64,000 nucleotides of DNA from Pycnococcus provasolii (taxonomy: Eukaryota > Chlorophyta > Pseudoscourfieldiophyceae > Pseudoscourfieldiales > Pycnococcaceae): NCBI GenBank assembly GCA_938743325.2, contig OW568874.1:186001-250000 (forward strand). Reading direction: 5' to 3'. The number at the start of each line of letters is the position of its first letter. The first letter of the stretch is position 1. Below, one piece after another: positions 1-64,000 of the stretch. Under the pieces are notes generated by a model, which saw only the letters and a program-made list of their open reading frames with translations, made no database searches and was not told the DNA's origin. The translations under genes were made by a program, and so were the position numbers.

Positions 1-1513
1 CGACTCCTTGCGATGCGCCGGTGGATGCCGTCAAGCGCTCACGGGCAAGCCGTCTCTCGTCACTCGTGCGCGCGCTCTCGCGATTTTGTCTTCCTGCAAC
101 GACTTCAGCCATTTCCTCCTCGGTCATGGCCGGCGTGCCGGGTGCGTGGCAGAAGCGCATTTCCTTCACCTTCTCCGCCTTTGCTATCCGATCGAACTCG
201 GCAAGGAATGCCGCCTCTGACTCGGCGCGGCGTGCGGCAGCCACGGCAGCCGCGTTCGTCTCGTTGGCACTTCCCATCGACTTGCCGTGAGAAACGCCGT
301 ACATCAGGGTTTTGCGCACGTACCCGTGGTTGCCGCTGAGCACGTAGTGGCGAAGCGGATGGGTTAGCCCCTCCCTGGCATACTCGCCGCTGAACGTGTG
401 CGGCGCGCCCGTAGATGTCAGCTCGCGCCACGGCATATCGTCAAAAACGGTCGTGCTCTTCTCGGGAGGTCCGACGTGAGTGGGAAGCTTTCCATACTCG
501 CCCGTCTCCTTCAGCGCCGCAACGCGCATTTTGTGAAGACGTCGCGTGGCACCGTCCCCGCGGCCAGCCCCACCTCCACGGTTCAGCCGCTTCAGGGTTC
601 CAATCGCGGCTGTGCCGTTGAGCACGCGAAGGTCGAGCGGGTCGAGTCCCTCAAGGCCGTCGATGGGCTCCGCGTCTCGCGCCGCGCGTTCGTAGTGCTT
701 ACCGAACGCGCCATTTCCCACGAGGTGACAGATGCTCGGCGCCGCGGCGCTGGCAAAGTCGCTCGCGTCGAAGCGAAGCTTGGCGTGCCTCGTCGCAGGG
801 TGTGTCGGTGTGAACGTCACCTTAAGCTCTGCGGAGCCGTTAGGCGGCAGCTCTCCGCTGCTCGGCGACACGTCGAACTCGTCGGCGTCTGTATTTTCCG
901 CGATACGTGCCGCGAACTGGAACGCTGCTGACGAGGGGTTGTGCACGCGCAGCACGGTTCGCCTGGTGGTTCCGAGCGGCACCGCGCCAAAGTCGTGTCT
1001 TGTCGGAAGCAGGCTGTTTTCGCCCACGGCACGCGAGAGTCCCGGGTAAGCGTGTATGGGCACGACGAGTCCCGCCTTGTCTGCGGTGTGCACTCTGATG
1101 ACGTCCGTGTAGTATCTCAGTTCCGTTGGGTGAAACTCGACGGTAACCTCCTCGGACATGCCCGCGGCGACTTGCCCAAGTTTTCCTCGGAACGTCACTC
1201 GGAACGCGGCGGAGGCTGGCGGGAGGAGGTGCAGTCTCTGCGTGAAGTCGGAGACGTTCACGAGCCTGAGCTTGAGTGTGTGCGTTCTGTTGAGTTGAAA
1301 TCCTTGGAAGTGCACTTCGTCAGGTCGCGCCTCGAAGACGGCGTTGCGCGTTAGACGCGTGTACACGTTATCGTCGAGCGGGTTTCTCAGCGAAAGCGGT
1401 ACGGCCTCTGACACGACGTCGACGAGGAGCTCCGAGAGCTGAAGAGGAGCCTGAGGGGCCTGAGGGGCAGGAGAGGCCATGGCCGCGGACTCCCTGGGGA
1501 GAGTCGTCGCCAT
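1..1513 (-). CDS. CFAP221: Cilia- and flagella-associated protein 221 (PCDP1), 3' end outside window
   Basis: The minus strand is open from an ATG at 1513 to the left edge (504 codons), so only the N-terminal part is visible. Residues about 65-200 read as an immunoglobulin-like ASH/MSP-type beta domain, with HFQGFQLNRTHTLKLRLVNVS and, near residue 133, RYYTDVIRVH followed by VPIHAYPGL. These match the most conserved stretches of animal and algal CFAP221/PCDP1. The family is known as a calmodulin-binding component of the central-pair apparatus of motile axonemes that affects beat frequency. A second in-frame ATG lies at 1480. The gene is head-to-head with CFAP299, another flagellar gene. Family recognition comes from remembered motifs; the visible part carries no break. 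Confidence 0.85.
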   Translation of the reverse strand, partial: MATTLPRESAAMASPAPQAPQAPLQLSELLVDVVSEAVPLSLRNPLDDNVYTRLTRNAVFEARPDEVHFQGFQLNRTHTLKLRLVNVSDFTQRLHLLPPASAAFRVTFRGKLGQVAAGMSEEVTVEFHPTELRYYTDVIRVHTADKAGLVVPIHAYPGLSRAVGENSLLPTRHDFGAVPLGTTRRTVLRVHNPSSAAFQFAARIAENTDADEFDVSPSSGELPPNGSAELKVTFTPTHPATRHAKLRFDASDFASAAAPSICHLVGNGAFGKHYERAARDAEPIDGLEGLDPLDLRVLNGTAAIGTLKRLNRGGGAGRGDGATRRLHKMRVAALKETGEYGKLPTHVGPPEKSTTVFDDMPWRELTSTGAPHTFSGEYAREGLTHPLRHYVLSGNHGYVRKTLMYGVSHGKSMGSANETNAAAVAAARRAESEAAFLAEFDRIAKAEKVKEMRFCHAPGTPAMTEEEMAEVVAGRQNRESARTSDERRLARERLTASTGASQGV

Positions 1514-2362
1514 GGCAAGTTCTTAAGTTCTTCCGAGGGACCAGGGGCTTTGAGAGGGGAAAGGGAGCGGGGGACTCCTCCAAGGCTCAAACAAAGCAAT
1601 GGGCACCACCTAAGGTTAGGTGCGAGTTCGTGATTCCAAGCACTCCCTGAGGACACGCATTTATTAGACGATAGGTCAATAAGGTCATGATAGGAGTCTT
1701 TTGAGGGAGGACTTCCTCGAAGACTGACTGACCGGTCAGTCAGTCTTGCCTCAATGAGTGCGTGCTCTTTTGTTGTACTCAAGAGACTAAAACGTTTTAG
1801 TACTACTGTATTGCGCGGATGTGCGAGGGACTACCCTACCCGGGTAGCTAGAGTGAGAAATCATAGTCTATCAATGAGCGACAAAAACGCCGTAACAAGC
1901 ATCCGTCGGACTGGAGTCTGGAGGAGGAGTTGGTTCCAAAGGACCTGGCAAGGGCTGGCAAGAACTAAGAAGTTGCAAAGTTGGCGGAGGGCTTGGAGAG
2001 TCTGCGGGCTTGGGCTTGGAGAGTCTGCGGGCTTGGAGAGTCTGCGGGCTTGGCCTTGGAGAGGCAAGGTGGGAGAGTCTAAGTACTACCTTAACATGCA
2101 ACGTCTACAATGGGCATCTCTCTCTCTCTCTCTCGCCGTTCGCCCCTCCTCTCCTCTCCTCTCCGGACACCGTCGGGGAGTCGTTTCCGCAGGCCACCTC
2201 TGAGGGGCAACCGGCCGGGCAACCTCAGGCTCAGGCTCAGCAGTTCTTGCTCAGTTCTCGCACAGCTCACCTCAGCACGCCGTTGTCTTGTCAACCGGTG
2301 GTGCTTGCTCTTGCTCTTGCTCTTGCTTTTGCTTTCTTGCTTTGTCAAGGTTGTTAAGGCCT
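1514..2362. promoter_or_regulatory. Divergent intergenic region between CFAP221 and CFAP299
   Basis: About 850 bp with no credible gene. It must hold both promoters and 5' UTRs of two axonemal genes. It contains the palindrome CTACCCGGGTAG at 1836-1847, a short tandem repeat at 1992-2066, a (CT)n run near 2117-2134 and CTTGCT repeats near 2305-2340. There is no telomere-like array here, unlike most divergent regions in the window. Confidence 0.6.
1992..2066. repeat. Short tandem repeat, about 17-23 bp units
   Basis: Three copies of CTTGGAGAGTCTGCGGG begin at 1992, 2015 and 2032, followed by a degenerate partial copy. It lies in the 5' region of CFAP299. Confidence 0.8.
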
Positions 2363-3218
2363 ATGGACGACGAGCAGGTGGAGCTCGCCGGCGGGGGTGT
2401 TGACACCATCGCGCAGGAGTTTAACACGTACGAAGACTACCTGGACAGACAAGTGACGTCGACGGACTTGTTTTACCTCGAGGATGTCGAACTCGCGAGA
2501 CAACTCGTCGAACTCGGATACCGCGGAAACGGGGAAATCTTAAGGCGCGACGAGTTCGAGGCGCGCAAGGAGGCGGCGGAACTCAGTCGGCAGCAGAAAC
2601 TGCGTAATAAGCCGAAGAAACTCGCAAGTGCAGGAAAGGACTGCGAGGGGAAACCACTGCTCTACGCCCTGCAGCAGCGAGAGGTGCGTCAGTCAGTCAG
2701 TCGCCTCACGTGGCGCTTACACAAAAAAAAAAGAAAAGAAAAGAAAAACAAGAAACAAACACTCACACTTCCACCCTCTCCCCCCAAAACTTGACAAATT
2801 GCCGTCGTGTCAAATTGTGCAGGAGGCTGTGCGTTCAGGTAAGCTGACGACCATCGTGTTCATCCGCGACCGGAACTCGAAGGGGCAGGAGGTGAGCGGT
2901 TACATCGACTTTGCGCACCGTCTGAAGACGGAGAACCTCGAGCCTGTGTTTGAGGGACGGAGGCGACTTGTGCCGAAGCCGACGGACCTGAGCTTCTACA
3001 ACTGGGAGACGCAGACGTCGACGTCCAACCCAACGCCTTCGTTTCAGGTGATTGCGGACAACCTCGTCGGCCTCCTCTTCAAGAACAAGAGGGACCGCAA
3101 GGTGATCAACGTCGACCCAAACTCCCGTGCCGGAGACAACTCCACGCGCACGGAGCTGGAGACGGACGAGTACATGCAAGTTGTTCTCTTTGACCACGTC
3201 ACGAGACGGCGGCACTAA
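2363..3218 (+). CDS. CFAP299: Cilia- and flagella-associated protein 299 (C4orf22), two exons
   Basis: Exon 1 is 2363-2683 and exon 2 is 2823-3218, with a 139-nt GT-AG intron (donor GTGCGT, acceptor TGCAG) in phase 0. Spliced, it gives 238 aa, close to the usual family size. Conserved family stretches are plain: YEDYLDRQVTSTDLFYLED, ARQLVELGYRG, KLTTIVFIRDRNSKGQE, GYIDFAHRLKTE, PKPTDLSFYNWE and LLFKNKRDRKVINVDP, ending DHVTRRRH. The joint EE-AVRSGKL matches the animal protein across the intron, which fixes the splice sites. CFAP299 occurs only in ciliated eukaryotes and its exact role is not well defined. The start follows the first ATG that gives the family N-terminus. Confidence 0.92.
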
Positions 3219-3347
3219 TTTTGTTGTAACTAATTAAGCTGCCAAACTTCAGCCTTTTTCTTTTACACTAACTACACTAAGAACTAGCTACAGACCAGAT
3301 ATTTTCCCACTTCATCAGCCACACAATACCCGTTCGTGCATCATCAC

Positions 3348-4559
3348 TCACCGACCGAAGCAGAGCCTGCTCATGAAGATTGCAACCACTGGAACGGAGA
3401 TGTTGTCGTCGATGATGGCGTTGATGGGAAGCGCCTCGACGAGCGCCGACGTGGCGCAGATGGCGAGACTTTTGACGGCAAAGTCGAGGATCCCGTCACC
3501 GGGTGCGCCTGTCCATATGCCGATACCGCACGCCTCGACGAAGACGTAAGCGAATGCGAGACTTCCGAGAAATGCGCCAAGCATCATGGCAATGCTTCCT
3601 GCGTAGCTCTTGTTTCGGTTGAATGGCAGCGGGTTTCCCTTACCAAGTCTCCGTCCCACGACGTCGGCGAGTCCGTCTCCGATGCAAAGCACGCTCATGG
3701 CAACGAGTGCGGTTGGACTTTCTCGCCAGAAGACTCCGGCGAGCACCGCAAGGCACACGCTGTAGAAGAGCGGTCCTCGAAGGAGTTCCGTGCGGTCTCC
3801 CGATCGGCTGACAGCACGCAGGGTGTTTTTCGAAGGCAGTACGCCTGTGCCAATGAGTGCGAGTCGTATGATTGAGAATGCGGGCACGAGGCACACAATC
3901 ACCTGCGGGTGTAGAAGAGCGTCTGCGAGTGACCCGCTTGCGACGGCGACGCCTGCGCCTTTGGCGTACAGGGGCCACGTTGCGAGGAAGAGTGGTCCTG
4001 TGGTGATGTGAACGAGCTTGCGTGACGTGTTCCGCTCGAAGATTTCCTTGCTTGCTAGTAGGTCGAAGAGCTTCACCCACAGGTACGAGAGCACGAGCGT
4101 TGCGACGACGAGTCCGCCGTTCACAGCGACGGGCGACGCGTTTGCCAGGATGGGTAAGTTTAACAGCGACGACGCCGGTTCCAGCGAGGTGTCAAGAGCA
4201 GCAGCGGCGGCGGCGGCGGCCGTCTTCTGACTCCTACGACTTCTTCTTTTGATGCGGATGCGCCGTCCCGTTTGTTGCTGCTGCTGCGCCGCGTGCCGAA
4301 ACGCGCCAGGTAATGCAAAGCACTTCCATGAAAGCATCCTTCCCTGACGACCAATTGGACGAGGATGAGCAGCACCACCATCATCACGACAACTGACATG
4401 AACATGGCATGGACTTAATGAACCAAATGACTTACCAACATGACCATGACCATGAACATCATGACCATGACCATGCCCATCATGCCCATGACGAGAACGA
4501 GAACGAGAACGAGGCAAAGCACGCAAAGCACGCAAAGCAGGTCCTGAGTGAATAAGCAT
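3348..4559 (-). CDS. Phytol/farnesol kinase-like membrane protein (VTE5/FOLK family)
   Basis: 403 aa from ATG 4559. The C-terminal ~270 residues form a multi-span protein of the dolichol kinase-like CTP-dependent prenyl alcohol kinase family. Visible family motifs are SRKLVHITTGP after the first membrane segment, GDGLADVVGRRLG, and NRNKSYAGSIAM near the C-terminus. Plant VTE5 phosphorylates phytol released from chlorophyll, feeding tocopherol synthesis at the plastid envelope; FOLK acts on farnesol, and sequence alone does not decide between them. The N-terminus is arginine-rich with a His-Gly-Asp repeat (HGHDGHGHGHDVHGHG) before an alanine tract; only part of it looks like a transit peptide. 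A strong donor-like GGTAAGT lies at about 4437-4431, but I found no in-frame acceptor, so I keep one exon. The start is uncertain. Confidence 0.75.
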   Translation of the reverse strand: MLIHSGPALRALRALPRSRSRSRHGHDGHGHGHDVHGHGHVGKSFGSLSPCHVHVSCRDDGGAAHPRPIGRQGRMLSWKCFALPGAFRHAAQQQQQTGRRIRIKRRSRRSQKTAAAAAAAALDTSLEPASSLLNLPILANASPVAVNGGLVVATLVLSYLWVKLFDLLASKEIFERNTSRKLVHITTGPLFLATWPLYAKGAGVAVASGSLADALLHPQVIVCLVPAFSIIRLALIGTGVLPSKNTLRAVSRSGDRTELLRGPLFYSVCLAVLAGVFWRESPTALVAMSVLCIGDGLADVVGRRLGKGNPLPFNRNKSYAGSIAMMLGAFLGSLAFAYVFVEACGIGIWTGAPGDGILDFAVKSLAICATSALVEALPINAIIDDNISVPVVAIFMSRLCFGR

Positions 4560-5281
4560 ACTGTATCGTGCCAACAAGCAAGAAACACTGACTGAGCTTT
4601 CAGGAGAAGAACCTCGAGGCTCTGATGATGAGGGAAAGAAAGGGAACTACAATATAAGGTAAGGATTAGGTAGGTACGAGAGGATAAGATAACCCCACTC
4701 CAGGGAGATATTTCCGTCCCGGGGTCCCATGTAAACTGTTAGGGTTAGGGTTACGGCTCTCCCCTGCCGGCTGGCCTCTTGCACCAGGCTGCCAGGGGAA
4801 TGTGCTCGAGTCTCGAGAGAGAGAAGTTAGGGTTAGGGTTTCTGGTTAGGGTTAGGGAGGAAGATACGTGGAAGGCCCAAGGCAGCCCCCAGGGGGGATA
4901 CCGGTTTTTTTCAAGAGCAGGGTTTCAAAGGCTGAAATGTGTCTCGCCCCCCCTGCAGCCAACCTTCCTCCGACTCCGAACTACGAACCCCATCCATGCC
5001 TGAGCCCGGGGAGACAAGAGTCCCGGGAGGGAGCTGCTGCTGCCAATTGCCAAAGGGCAGGGAGACCACAGACCGGGAAAACAGCTGTGTCTCTTGGAGC
5101 CGATTTCCTGAGATCTCCCTCGGAGCAGTTGGGGGCAGCGGCACCAAACACTTCCTGGGGGGGGGGCCCCCCTCCCCTCCTCCGAGCCCTTCCCCCTCCG
5201 GAGCCCTTCCCAGAGGGGGCCCCTCCCTGTCGCGTCACCCCCTCCTCTCCGCTCCCCAGCCATCCTTCCCTGGCTGGTCCC
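4560..5281. promoter_or_regulatory. Divergent intergenic region with telomere-like repeats, upstream of the sigma factor
   Basis: About 720 bp between the kinase gene (minus) and the sigma factor (plus). It holds two short TTAGGG arrays (separate entry) followed by a GC-rich stretch with G and C runs near 5155-5230. The reading frame is open upstream of the chosen sigma-factor ATG back to 4868, but that stretch lacks conserved character and is taken as 5' UTR. Confidence 0.55.
4738..4858 (+). repeat. Interstitial telomere-like repeats (TTAGGG)n
   Basis: Short TTAGGG runs at 4738-4754, 4826-4840 and 4845-4858, orientation GTTAGGG on the plus strand, placed between two divergent genes. Confidence 0.9.
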
Positions 5282-8185
5282 ATGGCGTCCTCCCCTTTTA
5301 TCGCCTCAGGCTCCTCCTTCAAAAGAGGATGTGCTTCTCATAAGAAGAAGTCCGCTCATGGTCATGGTCAGGCTCTTCAAAGGGGGCGCGAGTTCTCACA
5401 CGGAGGCTCATCTCCAGGCTCTTTCAGGCGTCGTCACCACCATCCTGGTCATGAACGTCCACTTGGGGAAGTTTCCTGCTTGGCTTCTCACTCCTCACAC
5501 GGCTCAGGGGCATCGGATTCCAGCAGCTCCGGTGGAACGTCGTCAGCGGGATCGCACACGACGTCTCGGAGAACCTCGTCGAAAACATCCTCAGGGTCGC
5601 GCTCGTGCAGCCCAGGACGCTCGAACGCCGCCGCGGCGAAACATACGCAAAGTCGACTCAAAGTCGCGACGCAGAGGGCATCCTCGTACGTCGCCACGGG
5701 AGACGACGCCGTGCAAGCGTGGGCACGCGGGGAGGAAAGCAGCGCGGCGACGCCGTCGGCTTTCCTGGGAAGCACCACAACCGCCGTGTCGCTGTCCGAT
5801 CTTGCAAACGAACACGACGGCACAAACACGACGGACGACGACACGTACACGTACCAGTCGCACCTCGAGCTCGTGAGGGCGAAGCTTGGGCAGAGAAAGT
5901 ACAAAAAAATGGGGTACGTCGTTGACGACGAACGACCTGCGTCAGCTCCAGCCGCCGCCACAACACGTACAAGCACCAAAGCAAAACGTACGCCCGCCGA
6001 TGTCGACGACCAGAAAGAGCAGCAAACCAAGGCAAAGGAGGAACACAACAACAATAACAATAATGCTGCTGCTGCTGCTTCTGCCGCTGCTGCTGCTGCT
6101 TCCACGTCGACGTCTGAAGAACAGGAACAACAACAAGTCGCAACAGGCTCCTCCTCCTCGCCGTCCTCCTCGTCGTCGTCGCGTTCAGCCGCCACTCCTT
6201 CCACATCATCATCCACACATTCACAGCAACCACCACCACCACCACCACCACCAATTACAGCTCGAAAAAAGCGAAGAATGCCTACAACAACCAAAAAGGA
6301 GACAACAACTTCCTCAGAGACCACAATAACAGCAGCAGCAGCAGCAGCATCGGCTCTTCCAAAGAAGAAAAATTCTACCCCTGTGGAAGTCCCCGCACTT
6401 CTTCACCGACCTTCACGCAGCGTCGCCCTGAAGCGACGTTCAGCACGGCGTGACCGCTTCCTCTCAACGACCAACTCCTCCAACGACGACCCATCTTCCT
6501 CCTCCACCTCTTCCACCACCTCAACTTCCTCCCCAGAGTCCTCCACCTCCTCATCCAGCAGAAACAAGGCTACACCAAGCGATGCTGACCAGGCGGAAGT
6601 TGCCATCGCAGAGCTGCGAATGTCACGCAACGACAAGCAGAGTAACATCGACACCAAGGGAAAAAGGCGTGCGCGTCGCATGAATCAGCTGCTAGCTGCA
6701 GATGACGAGACGGTGCCGGAGGTGATGACTGCGTGCGAAGTGCTCACGAGGAGGCAGGAGGCGATGCTGCTTCCCGCCGCGAAGAGGTACTGCCGAATTG
6801 AGGCGTATCGCACAACCGAGCTGGGAATCGACGGTGGCATACCAAGCTGGCCTGAGGTGGCGGCAAGGATGCAGTACCGCGGCGCGACGGACGCCAAGCG
6901 CCACTACGAGGTGGGACGGCAAGCTCTTAGCCTGCTTGTGGAGCACAACCTGAGACTGGTGGTGACGGTGAGCCGAAAGTACCTCGCGTCGTCCGTGCTG
7001 ACGCTACCTGACCTCATCGTCGCTGGATCCGCGGGCATTACCAAGGCTGTGGAAAAGTTTGACACCTCCAAAGGGTACAAGTTCTCGACATACGCAACCT
7101 GGTGGATTCGCCAGAATGTCAGCCGGTGCGTGACGTCCGAGGGTCGGCTCGTGCGCTTCCCCGTACATGTTCACGATACGCTGCACCGTGTGAAACGTGC
7201 AATCAAGGAGCTGGAGGAGGAGCGCATGCGTGGCCTGCATCACGAGTCCAACGGCACCGAGGCTGGTAATGGCCGCGGCGGCAGCGGCGAGACGTCCTCC
7301 GCCGCGGCATCTTCCTCGTCGGAAAGGAGAGATGCACCCGGAGTTGCAGGTGTCGCCGGCGCCATTGGGCAGCGCGGTGCGCTTGGCAGCGACGAGGACG
7401 TGTTCCTTGCCGACGGAAGCCTGAATCCTGCGGCGAAGTATCCATCGGCGACGATGGCCTCGAGGCAGAGCAGCGGCATCGTGGACAGCTCCGCGGTGGC
7501 GGCGATCACCGACGACGTTGATGCTTCTGGCAACAAGAGCAATTCCGCGTCCCTGACGAAGAGCATCGGGTACAGCGTGACGCCGCGTGACATCGCCAAG
7601 CGCACAGGCCTCACGGAGGGGAAGGTGGTGCAGGTGCTTAAGTGGAATGCGCCCGTCACGAGCGTCGACGCACCTCTCGACACCGGAGGAACCGTGGGCT
7701 TCAACCTGTACGCGGACGACCACTACAGCGTCATCGACTCGGAGCACTTGATGGAGTCGTCGAGCGATCCGCACAGCGACAGCGCCGGCGCCCACGTGGG
7801 TGGCGGGATCATGAACGATCTCTCAAGCCTGTGGGGACTTTCCGCCGCGCAGCAGGCAACCGGAGATGGCGACAGCGGCGGTTCCACCCTGACTGGCAAG
7901 GACTACGATCCACTGCTGCAGACGGAGGCGGCGCTGCACCGCGAGAAGCTCGACGCGGCGCTGCGCAGCCTGACGGTGCGCGAGCGTAACGTGCTTCGCA
8001 TGCGGTGGGGCCTCGTCGTGAAAGGTGGTCGCGGCATGTCGTACGTCGAGATCTCTGACATCTACGGCTTGACGAAGGAGCGCATCCGCCAGATTGAGGA
8101 AAAGGCTCTCCGCAAACTTCGCCAGCCCGCGGCACTCGTCGCCTTGCGCGGCGAGTTCAAGAGCAGCGGCGGCGAGATGCGGTGA
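5282..8185 (+). CDS. Plastid RNA polymerase sigma factor (sigma-70 family)
   Basis: 967 aa from ATG 5282 (MASSPFIASGSSFKRG, transit-peptide-like). The first ~460 residues are low complexity (Ala, Ser, Gln, Pro, Asn tracts). The sigma-70 core follows. Region 2 is at about 550-630 and contains NLRLVVTVSRKYL, GSAGITKAVEKFD and KGYKFSTYATWWIRQNVSR, the -10-binding helix. Region 3 is at about 766 (TPRDIAKRTGLTEGKV). Region 4 is at about 890-950 (LTVRERNVLRMRWGL and LTKERIRQIEEKALRKLR, the -35-binding helix-turn-helix). About 130 residues of glycine/serine-rich sequence are inserted between regions 2 and 3. The protein should direct the plastid-encoded RNA polymerase to plastid promoters. Upstream in-frame ATGs exist, but 5282 gives the best targeting sequence. 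Which algal SIG subgroup it belongs to is not determined. Confidence 0.9.
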   Translation: MASSPFIASGSSFKRGCASHKKKSAHGHGQALQRGREFSHGGSSPGSFRRRHHHPGHERPLGEVSCLASHSSHGSGASDSSSSGGTSSAGSHTTSRRTSSKTSSGSRSCSPGRSNAAAAKHTQSRLKVATQRASSYVATGDDAVQAWARGEESSAATPSAFLGSTTTAVSLSDLANEHDGTNTTDDDTYTYQSHLELVRAKLGQRKYKKMGYVVDDERPASAPAAATTRTSTKAKRTPADVDDQKEQQTKAKEEHNNNNNNAAAAASAAAAAASTSTSEEQEQQQVATGSSSSPSSSSSSRSAATPSTSSSTHSQQPPPPPPPPITARKKRRMPTTTKKETTTSSETTITAAAAAASALPKKKNSTPVEVPALLHRPSRSVALKRRSARRDRFLSTTNSSNDDPSSSSTSSTTSTSSPESSTSSSSRNKATPSDADQAEVAIAELRMSRNDKQSNIDTKGKRRARRMNQLLAADDETVPEVMTACEVLTRRQEAMLLPAAKRYCRIEAYRTTELGIDGGIPSWPEVAARMQYRGATDAKRHYEVGRQALSLLVEHNLRLVVTVSRKYLASSVLTLPDLIVAGSAGITKAVEKFDTSKGYKFSTYATWWIRQNVSRCVTSEGRLVRFPVHVHDTLHRVKRAIKELEEERMRGLHHESNGTEAGNGRGGSGETSSAAASSSSERRDAPGVAGVAGAIGQRGALGSDEDVFLADGSLNPAAKYPSATMASRQSSGIVDSSAVAAITDDVDASGNKSNSASLTKSIGYSVTPRDIAKRTGLTEGKVVQVLKWNAPVTSVDAPLDTGGTVGFNLYADDHYSVIDSEHLMESSSDPHSDSAGAHVGGGIMNDLSSLWGLSAAQQATGDGDSGGSTLTGKDYDPLLQTEAALHREKLDAALRSLTVRERNVLRMRWGLVVKGGRGMSYVEISDIYGLTKERIRQIEEKALRKLRQPAALVALRGEFKSSGGEMR

Positions 8186-8258
8186 GTGCATACTTTTGAA
8201 AGAACAATTTTCTTTGTTAGAAAAATTATTAAATTTTGATAATGCACATCATTTTCAT

Positions 8259-9680
8259 TTACATGTTCGTTGTCACAAGTTTCCAGTCTCGCAGGGGAGA
8301 GTGCTCACCGCCAACGGCGATGGATGGGACTGCCGTGCTGAAGTTTTCGCGAATGTCGAAGCTCACCAGTTCGCCCTCGGTCGACTCCGCGAACGTGGGT
8401 CCTCCGTGAACAAACCACACAAGGACGACGTCGAACGTGCGCGGGTGCGGATCGTTCGATAGGCCCAGGTCCACGGTCGGCGCTGACGATAGCGGACGTG
8501 CCGCCGCCGCCGCATTCAGCAAACTCTTCAAACCTAGTCCAAGGCCCTGGCGGAGCGTTGCGCCTGCGAAACCAGCAGCGTCGCCGCGCGGAACGTGGGT
8601 CACACGAACGGACGTTCCGGCGAGTGCTGACGACGAGGCGTCCGAGGTTGGCGCACAAGCGTACGCCACGAGCGTGCGCACGAGAGAGCGATGGCGGCAC
8701 GGAAAGACGTCGCCGGTGCACGCGGCACCTCCACCCACGCCGTGGTGAGGCAGGGGGTCGGCACCGCGCGCGGAATATAGGCGCAATCCGGCGAGCAGAG
8801 AGAGGAGGCGGGAAGAGGCGTCGTCCGCGTCGGAAACGTCGACGAGCGGGATGCCGGAAGCAATCACCGCGCGCTCGAGCGACGCGCCGTGCTCGTGCAA
8901 TGCGTCGCGAAGGCTTGCTTCCGCCTCCTCCTTCCGCGACATGCTATCGCCATCCACGACGCGTCCGAACGAGTCTCGCCGCGAAGTGGCATGCACGTCC
9001 AGCGCGAACGCGAGCATCGTCAGAAGGGCGGCGGGTACGATGCGTGCCTGCACGTGTTCGCACATCTCGGAGAGCGCATTCGCCGCGACGGCGTGCGCGC
9101 CGCCGGATGGCCAAAAGCCTTCTGCGGCGGTCTGCACCAAGTCCGCCGACGCAACCTCAAACCATGCCCAGTCGTGACGCCCCGCGCCTTTCCCCGTAGC
9201 AAGACCAAGGCGGCTTGCTATGGGAGACTTCAGGCACATGTCACGTGCCGCGGCGTCTGCATCTGGCGCGAGAGCGGCGGCGGTGGCATCGACGAGCGAC
9301 GCGTCTGCATTCTCTCCACGCGGCATCCCCGGCAGCTGCGATCGTATCGCCGATCGTGCTGCAAATGGCGCGGACGCAGCACTTCGGCCTGCCGCCGCCG
9401 CGGCGACCGCGGTGGCTAGCTCTACCGACGTTGTCGCGATTGTTTCGTCGAGGGTGCACGCCGCGGGGGCTGGTGCCGCGGCGGCGATCTCGCCTCCACC
9501 GCCAGTTCGGTCGAGGGCACTCCACGCCGCACACGCGAGAGGCGTGACCACATCCGAGCGTCGGTCAACGACGAGCACCGCGCAGCGCGGTAGTTTCTCG
9601 TCGCTGCTCGGCCCCAATCCACCTGCTCGTCGCCGGCTTGGCGCCGTGCAGACTGCGGTGGCTGCCGCCAGTGCGACACG

Positions 9681-9717
<37 letters not shown>

Positions 9718-10700
9718 TTGTTGTTGTCATCGTCATCCTCTTTGTCGCTGGTGGTCACTGCGAAGAACTCTGCGCGCACACGCAGCTGGTCTAGCAGGCA
9801 CGCGAGCGCGTGTCCTCTGACTGCCGTATCGTCGTCCTTGGTCGTCGACGCCGCTGGCGGCACACCTGCGAACGCCGCGGCGCTTAGGTGCGGGTGCCAC
9901 ACGATGGGCACATCTCCGTCGGCGCAGAGGCTGACAGCCATGGGCAGGTACGCCGCTTCAATTTGCACAGAATCTTCGTCGTCCATGTCCTTGTCCGTGT
10001 CGTTTTCGTTTTTGTGATTCTGATTTGTTGCATCCTCACGCAGTGCGGACCTGAATGCGTGCACGACTTCGTCCATCGCTTCTGTTCCCAGCGGCGTCGC
10101 TTCGTCGGAGAGCGACCCGTGTGCGGCTTCTCCGTACCCCATGAGGAATCGTACAGATTTCGTTCGGTTGTGTCTCTTCCGAATGACTTTCCTAATTAAG
10201 GTCATGGTTGCCGCGTCGAGCGGTTTCGGTATGAAAAACGCCAAAGGTGCGTCCTCGAAGCCAGGAAGGTGCGAAGAGTGAGGCGTATCCCCGAACGTTT
10301 TCCCAGTGTCAGCAGCCGCATCTTCATCGCCCGCACCTCCTCCTCCTCCTCCCCCTCCAAGGGATAAAGATCGCACAGCCAATGCCGCCTTCGCGATCGC
10401 AACGAATAGAGAGGAGGGCAGGTAATGGTAGGAATGCGCCTGGCATGACGACGACGACGACGCGAAACTGCCCTGTCCCGAACCTGCTTCACAAGCAGGA
10501 TTCACATCAACACCACTCAGGTACACGACCCGATCTTCAAACAATGAAGACAAAGCAGAGCAGGAGGATGAGGAGGCACCAGATGACGAGACGGATGAAG
10601 ATGAGTTCGATTTCAACAACGTGCGCCAATTAACAAGATCGTGGCAACCACCACCACCTGTAGAATCAAAGTACCACTTTTCAGGGAGGGACGACGACAT
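8259..10700 (-). CDS. Sec1/Munc18-family protein, SCFD2-like
   Basis: 813 aa from ATG 10700. The SM-family signature VLVVDRRSDVVTPL lies near residue 380, and the C-terminus has FDVVLVWFVHGG followed by EGELVSFD. The N-terminus (LPEKWYFDSTGG, then LVNWRTLL) and overall spacing suit SCFD2 (Sec1 domain-containing protein 2) better than Sly1, Vps33, Vps45 or Sec1, but this is a judgement without an alignment. SM proteins bind SNAREs and assist membrane fusion; SCFD2 has been linked to Golgi/ER traffic. A long Asp/Asn run sits at about 320-340. The gene is tail-to-tail with the sigma factor (73 bp between stops). Confidence 0.7.
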
Positions 10701-11201
10701 ACTATAATGTGGCAGACATACAAAAATCGAACGTCGGAACGGGCTGCACAGACTCCGAACCCCTCAAGAATAACCCCCATGAAACCCCTAACCCAAACCC
10801 CTAACCCAAACCCCTAACCCAAACCCCTAACCCAAACCCCTAACCCAAACCCCTAACCTAAACCCCTAACCCAAACCCCTTAAAGGTTTTAGGTAAAGAC
10901 TAACCTTACATAGGTTTCTCTCCAGTCAGCCAGTGGGGAGCCAGTGGGGAGACTCCGAGGTTCGTTGTTAACCTCATCAAGCTCGCCCCTCTCAAACATC
11001 TTTCCCCCGACGCTGAGCTTCAGCTGAGCTGTCCGTTATTAGACTAAGGTTAGTCTGTCACACAGTACACACACCACTCCTTATAGGTGGTACCATTCCA
11101 TTCCATTCCACGAATAGATTAGCCTCCTGCATCAGTGCATCAATCAGCACAGTATCACATATATATCACACATAAGCAGCCTAGCCTTATAACAGTATCC
11201 T
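10701..11201. promoter_or_regulatory. Divergent intergenic region with a 13-bp telomere-variant repeat
   Basis: About 500 bp between the SM gene (minus) and the next plus-strand gene. It contains the repeat array at 10783-10882, a small duplication (CCAGTGGGGAG) near 10930 and a CCATTCCATTCCA motif near 11096. No ORF of interest. Confidence 0.55.
10783..10882. repeat. Tandem repeat of a 13-bp telomere-like variant
   Basis: Six to seven copies of CTAACCCAAACCC, a variant of the CCCTAA repeat seen in other promoters of this window. The last copies degenerate to CTAACCTAAACCC. Confidence 0.9.
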
Positions 11202-12140
11202 ATGTCCTCTGCAGTACCCTTACCCTCCCCAGTATCGTACACGGTGACGTTCGTTGAGCGTAATCTCAAAGGTCAAAGTGATGGTAAGACGAAAGTCTCC
11301 ATGATTAGCATCAGCATGGACGCTTCCCTGCCTTTGGTTTTGAAGACGCTCGAACAAACCTTTGGACATAAGCCGGGATCCTCGGTCGGCTGGAAGTTTT
11401 CCATCGCACCACCCTCTGTTGCACCTTCTTCAGACGCTCCCTCCTCCGCTCCTTCTTCTGGTTCAGCATCAGAAAAACCTACGCCCTGCGTTCCTTCGAC
11501 GGCGACGTTCTGTGCAGCTGCACGTTCTCAACAAACCGTTGAAGTGCAAACGAGCCGGGAGCCGAAATTCAAACCAGACGCAAACGCTGGACTCGTGTGC
11601 ATGCTCTGCATTGCAATCTTGCTGATATGGACGCCAGCCACAGGTTTCGGACTCACGATGTACGCATACCTGCTCTACAAGCTGTACAATACCGCGAAAA
11701 ACCTATTCCCAGGACCGCCGGCGGGAGAAACCACAAAGGTGTACGCACCCGTAGTCGCTGTCACCGACGACAAGACGTACCCAGGCGAACTCAAAAAACA
11801 TAACGACGATCGAGACAACAAACGAACACTCGTCGTCAAAGGCGCAGTCAGCTTCATTCTGCTCTGGAAAATTGCCATGAGCAGGCCGGCATACTACTTC
11901 GCATACACAGTCAACAGCATACTCGGAGCTTTCGGTGTCGCCGTGCCCCTCCTGTCGTACCTACCGTACATCCTCGGATTCGCTGTGCTGATTTTCCAAC
12001 TCAAGCCGCACCTCATGAAGTTCAACGGAATGGCGGAAAATGCACCGATGAACGGCGTCAACGAGCTCATCAAGCAGGTGAAGGATGGAAAGTACAAAGA
12101 GGCAGCCCTAAAGGTGCTCTTCAGCCTGAAACCTTTCTGA
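11202..12140 (+). CDS. Membrane protein of unknown function, 312 aa
   Basis: Not recognised. Residues 1-65 form a soluble beta-rich domain (SYTVTFVERNLKG, then VSMISISMDASLPLVLKTLE), followed by a Ser/Pro linker (70-120). Hydrophobic segments lie at about 130-162 (VCMLCIAILLIW, then GLTMYAYLLYKLY), 205-222 and 228-270. The C-terminus is short and basic. The N-terminal part faintly suggests a ubiquitin-like or PB1-like fold, which I cannot support further. Tail-to-tail with the proline-rich gene downstream. Confidence 0.7.
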   Translation: MSSAVPLPSPVSYTVTFVERNLKGQSDGKTKVSMISISMDASLPLVLKTLEQTFGHKPGSSVGWKFSIAPPSVAPSSDAPSSAPSSGSASEKPTPCVPSTATFCAAARSQQTVEVQTSREPKFKPDANAGLVCMLCIAILLIWTPATGFGLTMYAYLLYKLYNTAKNLFPGPPAGETTKVYAPVVAVTDDKTYPGELKKHNDDRDNKRTLVVKGAVSFILLWKIAMSRPAYYFAYTVNSILGAFGVAVPLLSYLPYILGFAVLIFQLKPHLMKFNGMAENAPMNGVNELIKQVKDGKYKEAALKVLFSLKPF

Positions 12141-12329
12141 TAACTAAGGTATTCACTTTTCTTGTTATTTTTTTGGATAAAAAGAAAAAGGGAAAACGGT
12201 ATCGAACGATGCAGTAGAACACAAAACACAAAACGAAAAAAAAAAAAACGAAACATGTTATCAACAAAATAGACTAGAACTACTTTTACAGAATTAGAGC
12301 AACTGTTCTTTTTTCAACCAATCCTCCCG

Positions 12330-15300
12330 TCACCCGCGGAAGTGCAACTCCGTCTCCTTGGTGCTCGCCTTTGTTGAGCCTGACATGTCCATCGCAGAGT
12401 GAAACGCCTTCCTCGACTTTTTCGTGAAGCTCTTCGTGTAGCCTTCATCCTCGCCACGAAGAAGCGCGATGCGCTTCTGCTCCTTCTTTGACAATTTTGG
12501 CTTGTGCAAGTCAAGGGGAACGTGCATGCCCATTCGCTCCACCGTATTCACGAGGTCCGCCTGCTCCTCCACCCGCTCCACCTGCGGGTGCACGACGGGC
12601 GGATGTGGCGGCGACGGAGGTGGTGGCGATGGAGGTGGAGGGGGTGGAGGCTCATCGAAATGGGACGCCGCACCTGCCGTCAACATTTGTCCGTCCGCCG
12701 CCGTCACGATCCCCTTAGGCATAGTCATGTTGCGCACCTTATTTCGCAGCTTGTGATGCAAGCTCGCATCTTTCACAGAGGCGAGCGGATTTTCAATGCC
12801 GTCGAGTGATCCGCCGAGATTTTCTAGATGGTCAGCCGCAATGCGCTCGATGTCGAGCTCCGAAGACTCGCCGAGGGATTGTTGAGCACGCTTCAGATTT
12901 TCCTCGCGCATCGCCAGCTCTTGCGCCAATTCCGTAAGAGGCTCGGGCGGAGGAGGAGAGAGAATCTCCGGGTGCCTTGGAGCCTGCGGTGGCGGTTGCG
13001 GTGGGAATGGCGGTGGCGGTGGAGGACTTGGCGGTGGAGGTGGCCGACTTGGTGGATATGGCGGTGCGCCTTTCAGCGGGCGCTGCGGTGCCGGCGGCGG
13101 ACTCAAGTGTTGCGAGATTGTCGCCTTGATGTTAGCCATCGCCGTTTCTCCCTCCTCTGCGATCTTTTCGACAGCGATCTGTTCCGCCGATTTCGGTGGA
13201 TGATCAGGCAACGGCGGGCTTGGCGGTGGCGGCGGCGGCGGTGGCGGAGACGGCGGCGGAGGTGGTGGTGGTGGTGGAAGGTATGGCAAATCCGGGTTGG
13301 GGGGAGACGAAGGTGGACTTGGCGCCGTCTTGCCATCATAGAACCAAAGATCTGGGGCAGAGTCGTTGTACGACTTTAGGCTGAGTTCAGATTCCGGCAT
13401 GTATGGGAATGGTGGGGGAGGAGGCGAAGGTGGCGGCGGCGGCGGCGGCGGCGCTGGAGGTCCAGGCGGCGGCGGCGGCGGTCCAGGTGGAAACGGCGGA
13501 CGTGGATGGTGTGGTGGGTATGGTGAGGGAGGTGGCACGAATATGCCAGTGTGGTTTGACGCAAGGAAGCTTTCCCAGTGAACCGTTCCATTCTTGCTCA
13601 CGCCCGGAGCTGGTGGCGGGCGCGTCGGCTTCGCCGGTGCTGGGGGTTCAGGCACGGAAGGAAGCTGAGGTGGTGGAGGACTTGGGGGCGGGCGCGGCGG
13701 GCGCTGAGGCAGGTGTGGTTGCGGCGGAACCATGATTTCACTCAGATATTCCTCCATCGCCTCGAGCGGCGCAAATGGCGGCCGAGGGTAGAACGGTCGT
13801 GGTGGTGGCGATGGCTGCGGCGGAGGTGACGGCGCGGTAACAATAAGAAGTCCGTCATTCACCAGCTTTTCGCGCATCGCCTGCAGCGGAAGATGTGGTG
13901 GTGCCGGTCCGTGCGGCGGCGGCGGCGTGGGTGGGTACGGCGGAGCGTCGGGATATCCATTCAGATCTGGCGGTGGTGCCGGTGGCGGCAGCTCCGGCAA
14001 CCCGAACCAGAATGGCGGTGGCGGCATTGGTGGGGTGTCAGGTGCATCGGGTTCCTTCGGTGGTGGCGGCGGGCTCGGCAGTGCAGGGATCAGCGGCGGC
14101 AAAGGTGGCCGCGGAGGCTTGAGAAGGCCGCGGGAGTCCGCCCACTTGCCCCAATCCTCGAGTGCCGGCGGGAAGTTTGGCGGTGGCGGTGGCAACGGCG
14201 GTGGCGACGGAGGCGGATGAGGTGGTGGCAAGGGTGGCATCTCCGAGCTCCACTTTTCGAACGCCGCACTCGCGCGCACCGACTTGTTGTGCTTAGTGCC
14301 ATGTGCCACACCTAGCGTGCGAGGCGGTATCGGAGGCAGGGGTGGACTGTCGCGGGGAGGATTCGACGGCGTCGGCGGTGGCTCAGAGGCGAGAGCGATC
14401 ATGCGATCCCGTGCATCGAATGCTGCAAAGACGTCCGGTGGCGGCGGTGGCTCGGGCGGCGACGGCGGGGTAAACGGTAGTGGTGGTGGCGGTGGCGGCG
14501 GTTCGTACGTGCACAAGCCCTTGCGGTGGCGTTTTCTCGAGCAGATTGGCGGCGGTGGCGGCGGATTGTAGTGCGCCTTGCCCGGAGGCCATGGTGGAGG
14601 CGGTGGCTCGAAGACTGGTGGCGACGCAGGGATCGGTGGCTCTGGCGGCCACGGCGGCCACGGCGGCGGGCTCTTAAGCTTAGGCGGCCGCGGAGGGTTG
14701 TGAGGCGGTGGCAAGACAGCCTCACTCGTCGCAAAGCCTCGCAGACCTGGCGCCGGAGCGGAAGGAGGTTGGAAGGCAGGAGGTGCCGACGGAGGTGGCT
14801 GCAACGAGCGGAGCTTATCGAGCACGTTGAAGTCGACGCTGTCCCTTGCAAGCGCCAGCACTTCCTGCCGTGGTCGGTCTCTCTCATCTTCCTCAGCCTT
14901 CGCCTGTCGTTGAGGCGCCAACTTCTTGAGATTTCCCTTTTCCTTTCGACGGCACTTTCGGCCCTTACACTTGAGCAGGCGAAGGTTGAACGGCAGTGGC
15001 GGAGGTAGCGACGGCGCACTTGGCAGCGGCGGCCCTCCGAGCGCGCCTGGTATCAGCGGTGCGTGCGGCGTTGGCGGCTGATACGCGTGAACACCCATAG
15101 AGGCCAGTTCAGCCTTGTGTTTCTGCTCCTCGCGACCAGCCATGCCGAGGAACTCCGACTCATCCGCGCGTGCCTGCACGGCGCCAATGTGCGCGAGCGC
15201 GGCGTTGGTTCTTGATGCGGAGTGAAATCCGACGCTCGGTGCAATCGAGAGCACGACGAGAAGTGCCCCGATGAGCAGCGAGGCGAGCGCCACGGGCACC

Positions 15301-15440
15301 GTCCACCACGGCCATGCTGACGCAGTCGCGAGGTCGGCACTGACGAGCTGGCCGTCGTCGTCGTCTCCTGGCGGGCAGACGTGGGGTGACGCGTCAGGCG
15401 ACCCAGAGGCCTCCTGAGAGGTCGTCGTCCGGCGCTGCAT
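12330..15440 (-). CDS. Proline-rich (hydroxyproline-rich type) glycoprotein with one membrane anchor
   Basis: 1036 aa from ATG 15440. A cytosolic N-terminus of ~45 residues is followed by a single hydrophobic segment at about 47-72 (WTVPVALASLLIGALLVVLS), i.e. a type II anchor or uncleaved signal. The next ~900 residues are dominated by PPPSPPPP, PPPPPPSP and PPRPP runs typical of extracellular hydroxyproline-rich glycoproteins of green algae (pherophorin/extensin-like). These runs are broken by recurring short charged helical modules such as QAMREKLVN, EAMEEYLSEI, EKIAEEGETAM and LAQELAMREEN. The C-terminus is basic, non-proline and Lys-rich. Likely cell-wall, scale or Golgi associated; no enzyme domain is visible. 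The Pro repeats create long antisense open frames that are not genes. Confidence 0.75.
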   Translation of the reverse strand: MQRRTTTSQEASGSPDASPHVCPPGDDDDGQLVSADLATASAWPWWTVPVALASLLIGALLVVLSIAPSVGFHSASRTNAALAHIGAVQARADESEFLGMAGREEQKHKAELASMGVHAYQPPTPHAPLIPGALGGPPLPSAPSLPPPLPFNLRLLKCKGRKCRRKEKGNLKKLAPQRQAKAEEDERDRPRQEVLALARDSVDFNVLDKLRSLQPPPSAPPAFQPPSAPAPGLRGFATSEAVLPPPHNPPRPPKLKSPPPWPPWPPEPPIPASPPVFEPPPPPWPPGKAHYNPPPPPPICSRKRHRKGLCTYEPPPPPPPLPFTPPSPPEPPPPPDVFAAFDARDRMIALASEPPPTPSNPPRDSPPLPPIPPRTLGVAHGTKHNKSVRASAAFEKWSSEMPPLPPPHPPPSPPPLPPPPPNFPPALEDWGKWADSRGLLKPPRPPLPPLIPALPSPPPPPKEPDAPDTPPMPPPPFWFGLPELPPPAPPPDLNGYPDAPPYPPTPPPPHGPAPPHLPLQAMREKLVNDGLLIVTAPSPPPQPSPPPRPFYPRPPFAPLEAMEEYLSEIMVPPQPHLPQRPPRPPPSPPPPQLPSVPEPPAPAKPTRPPPAPGVSKNGTVHWESFLASNHTGIFVPPPSPYPPHHPRPPFPPGPPPPPPGPPAPPPPPPPPSPPPPPFPYMPESELSLKSYNDSAPDLWFYDGKTAPSPPSSPPNPDLPYLPPPPPPPPPSPPPPPPPPPSPPLPDHPPKSAEQIAVEKIAEEGETAMANIKATISQHLSPPPAPQRPLKGAPPYPPSRPPPPPSPPPPPPFPPQPPPQAPRHPEILSPPPPEPLTELAQELAMREENLKRAQQSLGESSELDIERIAADHLENLGGSLDGIENPLASVKDASLHHKLRNKVRNMTMPKGIVTAADGQMLTAGAASHFDEPPPPPPPSPPPPSPPHPPVVHPQVERVEEQADLVNTVERMGMHVPLDLHKPKLSKKEQKRIALLRGEDEGYTKSFTKKSRKAFHSAMDMSGSTKASTKETELHFRG

Positions 15441-16447
15441 CAAACTATCCTACTATCCAATCAAACCAACTACCAAACACAAGGGTGCTATCAAGGCACC
15501 CCACGTTCGTTCAATTCAGGAAAGACGGGACGCCTAAATGCGCACGCGCTGATTGATCGTTGCTGTGATGATGGCGGGCGGGCGCCACCTGATGTGATGT
15601 GATGTGATGGGACCAGGCGAGATACAGCCGATCGGGAAGGGAAGGGAAATTCCTGAGGTGTTAAGGTTAGGAAATTGTCATATTCGGGGAATTAATAATT
15701 CGGGGTTCCAGGTCCACCGCAGAAAAGTTCCCTCCCTCCTTGGGATTTCAGTAAGTGTGAGGTTATTACATAATAAGAAATCAGAAATGAAATGTACCCG
15801 GGTAGGAAATGTGCCTCCCTCCCATTTCCTCCCATGAGGATCATCCCATGGAATCTCCTTCATAGTTAGGATACTCACGCACTCAACTATCCCCTATCGT
15901 AGTACTACATAGAGAACTATGTACTCAAAAGTGCAAAGTGCAAGCACCTCGGACAGGCAATTAAGCTTAGGAGAGTTCATCAATCCGCGAGTTCATCCAA
16001 TCAATCAATTTTAATGGCAATGGTAATCCGTGGCATCACCTTTTGCCGTTGACTTACATACTGTCATACTGTATGACAATTGATAGTCTATGAAAAGTAC
16101 ATAAGGGCCCAAAAGGGGGAGGGACCCTACTAACCCTAACCCTAACCCTAACCCGATCACACGGATCCTATCGTAGAGCCGTTGTAACACCTCGCTGTAA
16201 CCTCTCGGTAGAAACAGATGTGGGAACCCGCCTTCTGGTGTTGTTATTTTTTCCCGCCGTGTCCCTCAGGTGTCCGGACTGTCCATTCCATTCAACCCCT
16301 GAGGGGAATTCACCTCGGCATTCTTGCGCATTGCGTGAACACTGCAGTGCGTTGCAACTTCAGGAGAGAAGTGACTTCAGAGGTGTGTGTGTGTGTGTGT
16401 ACACGCGCAGCAGGTCTTTATACAAGGCTCTTGGTTACTTTATCACC
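15441..16447. promoter_or_regulatory. Divergent intergenic region with telomere-like repeat
   Basis: About 1 kb, AT-richer than neighbouring genes, no supported ORF. It holds a palindrome GTACCCGGGTA at 15794, a CCCTAA array at 16131-16154, a TCCATTCCATTC motif near 16285 and a (GT)n run near 16384-16400 just upstream of the next ATG. Confidence 0.55.
16131..16154 (-). repeat. Interstitial telomere-like repeat (CCCTAA)n
   Basis: Nearly four perfect CCCTAA units upstream of the plus-strand gene at 16448. Confidence 0.9.
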
Positions 16448-17566
16448 ATGGCGTCTGTGCTTGCTGAACAACCACTTGGTTCAGCCAATCTTGCTGTTAA
16501 GGTTACTCTGAAGGGCGGTACCCTTAAGAGTCATCACAACAACGTGAAACATAATCTCGGCAATAAGGCCGGTGGTAATGGTGGTAATGGTGGTAATGGT
16601 GGTAATGGCCACCAGTCCAATCAACAACCACCTGTATCGTCTCAACCGTCTCTCCTTGGGTCGTCTGCGTCTGGGTCCAACGGAAACCAACGTGTCGTCT
16701 CTCGAACTGGGAAGGGTGCACTCCGGAAGTTATCCGTCTGTGTATGCAACCCACTCGCTCCTGCTCCCGCTCCCGCTCCCTGCTCAACGGAGACGTCTGA
16801 GAAGCAGGAGAAGCACAAGAGTGGTAATTCGCAACAAGGAAAAGGAAAACAACACAATAATCAGCAGCAGCAGCAGCAGCAGCAGCGAAGGAATACATGT
16901 ACAGGGAACAACAGCCAGCGAAGCACCGTTGACGCGTCGGCGGGGAAGCCTGCAACAAAGCCAGTCATCGAAGACGACTGGCTCGAGTCCATGAACACAA
17001 CTTCCACCACGCGAACGCGCAAGGCAACGAAAGGAACGAAACTCGCTCCGCCGGGACTAGGAGCGCCGCCTGGCCTGAAGCTGCCGCCGCCGACAACGAC
17101 GCAAGTGCCAGAGTCTACGAGCTCGCAGGGACGGAGGTCGGACGTCGCCTCTCCTGCAACACAACCTCAGCAAGCAGAGCATGGCGCGCGACCCACCTCG
17201 GACGGCACTTCCAACTCTAAGAAGTCAACTGCACAGGCGGAGATACCACCGAGCTCGGGAAACGCCGCACAAGCTTCTGCCGCTGAGCAACATCCCTTCC
17301 CGTCACACGGAGAGGACGATGTATCCACACTTATGCTCGAGCAGCAGGCTCAGCGCCTTCTGAAAGAGAAGAGTCAGGCCGTTGCCAATGCGGACGCGCT
17401 TGCACGGCGCGTGGCCCAGCTCGAGGAGCAGGTTCGCTGGCTCTCCGCGTCGCAGGACGATGACGACGTGCCGTGGCTCGACGATGACGAGGACAACGAG
17501 GACGACGAAGACGACGAAGACGACGAAGACGACGGCGCTTGCACTGCGCCTCGCGACTTACAATAA
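16448..17566 (+). CDS. Low-complexity protein with C-terminal coiled coil and acidic tail
   Basis: 372 aa from the ATG at 16448 (context CACCATGGCG); the frame is open further upstream, but that part lies over a GT repeat and telomere-like DNA. Not recognised. Residues 1-35 (LAVKVTLKGGTLKSHHNN) are followed by Gly-Asn repeats, Ser/Gln-rich sequence, a PPGLGAPPGLKLPPP segment near 205, and a probable coiled coil at about 300-345 (QAQRLLKEKSQAVANADALA, then RRVAQLEEQVRWL). The protein ends in a Glu/Asp run. Composition resembles RNA-binding or granule proteins, but no domain supports that. Convergent with the next gene. Confidence 0.6.
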   Translation: MASVLAEQPLGSANLAVKVTLKGGTLKSHHNNVKHNLGNKAGGNGGNGGNGGNGHQSNQQPPVSSQPSLLGSSASGSNGNQRVVSRTGKGALRKLSVCVCNPLAPAPAPAPCSTETSEKQEKHKSGNSQQGKGKQHNNQQQQQQQQRRNTCTGNNSQRSTVDASAGKPATKPVIEDDWLESMNTTSTTRTRKATKGTKLAPPGLGAPPGLKLPPPTTTQVPESTSSQGRRSDVASPATQPQQAEHGARPTSDGTSNSKKSTAQAEIPPSSGNAAQASAAEQHPFPSHGEDDVSTLMLEQQAQRLLKEKSQAVANADALARRVAQLEEQVRWLSASQDDDDVPWLDDDEDNEDDEDDEDDEDDGACTAPRDLQ

Positions 17567-17788
17567 GTATCTTTAGCATAGCATGTGTGTGTACTATGAG
17601 GCTGACGTACGTAATGCGCGCCTCACCTAGACTATCTTATCCCCAACGTATCTTACAGTATCCGTATCTTCAGTAATATGGTGCCTTAGAGTACAATTTT
17701 GTGACAATTTCATTCTCTTTATTCTTCATCTTCCTTACATTAACAAAAACGAGAAAAGAAAACACCAACACTCTTCACCACCACAGGG

Positions 17789-18637
17789 TCACCCACTACG
17801 AGAGCCAAGGATAAGAGAGTCAATGAGACTCTCGGAGTCTGGGCAGTCGTAGAACTCCTCATCCGTGACCCTCTTCGCTTCCTCCTCAGCCATCGCAAGG
17901 CGCGCTTCCGCCTCTTTCGCACGCACTTCGGCGACTTCGAGTTTTCGCGTGAGATTATCGATGTTTGTCGAGAGCTCTTCTGACATTTGTTTCATCTCCT
18001 CCTTTTCGGTAAAGCACTCGGCGACGCTTTTATTCCGGAGTGCCGACACGCTCATCAACCTGCTCGCTTCCTGGCGCAGGGTCTCGCGTTGTTGACGCAT
18101 TGTATGCAGCTTGTTTTCCAGGTTCTCACGCAGTTTCGCTTCCTCGTGAAGGAGTTTGTGAATCGCCACGATCTGTGCCTTATATTCCGAGGCTAAGTGG
18201 AGTGTCTGCTTCTTGATCCGAACGAGTTCCTTCCGTAGACCGTGAGCCATTTTCAAAAGCTCCTCCCGAGTCGCTGCATCATTATTGTCGTTGTCGTGTT
18301 GGAGGAGGATCTCGTCGTTGTTGTTCTTACTAGCAGCCTCGGCAGCAGGAGGAGGAGCGTCATCATTGATGATGACTTCTTCTTCTTCGCCTTCGGGTGC
18401 CGCCTGAGACGCCGACTCGGACGGCGCCGTCGTCGTGTGCTGCTGCTGCTGCTGTTGTTGTTGTTGTCCCTTGTTTCTTTTACGACGGAATCGTCGCCAA
18501 GTTCGTCCGACTGTTTTCGCGGCGACGACAGCAAGGAAAGAGACGACGAGAGAAGATCCGGAGGCCAGTACCGCGATTTCCTTTTTCGTCGACCGATCCC
18601 ACAACGCCGTCAACGCGCGCAAACGCGGCGGCGTCAT
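17789..18637 (-). CDS. Membrane-anchored coiled-coil protein, 282 aa
   Basis: Not recognised by family. Residues 1-20 are basic/hydrophobic, a hydrophobic segment follows at about 21-42 (IAVLASGSSLVVSFLAVVAA), then a basic stretch (RTWRRFRRKRNK), a Gln run and an acidic linker. From about 110 to 260 it is one long predicted coiled coil (EELLKMAHGLRKELVRIKKQ, LRENLENKLHTMRQQRETL and EVAEVRAKEAEARLAMAEEE). The C-terminus ends CPDSESLIDSLILGSRSG. It looks like a tail-out tether or organelle-membrane scaffold. The target membrane is not evident. Confidence 0.65.
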   Translation of the reverse strand: MTPPRLRALTALWDRSTKKEIAVLASGSSLVVSFLAVVAAKTVGRTWRRFRRKRNKGQQQQQQQQQHTTTAPSESASQAAPEGEEEEVIINDDAPPPAAEAASKNNNDEILLQHDNDNNDAATREELLKMAHGLRKELVRIKKQTLHLASEYKAQIVAIHKLLHEEAKLRENLENKLHTMRQQRETLRQEASRLMSVSALRNKSVAECFTEKEEMKQMSEELSTNIDNLTRKLEVAEVRAKEAEARLAMAEEEAKRVTDEEFYDCPDSESLIDSLILGSRSG

Positions 18638-19434
18638 GACCGACGACGTCTACAGACAGGCGACGAGATCACGAGATCGATGATAAGAAACAAACGACTG
18701 GATCGATCGATCGATCTGCGTCAAAGCCAGCCGACAACAACCAGCCAGCCAATTGATCAAGGAAAAATGATCAGGAAAGGTCCGAAAAACGCGCCCGCCG
18801 CCAAAGACTGACCGAATTACCGAAACGAAAGGCGTAGGAGGAAAAAGGAATCAACCAATAGGGGAAAAAAATCAAAAAACCGACCGACCGGTCGGATTTC
18901 CGATTCCAAGAGAAACCGAAGGAAGAAATGAATCGAGGAATCGATGACCAGTCGGTAAAGGCACAACCCTAACCCTAACCCTTAGCCTTAGTTGGCTCGC
19001 CCGAAACCCTAACGCATACTACTGTAACTGTAGTTAGGGTTTAGGGTTAGGGGTTAGGGGTTAGGGGTGGACCGGATTCGACCCGCGGTCGCGGGGAACT
19101 TTAGGGTTAGGGTTAGGGTTAGGGTTAGGATTTTGTGGTGGAAAAGACGCTTCTCTTCTTGGGAAAAAGCGTGTGGGCTTGTGTGGGCCGGAAAAAGCGT
19201 GTGGGCCCCAATCAGAACACCTTTTCAGGAGACGTCTCGAGACCTCACACAACACAAGTCTATCCACTCCTAGTTCACGCGCCCCCGAAACCTTCTGGAC
19301 TCCCTTTTTTTTTCTGACTAGGTGGAATAATCCGTCCCTCATTCCCGTGGCGGCGCTTTTCTCCTCACATAGATCACGTTTTCGTCGTCACTTAGTTGTA
19401 GTTGGTTTATTTTCGTCATTTTAGTTTCATCACA
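18638..19434. promoter_or_regulatory. Divergent intergenic region with telomere-like repeats
   Basis: About 800 bp between the coiled-coil gene (minus) and the cyclopropane synthase gene (plus). Contains (GATC)n near 18701-18716, telomere-like repeats in both orientations between 18964 and 19128, and a duplicated GAAAAAGCGTGTGGGC at about 19163 and 19191. No gene seen. Confidence 0.55.
18964..19128. repeat. Interstitial telomere-like repeats, two blocks in opposite orientation
   Basis: CCCTAA units at about 18964-18988 and TTAGGG units at about 19033-19068 and 19102-19128. The opposite orientations could pair as an imperfect hairpin. Confidence 0.9.
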
Positions 19435-22400
19435 ATGGCGTCACGTGATTCATCAGTGGTGCCAAATCCTAATCCTGATATCAAAAAGTCTGTCGCTGTC
19501 ATTGGCTCAGGAATCGCAGGTTGCAGTGCGGCATTTCTTCTACAAAAAAATAACTTCGATGTTACGTTAATGGAAAGTCAGCCGACGTTAGGGGGACACA
19601 CGCTCACCACCGCTGACCCGCTCCCACCCGTTGACCTCGGATTCCAAGTCTTCAACCTCACCACCTACCCCAACTTCACGGAAATGCTCGAACACCTCGG
19701 CGTGGACTCAGAACGCTCCGACATGTCGTTCGCACTCTCGCTCGACAAGGGACTTCTCGAGTGGGGATCCAAAAGGGGACTCGCGTCGCTGTGCGCGCAG
19801 CGCTCCAACTTGTGCAACCCGCGATTCTACGGGATGGTCGTCGAGGCGATTCGGTTCGGATACCAAGCCACGGAAACGCTCACAGATGAATCGCTAGGGA
19901 AACTCACGCTCGGAGAGTACCTCAAACTCAGAGGGTACAGCGACGCGTTCCGAGAGTGGTACGTACTGCCCATGTGCGCCGCCATATGGAGCAGCCCGAA
20001 CGTGGAGGTGCTCAGCTTTCCCATAAGGCCTCTCGTGGCATTCTGGAAAAATCACCACCTCCTCGACCTGTTCACTCCGAGGCCCATCTGGCGCGTTGTC
20101 AAGGGACGAAGCAAGACGTACGTCGACCGAATCGCTAAAGAGCTCGGGGAGAATGCCGTGATGAAAAACATGCAGGCGATGGCAGTGCGCCGTGGCACGA
20201 ACGGGCAAGGGGTGGACGTCGAGGTGGTGGACAGGTCGCCGAAGGCTACGCAGTCAACGTCAACGCCGATGCGCGTGAGCACCGTGATGCACTTCGACGC
20301 CGTCGTTCTCGCGTGCCATGCCGACCAGGCTCTTGCGCTGCTAGGCGAGAGCGCGACGCCGCAGGAGCGAGACGTGCTTGCCGCCATCCCGTACGCGCCG
20401 TCAGATATCTACCTGCATCACGACGCAAAGCTGATGCCTCGGCGACACGACGCATGGGCGAGCTGGAACGTGATTGCCGAGAAAAAGAAGGACGGCGACA
20501 AGAGAAACGTATGCGTGACGTACTGGGCACAGAGCCTGCAGAGCTTCGATAAGCCAACGCCTGACCTCTTCGTGACGCTCAACCCATTCACGCCGCCTGA
20601 CAAGGACAAGACGCTGCTGCAGCTCGAACTCAGGCATCCTCAACTAGGTGGACGAGCGAGGGAGGCGCAGGCGAAGCTGCCAAGCATACAGGGTAACGGG
20701 AGCGTCTACTTCACCGGAGCGTGGGCAAACAACGGATTCCACGAGGATGGGCTCGTCGCGAGCATCGAGGTGGCGAAGCGCATGTGCGGCGATGGCGACG
20801 ACAACGCCGCGCCCGCGCCTTGCATTCCATGGAGCATGGATCTGCACCACCGACCACTTCAGGGTCGCAACAACCCCAAGCCGTCGTGCGTTGAGATGGC
20901 TTGCCTCACCTGCTTCGACCGCATGGCGTCGCACGCGCTGAGTGGCGGCGCGCCGATGCGCATCATCCTTCCCGATGGAACCGAACGCCTGTACGGCGAC
21001 CCGAACAACCGCGCGACCAACCTCATTGGAGCGGACAGCGAGGAGCGGTACATTCCCACCCTTCGCGCGCACTCGTTCGAGCTCTTCAAGCGCATCGTGT
21101 ACAGCCACGACATCGGGCTCGGGGAGGCGTACATTCGTGGCGAATTCGACGCTCGACGTGTCGGAGGTTCGGAGGGGGATGGGCTCAGCGACGTTCTAGC
21201 GATCATGTGCCGCAACCTCGCTCAGGTGGAGAACACCAGGCAGAGCGGGGGAGGTGCAGGCGTGCTCAGCCTTCTCGCGAGAGCTGCAAACAGCATCGGG
21301 ATGGCGGTTTATGCCGCGGCGCACCGCGCGCGTCCCAACACGCGCGAGGGAAGCCGGAAGAACATTCGGGCACACTACGATCTTGGCAATGATCTGTACA
21401 AGGTGTTCCTCGACGAAACGATGACGTACTCGAGCGGCGTGCATCGCAGCACCGACGACATGGCCGCACCTCCCGCGCCTGCGCAGCACGGTTCAGACGC
21501 AAGCAGTGACGACGACGACAGGGATTCGTTCGATAACGCGGACAACGCATTCCGCCCCGATCGTCTGCAGACGCCCCCATACCAGGCCATGCCTCTAAGC
21601 CCGAAGGTGAGCCTTTACGACGCGCAGCACAACAAGTTCCGTCTACTGCTGAGCCGCCTGACTCCCGCGATCCTTGCGGACGACCCGAGGTGCGACGATC
21701 CATCCGCCAACCACGTCACGCGCTCGGTGCTCGAAATCGGATGCGGCTGGGGTGCTCTTGCCATGTACGGCGTGACGAAGTTCTTCGCTAACGCCATCAC
21801 GCAGGGTTCGAAGAAGCCGATCCACCTTCGTTGGATTGGTATCACCGTCAGCGACGAGCAGCTGAAGGAGGCTCAGGACCGCCTTGCCGTCTCCGTAGCT
21901 GAGGGCAAGCTCGACGAAGGTGTCATCTCGTACCACATATGCGACTACCGCGACACGAAAGAGCTTTTCAGTCTGAATCGTGACGGTGCCTTTGACGGCG
22001 TCGTGAGTGTGGAGATGATCGAGGCGGTGGGACACGAGAACCTTCCCGAGTACTTCACGAGCGTTTCTAGGGCACTGAAGCCTGGCCGCGGTGTCTTCAG
22101 CCTGCAGGCAATTTCAATCCCGGACAAGCGCTACGAGGCGTACCGCATCAGCTCAGACTTTATTCGTGAATTCATCTTCCCCGGCGGTCATCTCCCGTGT
22201 CATGATATCATGACGCAGTGCGCCAAGGCGGCAAGCCTTGGCTCCGAGCCAGAATTTTGCCTGGACATCGGGCCTGATTATGCGCTCACGCTGCGCGCGT
22301 GGCGCGAGGCTTGGGAGGCAAACAAGGATGTTATCGTGAGAAAACTCGGATACAGCTTCGCACTGTACAGGACGTACATGTTCTACTTCGCATACTGCGA

Positions 22401-22461
22401 GGCTGCATTCCAGGAGAAAGTGCTTCACGACTTTGTTCTTTCGTGGACGCACACGGGGTGA
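19435..22461 (+). CDS. Fused FAD-dependent oxidase / cyclopropane-fatty-acyl-phospholipid synthase
   Basis: 1008 aa from ATG 19435. The N-terminal half (about 18-480) is an amine-oxidase-like flavoprotein: dinucleotide-binding VAVIGSGIAGCSAAFLLQ, GGHTLT, and a C-terminal FAD-domain motif YFTGAWANNGFHEDG. The C-terminal half is a CFA synthase: HYDLGNDLYKVFLDETMTYS near 647, SAM-binding VLEIGCGWGALAMYG near 766, VSVEMIEAVGHENLPEYF, and SLQAISIPDKRYEAYRISSDFI. This two-part architecture is known from plant cyclopropane synthases, which add a methylene from SAM to acyl-chain double bonds. An acidic linker of ~50 residues (about 680-725) interrupts the synthase between the HYD motif and the SAM domain. 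No introns needed. Confidence 0.9.
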   Translation: MASRDSSVVPNPNPDIKKSVAVIGSGIAGCSAAFLLQKNNFDVTLMESQPTLGGHTLTTADPLPPVDLGFQVFNLTTYPNFTEMLEHLGVDSERSDMSFALSLDKGLLEWGSKRGLASLCAQRSNLCNPRFYGMVVEAIRFGYQATETLTDESLGKLTLGEYLKLRGYSDAFREWYVLPMCAAIWSSPNVEVLSFPIRPLVAFWKNHHLLDLFTPRPIWRVVKGRSKTYVDRIAKELGENAVMKNMQAMAVRRGTNGQGVDVEVVDRSPKATQSTSTPMRVSTVMHFDAVVLACHADQALALLGESATPQERDVLAAIPYAPSDIYLHHDAKLMPRRHDAWASWNVIAEKKKDGDKRNVCVTYWAQSLQSFDKPTPDLFVTLNPFTPPDKDKTLLQLELRHPQLGGRAREAQAKLPSIQGNGSVYFTGAWANNGFHEDGLVASIEVAKRMCGDGDDNAAPAPCIPWSMDLHHRPLQGRNNPKPSCVEMACLTCFDRMASHALSGGAPMRIILPDGTERLYGDPNNRATNLIGADSEERYIPTLRAHSFELFKRIVYSHDIGLGEAYIRGEFDARRVGGSEGDGLSDVLAIMCRNLAQVENTRQSGGGAGVLSLLARAANSIGMAVYAAAHRARPNTREGSRKNIRAHYDLGNDLYKVFLDETMTYSSGVHRSTDDMAAPPAPAQHGSDASSDDDDRDSFDNADNAFRPDRLQTPPYQAMPLSPKVSLYDAQHNKFRLLLSRLTPAILADDPRCDDPSANHVTRSVLEIGCGWGALAMYGVTKFFANAITQGSKKPIHLRWIGITVSDEQLKEAQDRLAVSVAEGKLDEGVISYHICDYRDTKELFSLNRDGAFDGVVSVEMIEAVGHENLPEYFTSVSRALKPGRGVFSLQAISIPDKRYEAYRISSDFIREFIFPGGHLPCHDIMTQCAKAASLGSEPEFCLDIGPDYALTLRAWREAWEANKDVIVRKLGYSFALYRTYMFYFAYCEAAFQEKVLHDFVLSWTHTG

Positions 22462-22575
22462 CCGACCGCTCGGCATAATGAGGAAGGCAAGAAAAAACAA
22501 AAGGAATATAAAAAAAAAGATTGTTGTTACATTTACATTGACATTTATCAACGAAATATCAACGAAAAACCAAAT

Positions 22576-24861
22576 TCACCACAGGCCAGTCGCGCGACCA
22601 AGAAGGCCACCGGCGACATAGCCGATGGGTGCAGCAACAGCCAAAATGCGCTGTGCACGCGCGGCATCCGACGCTCCTCGCTCGCACACCATGTAAACCA
22701 ACGATCGCGTCGTGTCATTCGGCATGAGGCGAGCGCGCGTCATGCTGATGTCCACCTCGACATCTTTCTCCGCCATAGTGAGGATCTGCTGCAGCTCCAC
22801 CTCTGTAAGGTCGTCACCTTCCGCCTGCTTTTTCTTATTCGCATCCACTACGTCGCCAATAAAGTGTCGGTCGTAGAAGCGCAGCGCGTCGTCGTAGCGC
22901 TCGGCTGACATGAAGACGCGGATCATCGCGTTGGCGGAGTGAACGCACGGCGGAACTCCACTCTCCTGCATGTACGTCCACACCGCGCGGGCACCACGAA
23001 CGTCGCTGTCTGCGGAGAACGCGTTCAGCAGGTGCGCATACGTGTACGGCGTGGGAGTGTACCCTTTCCCCGTGTCCATGAGCCGCTGAAAAAGTTCGAA
23101 GCTCTCGTCGCCGAGACCAGCTCCCGAGGCGGCGTACGCACGGAACAGCGAGTCGTACGTGTTGCTGTCTGGTCTCACTTGCACCTTACGCATTTCGTCG
23201 ATGAGCGTCTCGACGGCTGTGAGCTGCCCAGCACCTGCGCAAGCGTGCAGCGCGGTATTGTAAGCGGCCAGCGGTGGCCTTCGCGAAGCGACACTGGTCC
23301 ACTCCGAGTCCCACGAGCGCAGTAAAGCGAGCGCCTCGCGCCACAGCGGCGTCGGTCGATTTCGCTCGAACGCTCGGAGCACGCAACAGTAGTTGTACGC
23401 GTTGATCGTTGGCACAGACTCATCCTCGCGAAGCTCGTTGAGGTAGCGCAGTGCGCTGACGCCGTTGCCGCACGTGCCGAGCGCGAGGAAGAGCGCGCTG
23501 TACAGTTGCGCGCTTCGCGATTCTGAGCACAGCTCGAACGCCTCCATCGCCTTCTGTGCGTCGCGAACAACGCCATATCCCTCGACGAGTGCCGCATACG
23601 TGAATGCGTTGGGCTGCACACCAGCATCTTGCATGTCATCGAGTATCGAGACTGCCTGTTCCATCATGCCAGCACGTGCGCAGGCTAGAATGGCTGACGA
23701 GTACGTCACCACGTCCGCGCATTCGTCGTGTGCAGCCGCCTCGCTCAAGATTTGGCGAGCTCGGTCGCCGTCGCGTCCGAGCGCACATGCGGACAATGCC
23801 GCGCCGTAGACGTGCGCGTTTGGCTCCGCGCCGTCGGCGACGAATTGTTCGTATTCGCGCAGTGCCCCACGCCAGTCTCCTCCGAGAGCGAGGGCGCGCA
23901 TGTACGCCGACGTTGTTCGTTCGTTCGGCCAGCCGCACCTCCTGTAGAGGGTTCGCGCCGGCTCCAGCCATTGCTCCGCAGAGCGCGTGGAAGTGCCCGC
24001 AGTCTCTCCATTGTTGTTGTTGTCGTCGTCACTGCCAGGCACTGACAGCTTTCTGAGCGACGTCTGGTTGCGTTTCCGCACATCCTTGAGTGCTCGCTGG
24101 CACATGGAGATGGCGGTCGTGTACACGCGCACGTCGAGCCTAGGCGCCTTGTCGCCCTCACGTCTCGTGGTGATGGCTGCGTTGTCAAGCCAGAGCATGA
24201 GTGCGGTTCCTAGCGCATACAGCCTTCGACTTGCGAGTTCTGTGAGCAGGCCGTTGACTTCGTTGGATGTTAATTTTGCCAAAGCTGTCGGCTCGATGGA
24301 AAGCGCGTCGTCGAGTTGTGTCTTTGCCTGCGAGGGCGTTGTGTGTCTGGGTCGTTTTGATTTTTGTGTGCGGTTGTTGTGTTCATCCTTGAGCGCTGGT
24401 TCGACGGTTCTGAGTGCGCGCCAGACGGTTGCGGCAGCTTTCGAGCACGACTGTTGCCTGAGTACGCGCGGCGTGAAGAGCTGCTGCTTCGCTGCTGCGT
24501 TGTTTGCTTTTGCTTTTGCTTTTGCCGATGACGACGCCGCCGATTTCGTGCTGGCCTTTGCCTTTGCCTTTGCCGGTGCGACGACCGACTTTGTCGCTTT
24601 AGATGATGCTGCTGCTGCTGCTGCTGACGACGACGACGGGTGAGAACGCTTTTGAGTGCGATTATTTGCCTGTGACGAACTTGTCGACGACGACAAATTC
24701 GTCGACGACGTCGACGTCAAAGACGACGACGACGAACCCGAACCAACCGAAATCGCCAAGCAAGGAACACGAGCACACCGAGTAAAACGAGCACACCGAG
24801 GAGTAAGACGTGCTTTGAGAGGAGACCGAGAGAGGGAGAGGGAGAGCGAGAGGGAGGCCAT
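22576..24861 (-). CDS. Pentatricopeptide-repeat protein, probably plastid
   Basis: 761 aa from ATG 24861, which has a GCCGCCATGG context; another in-frame ATG lies 11 codons upstream. Residues 1-60 are Ser/Leu/Arg-rich without acids (MASLSLSLSLSRSPLKARLT), typical of organelle targeting. A Ser/Ala/Lys-rich stretch runs to about 170. Then tandem ~35-residue repeats of P type occupy about 255-670, e.g. NAHVYGAALSACALGRDGDR, VVTYSSAILACARAGMMEQA, NAFTYAALVEGYGVVRDAQK, and SNTYDSLFRAYAASGAGLG. The family binds organellar RNA in a sequence-specific way. A C-terminal extension (EVELQQILTMAEKDVEVDIS) follows the repeats, with no SMR, E or DYW domain that I can identify. Confidence 0.85.
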   Translation of the reverse strand: MASLSLSLSLSRSPLKARLTPRCARFTRCARVPCLAISVGSGSSSSSLTSTSSTNLSSSTSSSQANNRTQKRSHPSSSSAAAAAASSKATKSVVAPAKAKAKASTKSAASSSAKAKAKANNAAAKQQLFTPRVLRQQSCSKAAATVWRALRTVEPALKDEHNNRTQKSKRPRHTTPSQAKTQLDDALSIEPTALAKLTSNEVNGLLTELASRRLYALGTALMLWLDNAAITTRREGDKAPRLDVRVYTTAISMCQRALKDVRKRNQTSLRKLSVPGSDDDNNNNGETAGTSTRSAEQWLEPARTLYRRCGWPNERTTSAYMRALALGGDWRGALREYEQFVADGAEPNAHVYGAALSACALGRDGDRARQILSEAAAHDECADVVTYSSAILACARAGMMEQAVSILDDMQDAGVQPNAFTYAALVEGYGVVRDAQKAMEAFELCSESRSAQLYSALFLALGTCGNGVSALRYLNELREDESVPTINAYNYCCVLRAFERNRPTPLWREALALLRSWDSEWTSVASRRPPLAAYNTALHACAGAGQLTAVETLIDEMRKVQVRPDSNTYDSLFRAYAASGAGLGDESFELFQRLMDTGKGYTPTPYTYAHLLNAFSADSDVRGARAVWTYMQESGVPPCVHSANAMIRVFMSAERYDDALRFYDRHFIGDVVDANKKKQAEGDDLTEVELQQILTMAEKDVEVDISMTRARLMPNDTTRSLVYMVCERGASDAARAQRILAVAAPIGYVAGGLLGRATGLW

Positions 24862-25217
24862 GGCGGCTAATGAGAGTGCGTGCGAATTGGACAAACGACG
24901 TCACCCGATTTCCCCGGGCAGGGGGAACCACAAAAGCCCAAAGGTCCCAGATAATCGGGGCCCCTTTCCCGGATAACACCCCTCTAGAGGTGAAGGGAGG
25001 GGGGGGGGGGGGGGGGTACACGCTTGAACCACTCACTTCCCACACAACTGAAAACTGACAGCTCAGTGGCTGAAGAGTCTGAGGAGTCAGTCAACCTTTC
25101 ACGACGAGTTACTCAGCAACTTAGACTATCGTACTGTAGTGTTCATTACTGTACAGATTATTACACGTAACTGTAGTACTGCACAACGATCCTTTGTGTT
25201 GTTTACTGTACAGATTA
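24862..25217. other. Intergenic region between two minus-strand genes
   Basis: About 360 bp. Contains a run of about 18 G at 24997-25016 and two copies of ACTGTACAGATTATTACACG near 25148 and 25206. No gene seen. Confidence 0.5.
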
Positions 25218-25225
25218 TTACACGT
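25148..25225. repeat. Direct repeat of about 20 bp
   Basis: ACTGTACAGATTATTACACG occurs at about 25149-25168 and again at about 25205-25224, just downstream of the LRR gene stop on the minus strand. Confidence 0.8.
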
Positions 25226-26720
25226 TGGTACTGTACCTGTATATCAACGACCGTATGGATAAATAGGCGTTGAAGAATTTCGTTTGGAGAGGTACGTATT
25301 TCCTCTCCCACCACAGGCTATCGATGGGAGAGACGTAGGATTGCAACGTCTCTCTCACCGACCGCCTTAGGGAGAGACGTCGGAGTGCAGCTTCCTGCTC
25401 TCTACGTTCCCACCTTAGATCAGAGAGGCGTTGCCGCCTTGCATCAGAGAGGCGTAGCTGTAGTTCATGTGCTCGGTGCACTCTTGTAAATAACTCCTCG
25501 CCAGTAGACTCGTCGAGGGTCGACTTTCCATGCTTTCTGATCAAGCTGGCTATGTCTCGAGCTAACATCACTGTGCAGTCGGATAAGATTTCGCTGTCGC
25601 ACGAATAACCTCCAGAAAACTTCTTGAGGTGCGGAAGCCTACCTCGCTCCAACGCTCCCGCGACCTTAAGCCAAATTTGACTAGAATTGTCAACGCCCGT
25701 AGACGAAACATGAAGCTCCGTCAGCTTCGTCAGAGCACCCTCCTCGATCGCATCAACGAGCATTTGCACGCCGGTGGAGTCAATGTCGCACGAATCAATG
25801 TTGAGTGAGGTCAGCTGAGCGAATGCACCCCGTTTGATGGCTTGCATTGCATTGAAAAAGTTGTGGAAATCCGTGTCGTCAGGCTCAATGTGACTCTCGT
25901 ATATGTCACAGGAATCGAGGCCGAGAATTTTGAGTTGTGCGAGGTTATGCTCCGCTGCCTCCGCGAGTTCGCGAAAACCTATTGCACACACTTTGGTGCC
26001 AGACAAGTCGAGACCCGTGAGCTGTGGGAACGCGCCTCGTTGTATCGATTGTGCCAGAGCGCGCGCACCGTCGACGCCAAACTCCACGTTCCAACCAAGG
26101 CTTAGCACGGTCACTTGTCCAAAAACACCTCGTTCGCCCGCTTGTCCCAGCAAGCGTACGCCTTCGTCATCCACCCCGATGTTGTCTAGCTTCAACACGC
26201 TTAGCTGTGCGAGCGCACCACCCTCTGCCACTCTTATGAGTTCGCGAATCCCGTCGGTGCTGATGACGTTTATCCCGAGGTCTAGGTGCGTGAGGTGTTT
26301 GAGCGCACCGCTCTCGATGGCCTGCAACAGAGCGGATACACCATCATCGGTTAAAACGTTGTCAGAAACGTCCACCTCCGTGACGTTGGCGAACGCGTCC
26401 GTGTTAATCAAGGTTCGAGCCAGAGCACATAGCTTTTCATCTTGAAATCTGAAGTCCGCCATGGACGGCCCAATTTTGAGTGTTTTGGTCGTTTTGAATA
26501 CGGCACGTACAGCTGTTGAAGCTTCTCGGCTCACGCACGCGAGCGTCGCGAGTGTTCGAAAAGCTAGAGGTGTGGAAGAGAATCCTCCGTGCGATATGAT
26601 GACATCCCAAAGCGCAGACGATACACTCGATACACTGGCCGCAGTGCACGGCTCTGAAGGTCTTTTCTGGACCTGTCTTGTCATCGACATTGATGTGTGA
26701 GAACGAAGCCAAGGCGCCAT
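25218..26720 (-). CDS. Leucine-rich-repeat protein, RNI type
   Basis: 500 aa from ATG 26720. After an N-terminal helical stretch (LAFRTLATLACVSREAS, possibly a degenerate F-box-like helix) come about nine ~28-residue repeats at 95-350 of ribonuclease-inhibitor type: ALKHLTHLDLGINVISTDG, ALAQLSVLKLDNIGVDDEG, AFPQLTGLDLSGTKVCAIG, AFAQLTSLNIDSCDIDSTG and ALTKLTELHVSSTGVDN. The C-terminal ~90 residues are Arg/Glu-rich helical sequence with repeated LRRLSLRRS-type units. Such proteins are often interaction scaffolds; no partner can be named. Divergent from the selenoprotein U gene. Confidence 0.8.
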   Translation of the reverse strand: MAPWLRSHTSMSMTRQVQKRPSEPCTAASVSSVSSALWDVIISHGGFSSTPLAFRTLATLACVSREASTAVRAVFKTTKTLKIGPSMADFRFQDEKLCALARTLINTDAFANVTEVDVSDNVLTDDGVSALLQAIESGALKHLTHLDLGINVISTDGIRELIRVAEGGALAQLSVLKLDNIGVDDEGVRLLGQAGERGVFGQVTVLSLGWNVEFGVDGARALAQSIQRGAFPQLTGLDLSGTKVCAIGFRELAEAAEHNLAQLKILGLDSCDIYESHIEPDDTDFHNFFNAMQAIKRGAFAQLTSLNIDSCDIDSTGVQMLVDAIEEGALTKLTELHVSSTGVDNSSQIWLKVAGALERGRLPHLKKFSGGYSCDSEILSDCTVMLARDIASLIRKHGKSTLDESTGEELFTRVHRAHELQLRLSDARRQRLSDLRWERREQEAALRRLSLRRSVRETLQSYVSPIDSLWWERKYVPLQTKFFNAYLSIRSLIYRYSTNV

Positions 26721-26800
26721 AATCACGTTTCCTGTTAAGAACCTGGGAAAGTGAAGAGAGGTTGGAAAATGGCGCGTGGCAAGTTGGCTTGGAGAGATGG

Positions 26801-26829
26801 TAACCCTAACCCTAACCCTAACCCTAATC
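26801..26829 (-). repeat. Interstitial telomere-like repeat (CCCTAA)n
   Basis: Four CCCTAA units in the 236-bp divergent region between the LRR gene and the selenoprotein U gene. Confidence 0.9.
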
Positions 26830-26956
26830 CGGATCGTTTCTTTGGAATTTCTCCCCGGTTCTCTTGGGTGATTTCCAGCCTCACATCTCCCGGGACCCTT
26901 TTTGTCAGCACCTTCTCATCAGAGGAAGTAGGGTACTTTTTATTTCCACAAAAAGT

Positions 26957-27667
26957 ATGGCGTCCGCGCTGATGTTAGCCACTGCACCACTGCGTGCTCT
27001 CTTTTCTTCACCAGGAGGTGCAGGTGGTGCAGGTGCTTCCTACAATGCTCTAACAGATACCGTCCCTGCTCACACTTTGTGGTCTTCTTCTTCTTCTTCT
27101 TCTTCTGGTGGGGTGGTTCCTGTGGTTGGGAAGGCTGTGGTTGTCCTGTGCATACGTCGACCGGGATGAGGCATGTGTCGGGCCGAAGCGTACAGGCTCT
27201 CGGTCGAACGGCGCGAGGAAGTCTTACAGGCTGGTGCGTGTCGGATTGTTGCCATGCTCACGGACCACGTCGAGAAACCGGCGGGGGCATTCGTGAGAAC
27301 GGCGTGGGGAGAGGCGAATAAGGCGGATGTCTACCAAGACGTCGAGGCGAGGTTCTTCAAGGCGCTCGGAAAAGACGGCGAGGTGAGAAGAGGAACGCTC
27401 ATGCAACTCTTCAACCCGTTTGGAATGGCGCTGAAGAACAACTCACGCGACCAGAAGTACATCGGCGAACGTGGCATCGACTCCAACTTGGAGGGCGAGA
27501 AAGGCCTGGGCGACGGATTCACGTTCGGAGGCGTGCTCGTTCTCGCTCCGGAGAAATCTGAAAGTGCTGAGCCACGCGTGCTCTTCAGGCACGAAGAGAA
27601 GACGTTCGGCGACCACGCGTCCGTCGACGACATCATCGCCGCGCTCAAAAAGTACAAGCCGACGTAA
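26957..27667 (+). CDS. SELENOU: Selenoprotein U (PRXL2/FAM213 peroxiredoxin-like), in-frame TGA read as selenocysteine
   Basis: Reading from ATG 26957, the frame meets TGA at 27167-27169 and continues in the same frame to TAA at 27665. The total is 236 residues with residue 71 encoded by TGA. The local sequence is VLCIRRPG-TGA-GMCRAEAYRL, matching the redox motif of the PRXL2/SelU family (RRPGCxxCR in cysteine homologues). So TGA sits exactly at the first redox Cys (UxxC, resolving Cys 74). Downstream family features are present: QLFNPFGMALKNN, SNLEGEKGLGDGFTFGGVLV, LFRHEEKTFGDHAS. The fold is thioredoxin-like and the role is presumed thiol redox. The N-terminus (MASALMLATAPLRALFSSPG) looks like an organelle-targeting sequence. 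Sequencing error is possible but would have to convert this one codon. SelU with Sec is known in algae and fish. Confidence 0.88.
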
Positions 27668-27696
27668 AATCAAACACAAACACCTCGAACGAGATG

Positions 27697-27795
27697 GGAG
27701 CTGTCTGAGAAAAATCAAAAATGTGACGGCGCGCTGTTCGAAAGTCCCTCCACACGTAACGAGGGAGGACGGCGCGCTTGAGAAGGATTTCGACG
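27697..27795 (+). promoter_or_regulatory. Candidate SECIS element in the 3' UTR of selenoprotein U
   Basis: Starts about 30 nt after the stop. Core elements in order: GTGA at 27723-27726, stem GCGCGC at 27729-27734, unpaired AA at 27741-27742, an upper stem GTCCCTCC (27744-27751) with GGGAGGAC (27763-27770), GCGCGC at 27772-27777 closing the lower stem, then GA at 27780-27781. This is the arrangement of a form-2 SECIS (quartet, AA bulge, extra apical stem). The basal helix is weak (AAATC with GATTT). Judged by eye only. Confidence 0.55.
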
Positions 27796-28162
27796 ACGGC
27801 GACCTAAGTTCGCTCATATTCAGTAATGGAGTGTACTTTACTTTTTCCTCTAAAAGTCCATTCACACCTTCCACCGGCCCAATCACAGCCCCCATTCAGC
27901 GGCATCCAAGCCATTCTTCCCAGCTCTAGGTATGGCGCCGTGCCCTCCAGTCATCGGTGTATCCCAAGGAAACCTCCGTGGCCGTGAGGAGCGGAATAAC
28001 GTTGCCGATCACAACGTCACAACGTGAGAATCAGTTCGAGGGATGCAACTCGAAACGTGGAGTGACTCACGTCTCACGTTGCCGATCAAGTTGTTGCCGA
28101 GAAGAGAAAGAGAAACGGCTGCCAAGGATGAACGAGGTGAAGAACACCGTGATGAACGTGAT

Positions 28163-28250
28163 GATGAACGCCTTGATGAACGCCTTGAATACCGCCTTGA
28201 ATTGATGAACGCCTTGATGAACGCCTTGAATACCGCCTTGAAGAACGTCT
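28163..28250. repeat. Tandem repeat based on a 12-bp unit ATGAACGCCTTG
   Basis: Four exact ATGAACGCCTTG units alternate with the variant AATACCGCCTTG; the whole block is itself duplicated. Confidence 0.85.
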
Positions 28251-28874
28251 CAAGGGCAAACAAAGTGTATGTTTTCGCTTAAGCTTTGCTCTCTCTCTCT
28301 CTCTCTCCCAGCAGCCCACCTGGAGGCTGGAGGAGGTGTTCCTAAATAAGGCGTATGTAATAAGCAGCTCAGCACGTCTTGCTTGTGTTCAGCAAGCAAG
28401 CACGTCTTGACAAAGGTTCAGCAGCTGAACTGGCGGAACTTTCTGTGTTGTGCTTTTTGGTGCACCGGCCGCTCAGCTCCATCAGTTCCACAACAATTAA
28501 TATTTTAACATTTTTAGCATTTTTAGCATTTTAAGCATTTTTGGTTTGGTGTGGTGTGGTGCTCTGGTGTGATTGGTGTGGCCGTTTATTATTGGCCGTG
28601 CATTATATTGTATTGTATTGCACTACGATCCTTGCTTGCCACTGCATTGGCCTTGTCTTGCCAATTTCGGTTAAGTTAGGTTTGGGTTATTGTCGTCGTG
28701 GGTTAGTGGTGGTGCCTTTGCACCTCCAGTGTGCTCAAGCCTCTCCGGGTTGCGCGCTCGCTCGGTTGCGGCTCCTCTGCGTGCTTGCTCGCTTGGAGTC
28801 AACGTTTGGCCAATACGGCGCACCGCTACAGAGAAGAAACGCCAACGACGTGGGCCAGTCAACGGCCAACGCCT

Positions 28875-31456
28875 ATGAAGCCAGCCATGGCCGAGGCTTT
28901 TACTTCGGAGGAGAAACCGACGGGTGGGAGGGGGGCTGGCGGGCGTAGGCCCTCGTTGATGGACCCAGAGCCGCCCATGGCGGCGACGACGGAGACAACG
29001 ACGAACGGCACGTCGGAAAGTAAGGCGACAGAGAAATTGCGCTCCGCAACTGCTTTCGAGGCTATCGTCGTGTTCGCCGTGCTCGCCGCGCACGTCGCAG
29101 GGTTCGTTGCCGCGTACGTCTGGTTCCGTTTTTGTGCCTTGCCATCCAATAACACTATTACACACTTGACTTACAAACTCAATGTATTGAATGCAGGTAC
29201 ACCGCCCTAGGACGTGGCGAGGAAGTGTTCCGCGAGCTCAACGACTACTACAATACGGCTGTTGCCATCGGAAGCGCAGCCTTCCTCATCATCTTCCTCA
29301 TATACATCTTCGACGGTTTCATGGGCATCGGCGACGGCACTTTCTTTGGCAAGGTGAAGGTGGTGATTGCCATGTGTCTTGGCCTCGCCATCGCCGTTGG
29401 TGCAGTGCTGAGCGTCGAGCGATACCCCACCGCGCCAGCCGTCATCGTCGCGCTCATGATGCTCGGCGCAACCTACGGCTTGCGTCGCTACTTCGTGCCC
29501 GACATTTCCATGGGCAGCTTTTTCAACGCGGTGGGATACAGCTTGAACGTCTCCGGCGTTGGAACGTTCATCGCGTGGATCGTCTGGGTGGTGGACGGCA
29601 ACGAGTGGGACGACAAGCTGCGCCTGAAGCTGGAAAAGGAGCTGCAGTGCGAGGAGCTCGAAACCGGCGCGGAGACGGAGCAGTGCCTTGCCGCCTACCT
29701 GATGTGGGCGTGGCCCGGCGCGTGCGCCTCCATGCTGATGCTGTTCGGCTTCACGTGCATCTACCTTGGCCAGGCGCTCAACCGATTCAATGCCGCCGCC
29801 GCGGCGAAGGGCCTCGCCAAGTTCATGATGTACATGTGTATGTTGGGAGTGTTGACGCTGTGGATTGCGGCGTCCATAGCCGGCGTGGAGATGGGACTCG
29901 CGAACGTCGTGCTGCAGTTCTCCGTCATCGTGATTGGCCTGCTCGTCTTCCTCGGGTACTCTGCCCTCGGCAGCGACGCCATGTCTGGTGTCACAAACTC
30001 CGTGGCCCTGTTCCGCAAGTTCGAGGAGTACTCTGAAAGCGACGTGCTCAAGAGCTTTATCATGATCGTTTTCTTGCCGCCCATCGTGTGCTATTGCATC
30101 CTGAGCGGCGTGAATCAGCTCATGCGCAAGTGCATTAAAGCATCGTGCATGGGACCGGTCGACGAGGAGGAAGAAGCGCACCGAAATGGCACCTCGATGA
30201 CGGCAGATTCGCCGAAGATGGCGCACACCGGGTCGTTGAGGGATCCCTCGCCACTCTCAGGACAGCTTACGTTTCTCACCGTACGCGCAAAGCGGCAGAT
30301 TGAGCGCATGCTCCTGAGGCCAACATCAGTTATCGTCAAGGCTCACTGGTGGGCGGTGTTGTACTTCAGCCTGCAGGTGGGCGCCGGCAAATTCGTCATC
30401 ATCTTCCTCAGCTGGTTCTCGGACGTGATCGGCCCGCTGCACGAAGGCTTGATCGTCGTCATCTTCGTGATCATCGGAATAATCATGTTCCTTCTCCCAC
30501 CCGTTCCAGGCCCGCCCGTTTATCTGTTCGCCGGCATTGTGCTTGTGCGCAAGATGAAGGACGGGCCCATTGGCTTCTGGGGTGCTATCGTCGTCGCGAT
30601 TTTTGCTTCTTTCTTCGTAAAGCTTGGAGCTTGTGGCCTGCAGCAAAAGATGATCGGCGAGAATCTCGCCGACAGCCTGTATGTGCGAAAGACTCTCGGA
30701 ATCAACTCTGTGACGATGCGCGCAATTCGGTATAATCTGGAGCAGAAGGGATTCACACCTGGTAAGGTTGCGATTCTCTGCGGTGGACCGGACTGGCCAA
30801 CATCGGTTACGTGTGGCATCCTTCGCCTGAGCCTCTTCCAGTGCATGCTTGGCACATCGCCGGTGCTTGTTCTTTACATTGCCGAGAGCGTGCTCGCGGC
30901 AGGGTTCCAGCTGCGCAGAGAGGAAGGGGGCCTATGGGCCTCCCTTGCGGACGTTTCAATCGGCGTCACGGCGGTCTTTATGGGCATCACCATGTTCACC
31001 GCCGTGTACTACATCGAGGAGACGATAGACAAAAAGCGTGATTACCTCATGGACCCGAAGACGTATCCCTATGACGAGGAGGTTCTGGCAATCGAGGAGC
31101 AGGATAAGCGTCAAGGTGAGGCGTACGAAATGGCGACGCGGTGGGAGAATGTCCCGCAGTGGCTGAGGTATACTCTAAGTTTCGGCCTATTCTGCATGAG
31201 CATGTCATCATATGCATTCTGTGTGTACGGCGAGACATGCTTCCGCGACTTCCAGGTACACGACAAGCTTAACAAGCTTCCTGATTCAAATCCGATCAAT
31301 ATCATCCGGTTCTACGGTGCCGTGGCAATCGTGATCTTCCTCGTTGGATGCGCGTGCCTGCATGCATTCCGAAGGTGGGCACAAAAGGCGGTGGCAGAAT
31401 ACCAGAGTGGTTCTGCCCCGACAACTGTGGATTCGAACAAGGTTGCGCCTATGTAG
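28875..31456 (+). CDS. Multipass membrane protein, paralogue A of a convergent pair (two exons)
   Basis: Exon 1 is 28875-29113 and exon 2 is 29197-31456, with an 83-nt intron (donor GTACGT, acceptor TGCAG). Spliced length is 832 aa. The join AAY-TALGRGEEVFRELNDYYNTA aligns with TYTELGYGVQVFDTLNDHYG of the neighbouring paralogue, which supports the splice. Around 14 hydrophobic segments are visible. Conserved stretches shared with the paralogue include DPSPLSGQLTFLTVRAKRQI, VGAGKFVIIFLSWFSD, FLLPPVPGPPVYLFAGIVL, GLQQKMIGENLADSLYVRKT and ILCGGPDWPTSVTCGILRL. The PPVPGPPVY segment followed by a Gly-rich membrane stretch faintly recalls VTT/SNARE-associated proteins, but I cannot assign a family. 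Function unknown. Confidence 0.75.
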
Positions 31457-31532
31457 GCTTGTCGCATATTTCGTAGATAGGACATTTTTGCAGTAAATTT
31501 GTGGACGCGGGGAAGAGAGCGAGCGGGCGGGT

Positions 31533-31577
31533 GAGGGAGAGAGAGAGAGAGAGAGAGAGTGTGTGTGTGTGTGTGGG
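31533..31577. repeat. Microsatellite (GA)n then (GT)n
   Basis: About ten GA units directly followed by about eight GT units in the 258-bp convergent gap between the paralogous membrane-protein genes. Confidence 0.9.
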
Positions 31578-31714
31578 AGAGAGATAAATATTAATAGACC
31601 TTTTGGAAAGAAAGAAATCTTTGAATCACAAAACCAACTGTTGACAGCCGAAGTAGGAAGGCGACATGCCACACATTTAGCATGCCTACCGGGTAGTTCC
31701 TATTTCTACCGCTG

Positions 31715-34336
31715 TCATGCGCCAGGCGAGAATACTTCGTTCTCTTCGTCCGCTTCCGGTGGCGAAAATGACCCAACGTCAAAGACCGAACGACGTTTGG
31801 CCGTTTTGACTGGCGTTTTCGCTGCGAATCCAGGTGTAGTCGCTGCCTCCCGATCCTCCCGCATCTGGGCATCTACATCATCAGACATCTCGGCTACTCG
31901 AGCGTTGGCCCACATGCGGAATATGTGAAGACAAAGGCATCCGAAAAGGAAAATGCCAACGGCAACGTAGCCAAGAGGCTTTACGATTCTGTGCGCGTTA
32001 CCTCCTGGAAGCTGCGAAATCTTCATTTCAACGCCAAATTCGTAAAAGCAGGAGTCGCTGAAAACGGCAAAGGCATAGCATGAAACAGACATGGCAACGA
32101 CGCCGACGACGATAACGCACCTCAGCCATGTTGGCACGAGAAACCATCTCGTCTTGTTGAATCGCTGCAATGTCATCATAGCCTCTTTCTCCTCGGCCTC
32201 TTGCACTTCCAGGTCAATCGGGAAATTGTTCTCGTCCATCAAGTAGTCGCGCTTCTTGTCAATCGTGTCTTCGATGTAGTAGAGCGCGCTAAACATTGTC
32301 AGCATCATTGCAATCGCCGTAATTCCGATGGCGACATTCGCCATAGACTCCCACTGCGCACCTTCGTCCTTCTTCAGCTGAAAGCCGGCAGCAAGAACGC
32401 TCTCGGCAATGTAGAGCACCAGAACCGGAGTCGTCCCAATCATGATTTGTATAAGCGGCAGACGGAGCACACCACAAAGCACGGAGGTTGGCCAGTCAGG
32501 GCCACCGCACAGGATTGCCACCTTGGCGGGAGATAAGCCTGGCTGGTCGATACAGTAGCGGATCGCGCGGAGCGTTACGGAGTTGACCGCGAGCGTCTTA
32601 CGCACCCAGAGATTGTCTGCGAAATTTTCGCCAATCATCTTCTGCTGGAGTGCACAAGCCATCAGTTTCACCATAAAGGCGGAGGCAATGGCAGCAAAGA
32701 TCGCCGGCCAAAATCCGTAGTCAGGTTCCATCTTTCTCACAAGAATAACTCCCGCACATAGGTACACGGGAGGGCCTGGCACTGGAGGGAGCAGGAAAAG
32801 GAAAATGCCAACGGCGACGAAGAGCACAAAGACGATGGCGGTATGAGAGGACTGAATTGCCTCCGAGAACCAGCTGAGGAAGAGGATGACGAATTTTCCA
32901 GCGCCGACATCGAGCGAGAAGTAAATCACAGCCCACCACATTGCCTTCACTAAGATCGACGTTGGCCGCACAAGCAGGCGCTCGATTTGCATGCGGCACC
33001 GCACCGTGAGAAAGTCGAGTTGACCCTTGAGCGGGCTTGGATCGTGCGAGAGGGTTTCCGAATGATCGAGCGTTGGTTGCACAGCTGATGCGTCTGGTGC
33101 TGGTGAAGCTGCCGAAAGATCCTCGGGTGAGGGGTCTGGCGACGCGAGCCAACCAGAACCCGCTAGACATCGGCGCATCGCCTGGTTGATAGTTGACAGA
33201 CTGCAGTACGCGGCAAGCTGTGGCAAAAACAGGAGAATCATGAACGCCTTCACCCAGTCGCTCTCGCCATATTCTTCAAACTTCCGGAATATGGCAACGG
33301 ATTGAGTGACGCCACGGACAGCCTTGCTTCCAAGTGCGGCATATGCGAGGAACAACATGAGCCCGACGATGAGCACGGAGAATTGCATCACGACGTCCGC
33401 GAGCCCCATCTTGACAGCCGCGATGGAGGCGGCGACCCAGAGCGAGAGTACGCCAATGAGGCACATTGCAACCATGAACTTCGCAAGGCCTTGAGCTGCG
33501 CTGACCGCGTCCTTGAGGATCAACGTGCGCGAAAGGTAGACGCAGACTGCGGAGAACAGCCCGCACATGAACGCCGTTGCAGCTGGCCAAATCCACATGA
33601 GGTATGCGGCGGAGCACTGGTCGTACACCTCAGCCTCGGCGAGCTTTTCGCACTCCAGCTCCTTTTCGAGCCGCAGTCGGTGCTTTTCGTCGAAGAGGTT
33701 GTCGCGGTCAGACGCGATCCACGCGATCCACGCGATGCCCACGGCGCTGCCGATGATTCCCATGGACCATCCGACAATGTTGATGAACACGCCCGTGCTC
33801 ATGTTCGGGTACACGTAAATCTTCATGAACATGGTCAAGCCAACCTCGGCCACGACAGTCAAGCACGCCGGCGCGGTGTGGAACTCCTGCACGGAGAGGA
33901 CGAACGATACCGCGAACGCGACGGCAAGCGCGGCTGCGAACACCTGCTTCACCTTTGCCTGGAACGTTGGCTTGTGCATGTTCACGAAAATGTCGAAGAT
34001 GTACGCCACCACAAGGGCCACGGACGCAACCCCCCCGATCCACACAGCGGTTCCGTAGTGGTCGTTGAGCGTGTCGAACACCTGAACGCCGTATCCCAAC
34101 TCGGTGTACGTGAGGATGAACGCGACGATGGGGATGGAGAGCTGCACCACGAAGGCGGCGCGGGTGAGGATGCTTGTTTCTGAAAGCTCGTAGACTGCGC
34201 TTCTCTGCATGGACGACAAGTTATCCAGGTTTTGATTTTTTTCGACGACTCGTTTTTTGGTGTTCGGAGTCATCGGCTCCGACTGTTGTCGTCCGACAGT
34301 TGTTCCGTTATCGCCCGGCCCTGCGGTTGCTGTCAT
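31715..34336 (-). CDS. Multipass membrane protein, paralogue B of a convergent pair
   Basis: 873 aa from ATG 34336. It parallels paralogue A from the first membrane segment to the C-terminus. Shared stretches are AKFMVAMCLIGVLSLWVAAS, FRKFEEYGESDWVKAFMIL, DPSPLKGQLDFLTVRCRMQI, VGAGKFVILFLSWFSE, FLLPPVPGPPVYLCAGVILV, LQQKMIGENFADNLWVRKT, ILCGGPDWPTSVLCGVLRL and YYIEDTIDKKRDYLMDENN. It has a longer, Thr-rich N-terminus and a charged C-terminal tail (ANARVAEMSDDVDAQMRED onward) that paralogue A lacks. No intron is needed here, while A has one near the N-terminus, so the duplication is not very recent. Function unknown. Confidence 0.75.
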   Translation of the reverse strand: MTATAGPGDNGTTVGRQQSEPMTPNTKKRVVEKNQNLDNLSSMQRSAVYELSETSILTRAAFVVQLSIPIVAFILTYTELGYGVQVFDTLNDHYGTAVWIGGVASVALVVAYIFDIFVNMHKPTFQAKVKQVFAAALAVAFAVSFVLSVQEFHTAPACLTVVAEVGLTMFMKIYVYPNMSTGVFINIVGWSMGIIGSAVGIAWIAWIASDRDNLFDEKHRLRLEKELECEKLAEAEVYDQCSAAYLMWIWPAATAFMCGLFSAVCVYLSRTLILKDAVSAAQGLAKFMVAMCLIGVLSLWVAASIAAVKMGLADVVMQFSVLIVGLMLFLAYAALGSKAVRGVTQSVAIFRKFEEYGESDWVKAFMILLFLPQLAAYCSLSTINQAMRRCLAGSGWLASPDPSPEDLSAASPAPDASAVQPTLDHSETLSHDPSPLKGQLDFLTVRCRMQIERLLVRPTSILVKAMWWAVIYFSLDVGAGKFVILFLSWFSEAIQSSHTAIVFVLFVAVGIFLFLLPPVPGPPVYLCAGVILVRKMEPDYGFWPAIFAAIASAFMVKLMACALQQKMIGENFADNLWVRKTLAVNSVTLRAIRYCIDQPGLSPAKVAILCGGPDWPTSVLCGVLRLPLIQIMIGTTPVLVLYIAESVLAAGFQLKKDEGAQWESMANVAIGITAIAMMLTMFSALYYIEDTIDKKRDYLMDENNFPIDLEVQEAEEKEAMMTLQRFNKTRWFLVPTWLRCVIVVGVVAMSVSCYAFAVFSDSCFYEFGVEMKISQLPGGNAHRIVKPLGYVAVGIFLFGCLCLHIFRMWANARVAEMSDDVDAQMREDREAATTPGFAAKTPVKTAKRRSVFDVGSFSPPEADEENEVFSPGA

Positions 34337-35973
34337 GGTTGTGGTTTGTGTTGCTGTTTGTGCTCGGCGCACGCCACGTTCCGACGCCTGTTCCCTTTGT
34401 TGGTGTTGCGCCTCTCAGTGGCGGCGGTCTGCTGCCTTGATCTGACTGTCGTTTGTGAAGTTTCTGCTATTCCTCCGCACCTGATGATCCCAGTTGCCCC
34501 TGAGCCTCAAGCTCGTCCACTTGATGTGTCGGTAATAGTCGTCGTCGTCGTCGTGAGGGGCTGCAGCTGCTGTTGTGAGCGTCACGAGTCTACGAGAGCG
34601 AGAGTGGTATATTCACAACAAAGCACACCACACGAAGCGAACCAACTTGCCTTGCAACTTGCCTTGAGGTATGATCCTTAGACTACGATAGCAGCGGCCG
34701 TACCGTGTGTTTACCAACCACTACTTGAACGTCAGAGCAAGCGCAAGCTCACCCTTCGAAGCGGCCTTAACTTACTGTAGTCTATGCAAGCCGGCGACAC
34801 ACACGCGCACACGCACACGCACACTTGTGCAAGCCACGCCAATTGTACTGGCCGCGAGAACAATCTCGGGAGTTTTGATTTTGCTTGATAAGAGTAGGGT
34901 TCTTGCTTGCGCTCGCGAAACCTTATTATGGCGAGACAAATGCAGAAATCACTTATGCACTCCTGGTGGAATAAATACGGCAAAGTGACCATGGAGGCCT
35001 TGCTTGCAGCTTGCTCGCCCAATAATAAATTAATAATGTGTGTTTTGTATCGTCGTACCACTACCCTGTACGGTAAGAACTATGGTTTCAACCTGATTAT
35101 TCTATGAATATTCGACCACTTGCTTGTGTTTCTTGTGAGTTGTGTGCTACCTTTATTGACGTTGCGTTGCCGTTGCGTGCGGCTTACTCTAAAGGTAGTT
35201 CTTATGTAAGAATACGCCTTATTAGAACTGGTGATGGTGATGCCAACTCCACGAGCAACGAGAGAGAGTGGGCCAGCTAGCTAGCGCCTGATGTTGATGG
35301 GATGGGAGGAGATGTGATGTGCTCTTGACATGATTGATGCGTTGATTGCTTGCTTGCTGGGAAACGATATATGGCATCGGATGGTGTGATATGTCCATAA
35401 ATCGCGCCCATGTGCGTCCTCATGGCGTTGCATCAATTTTGTTGGCTACGACTCCTGACTCCATGGACGGTAAGTCAGAGGATCGCCACCATCGTAAAAA
35501 CCACCCACCTGGCCAGTGAAGTACCTCCATGGAGGCCGAGACATCTATCTGGCCGAGACACACAGGTCTCCGATTTCACCTCCATCCATGGCCTGTCGAG
35601 TGTTGGCCTCACCTCCGAGACGCCTTGTGAGACGCCGAGAGAGAGGCGTGAGAACACACACGCAGTCCATACGACCTTGTGAACCAGTCCCATAGCCCTA
35701 ATAACCCGCTCGTAACCCGACCCCGAGCCCGTAACCCTAACCCCGAGCCCGTAACCCTAACCCCGAGCCCGTAACCCTACCCGTAACCCTAAGTCCCTAA
35801 CCCGTAACCCGTAACCCGTAACCCTAACCCTAACCTAACCCCGACCGAACCGACCGACCTTCTGGGCGTTATAGGGTTTTTCTTCCGAAGGTCGCCCTCT
35901 CGGGACTGACTCCCCCAAAGCAGGCCAGGCGTTCTTCGGGCGTGTGCGTCATTCTCCCAGGTGCTCGCTCCCT
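34337..35973. promoter_or_regulatory. Long divergent intergenic region
   Basis: About 1.6 kb. No gene supported. It contains a (CA/CG)n stretch near 34798-34825, two related GGCCGAGACA units near 35541-35566, and a degenerate telomere-like array (separate entry) next to the HRD1 start. Confidence 0.5.
35692..35848 (-). repeat. Degenerate telomere-like repeats (CCCTAA variants)
   Basis: Alternating CCCGTAACCCTAA and CCCCGAGCCCGTAA units, about 150 bp, upstream of HRD1. The 18-bp unit TAACCCCGAGCCCGTAAC repeats at least twice. Confidence 0.9.
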
Positions 35974-38553
35974 ATGGCGGATGTTGCCAACGACAACGAC
36001 AATGTGCTGCGTGCTCTGCGCCAACGCCAACTTGCTCGAAACAGGAACCTGGATCATCAGGGTCGTGGTCGTGGCAATGATAATGATGGTGGAAATCACC
36101 AGGCTGTAGAGGGGGGGGATCTTAACTTGGATGCGGATGATGAGGATGTGGATGTGGATGCTGGTGCTGGTGCTCCTTCTGGATTCGGGCCTCGACCTGC
36201 TCATGGGAACGGCGACGACGACGGTGACGACAATGACAATGACAACATGATGAACATGATGAACGACATTCCGACGCCCGTGCCGCCCGTCGTGTCGTCG
36301 CGAACCAGCGCAGCGACGAGGAACATGACGCTAGGCAAGTACGTTGTCGCGAGCGTCGCGGCTGCCGGAGCCATGACATACCACGCCTTCGCAACGAGAG
36401 AGCAGTTCTACCCCGCGCTCATCTACCTCGCAACCAGCAAGGTGGCGGTCGTGCTGCTCGGAAACCTCGCGCTTGCTGCTCTGCTGGTTCTCGGGCAAAT
36501 ACTCAAGGTGGTCTTCCTCGGTACGCTGCGAGATGCGGAGGTGGAGAGGCTCTGGGAACGCGCCAAGGATGCCGTGATGGAAACGTGCCTTGCCATGACC
36601 ATATTCAGAGAAGAGTTCAACGCGACGTTCGTCGCCCTCTTCTCGCTTCTCATCTTTGTCAAGACGTTCCACTGGCTGTCGCAGGACCGGCTCGAGCATA
36701 TCGAGACGACACCAGCCATTTCCAGAGCCACGCACGTGCGAACAGTCACGCTGCTCGCCCTGCTCCTGTCCGTTGACGTGCTGTTTCTGTCCCACGCCGT
36801 GACAGCAACGTGGCGCAACGGCCCGAGCATGCTCGTGCTCTTCGCGTTCGAGTACGTGATCCTCGCATCCGGCGTGGTGGCCACCGCAGTCAAGTATGCC
36901 ATGGGAGTGATCGACTCGATGACAGGTGGAAGGTGGGAGTCGAAGGGCATCTACGTCTTCTACCTCGAGCTTATCACGGATCTCTTGCACCTTTTTGTGT
37001 ACCTGGTATTTTTCCTGATCGTGTTCGCGTACTACGGACTCCCGTTGCATCTCGTGCGCGACCTGTGGTGGACGTTCCGAAGCTTCCGCGCTCGTGTCGC
37101 AGACTTCGTCCGATATCGCCGTGCCACGGCACACATGAACGAGGTGCTGACCGAGGCGACGGCGGAAGACCTGCAGGCGGACAGCACGTGCATCATCTGC
37201 CGCGAGGAGATGGTCGCGCGTGGTTGGACGAGCCACCAAGACCATCAGCAGCAGCAGGAGGGTGACGGCGACGGGCCACCGCCTCCTCCTCCTCCTCCCC
37301 GTGCGGCATCGTCAGGAACGGCGGGCTTGGCCAAGAAGTTGCCATGTGGCCACTGCTTTCACCACGCGTGCCTGCGAAGTTGGCTCGAGCGACAGCAAAG
37401 CTGTCCAACTTGCCGTGCACCTGTTGCACCCACAACACCCAGTGCCGCTGCTCCTGCCGCCGCCGCCGCCGCAGCAGCAGCAGCAGCAGGTGGTGGTGGT
37501 GCCGGCGCCGGCGGCGATGCTGGTGCTGCGGGTGCGGGTGCAGGAGAGCCGCAAGCACCTCCACCACCCCAACCTTTTGGTGCTCGCGCACCACCAGCGG
37601 CAAATAATATGGGTAATGCGCAACCACCACCTCCTCCCGGCGATGCGCGCGAGGCTGCGCAGCTACGGCAGCTGCAGCCGCCGCCGCCGCCGCCCACACC
37701 GCCCACACCCACACCAGCGGCGAGAGATGATGCGCCAGGGACGCCCGGTGCAAGGCTTGCGACGGGTGGCGAACCTTCCGCTGCGCCAACGCCGCCGACG
37801 CCGTCATCTTCCGCTGGGCCATCAAGACAGGCTGGTGTTCCACCCACGCCACCACAGCATGCGACTGCTCCGGCGACGACGGGCATGCAGCATCTACCCA
37901 CACCACCTCCTGGTGGTGTGACTCCAACGCAGGCTGCCACCGCCGCGGCACAGGTTGCCGCGGCGATGGCTGGGCGGGGCAGTGTTCGCATGCCGGGTCC
38001 TGCAACGCCCGTTTCTGCGTCGTCAGCGGGCGTCCCAACTCCCGAGCAGCACCGCCAAGCCGCCGCGGCTGCCGCGGCTGCAGTTGCGGCAACGATGGCT
38101 ATGCTTCCCCTCGCAGGTGCCGCGTCGTCGCCCTCTTCTCGGCCGTTTAGCCCAACAACAACAACAACAACAACAACAACAACTTCTGGCGAAGGTGAGG
38201 TGGACGACGACAGATACCTCGATCAGCAGCTGGAGCTGTTGGAGAAGCAGCGAGAAATCTTGATCCAGCAGCAGGAGTTGAGGCGACGGCGTCGTGAGTC
38301 GTCGACGCCAACTTCAGCGCCGACGCCAACGATACCAGACCTAACGGTGCCGCCAAGCCCGCCAGAGTCGACCATTACTTCGCACGCGGTTGTGAACACG
38401 ACGGAGGAGGACGAGGAGGAGCAGCGGAATTCTTTTGAGAGACTTGAAAGGGAAGCTCAATTTGATAGTGGTGGCGATATTGATCGCGCGCGTAATGAGC
38501 TGCGACGGAGGATGCTAGCGCGATTCGATGAGGAAGCTGGCGCATCTCAGTGA
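35974..38553 (+). CDS. HRD1: HRD1/synoviolin-type ER membrane RING E3 ubiquitin ligase
   Basis: 859 aa from ATG 35974. After an acidic, low-complexity N-terminus (1-115), residues ~118-390 match the membrane part of HRD1: YPALIYLATSKVAVVLLGN, LGTLRDAEVERLWERA, ETCLAMTIFREEFNATF and KTFHWLSQDRLEHIETTP, with about six membrane segments. A RING-H2 finger follows at about 405-483 (CIICREEM, then PCGHCFHHACLRSWL, then CPTCRAPV). The remaining ~370 residues are Ala/Pro/Gln-rich. HRD1 ubiquitinates misfolded proteins in ER-associated degradation. Odd point: about 40 residues rich in Gln and Pro are inserted inside the RING, between its first Cys pair and the PCGHCFHHAC segment. The N-terminal extension before the first membrane segment is also unusual. 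Confidence 0.92.
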   Translation: MADVANDNDNVLRALRQRQLARNRNLDHQGRGRGNDNDGGNHQAVEGGDLNLDADDEDVDVDAGAGAPSGFGPRPAHGNGDDDGDDNDNDNMMNMMNDIPTPVPPVVSSRTSAATRNMTLGKYVVASVAAAGAMTYHAFATREQFYPALIYLATSKVAVVLLGNLALAALLVLGQILKVVFLGTLRDAEVERLWERAKDAVMETCLAMTIFREEFNATFVALFSLLIFVKTFHWLSQDRLEHIETTPAISRATHVRTVTLLALLLSVDVLFLSHAVTATWRNGPSMLVLFAFEYVILASGVVATAVKYAMGVIDSMTGGRWESKGIYVFYLELITDLLHLFVYLVFFLIVFAYYGLPLHLVRDLWWTFRSFRARVADFVRYRRATAHMNEVLTEATAEDLQADSTCIICREEMVARGWTSHQDHQQQQEGDGDGPPPPPPPPRAASSGTAGLAKKLPCGHCFHHACLRSWLERQQSCPTCRAPVAPTTPSAAAPAAAAAAAAAAAGGGGAGAGGDAGAAGAGAGEPQAPPPPQPFGARAPPAANNMGNAQPPPPPGDAREAAQLRQLQPPPPPPTPPTPTPAARDDAPGTPGARLATGGEPSAAPTPPTPSSSAGPSRQAGVPPTPPQHATAPATTGMQHLPTPPPGGVTPTQAATAAAQVAAAMAGRGSVRMPGPATPVSASSAGVPTPEQHRQAAAAAAAAVAATMAMLPLAGAASSPSSRPFSPTTTTTTTTTTSGEGEVDDDRYLDQQLELLEKQREILIQQQELRRRRRESSTPTSAPTPTIPDLTVPPSPPESTITSHAVVNTTEEDEEEQRNSFERLEREAQFDSGGDIDRARNELRRRMLARFDEEAGASQ

Positions 38554-38714
38554 GAGCCTTGCGTGTTATTACAAAAAAGAAAAGAAAACAACAACATTCA
38601 TTTTTCTCACTTCACCAGCAATCCTTCTTCTTGTGCATTTAACCTTAGTTGGGTAGTTTCTTAGCATATACGTCTCAACTCTTCGCTTTTTTTTTTCCAT
38701 AGACTATGCTTATC

Positions 38715-39563
38715 CTAGCGCCACGCGGGGCGAGCACCGTGGTGGTTGTGGTGCGGTGGGGTGAACGCTGCCTTGATATTTGCCCATAAGCCATGTCCAC
38801 GCGTCGCGGACATCGCGTGAGACGACGACGACGACGTCGCCGACGACGCCCCGCTTGACGGTGGCGGTGGCGAGTGATGATGTGCCGACCATCCAGCATG
38901 GGCAGGCACGAACGACACGCTCGGCTGTTGCTGCTGCTGCACATTCATCTGCTGCTGTAGCAAGGCACGTTGCTGCTGCATCTGCTGTGCAGCCACGAGC
39001 AGGCGTGCTTGCTCGTTTGCGTTGAGTTGCGGCGCTTGGTGTAGGTGATGCGTAGGTCGCCTGACGTTCGAGCGGAACGTGAGGTCGAGCTTGGGGATGT
39101 ATATGGGATTTTTCCCGTCGACGACGAGGATGACGTACCGCTCGCTCTTGAACTTGCGCGTTTTGCTGAGGTTGCGGTTACGTGCATTTTGGATGGGGTA
39201 CATGTTTCCCGCGGAGATGACGGAGCTTCCTCCCGGCGTGATGAGCGGCATAGACGGGTACTTTTTCGCAGGAAACGTCGTGTTCGCCGCCGTGTCTGTC
39301 ATAACGACGGTGGTCATGGAGGATGTTGCGTTGGACGCGGCTGGATTCTGCTGTTGTATCGTTGACGAAGCTTGAAGTTTTGCCCGTGCGAGTGTTGCGA
39401 CGGCGTTGATGTCCATGGCGTCGACTTGCATTTTGTCCACACTCATCGCGTGTTTGGATCCGAGCGACCCGGACGATCGGCGCTTTTTGATTCCGCCATT
39501 GAACGTTTGTGGCGCTGATGCGTTGGTTGTCGATGACCCCATCACACCCCAAGCAGATTGCAT
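38715..39563 (-). CDS. Unknown protein, 282 aa
   Basis: Not recognised. The N-terminal ~110 residues are Ser/Thr/Ala-rich with NGGIKKRRSSGSLGSK, a possible nuclear signal. A compact ordered block lies at about 105-170 (PLITPGGSSVISAGNMYPIQ, then KFKSERYVILVVDGKNPIYI, then DLTFRSNVRR). It looks like a small beta domain and is the part most likely to be conserved. The rest is Gln/Met-rich then Ser/Pro-rich, with His. Single open frame, convergent with HRD1. Confidence 0.6.
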   Translation of the reverse strand: MQSAWGVMGSSTTNASAPQTFNGGIKKRRSSGSLGSKHAMSVDKMQVDAMDINAVATLARAKLQASSTIQQQNPAASNATSSMTTVVMTDTAANTTFPAKKYPSMPLITPGGSSVISAGNMYPIQNARNRNLSKTRKFKSERYVILVVDGKNPIYIPKLDLTFRSNVRRPTHHLHQAPQLNANEQARLLVAAQQMQQQRALLQQQMNVQQQQQPSVSFVPAHAGWSAHHHSPPPPSSGASSATSSSSSHAMSATRGHGLWANIKAAFTPPHHNHHGARPAWR

Positions 39564-41165
39564 GGTTTATCTTTTTGTATGTTCTTTCTTGTGTTTCTTA
39601 TTTTGTTAATCAACGACGACGACAGGCAGACAGACAGGTGCCAGGCGTGTGTCAGTCAACAAACAAACAAACAAGAGCAGAGAAATGGAGGTCAGCTATG
39701 AGCACACTGCGGCAAGAACACACTGCGGCAAGAACACACTGCTATTGCTGATGATGATGATGACTGAGCGAAGAGCAAGAGCAAGATGATGAGCCACCAA
39801 ACCAAATAACAAACCACAAACCACAAACCACAAAGCAAGAGATACCTCAGGCATACACACGTGAGGTCACATACAGAACATACAGAACATAACAGTATCA
39901 AATACACAGAAGAAGAACATCTGGTGTGGTGGATCGGTTCGTCCGACAAGATCATTCCAAATCGCCGTGTTTCGACTGAATGGACTGATGGGAAAAGGGG
40001 GGAAGGCCAGCGTGGCACCACCCCCTGGGTTTCCAAACCTTCTCGGACGAAGCGAAACCCCGACCACCTCGAACAGTCACTCGAAAATCTTCCGCCCGGG
40101 CAGCGGGGAAATCTATCGAGTAGAACACAATTGAACGCAATTGGTTTGGTGATATCCTTGGATTTGGCATCACTCAGATGAACAAAACATGGCGTTCCAA
40201 ATGGAGGTATCTCAGTAATCGGTATGTAGTTCGTAGTAGGATCGACTGCAGTGATTGGAATGACCATGTTGTACGCTGGTTGCGGCGTGACGTTGCGTGA
40301 GTAGTTCGCATAAGACATTGCCGCCAACCAGTACCTCAATGGCGATTGAGCAGCAATAAGACAAGTAGAAGCTTTTTGTGCCAAGAGGCCTTGTAGACGT
40401 TCGGCCTTGCCCACTTGCGAATGCACATACGGTGCAGAGAATGTACTATGAATCGAACGTGAGGTCAACATCTGGTTCATTTGCCTGACGTAAACACGGT
40501 ATGCGCCCGCCGCCGTTGCGGGCTTGCGGCCGCCTCCGGTAGGGCACCCTTTATCAGACCCCCCCGCAACCGAATCTGCAAACCCTTGTGCCCGGGCCCC
40601 CGCCCCCCAAACGTGGTAGCCATCATAATCATCAACGCCGTTGTTGACTAGGGACTATCTATTCATCAGCTTCATGGGTGGGGATAGCACAGAGAAAGTA
40701 GCCGCGAGGCAGGAATCGCCGGCGCGGGCGTTGGCGGGCTGCGAGGGACATGGCGGCAACGTGAGTGAGCCGCGCGAACTAGTAATGTGACAGATTACCT
40801 ACTAGCTAGGGACAAGATGAAGTTAAGTACTACTACAGGTATGAAATCGAACCATGACGAGTCCCACTCCTAAGGTTAGAACCAAGACGGACCGGAGCGG
40901 GATCCCCAAACCAAACCCTTGGAACAAATCCATCTTTTTTATGGAGTATGTCTTCTTACCCCAGGTGGATCCCCTAAAGGGGGTACATACTATCGTAGTC
41001 GAGCTCACCCTCTGGGGTTAGGGTTTAGGAAGCAGGGGGAAGGGGCGCGCCTTCTTCGCCGGCCTGCTTTCCAGACGCCTTTCTCTCCATTCGGAACGGA
41101 ACTTTCACCTCTCCATTCTCTGCTCCATTCTCTGCTCCGCCTCTCCCTTCGTATTCCAAGCAAGT
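39564..41165. promoter_or_regulatory. Long divergent intergenic region holding a copia fossil
   Basis: About 1.6 kb between the unknown gene (minus) and the BAG6-like gene (plus). It contains the retrotransposon remnant listed separately, a GTTAGGGTTTAG telobox-like motif at about 41017-41028 close to the BAG6-like start, and (CACAAAC)n-type repeats near 39810-39835. Confidence 0.5.
40100..40480 (-). mobile_element. Ty1/copia retrotransposon fossil (integrase part)
   Basis: A minus-strand open stretch reads GKAERLQGLLAQKASTC, then PLRYWLAAMSYANYSRN, then TEIPPFGTPCFVHL. This is the pattern of the C-terminal part of a Ty1/copia integrase. Only this fragment is seen: no LTRs, protease or reverse transcriptase nearby. 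It is a broken, old copy and not a host gene. Confidence 0.7.
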
Positions 41166-44100
41166 ATGTCGGGTGGTTCGCCGTTCTTCTTTGGTGCACC
41201 TTGGTCTAGTCGTGCACCTTCTGCTTCTGCTGCTTCGGAGGGGGCTGGCACTGGCACTGGCTCTGGTGGGTCTGGTGGCTCCGGTGGTGCGTCAGTAGCG
41301 GATCCCGGGGGTGGTTCGCCGTTCTTCTTTGGTGCACCTTGGTCTAGGAGTGCACCTTCTGCTTCTGCTGCTTCGGAGGGGGCTGGCACTGGCTCTGGGC
41401 TGGCTGGCACTGGTGAGGTGGGGCTGGCAGAGGGTGGCTCCGGTGGCGCGTCAGCCTTAGTAGCGGATCCCGGAGCAGATGTTAACGTGGGTCGGAATGG
41501 GGGGTCCGGTCGCGATGATGACGAATTGTTGGAAGGTGGCGGAGGGTTAGGTGGCGGACCTTCCAACAATGCCTCCTCCTCTTCAGGTGAGCCTGAAGAG
41601 AAGAAGCCTGAATCTCAGGAGGAGCAGTCTTCCGATTCGGATACGCCGCCTAGTAAGCGTCGCTCGCTTCAGTCTGGTCGGGATGACAGGGTCGAAGATG
41701 ACGACTCCGACTCGGACGTGCCACCACCAGAGCTTCGGTCCGACGTGGACGACTCGGACGAGGACTCAGACACGCCGCCACCGCTCGCTTCGGACTCGTC
41801 GGAAACGTCCGACGACGACGACCAACCGCGCTTTGACAGCTCAGACGGGTACTCCGACGACGACGACTCGGAGAACTCGGAGGACGACGAAGGGAACGTC
41901 TTCCGTGACGCGCGCACGTCCACAGCCTTACCCAGACGTATCTCGATACAGGTGAAAACGCTACAAGACGGCGAATTCACGCTCGGGGACGTCTCCTTGG
42001 GAAACTCTGTCGCCGTTTTGAAAAGAAGAATAGCCGAACAAACGCAAGTTCCCATCGACAGGCAGCGTTTGATATACCGTGGACGGGTGCTCACCGACAT
42101 GGAAACCGTCGCAGAAACAGGAATCGCGGACGGACACGCCATTCACATGGTCGCCAGAGCGCCAGATGCGCCGAGGCAACCGCAGAACGACCAACCGCCG
42201 CCACCAACGCAGCCTGCCGCGCCTCAGGTAAGCGTTGGTCCGACGCTCACCTTCGCTGTGGGAGGGCCGGACGGCGCGGCGCCACCAGACGGCGTCATCG
42301 CACAGATGCTCGGAACGGCGCTGCAGGGCGTCATGCAGAACCTTCAGAACCAAGGTGATACGCCACCAGCCGCGGGCGGCGAAGGAGCAGAAGGTGGCGC
42401 AACACGCGTCACCGTGAACTTCGACGGAGCGTTTCCCCCCGATGCCGCAGCGGCGTTTCGAAACTTCCAAGCGGGAAATCCCGCGTTTCGCGTCGAGACG
42501 GACAACAACGGAAACACGACCACGAGCACAACGACCACGATGTCATGGAATGCTCAACAGCCAAGCCCGCCGCCGCCGCCGCCACAGCAGCCGCAGCAGC
42601 AGCCGCAGCAGCAGCCGCAACAGCAACAACCACCAGCCATGTCAAGAGCCATACCAAATAATCCAATGGCACAGATGGCTGCTCTGTTCGAAACGGCAAT
42701 GCAGCAGGCGACTCAGGTGAACTTTCAGCAAGGCGCTCAGCAGCAGCAGCAGCAGCAGCAGCAGGGTGTCCCTCCTGCCAGTGCTCCTCCTCCTCCTCCA
42801 CCACCACTACCTCCTCATCCAATGCAGCAGCAGATGCAGCAGGCGATGCAGCAGGCGCAGCAGGCGGCACAGCAAGCGCATCAGGCACAACGGCAGCTTC
42901 AGCAAGCACAGCAGCGAGCGTCGTCGTCGCAGGAGCACGCCGTGCCGAGTGCGTCGCGCATGCTAGCGAACGTCGATCACGCCCTTCGGAGCCATCCAGG
43001 CGAACTGTGCCATGGCCTGCCCACCAACGCACCACCAAACGCCGTACCAAATGCCCTGGATGCTGGCCCAGGAACGAGCCGCGTGCGACACACGGGTGTT
43101 GCGTGCGACAGATGTGGCACAAGCCCGATTGTTGGGCCACGCTTCAAGAGCCTCTGCAATGCAGATTACGACCTCTGCCGCACATGCTACGGCGTGCCAG
43201 GCAGCGCCACGGAAGGACCGTACGTGCGACTTGACCTACCGCTGCCGAGTCGGTCGGCGGCGGCAGCCAGCCTTGGCGGTGCGGCAGGAGGTGCTTCTGG
43301 TGGTGGTGGCGCCCACCAGGCGGCCGTGGCGGCGGCGCACGCGGCGGCGCACGCAGCCGCGCAGCAAGCTGCGGGTGGTGGTGCTGGCGGAGCTCCTCTG
43401 CAGCAGGCGGCGCAAGCCGCTGCGGCAGCGGCTGCGGCGCAGGCGGCGGCGATGAGCCAGGCGGTCGCACGTGCTCGTGCAGCGCACGGCGCGCGAGTGT
43501 CTCAACCGCCGACACCGGTGGGGGCCACCGGAACACCAGTCCCCGCATCCGTGGCGGTTGGGCAGCTCCTCGTGGCACTCGAGCACGTGCTGCTTCGCCG
43601 CGCCGCACCTCAGCTGGCGACGAGCGCACGGCTGCTGCGTGCGCGCGAGCGCGAGCGCACGGAGGACGACGGCGAGGGTGGCGACGAGGGTGATGCGCCG
43701 ACGAGCTCGACGCTCGTCGCGCGTGCGGCTGCGATGCGCAGCGCGGCTTCCCTGCACGCGCTCGGCGCAGCGGCGCTGGAGGCGGCGCGCATCGCAGCCG
43801 GGCTCTCGCTTGCAGACGACCCGTCGCACGATCAGCTGTACGTAGGTCCCGCGGTGTGGGTGGACGCAGCAGGCGCACAGCCCGCGCGCACGGTTACGAG
43901 CGAGGCGGCAACGCGCGCCACGCCACCCATGCCTCCAGCTGCGGCGCAGCAGGCGGCGGCAGCGGCAGGGGCGGCTCGCGCAGCTCAGCAGGCTGCGGCG
44001 GCGGCGCATCAGGCGCAGGCGGCGGCTAACGCGGCTCAGCGAGCTGTGGAAGCTTTGGAGGGTGCGCGCGAGGCGGTTGCGGCTGCGGCGGCGTCTGCGA

Positions 44101-44186
44101 CGACGTCGGCTCGCGCGGCTCCTGCTGTGACGACGAGATCGCATCCGCTTACGCTTGTTGAGGGCGACTTTTTCTGGACTGATTGA
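41166..44186 (+). CDS. BAG6-like protein with ubiquitin-like and ZZ zinc-finger domains
   Basis: 1006 aa from ATG 41166. Residues 1-90 carry a tandem duplication of a GSPFFFGAPWS-containing unit. An acidic Ser/Asp region spans about 110-250. A ubiquitin-like domain is at about 258-335 (ISIQVKTLQDGEFTLG, then IAEQTQVPIDRQRLIYRG, then LTDMETVAETGIADGHAIHM). Pro/Gln-rich sequence follows, then a ZZ-type zinc finger at about 645-690 (GVACDRCGTSPIVGPRFKS, then ADYDLCRTCYG) and long Ala-rich helical sequence with VLLRRAAPQLATSARLLR. UBL plus a Pro/Gln-rich body is the layout of BAG6/Scythe, which handles mislocalised and ER-extracted proteins with the proteasome. Its neighbours HRD1 and PSME3IP1 are also quality-control genes, perhaps by chance. 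Confidence 0.7.
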   Translation: MSGGSPFFFGAPWSSRAPSASAASEGAGTGTGSGGSGGSGGASVADPGGGSPFFFGAPWSRSAPSASAASEGAGTGSGLAGTGEVGLAEGGSGGASALVADPGADVNVGRNGGSGRDDDELLEGGGGLGGGPSNNASSSSGEPEEKKPESQEEQSSDSDTPPSKRRSLQSGRDDRVEDDDSDSDVPPPELRSDVDDSDEDSDTPPPLASDSSETSDDDDQPRFDSSDGYSDDDDSENSEDDEGNVFRDARTSTALPRRISIQVKTLQDGEFTLGDVSLGNSVAVLKRRIAEQTQVPIDRQRLIYRGRVLTDMETVAETGIADGHAIHMVARAPDAPRQPQNDQPPPPTQPAAPQVSVGPTLTFAVGGPDGAAPPDGVIAQMLGTALQGVMQNLQNQGDTPPAAGGEGAEGGATRVTVNFDGAFPPDAAAAFRNFQAGNPAFRVETDNNGNTTTSTTTTMSWNAQQPSPPPPPPQQPQQQPQQQPQQQQPPAMSRAIPNNPMAQMAALFETAMQQATQVNFQQGAQQQQQQQQQGVPPASAPPPPPPPLPPHPMQQQMQQAMQQAQQAAQQAHQAQRQLQQAQQRASSSQEHAVPSASRMLANVDHALRSHPGELCHGLPTNAPPNAVPNALDAGPGTSRVRHTGVACDRCGTSPIVGPRFKSLCNADYDLCRTCYGVPGSATEGPYVRLDLPLPSRSAAAASLGGAAGGASGGGGAHQAAVAAAHAAAHAAAQQAAGGGAGGAPLQQAAQAAAAAAAAQAAAMSQAVARARAAHGARVSQPPTPVGATGTPVPASVAVGQLLVALEHVLLRRAAPQLATSARLLRARERERTEDDGEGGDEGDAPTSSTLVARAAAMRSAASLHALGAAALEAARIAAGLSLADDPSHDQLYVGPAVWVDAAGAQPARTVTSEAATRATPPMPPAAAQQAAAAAGAARAAQQAAAAAHQAQAAANAAQRAVEALEGAREAVAAAAASATTSARAAPAVTTRSHPLTLVEGDFFWTD

Positions 44187-44327
44187 TTAACATATGTAGA
44201 TCCGATTTTTTGGCTGCTACGGTTAGTTAGGGGTTTGGATTTTCTTCCCTCCCGATAAACCCCTCCCCCTCCGCCCTCCCTCCCTTTTCCCTTCGTTGCG
44301 CCGCCGTGCTCTTGCCATTTTTTCTCT

Positions 44328-45017
44328 ATGGAGCCGGGTCCTGATTCCTCCGGTCAAGGCGTTCCTCTCGTGCACGCCCGTCCCGCCGCGCCGCCCGCCC
44401 TTGCGCAGCAGCAGCAGCAGTCTACTTCGCGGCCGTCTCGCTCGGTGTTCCCGTCGAAGTTCGCGGCGCAGGCGGAGGCGGACGCGTCAGCACTGCGTGA
44501 TTCCGTGCTCGGCGCGACGGGTGGAAGAAAGTTCGTCACGGAGGGAAGCAAGGTTGCACCTGCGGGTGAAGAGCCAGCTGAGACCGGGACGGGCAGATAC
44601 AACAGCCTAGCGGAGGCACTTGAGAAGCAGAAAGAGGCGAAGCAAAGCGAGTATGAGGAGAGAGGACGCCTCATGAAGCAGGGAGCGAACAAGCCGTTGG
44701 AGGAGGACGAGGTGGAGTTCTTGGACCACACGCGGGAGGAGGATGCGGCGAGGGAAAGAGCGACGAAGCGAAGGGAGGAAGAGGAGCTGCGACACTTTCG
44801 CGCACTGCGCGCTTTGCACGATCTCGACGCGTCGACGGCGCATCCTCAAGCGGCGCCGGCGGCGCCGGCGGCGACAGCGCGCGCGCCGCCGTCTCTTGCG
44901 CCACGCGTACGCGTCGTCAAGCGCGTTGCCAAGGATCAGCCAGCAGCTGAAGTAAAAGCTGCGGCCCTTAGCAGTTTAGTGGCGGCGTACGGAAGTGACA
45001 GCGACGACGACGACTGA
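44328..45017 (+). CDS. PSME3IP1: PSME3IP1/FAM192A (NIP30) family protein
   Basis: 229 aa from ATG 44328. The conserved N-terminal FAM192A/Fyv6 domain is clear at about 65-165: KFVTEGSKVAP, RYNSLAEALEKQKEAKQSEY, EERGRLMKQGANKPLEEDEV, EFLDHTREEDAARERATKR. The C-terminus has an Ala/Pro linker, then LSSLVAAYGSDSDDDD, a typical acidic end of this family. In animals PSME3IP1 binds the PA28-gamma proteasome activator in the nucleus; yeast Fyv6 is a splicing factor. Co-directional with the BAG6-like gene, 141 bp after its stop. Confidence 0.88.
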   Translation: MEPGPDSSGQGVPLVHARPAAPPALAQQQQQSTSRPSRSVFPSKFAAQAEADASALRDSVLGATGGRKFVTEGSKVAPAGEEPAETGTGRYNSLAEALEKQKEAKQSEYEERGRLMKQGANKPLEEDEVEFLDHTREEDAARERATKRREEEELRHFRALRALHDLDASTAHPQAAPAAPAATARAPPSLAPRVRVVKRVAKDQPAAEVKAAALSSLVAAYGSDSDDDD

Positions 45018-45108
45018 TTTAATTGTAAAACAACGTTGAATGTAATACAGATACATAGCAGATGAAACACCGGTCGCAGCGCGGGACGTGGAAGGGCTGG
45101 CTGCCACT

Positions 45109-45846
45109 TTACTCGAACATGCGTGCCAATAGTGTTTTGGAGACGTTTCCACCGACGGCTGTTCGCGTCTGTTTCGACGTTGTTTTTCCTCCCCCGAATC
45201 GGTCGTCATCCCCGCCGACGGCAGCTCTCTGTGAGAATGTGCGCAGCACCCTTGCATCTGCCGCTGCGGCTGCCTTGTTCGCCTTGTTGTTGTCATTGTT
45301 GTTGTTGTTTTTCGCGCGTCGTTCTGCCATGGCTTTCTCCGCCTTTCCTCTTCTGACAGCCTCCGCGAAAGCGTCTCTCTCCGCCTTTGCGTTAGCGACT
45401 TCGTTAGCGATTCTCGACTCTCTCGCTCGACTTTTGTACGCCTGTTCCGCGGAGAGTTGGTCCCACGTGAATCCCTTGAGATACTTGAGGTTCCACAGGT
45501 CACTGTAGTTTGCCGCACGACGCCTTCCTCCCATGGGTTGTCCGTTAAGCAGGTCTGCAAGTTGACGTGCGTCTCTTCGTCTTGAAAGTTCAATCCACCC
45601 TTCACTGAACGTCTTATTCGCTGACTTGGACTTGACCTTGGACGACTTCAAAGAAGACGAAGATGACGAAGATAACGAGGAGGAAGGTTTCAGATAAAGG
45701 CGCGTGACTTTGACATTCCCCAATCGCGCGGATTCCAGGAGTGAACGCAGACGTTGTGGTTTCAGACGAGGGGGGACGCGGGACATGTACATAACACCTC
45801 GTGGTTTCTCACTCTCATGGGACGACGACGAGGAGGAGGGGTCCAT
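45109..45846 (-). CDS. ESF2: ESF2/ABT1-type pre-rRNA processing protein
   Basis: 245 aa from ATG 45846. After a Ser-rich start comes an RRM-like domain: GVMYMSRVPPRLKPQRLRSL, then VKVTRLYLKP, then FSEGWIELSRRRDARQLADL. The family-specific tail follows: MGGRRRAANYSDLWNLKYLK, then FTWDQLSAEQAYKSRARESR. Yeast Esf2 and human ABT1 act in the U3 snoRNP-dependent early cleavages of pre-18S rRNA and stimulate the helicase Dbp8. A low-complexity Ser/Lys insertion lies within the RRM (PSSSLSSSSSSSLKSSKVKS). Longer in-frame N-termini exist but start at non-ATG codons. Confidence 0.9.
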   Translation of the reverse strand: MDPSSSSSSHESEKPRGVMYMSRVPPRLKPQRLRSLLESARLGNVKVTRLYLKPSSSLSSSSSSSLKSSKVKSKSANKTFSEGWIELSRRRDARQLADLLNGQPMGGRRRAANYSDLWNLKYLKGFTWDQLSAEQAYKSRARESRIANEVANAKAERDAFAEAVRRGKAEKAMAERRAKNNNNNDNNKANKAAAAADARVLRTFSQRAAVGGDDDRFGGGKTTSKQTRTAVGGNVSKTLLARMFE

Positions 45847-46177
45847 GACTCTTTCTTTCTTTCTTTCAAAAGTTTGAAGAAGACTGAGAAGGTGTGGTAT
45901 GTATGGGAGAGCTTGTTCTCGATGATAAGCGGCGTCTGGTGGCGGCGGCGGCGATGACGGAGGAGAATTCTGCTCTCGCCTCAAGGGAAGGGAGGGGAGG
46001 GGAACGACCTTCTAAGAAGAATCCGAACCTCCCAACCCCTAAACGACTTATAACCCCTAAACATCTTCCAGTTAACCCCTAACTAAACGACTTTTAGCTA
46101 GGTTTTTCAGAATTTGCCGCCTCCGCCCTCCCTCGGTTTTCCCCCTCATTATTTTCACATAATAGCCTTCCGGAAGC
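45847..46177. promoter_or_regulatory. Divergent intergenic region between ESF2 and RanBP1
   Basis: About 330 bp. Holds three CCCCTAA motifs at about 46030-46085, related to the telomere-like repeats elsewhere, and a pyrimidine/purine-rich TTTC run near 45852. Confidence 0.5.
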
Positions 46178-47068
46178 ATGGCGGCGGCGGACAAACCAGA
46201 GTCCAAGTCACCTCAAGGGTCCCAGGGCAGTATTTTTGGTGCGTCCAGTCCGCCGATTATCTTTGGTGGTGGTGGTGGTAATGGTGATTCTTCTGGGGGA
46301 GGAGGATTCGCAGGCGTTTCTGGGGGCGGTGGAGGAGGATTCGCTTTTGGGGCGGCTGATGCAGCCTCAGCGGGGTCGTTGTTCTCTGTTCCACCGGCGT
46401 TTGGAGCGGCTTCAGCAGGTACAGGGGCAGGTGCAGAAGGTGGGGATGACAACAACGCAGACGCTGCAGGTGGTGACCCCGAAGCGGAGTGCCAAGCGCA
46501 ATTCAAACCTGTCGTGGAACTCGAGGAAGTTGCTGTTACCACGGGAGAGGAACACGAAGAGTGTCTGTTTGAAATGAAATCCAAACTCTACCGATTCGAA
46601 CCCGAATCCAACGAGTGGAAGGAACGCGGGATCGGACCCGTCAAGTTCCTCAAGCACAAGGAAACGGGACAGGTGCGACTCCTGCACCGAAACGATAAGG
46701 TGCTCAAGATCAGGGCGAACCACATCGTCATGCCAGGAACCAACCTCACGGAGCACGCAGGAACAGAAAACTCGTGGGTGTGGAGCACGTGGGACTTTGC
46801 GGACGAGGAGCAGAGGTACGAGATGTTCGCAATCAAGTTCGGAAACGAAGAACGAGCGCAGCAGTTCCACTCCAAGCACGCGGAGGCGATGAACATCAAC
46901 GCGTCGCTCGGCGTTGGCGACGAGACGGAGGAGACGGAGGAGGAGGCTGCCAAAAAGGAAGAGAAGGCGAAGGACGACGCCGCGGCGGACGAGCTCGCTT
47001 CGAAACTCGAGTCGACGGAAGTGAAGGAGGAGGAGAAGAAGAAGGAGGAGGAGGAGGAGACTAGCTAA
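46178..47068 (+). CDS. RANBP1: Ran-binding protein 1 with a glycine/FG-rich N-terminal extension
   Basis: 296 aa from ATG 46178. The Ran-binding domain spans about 110-235: FKPVVELEEVAVTTGEEHEE, FEMKSKLYRFEPESNEWKER, GIGPVKFLKHKETGQVRLLH, KVLKIRANHIVMPG, WVWSTWDFADEEQRYEMFA. The C-terminus is Glu/Lys-rich, as in RanBP1. RanBP1 helps RanGAP act on Ran-GTP after export from the nucleus. The N-terminal ~95 residues contain several FG dipeptides in Gly-rich context (SIFGAS, IIFGGGG, FAFGAA, PAFGAA). This is unusual for RanBP1 and recalls FG nucleoporins or NUP50. Confidence 0.92.
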   Translation: MAAADKPESKSPQGSQGSIFGASSPPIIFGGGGGNGDSSGGGGFAGVSGGGGGGFAFGAADAASAGSLFSVPPAFGAASAGTGAGAEGGDDNNADAAGGDPEAECQAQFKPVVELEEVAVTTGEEHEECLFEMKSKLYRFEPESNEWKERGIGPVKFLKHKETGQVRLLHRNDKVLKIRANHIVMPGTNLTEHAGTENSWVWSTWDFADEEQRYEMFAIKFGNEERAQQFHSKHAEAMNINASLGVGDETEETEEEAAKKEEKAKDDAAADELASKLESTEVKEEEKKKEEEEETS

Positions 47069-47124
47069 CTTGGTAAAAAATAAAGGGACTTTAGAAGAAC
47101 AGTTTTCTTTCAACTTGGAATCAG

Positions 47125-47188
47125 TTAGAATTCGTTGTCTGACAGGCTCTTGTCGTCGTCGTCGTCGTCGTCGTCGAGATCCACGCCA

Positions 47189-47221
<33 letters not shown>

Positions 47222-48618
47222 AACAGGTCTTCGTCGTCGTCGTCGTCGTCGTCGTCATTCATAGAAACGTGCGTATCGTCAGACGCGCCGTCGTCGTCAT
47301 CCACATCGTCGCCACTCGAGTCGTCGCCGCCCGTGAGCGAGCCCATCATCCCCTTCTGCATCATGCCACCTCCAAATCCACCGCCCTGCTCAACCTTCAT
47401 ACCGCTTGGGCGACGCCCATCATCGCGACCTCCGGCGCCACGCTTAGGCCGGCCCATCGTCTCGTCGAGATCCCCCTCGCTGATGGCCAAGTCGCTGTCG
47501 CTAAAGTCGTCGTCGTCGTCGTTCGACGCCATCTCGCCACGGAGCACCTTGAGCTCCTCGTCGCGCAGCTTTTTCTGCATGCGCTGCATTCTCTTCTCAC
47601 TCTCCGCGATGCGATCGTCCTCCGTCTTCTGCATTGTCATGAGCTCCGACTCGAGGTACGACAGGTTGCGGAAGCGCTCGAGGTACGACGAGTACAGCGA
47701 CTGCAGCTCCACCTGCAGGCGCTCGTACTCGTCCATGTACTGCGGCCTGACCGCCTGCAGCGTCGCGAGTCGCTTCTCGCTACGCTCGAGGTCAACGCGC
47801 CGCTTTTCGATCTTCGTGTCGAGCGTGCTCTCGTCCTTGTCGTGATCACGCAACATGCGCTCGACCGAGCTGATCTGTTCGCCAGTAGTCGCCACAGCCT
47901 CCTGAATACTCCTCGAGATCTCCTCCGGGTCCATGTTACGGTGCAGCGCGCGGTTGCGTGCCTCCTTCAGCTCGCCCTCTCGTCCTAGCGAGTCGTACAG
48001 CGTTGCGCCAATGCTCGTGATCTCGGACGCGAGCAGGCGCACAGCCTTGACGTCCGCCTGCCGCTGGCTGACACTCGGTAGGTCGTCCGAGTCGAGCGGG
48101 TCCGACTCGCCTCCCGCCGGCCCGAGCAGGTCCGACTTGCTCGCACCCGTTGCCATGGCTGCTCGCTGCTCGCTCTCCTTGGCGGTGTACAGCAAGCTTG
48201 CAATTTTGAGAAGCTCCTTGACGGCATACCCGTCTGCGCCGTAGAGACGCTTGATGTTGATCTTGAGCCGCGCGCGCACCATGAGGAACTGCGCCACCTG
48301 CTTGAGGAACGAGATTCGGTCGTGCTCGGTAGCGATCTCGTCGTTCACGTCGAGCTGCGGGTCATATCTTTCGAGTAGCCAGTACAGGGTGTCGGCGACG
48401 AGTTCGAAGTTTGGCGTGGCAAAGCTCTCGAGGCTGACGACACGCGGGTACCCGAGACCACGCATCATCTCGCAGAAGTCTACGAGAATAAAAGAAACGT
48501 AACATGGATAGTGTAGGCCGGTGAAAGTGGGAGTGAGTGCATATGATTTCACGTAAGATTCTACTAAAAATAAAAGGCAGACGTAGATTGACGTACTTCT
48601 CCTTTCGCGGAACGACAT
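47125..48618 (-). CDS. IFT38: Intraflagellar transport protein IFT38 (CLUAP1), two exons
   Basis: Exon 1 is 48618-48597 and exon 2 is 48479-47125, with a 117-nt intron (donor GTACGT, acceptor CGTAG). Spliced: 458 aa starting MSFRERRNFCEMMRGLGYPR, which matches the highly conserved CLUAP1 N-terminus across the splice. Further family blocks: FATPNFELVADTLYWLLERY, TEHDRISFLKQVAQFLMVRA and LKINIKRLYGADGYAVKELL. A calponin-homology-like N-terminal domain is followed by long coiled coil (about 180-370) and a C-terminus with a Gly/Met stretch and very long Asp runs. IFT38 is an IFT-B2 subunit needed to build cilia. The Asp tail is longer than in animals. Confidence 0.93.
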
Positions 48619-49610
48619 GATACAGCTTATGTTCGAATAGGAATAGATGTGAGGTGTGCTGTGCTGTGCTGCAAGTTGAAAATGGTAAGGCAAGAGCTTA
48701 ACTCAACTCGACGTAAGGCGCAGAGCAAAACCAACCAAACAAACAAAACGGCCGTTAACTCAACTTAACTTCACGCAAGAAAGAAAGCGGAACAGGAACG
48801 ACTTGTTGTCTTAAGGTATTTTTTAAAAAAAGCCTAATAAGCCAGTGGTAAGGCCTTAAGGCAACACAGTGTTGTATGCCTTTTATAAGGTTTTGCGTGT
48901 GTGTGTTTAGAACGGGACGATTTGGCGCGGGGTGTTATTTGGCAGGTTTATGGGCGCTGTTCGTTCGCCTCTGCCCTACCCTACAAGTCTGACACTTCTT
49001 GGAGGTGCCGTGGAGGCGAGAAGAAGTGAAGAGAGGTGGTTTGAGACCATGTGAGGCCATTTGAGACACCTATTTGAGACCATTTGATGAGAAGTGCGAC
49101 CTCTTCTCTTTCTGAATTCTGAGTGAGAACTCGCTGGTTCTTCGGAGGAAAGAAACACACGCGGCCTAAGGCTAAAGGTAAGGGCTTAGTTAGGCTTCTT
49201 CGAACAATAATAAGGACGTTTTTAAACTATGTATAGGGTGGTAATGTTTACAGTAGGTCATGCAGGCCGCTTGACCAGCTCAGCTTGCTTTCGAGGTAAT
49301 TGCGACCTTATTACGGGAAGTTCCTTACCATTCAAGGCATTCATTGGCCGCGCACACCTGCCGCGCACGAGCATGCCAGGACTGATTCAATTCAAACCAT
49401 CCCGACCCCCAGCTAACCCTAACCCTAACCCTAACCGCCTAACCCTAACCCTAACAGGACCTGGGGACTTGTGGTTTTTGTTTATGCCAAAAGTCCCCTG
49501 TGCTGTGCTGTCATTCCGGCTCCGTGGCGGCGGCGGCGGCGCCCATTCCATTCCCCTGCGTATCTGTTTTTGATTTGTCGAACAAAACCACTTGTGTGAA
49601 ACGTACATAC
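48619..49610. promoter_or_regulatory. Divergent intergenic region between IFT38 and PCC1
   Basis: About 990 bp without a supported gene. Contains a TTTGAGAC(C/A) repeat at about 49037-49087, a telomere-like array at 49413-49455, and a GGCGGCGGCGGCG...CCATTCCATTCC element at about 49527-49553 that recurs upstream of eIF6. Confidence 0.55.
49413..49455 (-). repeat. Interstitial telomere-like repeats (CCCTAA)n
   Basis: Two runs of three to four CCCTAA units separated by CCGCC, upstream of PCC1. Confidence 0.9.
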
Positions 49611-49946
49611 ATGTCGTCGTCCCTTTTCCCTTACAACTTCACCTTACAAATACCACAACAAAGCATATCTACAGCCAACTTATTGAAAGATGTGCTTGAA
49701 GTGGACGCGGAACTACGACCTGCCTTAATACAGAGAAATATTGAGGTGGTGGTGGGTGACGGTGGGAAATCCAAGGTTGAGGGAGACTCCACGGGCTTGA
49801 AGGAGGTGGAGGGAGGTGATGGAGCGGGAGAAGTGTTTTTGAAAGCGTCGTTCCGCTCGTCTGATTTGAGGAGTTTACGTGCGTCAGTTGGCAGTTTTTT
49901 AGAACACGCCAAACTGTGCGCGGCAACCGTCGAGCGATTTCAGTGA
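49611..49946 (+). CDS. PCC1: KEOPS complex subunit Pcc1 (LAGE3 family)
   Basis: 111 aa from ATG 49611, the usual length for this small protein. The pattern fits Pcc1: N-terminal FPYNFTLQIPQQSISTANLL, central helix LKDVLEVDAELRPALIQRNI with a basic strand, then FKASFRSSD-type strand (FLKASFRSSDLRSLRASVGS) and the C-terminal helix FLEHAKLCAATVERFQ. Pcc1 is the dimerisation subunit of KEOPS, which with Kae1 makes the t6A modification at position 37 of ANN-decoding tRNAs. A Gly/Lys/Glu-rich loop lies between the two halves. Tail-to-tail with the TrmK-like gene, another tRNA-modification gene, 79 bp between stops. Confidence 0.82.
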   Translation: MSSSLFPYNFTLQIPQQSISTANLLKDVLEVDAELRPALIQRNIEVVVGDGGKSKVEGDSTGLKEVEGGDGAGEVFLKASFRSSDLRSLRASVGSFLEHAKLCAATVERFQ

Positions 49947-50025
49947 ATTTGTTTTTGAACGTTCGTTGTACAGCCTTTTGATGGGCTTTTCTTGTTACAT
50001 ACAACATCTGATCCACCCATGTTTG

Positions 50026-50901
50026 TCACAGGTGCGCCAGAAGAGAACGGCGCTCACGCAACAGTTCCGCGTGGCTCTTCTGACGTCGTCGCGTGTGGTC
50101 GCGCGAACGGTCCATTGTGCCAACCAACGACTCGACGTCGTCGTCGTCGTTGGCGTTGGCGTCGTCCACGCCACCTCCTGGAATGCGGCGTATGGCGTCG
50201 TCGACTCCACGCAGCCGAGCGGCGAGGAGAGCCTGGAAGGCGTCGAAGTGGATACCCGACGACGCCGTCTCGCGTCGCAGCAGCAGTCCGAGAAGGATAT
50301 CGTCGTAGTTCGTCGACGTGCATCGATCGTCGTTCACACCCACGAATGTCGCCGCTTCGACGACGTTCACGACGCCTCCCTCGACGACGCACGCTTCGCC
50401 GACGATGGCATAGCCGTTGTCGACAAGCCAGCGTCTCGCCTGAGGCGCGTGCTTTGCAGGTGGGTTCAGAACGATGTTCTTCGGCTTGAACGTCGCTTGT
50501 TCGAGCGCCGCGGTCATCGCGCTGATTCCGAAGCCTGCAAAGATCGCGACGTTGCACTCGTCAGCGCACGCGACGGGTTCCAGTCCACTTCCCAGCCTAA
50601 ATTCGATGGGAAGCTCGTCGGCATGTTTGCGCTTATTGTTCCGCGCCCCTTCCAGCGGCTTTTCGTTCACGTCGATAGCGATAGCTGATCGTGCCGTTCC
50701 GCAGCTGACAAGTCCGATGGAGAGCCACGCGTGGTCGCACCCGACGTCGACGACACGTCTTTCCTGCTGCGTTGTCATCGTCGTGGCGACGAGCGCGTCT
50801 ATGGCAACGAATCTCGTCGACCACTTCGCGGTTGGGACGTGCTTCGGCGGAGGGCGTTTGTAGTGCTTCGGCATCGGCGACGGCCTTGCGTCAGTTTTCA
50901 T
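50026..50901 (-). CDS. TrmK-like SAM-dependent tRNA methyltransferase (m1A22 family)
   Basis: 291 aa from ATG 50901; other in-frame ATGs lie upstream and downstream, so the start is uncertain. SAM-binding motif I with the family-specific DHAWL is RRVVDVGCDHAWLSIGLV (about 49-66), followed by AIAIDVNEKPLEGARNN and FRLGSGLEPV. The motif that reads AGMGG in bacterial TrmK is AGFGIS here, then FKPKNIVLNPPAKHAPQARR and WLVDNGYAIVGEACVVEGG. Bacterial TrmK methylates N1 of A22 in tRNA. A nuclear copy in an alga suggests a bacterial or organelle-derived origin; the N-terminus is basic but not a clear transit peptide. The C-terminal ~60 residues are acidic then Arg-rich. Confidence 0.78.
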   Translation of the reverse strand: MKTDARPSPMPKHYKRPPPKHVPTAKWSTRFVAIDALVATTMTTQQERRVVDVGCDHAWLSIGLVSCGTARSAIAIDVNEKPLEGARNNKRKHADELPIEFRLGSGLEPVACADECNVAIFAGFGISAMTAALEQATFKPKNIVLNPPAKHAPQARRWLVDNGYAIVGEACVVEGGVVNVVEAATFVGVNDDRCTSTNYDDILLGLLLRRETASSGIHFDAFQALLAARLRGVDDAIRRIPGGGVDDANANDDDDVESLVGTMDRSRDHTRRRQKSHAELLRERRSLLAHL

Positions 50902-51382
50902 GCACCTCCACCACCTGGAGTTTACACGCGTCATTTTATGAGGACGCACGCGAAACCTGTGCATCATCATCATCATCACCACACAAAAAAAAATAAAACA
51001 AATCACCAACACGCGAGACTGTTTATTTATTTACTTATTTATGCAAGAAACACTCGCGTAGTGTAACTACTTATTCCGGTGGAGCTGGAGTTGGCGCCAT
51101 GGCGGAGGAATGACGGCGGCGAGGTTGGGTGGAAAATCTCGCATTCGTCAAAACCCGAACATCTTCTAAGGGTACGCCGAAACCCCTACCCGGTAGTGAA
51201 ACCCCTAGTCTACATATTTGCCAGTTGCGCCAGACCACGCCAGACCTTCTTCTTCGAGTACATAAGGGTCTACTTTCCCCTCGCTGTACTTACCCTTACT
51301 GTAAGATACCGAAGGGGCCGGTCCGTGCACGGCAGTACTGTATTCGTAGAGCCGCCTCTCTCTCTTCTCGCGAGTCGCGACG
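50902..51382. promoter_or_regulatory. Divergent intergenic region between the TrmK-like and GNAT genes
   Basis: About 480 bp. Contains an ATC/CAT repeat near 50962-50978, a TTTATTTA repeat near 51021-51042 and the palindrome CTACCCGGTAG at 51186-51196 flanked by AAACCCCTA motifs. No gene seen. Confidence 0.5.
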
Positions 51383-52216
51383 ATGGGCGCCTGCCTCAGC
51401 AGTAGGGTGATGCCGACGGTGGTGAGATCACCGGCGGCTAAAGATGTGTTCAGCAACTTTGATGCCGGCAGCAAACTCGAGGCGCACTACATCGACTCGG
51501 ACCAACATACGCACTGGAACGGCACCGTGGACATGCTTGCCCGCGCGTTTTGCGGCTCGACGACCTCGGCTCCGTGCCCTATCTTGAGCTGGGTGTACAC
51601 CGGCACCTTGCAGCTCGGGCCGCTGGCGTCGGCGCCAAACGAGGAGCGCGTCGAGTGGTTCAAGTACATGCAGGGATTTTGCGCTCACACCTGCGTTGGA
51701 CGAGGAGGCTTGTACGTGCTGGTCGACAAGGGGACGGGCAAGGTTGTGGCCGCGACGGGAGTGATTCCACCCGGCGCGCGCAGCTTGAGTCAACAGTCGT
51801 TGTGCGAAATGATAGCCGTCGACGGCAAGTTGAAGAGACCAAAACATGATAAGGCGCTGGATGGGAAATGGATGGCGAGGAACGCATACCTAACGAAGAC
51901 AATGAACTCCGTGCACCATGAGCTGGCGCCGGGTGACCACTACTACATTTTGATGTTCGGTGTAGACCCAGCGGCGCAGGGCACGGGCGCCGCAGGCGCG
52001 TTGTTGTCGCTCTTGCACAAGTTGGCGGACGCCGATGGCGTGCCGATTTACCTTGAGTCTGGCGCCAAGAAGGGCCCCGGCTTTTTTGCGAAGAAGGGCG
52101 GTTTCCAGCCGATGAAGCGCGTGACTTTGTCGCTCGGCAAGGCTGAGGCGTTTGACGCGACGAATGACGGCGGGCTGGTGGGCATGGTCCGGAGCGCTGG
52201 AACGGGGCCCCACTAA
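51383..52216 (+). CDS. GNAT-family N-acetyltransferase with an N-myristoylation-type start
   Basis: 277 aa from ATG 51383. The acetyl-CoA-binding motif A is at about 190-210 (YILMFGVDPAAQGTGAAGAL), followed by LLHKLADADGVPIYLESG and FFAKKGGFQPMKRVTLSLG, the usual C-terminal strand/helix of the fold. This layout resembles fungal/plant GNATs of unknown substrate. The N-terminus MGACLSSR has Gly2, Cys4 and Ser6, the pattern for myristoylation plus palmitoylation, so the enzyme may sit on a membrane. Substrate unknown. Confidence 0.82.
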   Translation: MGACLSSRVMPTVVRSPAAKDVFSNFDAGSKLEAHYIDSDQHTHWNGTVDMLARAFCGSTTSAPCPILSWVYTGTLQLGPLASAPNEERVEWFKYMQGFCAHTCVGRGGLYVLVDKGTGKVVAATGVIPPGARSLSQQSLCEMIAVDGKLKRPKHDKALDGKWMARNAYLTKTMNSVHHELAPGDHYYILMFGVDPAAQGTGAAGALLSLLHKLADADGVPIYLESGAKKGPGFFAKKGGFQPMKRVTLSLGKAEAFDATNDGGLVGMVRSAGTGPH

Positions 52217-52844
52217 TAAGCAGTCGTAACCTTAAGTTACATAAGAACTACGATAGTTCTTATTTATGTAGGGAATCAAAAGTGGGCTCGTAACCCCCCA
52301 GCATCTCCTACCAAACCAAACCCCAAACCCCCATCTGGAACCCCCAAACCTAGACCCAACCAACACCCATGACGTCGTTCGCAGGAAATCCCGAGCAGCC
52401 GATCAGAGAGAGGCGACACAGAAAGGTTGAACTTTCTCGGATGGCGCTACCCTACCCGGTAGTCGGTAAATTTTACCCTAAAAAAACTGGATCAGATTTC
52501 CCTCACCGTGTTCTTTTCTTTTCTGTTGTTGCCTCCCAAACACAGGAACAAAGAGAGGTGCGGTTCGCATTCGTCGCACGGGGATTTCCCCCCCCAGGCC
52601 GGGCCAGGGTCCCCCACAGGGAGAGGATTTCTAACCTCTCCGGCCCCCGGGGGGGGCAGCCGGGGGCCCCGGGCAGCCGACCGATTGTAATTTCTCACAC
52701 TGTGCGAGTAAGAAAAAAGGGGGGTCCCCTATCGTAGCGAGAAAACGAGTCGTGTTGTCCCCCCTCCTGCGGGTGCCTCGTCCGCCTCAGCTCCCCTTCC
52801 CTTCCTCGCTCGCAGTCGACAGACAACACACGCGCTTGGGTCCC
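52217..52844. other. Intergenic region between the GNAT and the RbcS-like-domain gene
   Basis: About 630 bp. First half has ACCCCCAAACC-type motifs and the palindrome CTACCCGGTAG at 52452; second half is GC-rich with G/C runs near 52590-52680. No gene seen. Confidence 0.5.
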
Positions 52845-54272
52845 ATGGCGGCCTCGTTGGGTATGGCAGTAGCTCATAGTTCTTCTTCTTCCTCTTTTAG
52901 GATTCATAATAATAGTGGCTCGTCCTTGTCATGTCATGGGCGTCGTCGCCTTCAAGTCACTACGAAGTCGTCCTCCCCAACGGTACCGTCGATGTCACCG
53001 CCTACTCATAGTAGTTCGAAGACTAAAAAAGGTTTCGGGGGTACCAAAACGGGCACCGTGCGTATACCAGCTATGGTCGTGACGCAGAAAGTTGCCGCCA
53101 ACAAACTTAACAAAGTTAACGGCGTTGGGCGTGCTCCTTCTCGAGGATTTGGGGCACCACGACAACCGGGGGGAAAACATTCCTCAAAAACGCAGCAGGA
53201 TAATAAAAACAACAACAAGACACAGCACCACCACCGCAAGGTACCCAGAGAACTACCTCTTCTTGAGGCGATGGCGGCTCTCGAGTTCGAGTATGCCGAC
53301 CGAACAACCACAATACATAGAGAAGATGAGATGTCGTCGTCTCGTCACTCGCATCCACCACCACCACCACCACCTCACTCGCCTCCACCACCACCTCACT
53401 CGCCTCCCCCTGAGCCGGTGCTTCCGCCGCCAACACAGGCGCAGATACAGAGGCAGCAGATTCGGCTACAGCAGCAGCAGCAAATACGGCAAATGGAACT
53501 CCTGCAAGAAGAAGAGCAACTTCAGCAGCAGCAAACACCAAACCAAATCAAGTCGAAAGCTGCTGGCCTGGAAGAACTCTACGACTTTGTTGAAAAGCAC
53601 AGCACGTACTACCAGGGTGCGATACCAAGCCGAGACTACCTGAGCGACGCCGGACGTGCGGATCTCGTCAAGGTGGTGCGCCGCCTTGGGGGAGCACGAG
53701 CGGCGGCGGCGGCACTGACAAATTACAAGGCTGAAGTACTCGACACGCGCGTAACGCCCTCCTCGCCGCGGACAACACCCACTGTCGCCAAACCAGACAG
53801 CGAAGTCAGCAGCCAAGTTGCGGAAACATCCATGGCACACGAGTACCTCAGAGAGGGCACGCTGCCCGCGTTGCAGAAGCGAGCACGCCGTCCGTATTCC
53901 GCACGCCTGCGTGCTGCCGAGCGTCGCGTGCCACCTGAGCCGGTATGGGCAAGAATGGGAAAGCAGCAAGCGAAGGTGTCTCGCGACGCATTCGCCCGCG
54001 AGGTGGAGTCTGCTCTCAGCCGTGACCTGTGCCTGATGATTGAGCATCATACCACCGGACGTGAAACGGACGGGTTTTGGACGCTCTGGCGCACGCCGCT
54101 CAAGGCACCCACCGCCGAAGTCTCGGATGTGCTCGATGCGGCGGAGGCTTGTGCTCGCCATTACCCAACACATTTCATTCGTGCCGCCGCTTTCGACAAT
54201 GCGAAAGGTGGCGCGCAGACGATTGCTTTGACGTATCACGTTCCCACTGACACAGTGGAGCCGAACCAATGA
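52845..54272 (+). CDS. Plastid-type protein with a C-terminal Rubisco small-subunit-like domain
   Basis: 475 aa from ATG 52845. The N-terminus (MAASLGMAVAHSSSSSSFRI) looks like a chloroplast transit peptide. A Ser/Lys-rich part, Pro/His-rich repeats (165-205) and a Gln-rich coiled region (205-235) follow. Residues ~240-290 read IPSRDYLSDAGRADLVKVVR with RLGG, a motif type seen in other plastid proteins. Residues ~378-470 align with RbcS: AREVESALSRDLCLMIEHH, DGFWTLWRTPL (RbcS: YWTMWKLPLF), EVSDVLDAAEACARHYPTHF, IRAAAFDNAKGGAQTIALTY (RbcS: IRIIGFDNxRQVQ). The 22-residue loop of plant RbcS is absent, as in the cyanobacterial subunit and CcmM SSUL domains. It is too long for the catalytic small subunit. 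A Rubisco-binding role is inferred. Confidence 0.75.
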   Translation: MAASLGMAVAHSSSSSSFRIHNNSGSSLSCHGRRRLQVTTKSSSPTVPSMSPPTHSSSKTKKGFGGTKTGTVRIPAMVVTQKVAANKLNKVNGVGRAPSRGFGAPRQPGGKHSSKTQQDNKNNNKTQHHHRKVPRELPLLEAMAALEFEYADRTTTIHREDEMSSSRHSHPPPPPPPHSPPPPPHSPPPEPVLPPPTQAQIQRQQIRLQQQQQIRQMELLQEEEQLQQQQTPNQIKSKAAGLEELYDFVEKHSTYYQGAIPSRDYLSDAGRADLVKVVRRLGGARAAAAALTNYKAEVLDTRVTPSSPRTTPTVAKPDSEVSSQVAETSMAHEYLREGTLPALQKRARRPYSARLRAAERRVPPEPVWARMGKQQAKVSRDAFAREVESALSRDLCLMIEHHTTGRETDGFWTLWRTPLKAPTAEVSDVLDAAEACARHYPTHFIRAAAFDNAKGGAQTIALTYHVPTDTVEPNQ

Positions 54273-54360
54273 AATAGTACCTAAAAGAATAAAGTCGACA
54301 GCTTTTGTTTTCTCTTTACAAGTAAGTATTTTTCTATTGAACAACAACAACAACAAGAGC

Positions 54361-55323
54361 CTAGTCGTCGTCGGAGTCGTCGCTGTACGCGCCAAGCAGA
54401 GCGAGGCTGCCAACACCTTCCTCCTTCGGCTTTGCAGCCGATTCCACTTTCCTCTTCACCACGGCAACCACCGGACGTAACTGCACCTGCTGTTTTTCTA
54501 ACGGCACGGCAGGTGCCATCATCGTCGTCGCCGCCGCCGCTGTCGTCTCAGAACGCATTCGTTTGTTGTTCCCTTCGCCGCCGCCGCCGCCGCCGCCGCC
54601 GCCTTCGTCATCGTCGTCGCGAAGGCGACGCACGTTGGCTCTTTGACGTGCAAGCATCGCCTGAAGAGCCCGCTCGTCGTCAGGGTGCACTCCATCGTCG
54701 CCCAAGGCTGTTGCACCGCCGTCCTTCGCACCCGCGGCGCCATCCTCAGCGCCGTGCATGGCTTGTATTGCCATGTCGGAGGTGACAGCGGTTGCCCTGG
54801 CGTTCATGCTCATGAGTTCGTCGAGCGCGTTCATCGTGTCAAACTCTCGTTTCGTGTCCGCCGCCCTCTGCTCCGCCGCGACCATGGCGTCTGGTGGCGG
54901 TTCCTCCTCCTCCGTTCCATCTGGTTGTGGCGCCGCGTCGACAGTTTGTCTGAGCGACCCTCGTAGGCTTGGGTCGTGGCTTCTCGTTGCGCCCGCTTCG
55001 CAGATGTAGTCGGCGTTCTGCGGGTCCGTTTTGAGCGTGAATTCGGACGAGCACCTCGTGCATCTGAGGTAGAAGCGGTAGACTTTGATTCCGATGTACG
55101 AGTCTGCGGGCACGTCTTCCTTCCTGGCGTTGAATTTGGACCCTGCGTATAGGAACGTTCCGCACGTCGAGCACCTCACGGTGAACGGGAGCATGGTTCG
55201 TATTTTCTGCTGGTTGAGTGCATGTTCTTGCGTTTTCGACCCCCCGGGCTTGGACTTACGCGGCACTTTCGACGGGTCGAAGTCCGGCGGGAAGTACTTC
55301 GAAGCAACCTTGCGCTCGCCCAT
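54361..55323 (-). CDS. YJU2: Splicing factor YJU2 (CCDC94/CWC16 family)
   Basis: 320 aa from ATG 55323. The N-terminus MGERKVASKYFPPDFDPSKV is nearly diagnostic, followed by a zinc-binding CSTCG...CTRCS pair (about 55-100), FNARKEDVPADSYIGIKVYR, and FTLKTDPQNADYICEAGATR. YJU2 joins the spliceosome around the first catalytic step. The C-terminal half is Ala/Gly-rich, with a Glu/Asp-Gly run and LALLGAYSDDSDDD at the end. That acidic end is very like the LVAAYGSDSDDDD end of the PSME3IP1 protein in this window, a shared feature of spliceosome-linked proteins. Tail-to-tail with the RbcS-like-domain gene. Confidence 0.93.
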   Translation of the reverse strand: MGERKVASKYFPPDFDPSKVPRKSKPGGSKTQEHALNQQKIRTMLPFTVRCSTCGTFLYAGSKFNARKEDVPADSYIGIKVYRFYLRCTRCSSEFTLKTDPQNADYICEAGATRSHDPSLRGSLRQTVDAAPQPDGTEEEEPPPDAMVAAEQRAADTKREFDTMNALDELMSMNARATAVTSDMAIQAMHGAEDGAAGAKDGGATALGDDGVHPDDERALQAMLARQRANVRRLRDDDDEGGGGGGGGGEGNNKRMRSETTAAAATTMMAPAVPLEKQQVQLRPVVAVVKRKVESAAKPKEEGVGSLALLGAYSDDSDDD

Positions 55324-55705
55324 CTATGCTATCTTGTCGGAATATTCGGACGAATGAGCGGGAGAATGTATGGCGGCGCCGAAGAACGAAAAGAAGAAGA
55401 AGAAGAAAAGGGTTAGGGTTAGGGTTAGCCGGTTAGCCGGTTAGGGTTAGGGTTAGGGTTAGGGCTCCCTTTTTGGGGATACACCTGTTGTTCGTGTTTT
55501 GCCCTTGTCATAAACAACCCAGGGGCCAGGGGTTGCTTTTCCCAGTTTGGGGGCCTCGACCAGCAGCTGCCCTGCCCTGCCCGCCCTGGGTGGCGGCGGC
55601 GGCGCCTTTGCTGGCATCCCATTCCAAATCCCAATCCACTTGTGGTGGTTTCATCTGGAAACTAGTTAGTTTTTCGTCTCCCTCCCTCCTTCCCTCCCTC
55701 CTATC
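55324..55705. promoter_or_regulatory. Divergent intergenic region between YJU2 and eIF6
   Basis: About 380 bp. Contains AAG repeats, a telomere-like array at 55411-55464 and the GGCGGCGGCGGCG...CCCATTCC element at about 55590-55626 shared with the PCC1 promoter. Confidence 0.6.
55411..55464 (+). repeat. Interstitial telomere-like repeats (TTAGGG)n
   Basis: TTAGGG units in two blocks separated by GTTAGCCG units, in the head-to-head region of YJU2 and eIF6. Confidence 0.9.
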
Positions 55706-56446
55706 ATGTGCACGCGCCTTTGCTTCGAAAACAGCAACGACGTCGGCGTCTTCTCGCTCCTGACAAACGCGTACTGCATGACCGCCGTCTCGCACGCCGA
55801 GAACTTTCACGGCGTGTTTGAAGGCGAACTCGCGGACCACATTCCCACGTTCAAGGCGACCGTCGCAGGGACTAGGCTCCTCGGACGCATGTGCGTTGGC
55901 AACAAAAACGGCCTGCTTCTGCCAAACTCCACGACAGACCAGGAACTCATGCACATCAGAAATTCGCTCCCCGACGCGGTGGTCGTGCAGAGGTGTGAGG
56001 AGAGGCTCTCCGCGCTCGGAAACGTCATATCCACGAACGACTACGTCGCACTCGTGCACACGGACATTGACAGAGAGACGGAGGAGCTCGTGCAGGACGT
56101 GCTTGGCGTGGAGGCGTACCGTCAGACGGTCGCGGGACAGGTTCTCGTGGGTTCGTACGCCAAGTTCACGAACCAGGGTGGTATCGTGCACCCTCAGTGT
56201 TCCGTGGCGGACCTCGACGAGCTCGCGTCTCTGCTTCAGGTTCCCTTGGTGGCAGGTACGATCAACCGAGGTTCGGACGTCATCTCCGCGGGTATCGTCG
56301 CGAACGACTGGTGCGCGTTTTGCGGTTTGGACACGACGGCGACGGAGGTGAGTGTGGTGGAGAGCGTTTTGAAGCTGAGGCGCGCGACGGGTCCGGGCGA
56401 TATGGTGCGCGAGATGCGAGCGAGCTTGGTGGACGCCTTGGCGTGA
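55706..56446 (+). CDS. EIF6: Eukaryotic translation initiation factor 6
   Basis: 246 aa, the normal length of the family, from ATG 55706. Conserved throughout: [114 protein letters not shown] and [20 protein letters not shown]. eIF6 binds pre-60S ribosomes, keeps them from joining 40S subunits and is removed late in 60S maturation. Single open frame; the start codon gives a family-typical N-terminus. Confidence 0.96.
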
Positions 56447-56894
56447 GCGAACACGCCTTGCTTATTATCTCATAAAATCTGTAAGTGCCTCCATTTCTTT
56501 AGACTATGAATGACTACTGACTATTGAAGACTTCGTTCCCAAGACCCTTTTAGAAATAAACAAAAGGTTCTTCCAGAAGTCAGGTTTCAAGAAGGAGCAC
56601 TCCCTTATAAGTGGATTGACTAAGGTAAAACCGTAGACACAACAAGGAACAGCACCTGTGTGTGCACACAAACATGGGTCGTGACGCCGCTCCTCCTGCC
56701 CGACGTCGACGTGAGTTGCTTGAGAAGACTACCTTAAGGGTACGAGGTGAAACGAACCCCGAAATCATCCTCGCCCAAACCCCTATCTATTCACACGTAT
56801 CAACAGAGTATCCCCACCACCCTGATTCATTTTTTATCCTCTCCCCCCCCCCCCCCCCCTCCACGACTCCCATTTTCCCCTCCCCATATTTACC
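56447..56894. other. Intergenic region between eIF6 and the next plus-strand gene
   Basis: About 450 bp, AT-richer at first, with a run of about 17 C near 56846-56862. No gene seen. Confidence 0.5.
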
Positions 56895-58199
56895 ATGTCG
56901 GCGCCGCCTGTCTCCTTGAAAAGTCGTCCCAAAGCACGAATACGCACGCATCCTTCGCCTTCCCGCGCTTCGTCTTCTTCTTCGCGTGCTTTAATGCTTA
57001 CTCTGCCGGTGGGCAAGGTTGTTAGGGTTACGTCCCAATCGGCAGGCTCAGTGGTCTATGGCTCTTGTAGTGGCTCTATGGTCTCTCCGCGATCTCACTC
57101 GTCCATGGTTGGGCCCTCTCCTGGGAACGATGTGGTCGCAGCCTCTTTTGCGTGTGCCTCAAAACAAAGATCGCAAAGTTCACGCGCTCAAGGAGGCACG
57201 TCGTCGACGATCAATAAAACACATACACTGGAATGTTCCTTAAGCGCTCGCGAAGACGCGAACGACGCTCATCTTCGCTTGTTGCGAAACCTCCAAACCG
57301 CCGTCGGGACGTGGGCACTCGCGCTAACACTCGGTATTTCCGCTCCTCTCGTCGCCGCACCGCCACCAGCTCTGGCGAACGAATTTAGCGCTCCAAGCGC
57401 CGCGGCAACGACGACGATCGAAAACCCCTTCTTCTCATTCGCGCCCGTCTGCCCCGCCTCCGACGGAGTGTTCCGCGTCGGGCAGCGAAGTATCGCCGCG
57501 GTGGCTGGCACGCGGAACATCGAGGACTACAGGCCACTCATCAACGACGTCCTCATCCGCGTGCGCACGGAGCTCTGCGTGCTCGAGAGCTTCGCACGCG
57601 AGACGGCCGTGCCGTTCGTGCAGCAGAAGGGACTCAGCTGGGTGCTGCCCGCGCGAGAGACGTCTGAGACGTATCTAGCTGGCGTCGTCTTCGTCGTCGG
57701 CATGAACTTTATCTTGCTCGGCTCAACCAAGGTGGTCGCCGTGATATCCATCTACCACGACCTCGCACTCGGCGTTCCCACTCGGCTGCTCGGAAAGCTT
57801 CTCGGCGCCGCCGGACGAAGTCCCCAGGAGAAGAATAAGGAGATGATGGAGAAGCTCGTCAACGAGCAGATGGACGAGGTGAAGAAGGTGATGATGAATG
57901 GTGGGGGCGACCAGGAGAAGCTCACAGCGGTGAATGAAAAGTATGGCAAACTTCTATCCGAGCAGCGTGCGAAGCAGGAGGCGGCAGCGGAGGCAAGAGC
58001 GAGCAGTGCGTTCGGCAAGGCGGCGACGTTTGCGAGCGTTGCGGCTGTCCCTCTGTCCGTATACGGTACGGCGAGCGAGAAGCTTCGGCAGCTACTCGAA
58101 GTGTTCGACACGTTCTGCAGCAGATACTTCGTCGCATTCACGGTGTTCTATATCATCATAAAGACGGGGCACTTCGTGCTGTTTCCGGACTTCCCTTGA
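56895..58199 (+). CDS. Putative thylakoid/plastid membrane protein of unknown function
   Basis: 434 aa from ATG 56895. The N-terminus is basic and Ser-rich (MSAPPVSLKSRPKARIRTH), fitting a chloroplast transit peptide. Near residue 140-160 a hydrophobic stretch ends with an AxA-type site (ALALTLGISAPLVAAPPPA, then LANEF), as in bipartite thylakoid-lumen targeting. The mature part contains NIEDYRPLINDVLIRVRTEL, FVQQKGLSWVLP and a membrane segment ETYLAGVVFVVGMNFILLG. It then has a charged coiled-coil region (NKEMMEKLVNEQMDEVKKVM) and a C-terminal membrane segment FVAFTVFYIIIKTGHFVLF. I do not recognise the family. Confidence 0.72.
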   Translation: MSAPPVSLKSRPKARIRTHPSPSRASSSSSRALMLTLPVGKVVRVTSQSAGSVVYGSCSGSMVSPRSHSSMVGPSPGNDVVAASFACASKQRSQSSRAQGGTSSTINKTHTLECSLSAREDANDAHLRLLRNLQTAVGTWALALTLGISAPLVAAPPPALANEFSAPSAAATTTIENPFFSFAPVCPASDGVFRVGQRSIAAVAGTRNIEDYRPLINDVLIRVRTELCVLESFARETAVPFVQQKGLSWVLPARETSETYLAGVVFVVGMNFILLGSTKVVAVISIYHDLALGVPTRLLGKLLGAAGRSPQEKNKEMMEKLVNEQMDEVKKVMMNGGGDQEKLTAVNEKYGKLLSEQRAKQEAAAEARASSAFGKAATFASVAAVPLSVYGTASEKLRQLLEVFDTFCSRYFVAFTVFYIIIKTGHFVLFPDFP

Positions 58200-59037
58200 A
58201 TGGTGCGTTTTTTCAACTTTCTTTGCTTTTCCTTTTTAAAGATACATTGCAGGAGAAGGTCGGGTTACCAAAGACGTCGATGATGACAACACACGACGTT
58301 TACTTTATGACTACTGGCGTCCGAGCGCATTTACATGCCCGTGACGATACGTTCATTTTAGATAGTGGATTCTGAGACGTTTTGGCAAACCCGACCTCAT
58401 GCTTCGTATTTGCTTTGCCGTTAGGCGTCATTCGATTTCACGCACTCACTCCTTCACACACTGATTTCTTCCTCACCAGCTTACAGTAAGTTAAGTACTA
58501 TTGTAATGGATTTTGCTCATCCAATAATGGAATGGGTTTTTTTAGAATCTTCGTGCGACGGTCGTCCATTCACCATCCAACCCATTCACTGGCGCCGTTC
58601 CCATGTGGTGACACTGCAATATCTCGTCGGGGAACCCACGGAGAATGACGGGCTGGATAGAGTGAGCTGGATTGGGAAAATGGGAAATCAGGGATTTTGG
58701 TGTGATACAAACAGTAGTGGAGGATTTTGATTAACAGCCCAGGTACGTAAATACATTTGTGACGGGATTTGTTTTGAAGAATGGATCAATCGTGCCCGTG
58801 ACGCGCGCCTATATCACACCGCCTTGCGACGTGTCACCGACTGCCCGCGCACCATGTAGACGCGCATTCGGCCTCGCGTCATCGGGAGTGCTTTGGTGAA
58901 CATGTCAGCAGCGTTTTTGCATCACGCTGGGTACTCATGACCAGCTCCAATCTAGAGGAGAACTACTGATACTAGGAAAGATAAACATTTACAATATAGT
59001 TAAGTGAACGGTAAACGCACAAACGAACGCCGTCATC
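58200..59037. other. Intergenic region between convergent genes
   Basis: About 840 bp. Contains a copia fossil (separate entry). The rest shows no supported gene; a 74-codon frame at 58506-58730 is not convincing. Confidence 0.5.
58810..58935 (-). mobile_element. Ty1/copia retrotransposon fossil (RNase H end)
   Basis: On the minus strand the sequence reads NAADMFTKALP followed by a short basic tail, the hallmark end of copia reverse transcriptase-RNase H. Only this short piece is recognisable; the element is broken and old. Confidence 0.55.
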
Positions 59038-60447
59038 TTAGAACATATCCGAAACGACTTGGTCCGTTTCCCATCCGCATACGTCCGCAAAGTCATCCCA
59101 TACATTCGCAGGGCGTTCCGATTGACTACCTCTCTGCAAGTCCACATCTCCACGGTTGTTTTGCTGAGACTTGCTCTTCGATACCAACTTTCCACCAAAC
59201 CTTGGATGCCTCAAGTCGCCGCTCGCCGCATCCTCGCACCGACGAAATGGCTCCGGTTGGGCGGCACGGCGATTGAGGATGCCGCGGATGGGATCCCTGA
59301 GGCTTGGGACGTCAACACTTGGCCGACTCGTGTGGCTACTTGCCGGCCTGCCCACGGCAACGATTGGAACCTCCGACGGCGTCCTGATGTGTCGCTCGAA
59401 CTTGCGAGCACTAGATATGTTTCGCCCAGATGGTGGCCTACTGGACGCCGGCGACGTCGAAGTCGATTTGGCAGCGAGCGGTGCCTTTGCTGTTTCCAGC
59501 GTAGGAGAAGCCTTGGCATCTTGTTCAGCGTCAACATTTGGCACTAACTTGCCACCCCCAAGCGTCACGTTACGCGGCTTTGGTATGTTCGCCGGTCGCG
59601 GCGCACTCTTTCGCGGCAACCTCTGATCCACGCCATGCGCAGACGTCGACCACGGGTTAGGCTGGCCTGAGAGTTGCTCGACCATAGCATCAAACATCTG
59701 GACACCGAGACTGCGCTTGTCGTTGCGAGCAGTCTGCACACGTGCGATTCGTTTACCTTGCCCGATAATGCTGGCGTCAGGCATGTCTGCCACAGCGCGT
59801 GGCGAGCGCGCAGCCGTCGGCTCCCACGGAAGCGGCGGCGGCGGCGGCGGCGGCGGCACGTCCTGCGAGCGTTTATACATGTGCTGCGTAGATACCTCGC
59901 GGTGTGTTCGCGAACCTGTACTTTGCACCGCTTCCGACTTGCGACTTGAACCATACAGCGCACTTCTCGTCGCCTCTGTTCTAACAATGTGTGATTTCGA
60001 CTGAGCGGCGTCGTGGCCAAGGGAGTCCCGCGAGTTGACTCGCACTAATACCCGCGGGACGTTACGGTTCGCCGGGTTGGTAACCGGAGGCAGCGTCTCG
60101 GTCTTCATCTCTGAAAAGGGCAGTGGCAGCATCGAGAATCCTAGCAGTGCTCTCGCAGTCGTTCCGCTGGCCGGTCTGGCTGGTCGCGTCCTGCTCTCCG
60201 TGGCCGGTCTGGCTGGTCGCGTCCTGCTCTCCGCCGCCTCCATCAGCAGCGCCGCCGTTCCTGCCCCTCCACCTCGTGACGCCTGTTGCGCGTAGTCAAC
60301 GGAGACGGTGGATGTGTGCGTTGCTGACCTCTGTACTAGACCCTGCGATCCGCGTCTTGGGCTGGTGTTATGTCTGTTGGTGACCGGCACGGTCGGCGGC
60401 CTGTCCCAGCCTAGCGGTGTAAAGTTCAAGGTTGTGTGCGCCACCAT
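59038..60447 (-). CDS. Disordered protein of unknown function, 469 aa
   Basis: Not recognised. One open frame from ATG 60447. Low in hydrophobic residues, rich in Arg, Ser, Pro and Ala, with a direct repeat RTRPARPATES/RTRPARPASGT at about 73-93 and a Pro run near 205. Short ordered-looking segments are the N-terminus (TLNFTPLGWDRPPTVPV), KRSLGVQMFDAMVEQLSGQP near 245 and the C-terminal VWDDFADVCGWETDQVVSDM. The last is a candidate binding helix. Its length and biased coding composition argue for a real gene, but nothing assigns a role. Confidence 0.6.
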   Translation of the reverse strand: MVAHTTLNFTPLGWDRPPTVPVTNRHNTSPRRGSQGLVQRSATHTSTVSVDYAQQASRGGGAGTAALLMEAAESRTRPARPATESRTRPARPASGTTARALLGFSMLPLPFSEMKTETLPPVTNPANRNVPRVLVRVNSRDSLGHDAAQSKSHIVRTEATRSALYGSSRKSEAVQSTGSRTHREVSTQHMYKRSQDVPPPPPPPPLPWEPTAARSPRAVADMPDASIIGQGKRIARVQTARNDKRSLGVQMFDAMVEQLSGQPNPWSTSAHGVDQRLPRKSAPRPANIPKPRNVTLGGGKLVPNVDAEQDAKASPTLETAKAPLAAKSTSTSPASSRPPSGRNISSARKFERHIRTPSEVPIVAVGRPASSHTSRPSVDVPSLRDPIRGILNRRAAQPEPFRRCEDAASGDLRHPRFGGKLVSKSKSQQNNRGDVDLQRGSQSERPANVWDDFADVCGWETDQVVSDMF

Positions 60448-61960
60448 AGTACGGTCAGGTTACGGCAGCCTGCCGAGCCAGCCTCGCACACAAACGCACA
60501 CTAAGTCACGCGCCTGAAACGAAGCGCGGCCACAAGAACGGAAGCGCAGCCTTAAGAGCTCAGCTGAGGCTTAAGACGCGCGGCGCCGTCCGATGACGCC
60601 AAGTAGCAGCGCCGAAGTCAGGCCCCAAACGTTGACCTTCCTGATCAATTATAGTAAGGTTTATACCGCCTCAACACACGGCGGATTTGCTCCATGAGCA
60701 GTACACAATTACACATTACACATACAGTAGAGGATGATCGAAGGTCGTAAGAACTACCTATGCCGGCCTCCTTGCCCGTTTTTCCTTGGTCAACGACTGG
60801 TTTGCTTGTTGTCAGGCTGGCAACGCATTCCGCTTGAAACAGCGGTTGGGTACTATACAAGCTTGCTCGCATACTGTAAGTTACTGTACCACCGCTGTCC
60901 TTGGAACATAGTATGTACTACTCTTATTTCAATTTCAATTGGGAAAGGTGGATCGCCAACGAAACGTACAGTACCACTCGACGAACCGGCATTCTTCGTT
61001 CCGCCTTCCGCCTATATGTAGAACTATGTAGAAAACGAACCGGCAAACCTCTAATAAAGGTTTATGGTATTGCAAACTTCAACCGACCATGTCCTGGGGA
61101 AGGTTTTTCTCCAAAATTCTCCCCAAGATCTCTCAAATAGCGAAAAATTCTTTTCGATTTTCCCCGACACCCGACAACGGTCCCAGAAAAATTCTCTCTG
61201 ATTCGTGACAGAATTCTCCCCGAAAAGTTTTCCCGAAAAACTTTCCCCGGACATGGTCGGTTGAAGTTTGCAATAATTGTCTATGGCAAACTTTAAACTT
61301 AACCAACGAACGCCACGAACCTGAATCCACTGACTGATTTATCATTTATAGAACTATGAATGGCGACATCATCCATCACGAGACAAACCCAAGTGACTAC
61401 CTTTAGTGAGCTCAGCTTTATTTGTGAACTCACGCAAATTGTCGAATAGAGCGTTGAATTCATCCATGGCCGCCGCTTGCAGTACAGCAGTATAGGTACT
61501 ACATACAGTGAAGCATCCTCACCGGCTCCCCATCCAGCCAGCCATCTTGAAAGTTGAATCTTGCCTTCGATCTTCTTGGCCTTGCAAGGTAAGGTGCACG
61601 CGTCAATAGCCTCAAACTTCAAACTAGCTTAAACTTCGTGAATCGTGGTCAGGATCCGTAATTTAAGAGCCAGCTTATCATATTACCACTCAGCCAATAC
61701 TGTAAGTACCGTCTGTGCAGTGTGCTCTCCTCCTCCACAGCTCAACAGCTCGCGGCCTCAAACGCGAAGTTTACGCGAACAACGTCTTGAGCACGTCTCC
61801 GCCCGCTCCCCCCATAATCTCTTCCCCATCCCATCCATCTCGCAGGATTCTGCGGATATCTCCTAAACTCCTTTTGAACTTCATTCTGTCATTGCGGCTA
61901 CTGTACAGGTGTCTCAAGAAGGGTGGCTCTTACAGGTGTCTCTCCCTACAAGGGTCCCTT
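60448..61960. promoter_or_regulatory. Long divergent intergenic region with a MITE
   Basis: About 1.5 kb, AT-rich in its middle. Holds the 204-bp inverted-repeat element at 61070-61273. No gene is supported; short frames at 60734-61021 and 61299-61622 lack conserved features. Confidence 0.5.
61070..61273. mobile_element. MITE-like non-autonomous DNA transposon with TA target duplication
   Basis: The left end TTGCAAACTTCAACCGACCA is the exact inverse of the right end; the perfect inverted repeat is about 25 bp and continues imperfectly to ~45 bp. TA flanks both ends (61068-61069 and 61274-61275). The inside is AT-rich, with more inverted AATTCTCCCC-type motifs and no coding capacity. The TA duplication suggests mobilisation by a Tc1/mariner-like or other TA-targeting transposase. 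Near-perfect ends suggest fairly recent insertion. Confidence 0.85.
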
Positions 61961-62519
61961 ATGGATAGCGCCATGGATAGGGTCATGGCCACCACACAGC
62001 CGGGTTCCCAGATGGAGCGCGAGCTATCCCTCGTGGGACTCGTCGAAGTCGGCGTGGATGGCGGCAGCGAGTGTCCGGCGACGGCGGAGGAGCTCTATGC
62101 ACAAACCAAGGCGGCGAGAGGCGCAATGACGCGGGCTCTGTCCACGCCGACGCTCGCGTACGCTGCCAACAGTCAAACGGCCGCAGGGAGACGAGCAGGC
62201 GCTGGTGGAGTACTGCCAACACCAGCCGCGATGCCCCGGTGCGCGTCAACGACGAGACTGCAAATGACGTCCACCAAGCCGACGCTGCAACATCAGGCGC
62301 AGTGGAGTGCCGCGCGACTTTCGAGGAGGGCGTGCCGTGTGTTTCCCATCGCGATCTTCGCCATCTTATTCCTGCACGCCGTCAGCTGCGGGTTTCTCTT
62401 CTGCGTACACCTTCCCATTGCCAGACCAGGCGTGTGGTCGTCACGCCAAGCTGAAGATGATCGCGGCTTCAACGCAAGGAGGAGCAGAGCAGGCAGTGGC
62501 GTAAGTGGCCGAGGAAGAG

Positions 62520-62559
<40 letters not shown>

Positions 62560-64000
62560 ACAACAACAGAGCACGTCGGACTCGATCGATCGACAACCAC
62601 CACACCCCAACGGCGCAAATAACACCACTGCTGCCGCCGCCGATGCCTCGTCATCCAGCGCCGCCGGTGGTGGGTACTATGACGATAGTTCCGACTTCAG
62701 CTCGCGTAGTCGGCCGCCGAACCTCATTCCCGACGTCCTCCACCAGACGTATCGCACCAAGGCGCTGCCCAGCAACCTGATCGCGCTGATGGACACCTGG
62801 AAGAAGATGAACCCAGACTTCTCGTTCCGCTTCTACGACGATGCTGCTTGCCTCGCATTCGTTCGGCGCGAATTTCCAGAGTACTTCGACGCGTATGTGG
62901 CACTGCCCAAGTCGGTGGAGCGCAGCGACTTTTTCAGATATATGGTCGTGCTCAGGCTCGGCGGGTACTACGCCGACGTCGACACGGAATGCCGCAGCCC
63001 GCTATCGGGACTTGCACGGCAAACAGACACTCTCATCGTCGGCTGGGAAGGTGAGTTTCACACGTTCGAAGAGGCGGAGGAACGCCGGTTCGTGCGGCAG
63101 AGGCAAGTTCTGCAGTGGACATTCGCCGCTGCGCCCGGGCATCCAGCGCTGCGCGACGCGTGCGATCGCATCGCCGAGCACGCGCGCGAGAAGTTCAGCA
63201 ACAACACGAACGCGGACACGCTGCAGAAAACAGGGCCAGGCATGTGGACGGACGTGGTTATGCTCGCCGCAAGCCATCATCCGTCATCGCCAAGAGATCC
63301 GTGGGGCGTACGCTTCCTTCCTCGCGTTTCCTTCGGCGCGCATCCGAAAGGACAGGACGGCGTGAGCCCAAATAGTCCAGATGTTCTCGTACAACACAAG
63401 TTCGTTGGGAGCTGGAAGGCACATCCGTTTCGCAACCCATTCGCGAGCAAAATCCCATCACAGATTAAGCAAATCACCAAGCCGGATTCTTGGCGTGCCG
63501 CTGCGGCGGCTGTGAGCATGCTCTGGGACCCACCTTTCGACGCCTTTGTCTTCCCCGCAGGTTCCGCCGCGGCACCGCGTGGCAGCCCCACGGCGGTGGC
63601 GAGCCGCTCTCTGACGATGTTTGGTCGATGGCACCTTGAGTCGGAGGCGCCGCCTCGGGGCGCTGGTATCGCCGAGATGGCGGTTCGTGCGCTCGAGTCG
63701 AACGGCGGCGGGCTTGTGACCATCACACCAGGACTCGGCGTTGTCGCCCTCGCCGCGGCGGCACGCAAGCACGTCGTGACTGCGCTGGTACCCACAACTA
63801 ACAGCACTCCATCGTCTGAGCTGTTCAACCACGCTCTGAATCGAAACGGTTTCCGCCGCGACGGCTCGGTGGCTGTGGTGGAGGTGCGCAAAGACTCCGC
63901 GTGGCTGCCAAATGTCACGGAGAGCAAAGTAAGTGCGGTGCATCTCGGCGCGGTGGACCCATCACACCCTGGTGGTTGGGAGATTTGGGGCTTCGACGCA
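61961..64000 (+). CDS. GT32 (OCH1-like) Golgi glycosyltransferase, 3' end outside window
   Basis: Open from ATG 61961 to the right edge (680 codons). Type II membrane layout: a cytosolic N-terminus of ~126 residues, a membrane segment at about 127-150 (VFPIAIFAILFLHAVSCGFL), and a lumenal stem with six Asp-His repeats (DHDHDHDHDHDH near 186-197). The glycosyltransferase sugar-binding domain starts near 254: IPDVLHQTYRTKALP, DTWKKMNPDFSFRFYDD, SDFFRYMVVLRLGGYYADVD. The DxD is Asp339-Val-Asp341, the metal/nucleotide-sugar site of family GT32. A second region after about 500 may be a separate domain (ITPGLGVVALAAAARKHVVT). Donor and acceptor cannot be read from sequence. Further in-frame ATGs lie at 61973 and 61985. 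Confidence 0.85.

Follow-up and report, generated by a model that had tools for sequence, protein, structure and literature searches.

A Rubisco small-subunit-like domain at the end of a candidate plastid Rubisco adaptor in the green alga Pycnococcus provasolii

The described systems closest to the protein reported here are the SSUL domains of carboxysomal CcmM and of cyanobacterial Rubisco activase (Rca), which dock reversibly on Rubisco, the form I small subunit (RbcS) itself, and the linker proteins of pyrenoids. A hornwort small subunit, RbcS-STAR, is said to be a functional RbcS that carries a clustering C-terminal tail. Among the pyrenoid linkers EPYC1, CsLinker and PYCO1, the latter two are reported, in passages of PMC13159521, to have no sequence homology with EPYC1. 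The pyrenoid of Pycnococcus has been described as easily observed (excerpt of PMC5656628), and a pyrenoid function is therefore plausible for a Rubisco-acting protein of this alga. A full-text literature search, with most subscription papers outside its scope, found neither a described eukaryotic protein of the layout detailed below, in agreement with a preliminary description of the locus that knew of none in green algae, nor a Rubisco-organising protein from any pyrenoid-bearing prasinophyte.

The gene lies in a window of 64,000 nucleotides (the whole stretch of DNA that was analysed) and its open reading frame is complete without need of an intron (Table 1). The neighbours, a TrmK-like methyltransferase, a GNAT-like reading frame (19.6 bits, below the cut-off of 20.7), a Saf4/Yju2 splicing factor and eIF-6, are ordinary eukaryotic genes and thus place the window on a nuclear chromosome (contig C14 of the 32.3-Mb assembly). 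A short, interrupted, chromosome-internal run of TTAGGG-type repeats sits between the Yju2 and eIF-6 genes (55410–55464). The protein as a whole is basic (pI 9.9) and mostly low in confidence in the structure model (full-length pLDDT 45.1, from an alignment of five rows). Its first 130 residues have a pI of 12.0, the first acidic residue appears only at position 119, and on composition the protein is probably targeted to the plastid.

Table 1. Features of the gene and its protein, in coordinates of the window
Feature	Position	Strand	Basis
Coding sequence, 475 aa, single exon, stop codon included	52845–54272	+	Open reading frame from first ATG; relatives P0002–P0005
Residues 1–134: arm, Ser-rich, basic, acid-poor; probable plastid transit peptide at start (judged from composition)	52845–53246	+	pI, acid-free run; model low-confidence, without secondary structure
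Residues 135–160: short conserved helix, LPLLEAMxALE	53247–53324	+	11/19 aligned identical in P0005; low-confidence model gives helix 138–160
Residues 171–228: Pro-rich (171–196) and Gln-rich predicted helix (198–228)	53355–53528	+	Poorly conserved in P0005
Residues 239–296: helical GRADL module, IPSxxYLSDAGRADLVKVVRRLGGA	53559–53732	+	39/58 identical in P0005
Residues 297–376: basic linker, poorly conserved	53733–53972	+	17/54 aligned identical in P0005; pI 10.8 (300–376)
Residues 377–470: Rubisco small-subunit-like domain	53973–54254	+	PF00101, profile scores, AlphaFold, Foldseek
Residues 394–423: betaA-loop-betaB, LCLMIEHHxTGRETDGFWTLWRTPLKAP; most conserved part of the domain	54024–54113	+	27/30 identical in P0005; loop bacterial-short

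RuBisCO_small (PF00101) matches residues 377–458 at an E-value of 6.8e-13 and 48.9 bits, where the cut-off is 27, and the same family is matched above that cut-off in relatives P0003 (49.6), P0004 (50.3) and P0005 (55.5). The core motifs are WTLW (412–415), YPTHFIR (440–446), FDN (450–452) and Q458. The match is not due to chance: a profile of 13 canonical RbcS rows gives the domain 52.9 bits, compared with at most 4.0 for the shuffled sequences (797 of 1000 shuffles scored). The AlphaFold model of the last ~95 residues, compared by Foldseek, shows a derived RbcS fold. The RbcS core that the preliminary description recognised at the C-terminus is thus borne out in motifs, family match and model, as is the sequence that it placed ahead of this core: a transit-like start (118 residues free of acid), Pro-rich and Gln-rich segments and a PSRDYL...GRADL segment, now the helical module. 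RuBisCO_small is the only Pfam family to exceed its cut-off, with no enzyme, chaperone, gamma-CA or AAA+ domain, and a scan of the 475 residues against NCBIfam gave no match. A self-BLAST (E up to 1) returned the identity match only and no internal protein repeats, a comparison that short degenerate motifs could escape; repeats in the DNA of the coding sequence are confined to Pro and Gln codons.

The family to which the domain belongs can be read from its scores against five profiles: 52.9 bits for canonical RbcS, 47.6 for cyanobacterial form IB, 40.2 for form IA, 34.2 for green RbcS and 5.7 for SSUL, where the SSUL profile comprises three rows and the best shuffles range from 4.0 to 7.8 across the profiles. 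The corresponding values for the domain of P0005 are 60.4, 53.9, 53.9, 37.8 and 7.4. On the SSUL profile the best shuffle scores 6.9, and the window domain falls below it and that of P0005 just above. A profile of the two domains finds the cyanobacterial RbcS 2ybv as its top match in the PDB (1.1e-12); its 57 matches at E up to 10 include none of the four SSUL chains checked. Derivation from the SSUL of CcmM, with which the preliminary description compared the domain, is not supported by these scores: by sequence the domain is no member of the CcmM/Rca SSUL family and derives from RbcS. Removing the loop columns raises the green-profile score from 34.2 to 41.8, and part of the apparent closeness to bacterial RbcS is therefore a matter of loop length.

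Where within RbcS the domain branched is left unplaced by the tree (19 rows, 85 columns), although descent from RbcS is what the sequence comparisons argue for. In contrast to the profile scores, the best topology joins the domain with SSUL, though weakly (support 66/68), in a meeting of long branches in which that of the domain amounts to 1.75 changes per column. None of the constraints that group the domain with green, cyanobacterial IB, IA or green plus IB RbcS was rejected (p-AU 0.256, 0.302, 0.298 and 0.359, respectively). Identity of the window domain over 83 columns is 23 and 20 with two RbcS rows of the alga itself, 24–28 with plant rows and 25–27 with cyanobacterial rows, which speaks against a recent copy of its own RbcS, though differences this small prove nothing.

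The 32.3-Mb assembly holds five matches to PF00101, and the window domain is the only one outside four ordinary RbcS genes, which score 118–121 bits and all lie within ~5.1 kb of contig C2. In three aligned copies the anchor reads YENMSFLPPL and the betaA-betaB loop is long, and the fourth has the same in its reading frame; the window protein is therefore additional to the normal small subunits. Two of the four (L002 1441–1944, and L003 in reverse) end in a 35-residue Pro-rich C-terminal tail closing with YNYSW, possibly a Rubisco-clustering tail, and the other two stop at the end of the core or at most three residues beyond it. Elsewhere in the genome, a nuclear Rubisco-large-like reading frame of 644 aa on contig C8 (L008 877–2811, minus strand; PF00016, 75.9 bits), cupin-like by eye in its C-terminal part, is probably a form IV Rubisco-like protein. 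On contig C19 (L010/L102) a phytochrome domain lies 7 bases ahead of the tail end of a cryptochrome FAD domain, with broken frames. The arrangement resembles a dualchrome-type gene or the remnant of one; the dualchrome gene of P. provasolii, in contrast to these broken frames, has been reported, in a section of PMC8209157, to be without introns.

Nineteen columns are at least 85% conserved among the 13 canonical RbcS rows, of which the window domain keeps 8, P0005 keeps 9 and SSUL, by majority, 5. Retained in the window domain are Glu43, the betaB Trp, Pro418, Leu430, Cys436, Pro441, Arg446 and Asp451 (the numbering of Glu43, and of Tyr32 below, follows our own reading of the alignment). The N-terminal RbcL anchor (FETxSYLPPL type) is gone, with none of its four conserved columns in the window protein and one in P0005, and Tyr32 is replaced by Ser in the former and Asn in the latter. 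Also lost are the Pro that opens betaA, the Lys-Leu of KLP (now Arg-Thr), a Glu of helix B and a Gln after FDN, and the Tyr before the betaB Trp has become Phe; of the 11 columns changed or missing, two changes (Tyr to Phe, Lys to Arg) are mild. The betaA-betaB loop is 16 alignment columns shorter than that of the alga's own RbcS and the same as in bacterial RbcS, the green-algal loop being given as typically 20–31 residues in an extract of PMC9833052. Taken together, the domain is SSUL-like in its losses and RbcS-like in the features that it retains.

Alternatively, the domain could occupy the place of RbcS in some holoenzymes, with the arms serving to decorate, link or tether Rubisco. The sequence is indeed that of RbcS proper and not of SSUL, loop length is stated in part of PMC9833052 not to be critical to form IB Rubisco assembly, and tailed small subunits do occur in this alga, in two of the four ordinary genes. 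Against this stand the absent anchor, the replaced Tyr32 and the 11 altered columns, and we consider such an alternative small subunit unlikely.

Protein searches with the whole protein, with residues 376–471 and with residues 238–298 each recovered P0002–P0005 only; these searches rely on shared exact words, and the whole-protein search scored the 7999 word-richest candidates, such that distant relatives could escape. Two scans of viral contigs found no relatives. P0002–P0004 are 99–100% identical to the window protein where aligned. In P0004, which is JGI-derived, the first ~85 residues, as far as the Pro-rich repeat, are unlike those of the window protein; this divergent start could be a strain variant, an alternative first part or an assembly join. 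P0005 aligns to 49% of the query at 47% identity and has the same layout, with helix, GRADL module, linker and small-subunit domain in this order. The Gln-rich helix is absent from P0005.

Conservation between these two proteins is far from even. Identity is 39/58 in the module and 62/93 in the domain, compared with 21/74 aligned residues in the N-terminal arm, 13/54 over residues 161–238 and 17/54 in the linker; the stretches between the GRADL module and the RbcS-like domain are probably flexible as well as poorly conserved. The 'long disordered arms' first proposed hold only in part, because a strongly conserved helical module lies inside them. The core of this module (260–293) is identical at 29 of 34 residues, and within the domain the betaA-loop-betaB block stands out (27/30) over helix A (7/14), helix B (10/17) and betaC-D (18/29), with a Fisher p of 0.0009 for the block; both the test and the limits of the GRADL core were set after the alignment had been seen. 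From this one pair of relatives we infer that the two conserved islands may be two binding faces.

The GRADL profile has no credible match in the PDB, the best being a BurrH repeat at E 0.027. A long reading frame on contig C36 (L100 1–2664) contains one weak GRADL-like module (38% identity, E 0.046), the sole weak paralogue of the module in the genome, and gives weak matches to Polyketide_cyc, the better at 22.4 bits and just below the cut-off of 23.4. One could also picture an RbcS fold that has been repurposed and no longer acts on Rubisco, for instance in a structural or regulatory protein of the plastid whose defining part is the GRADL module, and the many conserved RbcS columns lost, the long branch and the weakly similar module in the C36 protein would all agree with this. 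However, the strongest conservation of the domain is on the betaA-loop-betaB face, which in ordinary RbcS contacts RbcL (from a portion of PMC9833052), and the repurposed fold is in our view rather improbable.

The combination of a docking domain with a further conserved module and basic arms of low conservation is most economically read as a Rubisco recruiter or tether, and we tentatively favor a plastid-targeted Rubisco adaptor or scaffold, at somewhat short of an even chance. The RbcS-like domain would dock reversibly on Rubisco, with the conserved betaA-loop-betaB face as its contact surface, and a second partner, be it another copy of the protein, an enzyme, starch or a membrane, would be held by the GRADL module and basic arm. 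Rubisco would thereby be recruited or cross-linked, for which the pyrenoid is the most plausible place. By analogy, it may work as the SSUL of CcmM or Rca does without belonging to that family. Because there is one docking domain, cross-linking would need oligomerisation or a second Rubisco-binding region, failing which the protein would be a tether and not a linker. Counting against an adaptor or scaffold are the single small-subunit-like domain and the lack of internal repeats in the self-comparison, unlike CcmM or EPYC1, a sequence that is not that of an SSUL, and the fact that the Gln-rich helix, which could oligomerise, is missing from P0005. Also unlikely is a factor of Rubisco biogenesis or regulation that uses the domain transiently (e.g. 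to recognise RbcL8 cores or recruit activase) and has no part in pyrenoid architecture. One docking domain beside a further conserved module does suit recruitment more than multivalent linking, and an SSUL domain is also found on cyanobacterial Rubisco activase (6has), but the protein has no enzyme or chaperone domain above a Pfam cut-off and none in NCBIfam.

Beyond the adaptor itself, it is doubtful, though conceivable, that RbcS was turned into the docking domain of a plastid scaffold and that an SSUL-like principle, independent in origin of carboxysomal CcmM, organises the pyrenoid in the Pycnococcus lineage. If true, a small-subunit-derived eukaryotic adaptor would mean that the CcmM principle came into use a second time and independently, the assembly of the pyrenoid in early-branching green algae would become directly testable, and a small folded Rubisco-docking part would be available for engineering.

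Compared with form I RbcS, the window domain shares the fold and the sequence family (47.6 bits to the cyanobacterial IB profile, 41.8 to the loop-free green profile) and keeps the core E43, W, R and D, but it ends a 475-aa protein, is without the N-terminal anchor and Tyr32, and its loop is short although that of the alga's own RbcS is long. Hornwort RbcS-STAR, as reportedly built, likewise joins a small-subunit domain to an added stretch with the potential to organise Rubisco; here the extension is long and N-terminal, and the RbcS is degenerate. With the linkers EPYC1, CsLinker and PYCO1 the protein has in common a basic character, a largely low-confidence model and a possible action on Rubisco, but EPYC1 is described in part of PMC9833052 as having repeated short motifs, whereas the window protein has a folded RbcS-like domain and no repeats in self-comparison. 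From the SSUL of CcmM and Rca it differs in having one domain, with no tandem copies and no gamma-CA or AAA+ domain, and in an SSUL score (5.7 bits) below that of the best shuffle (6.9). What it shares with them is an RbcS fold without the N-terminal anchor, an equal E-to-W loop spacing, and poorly conserved sequence that joins the domain to other modules.
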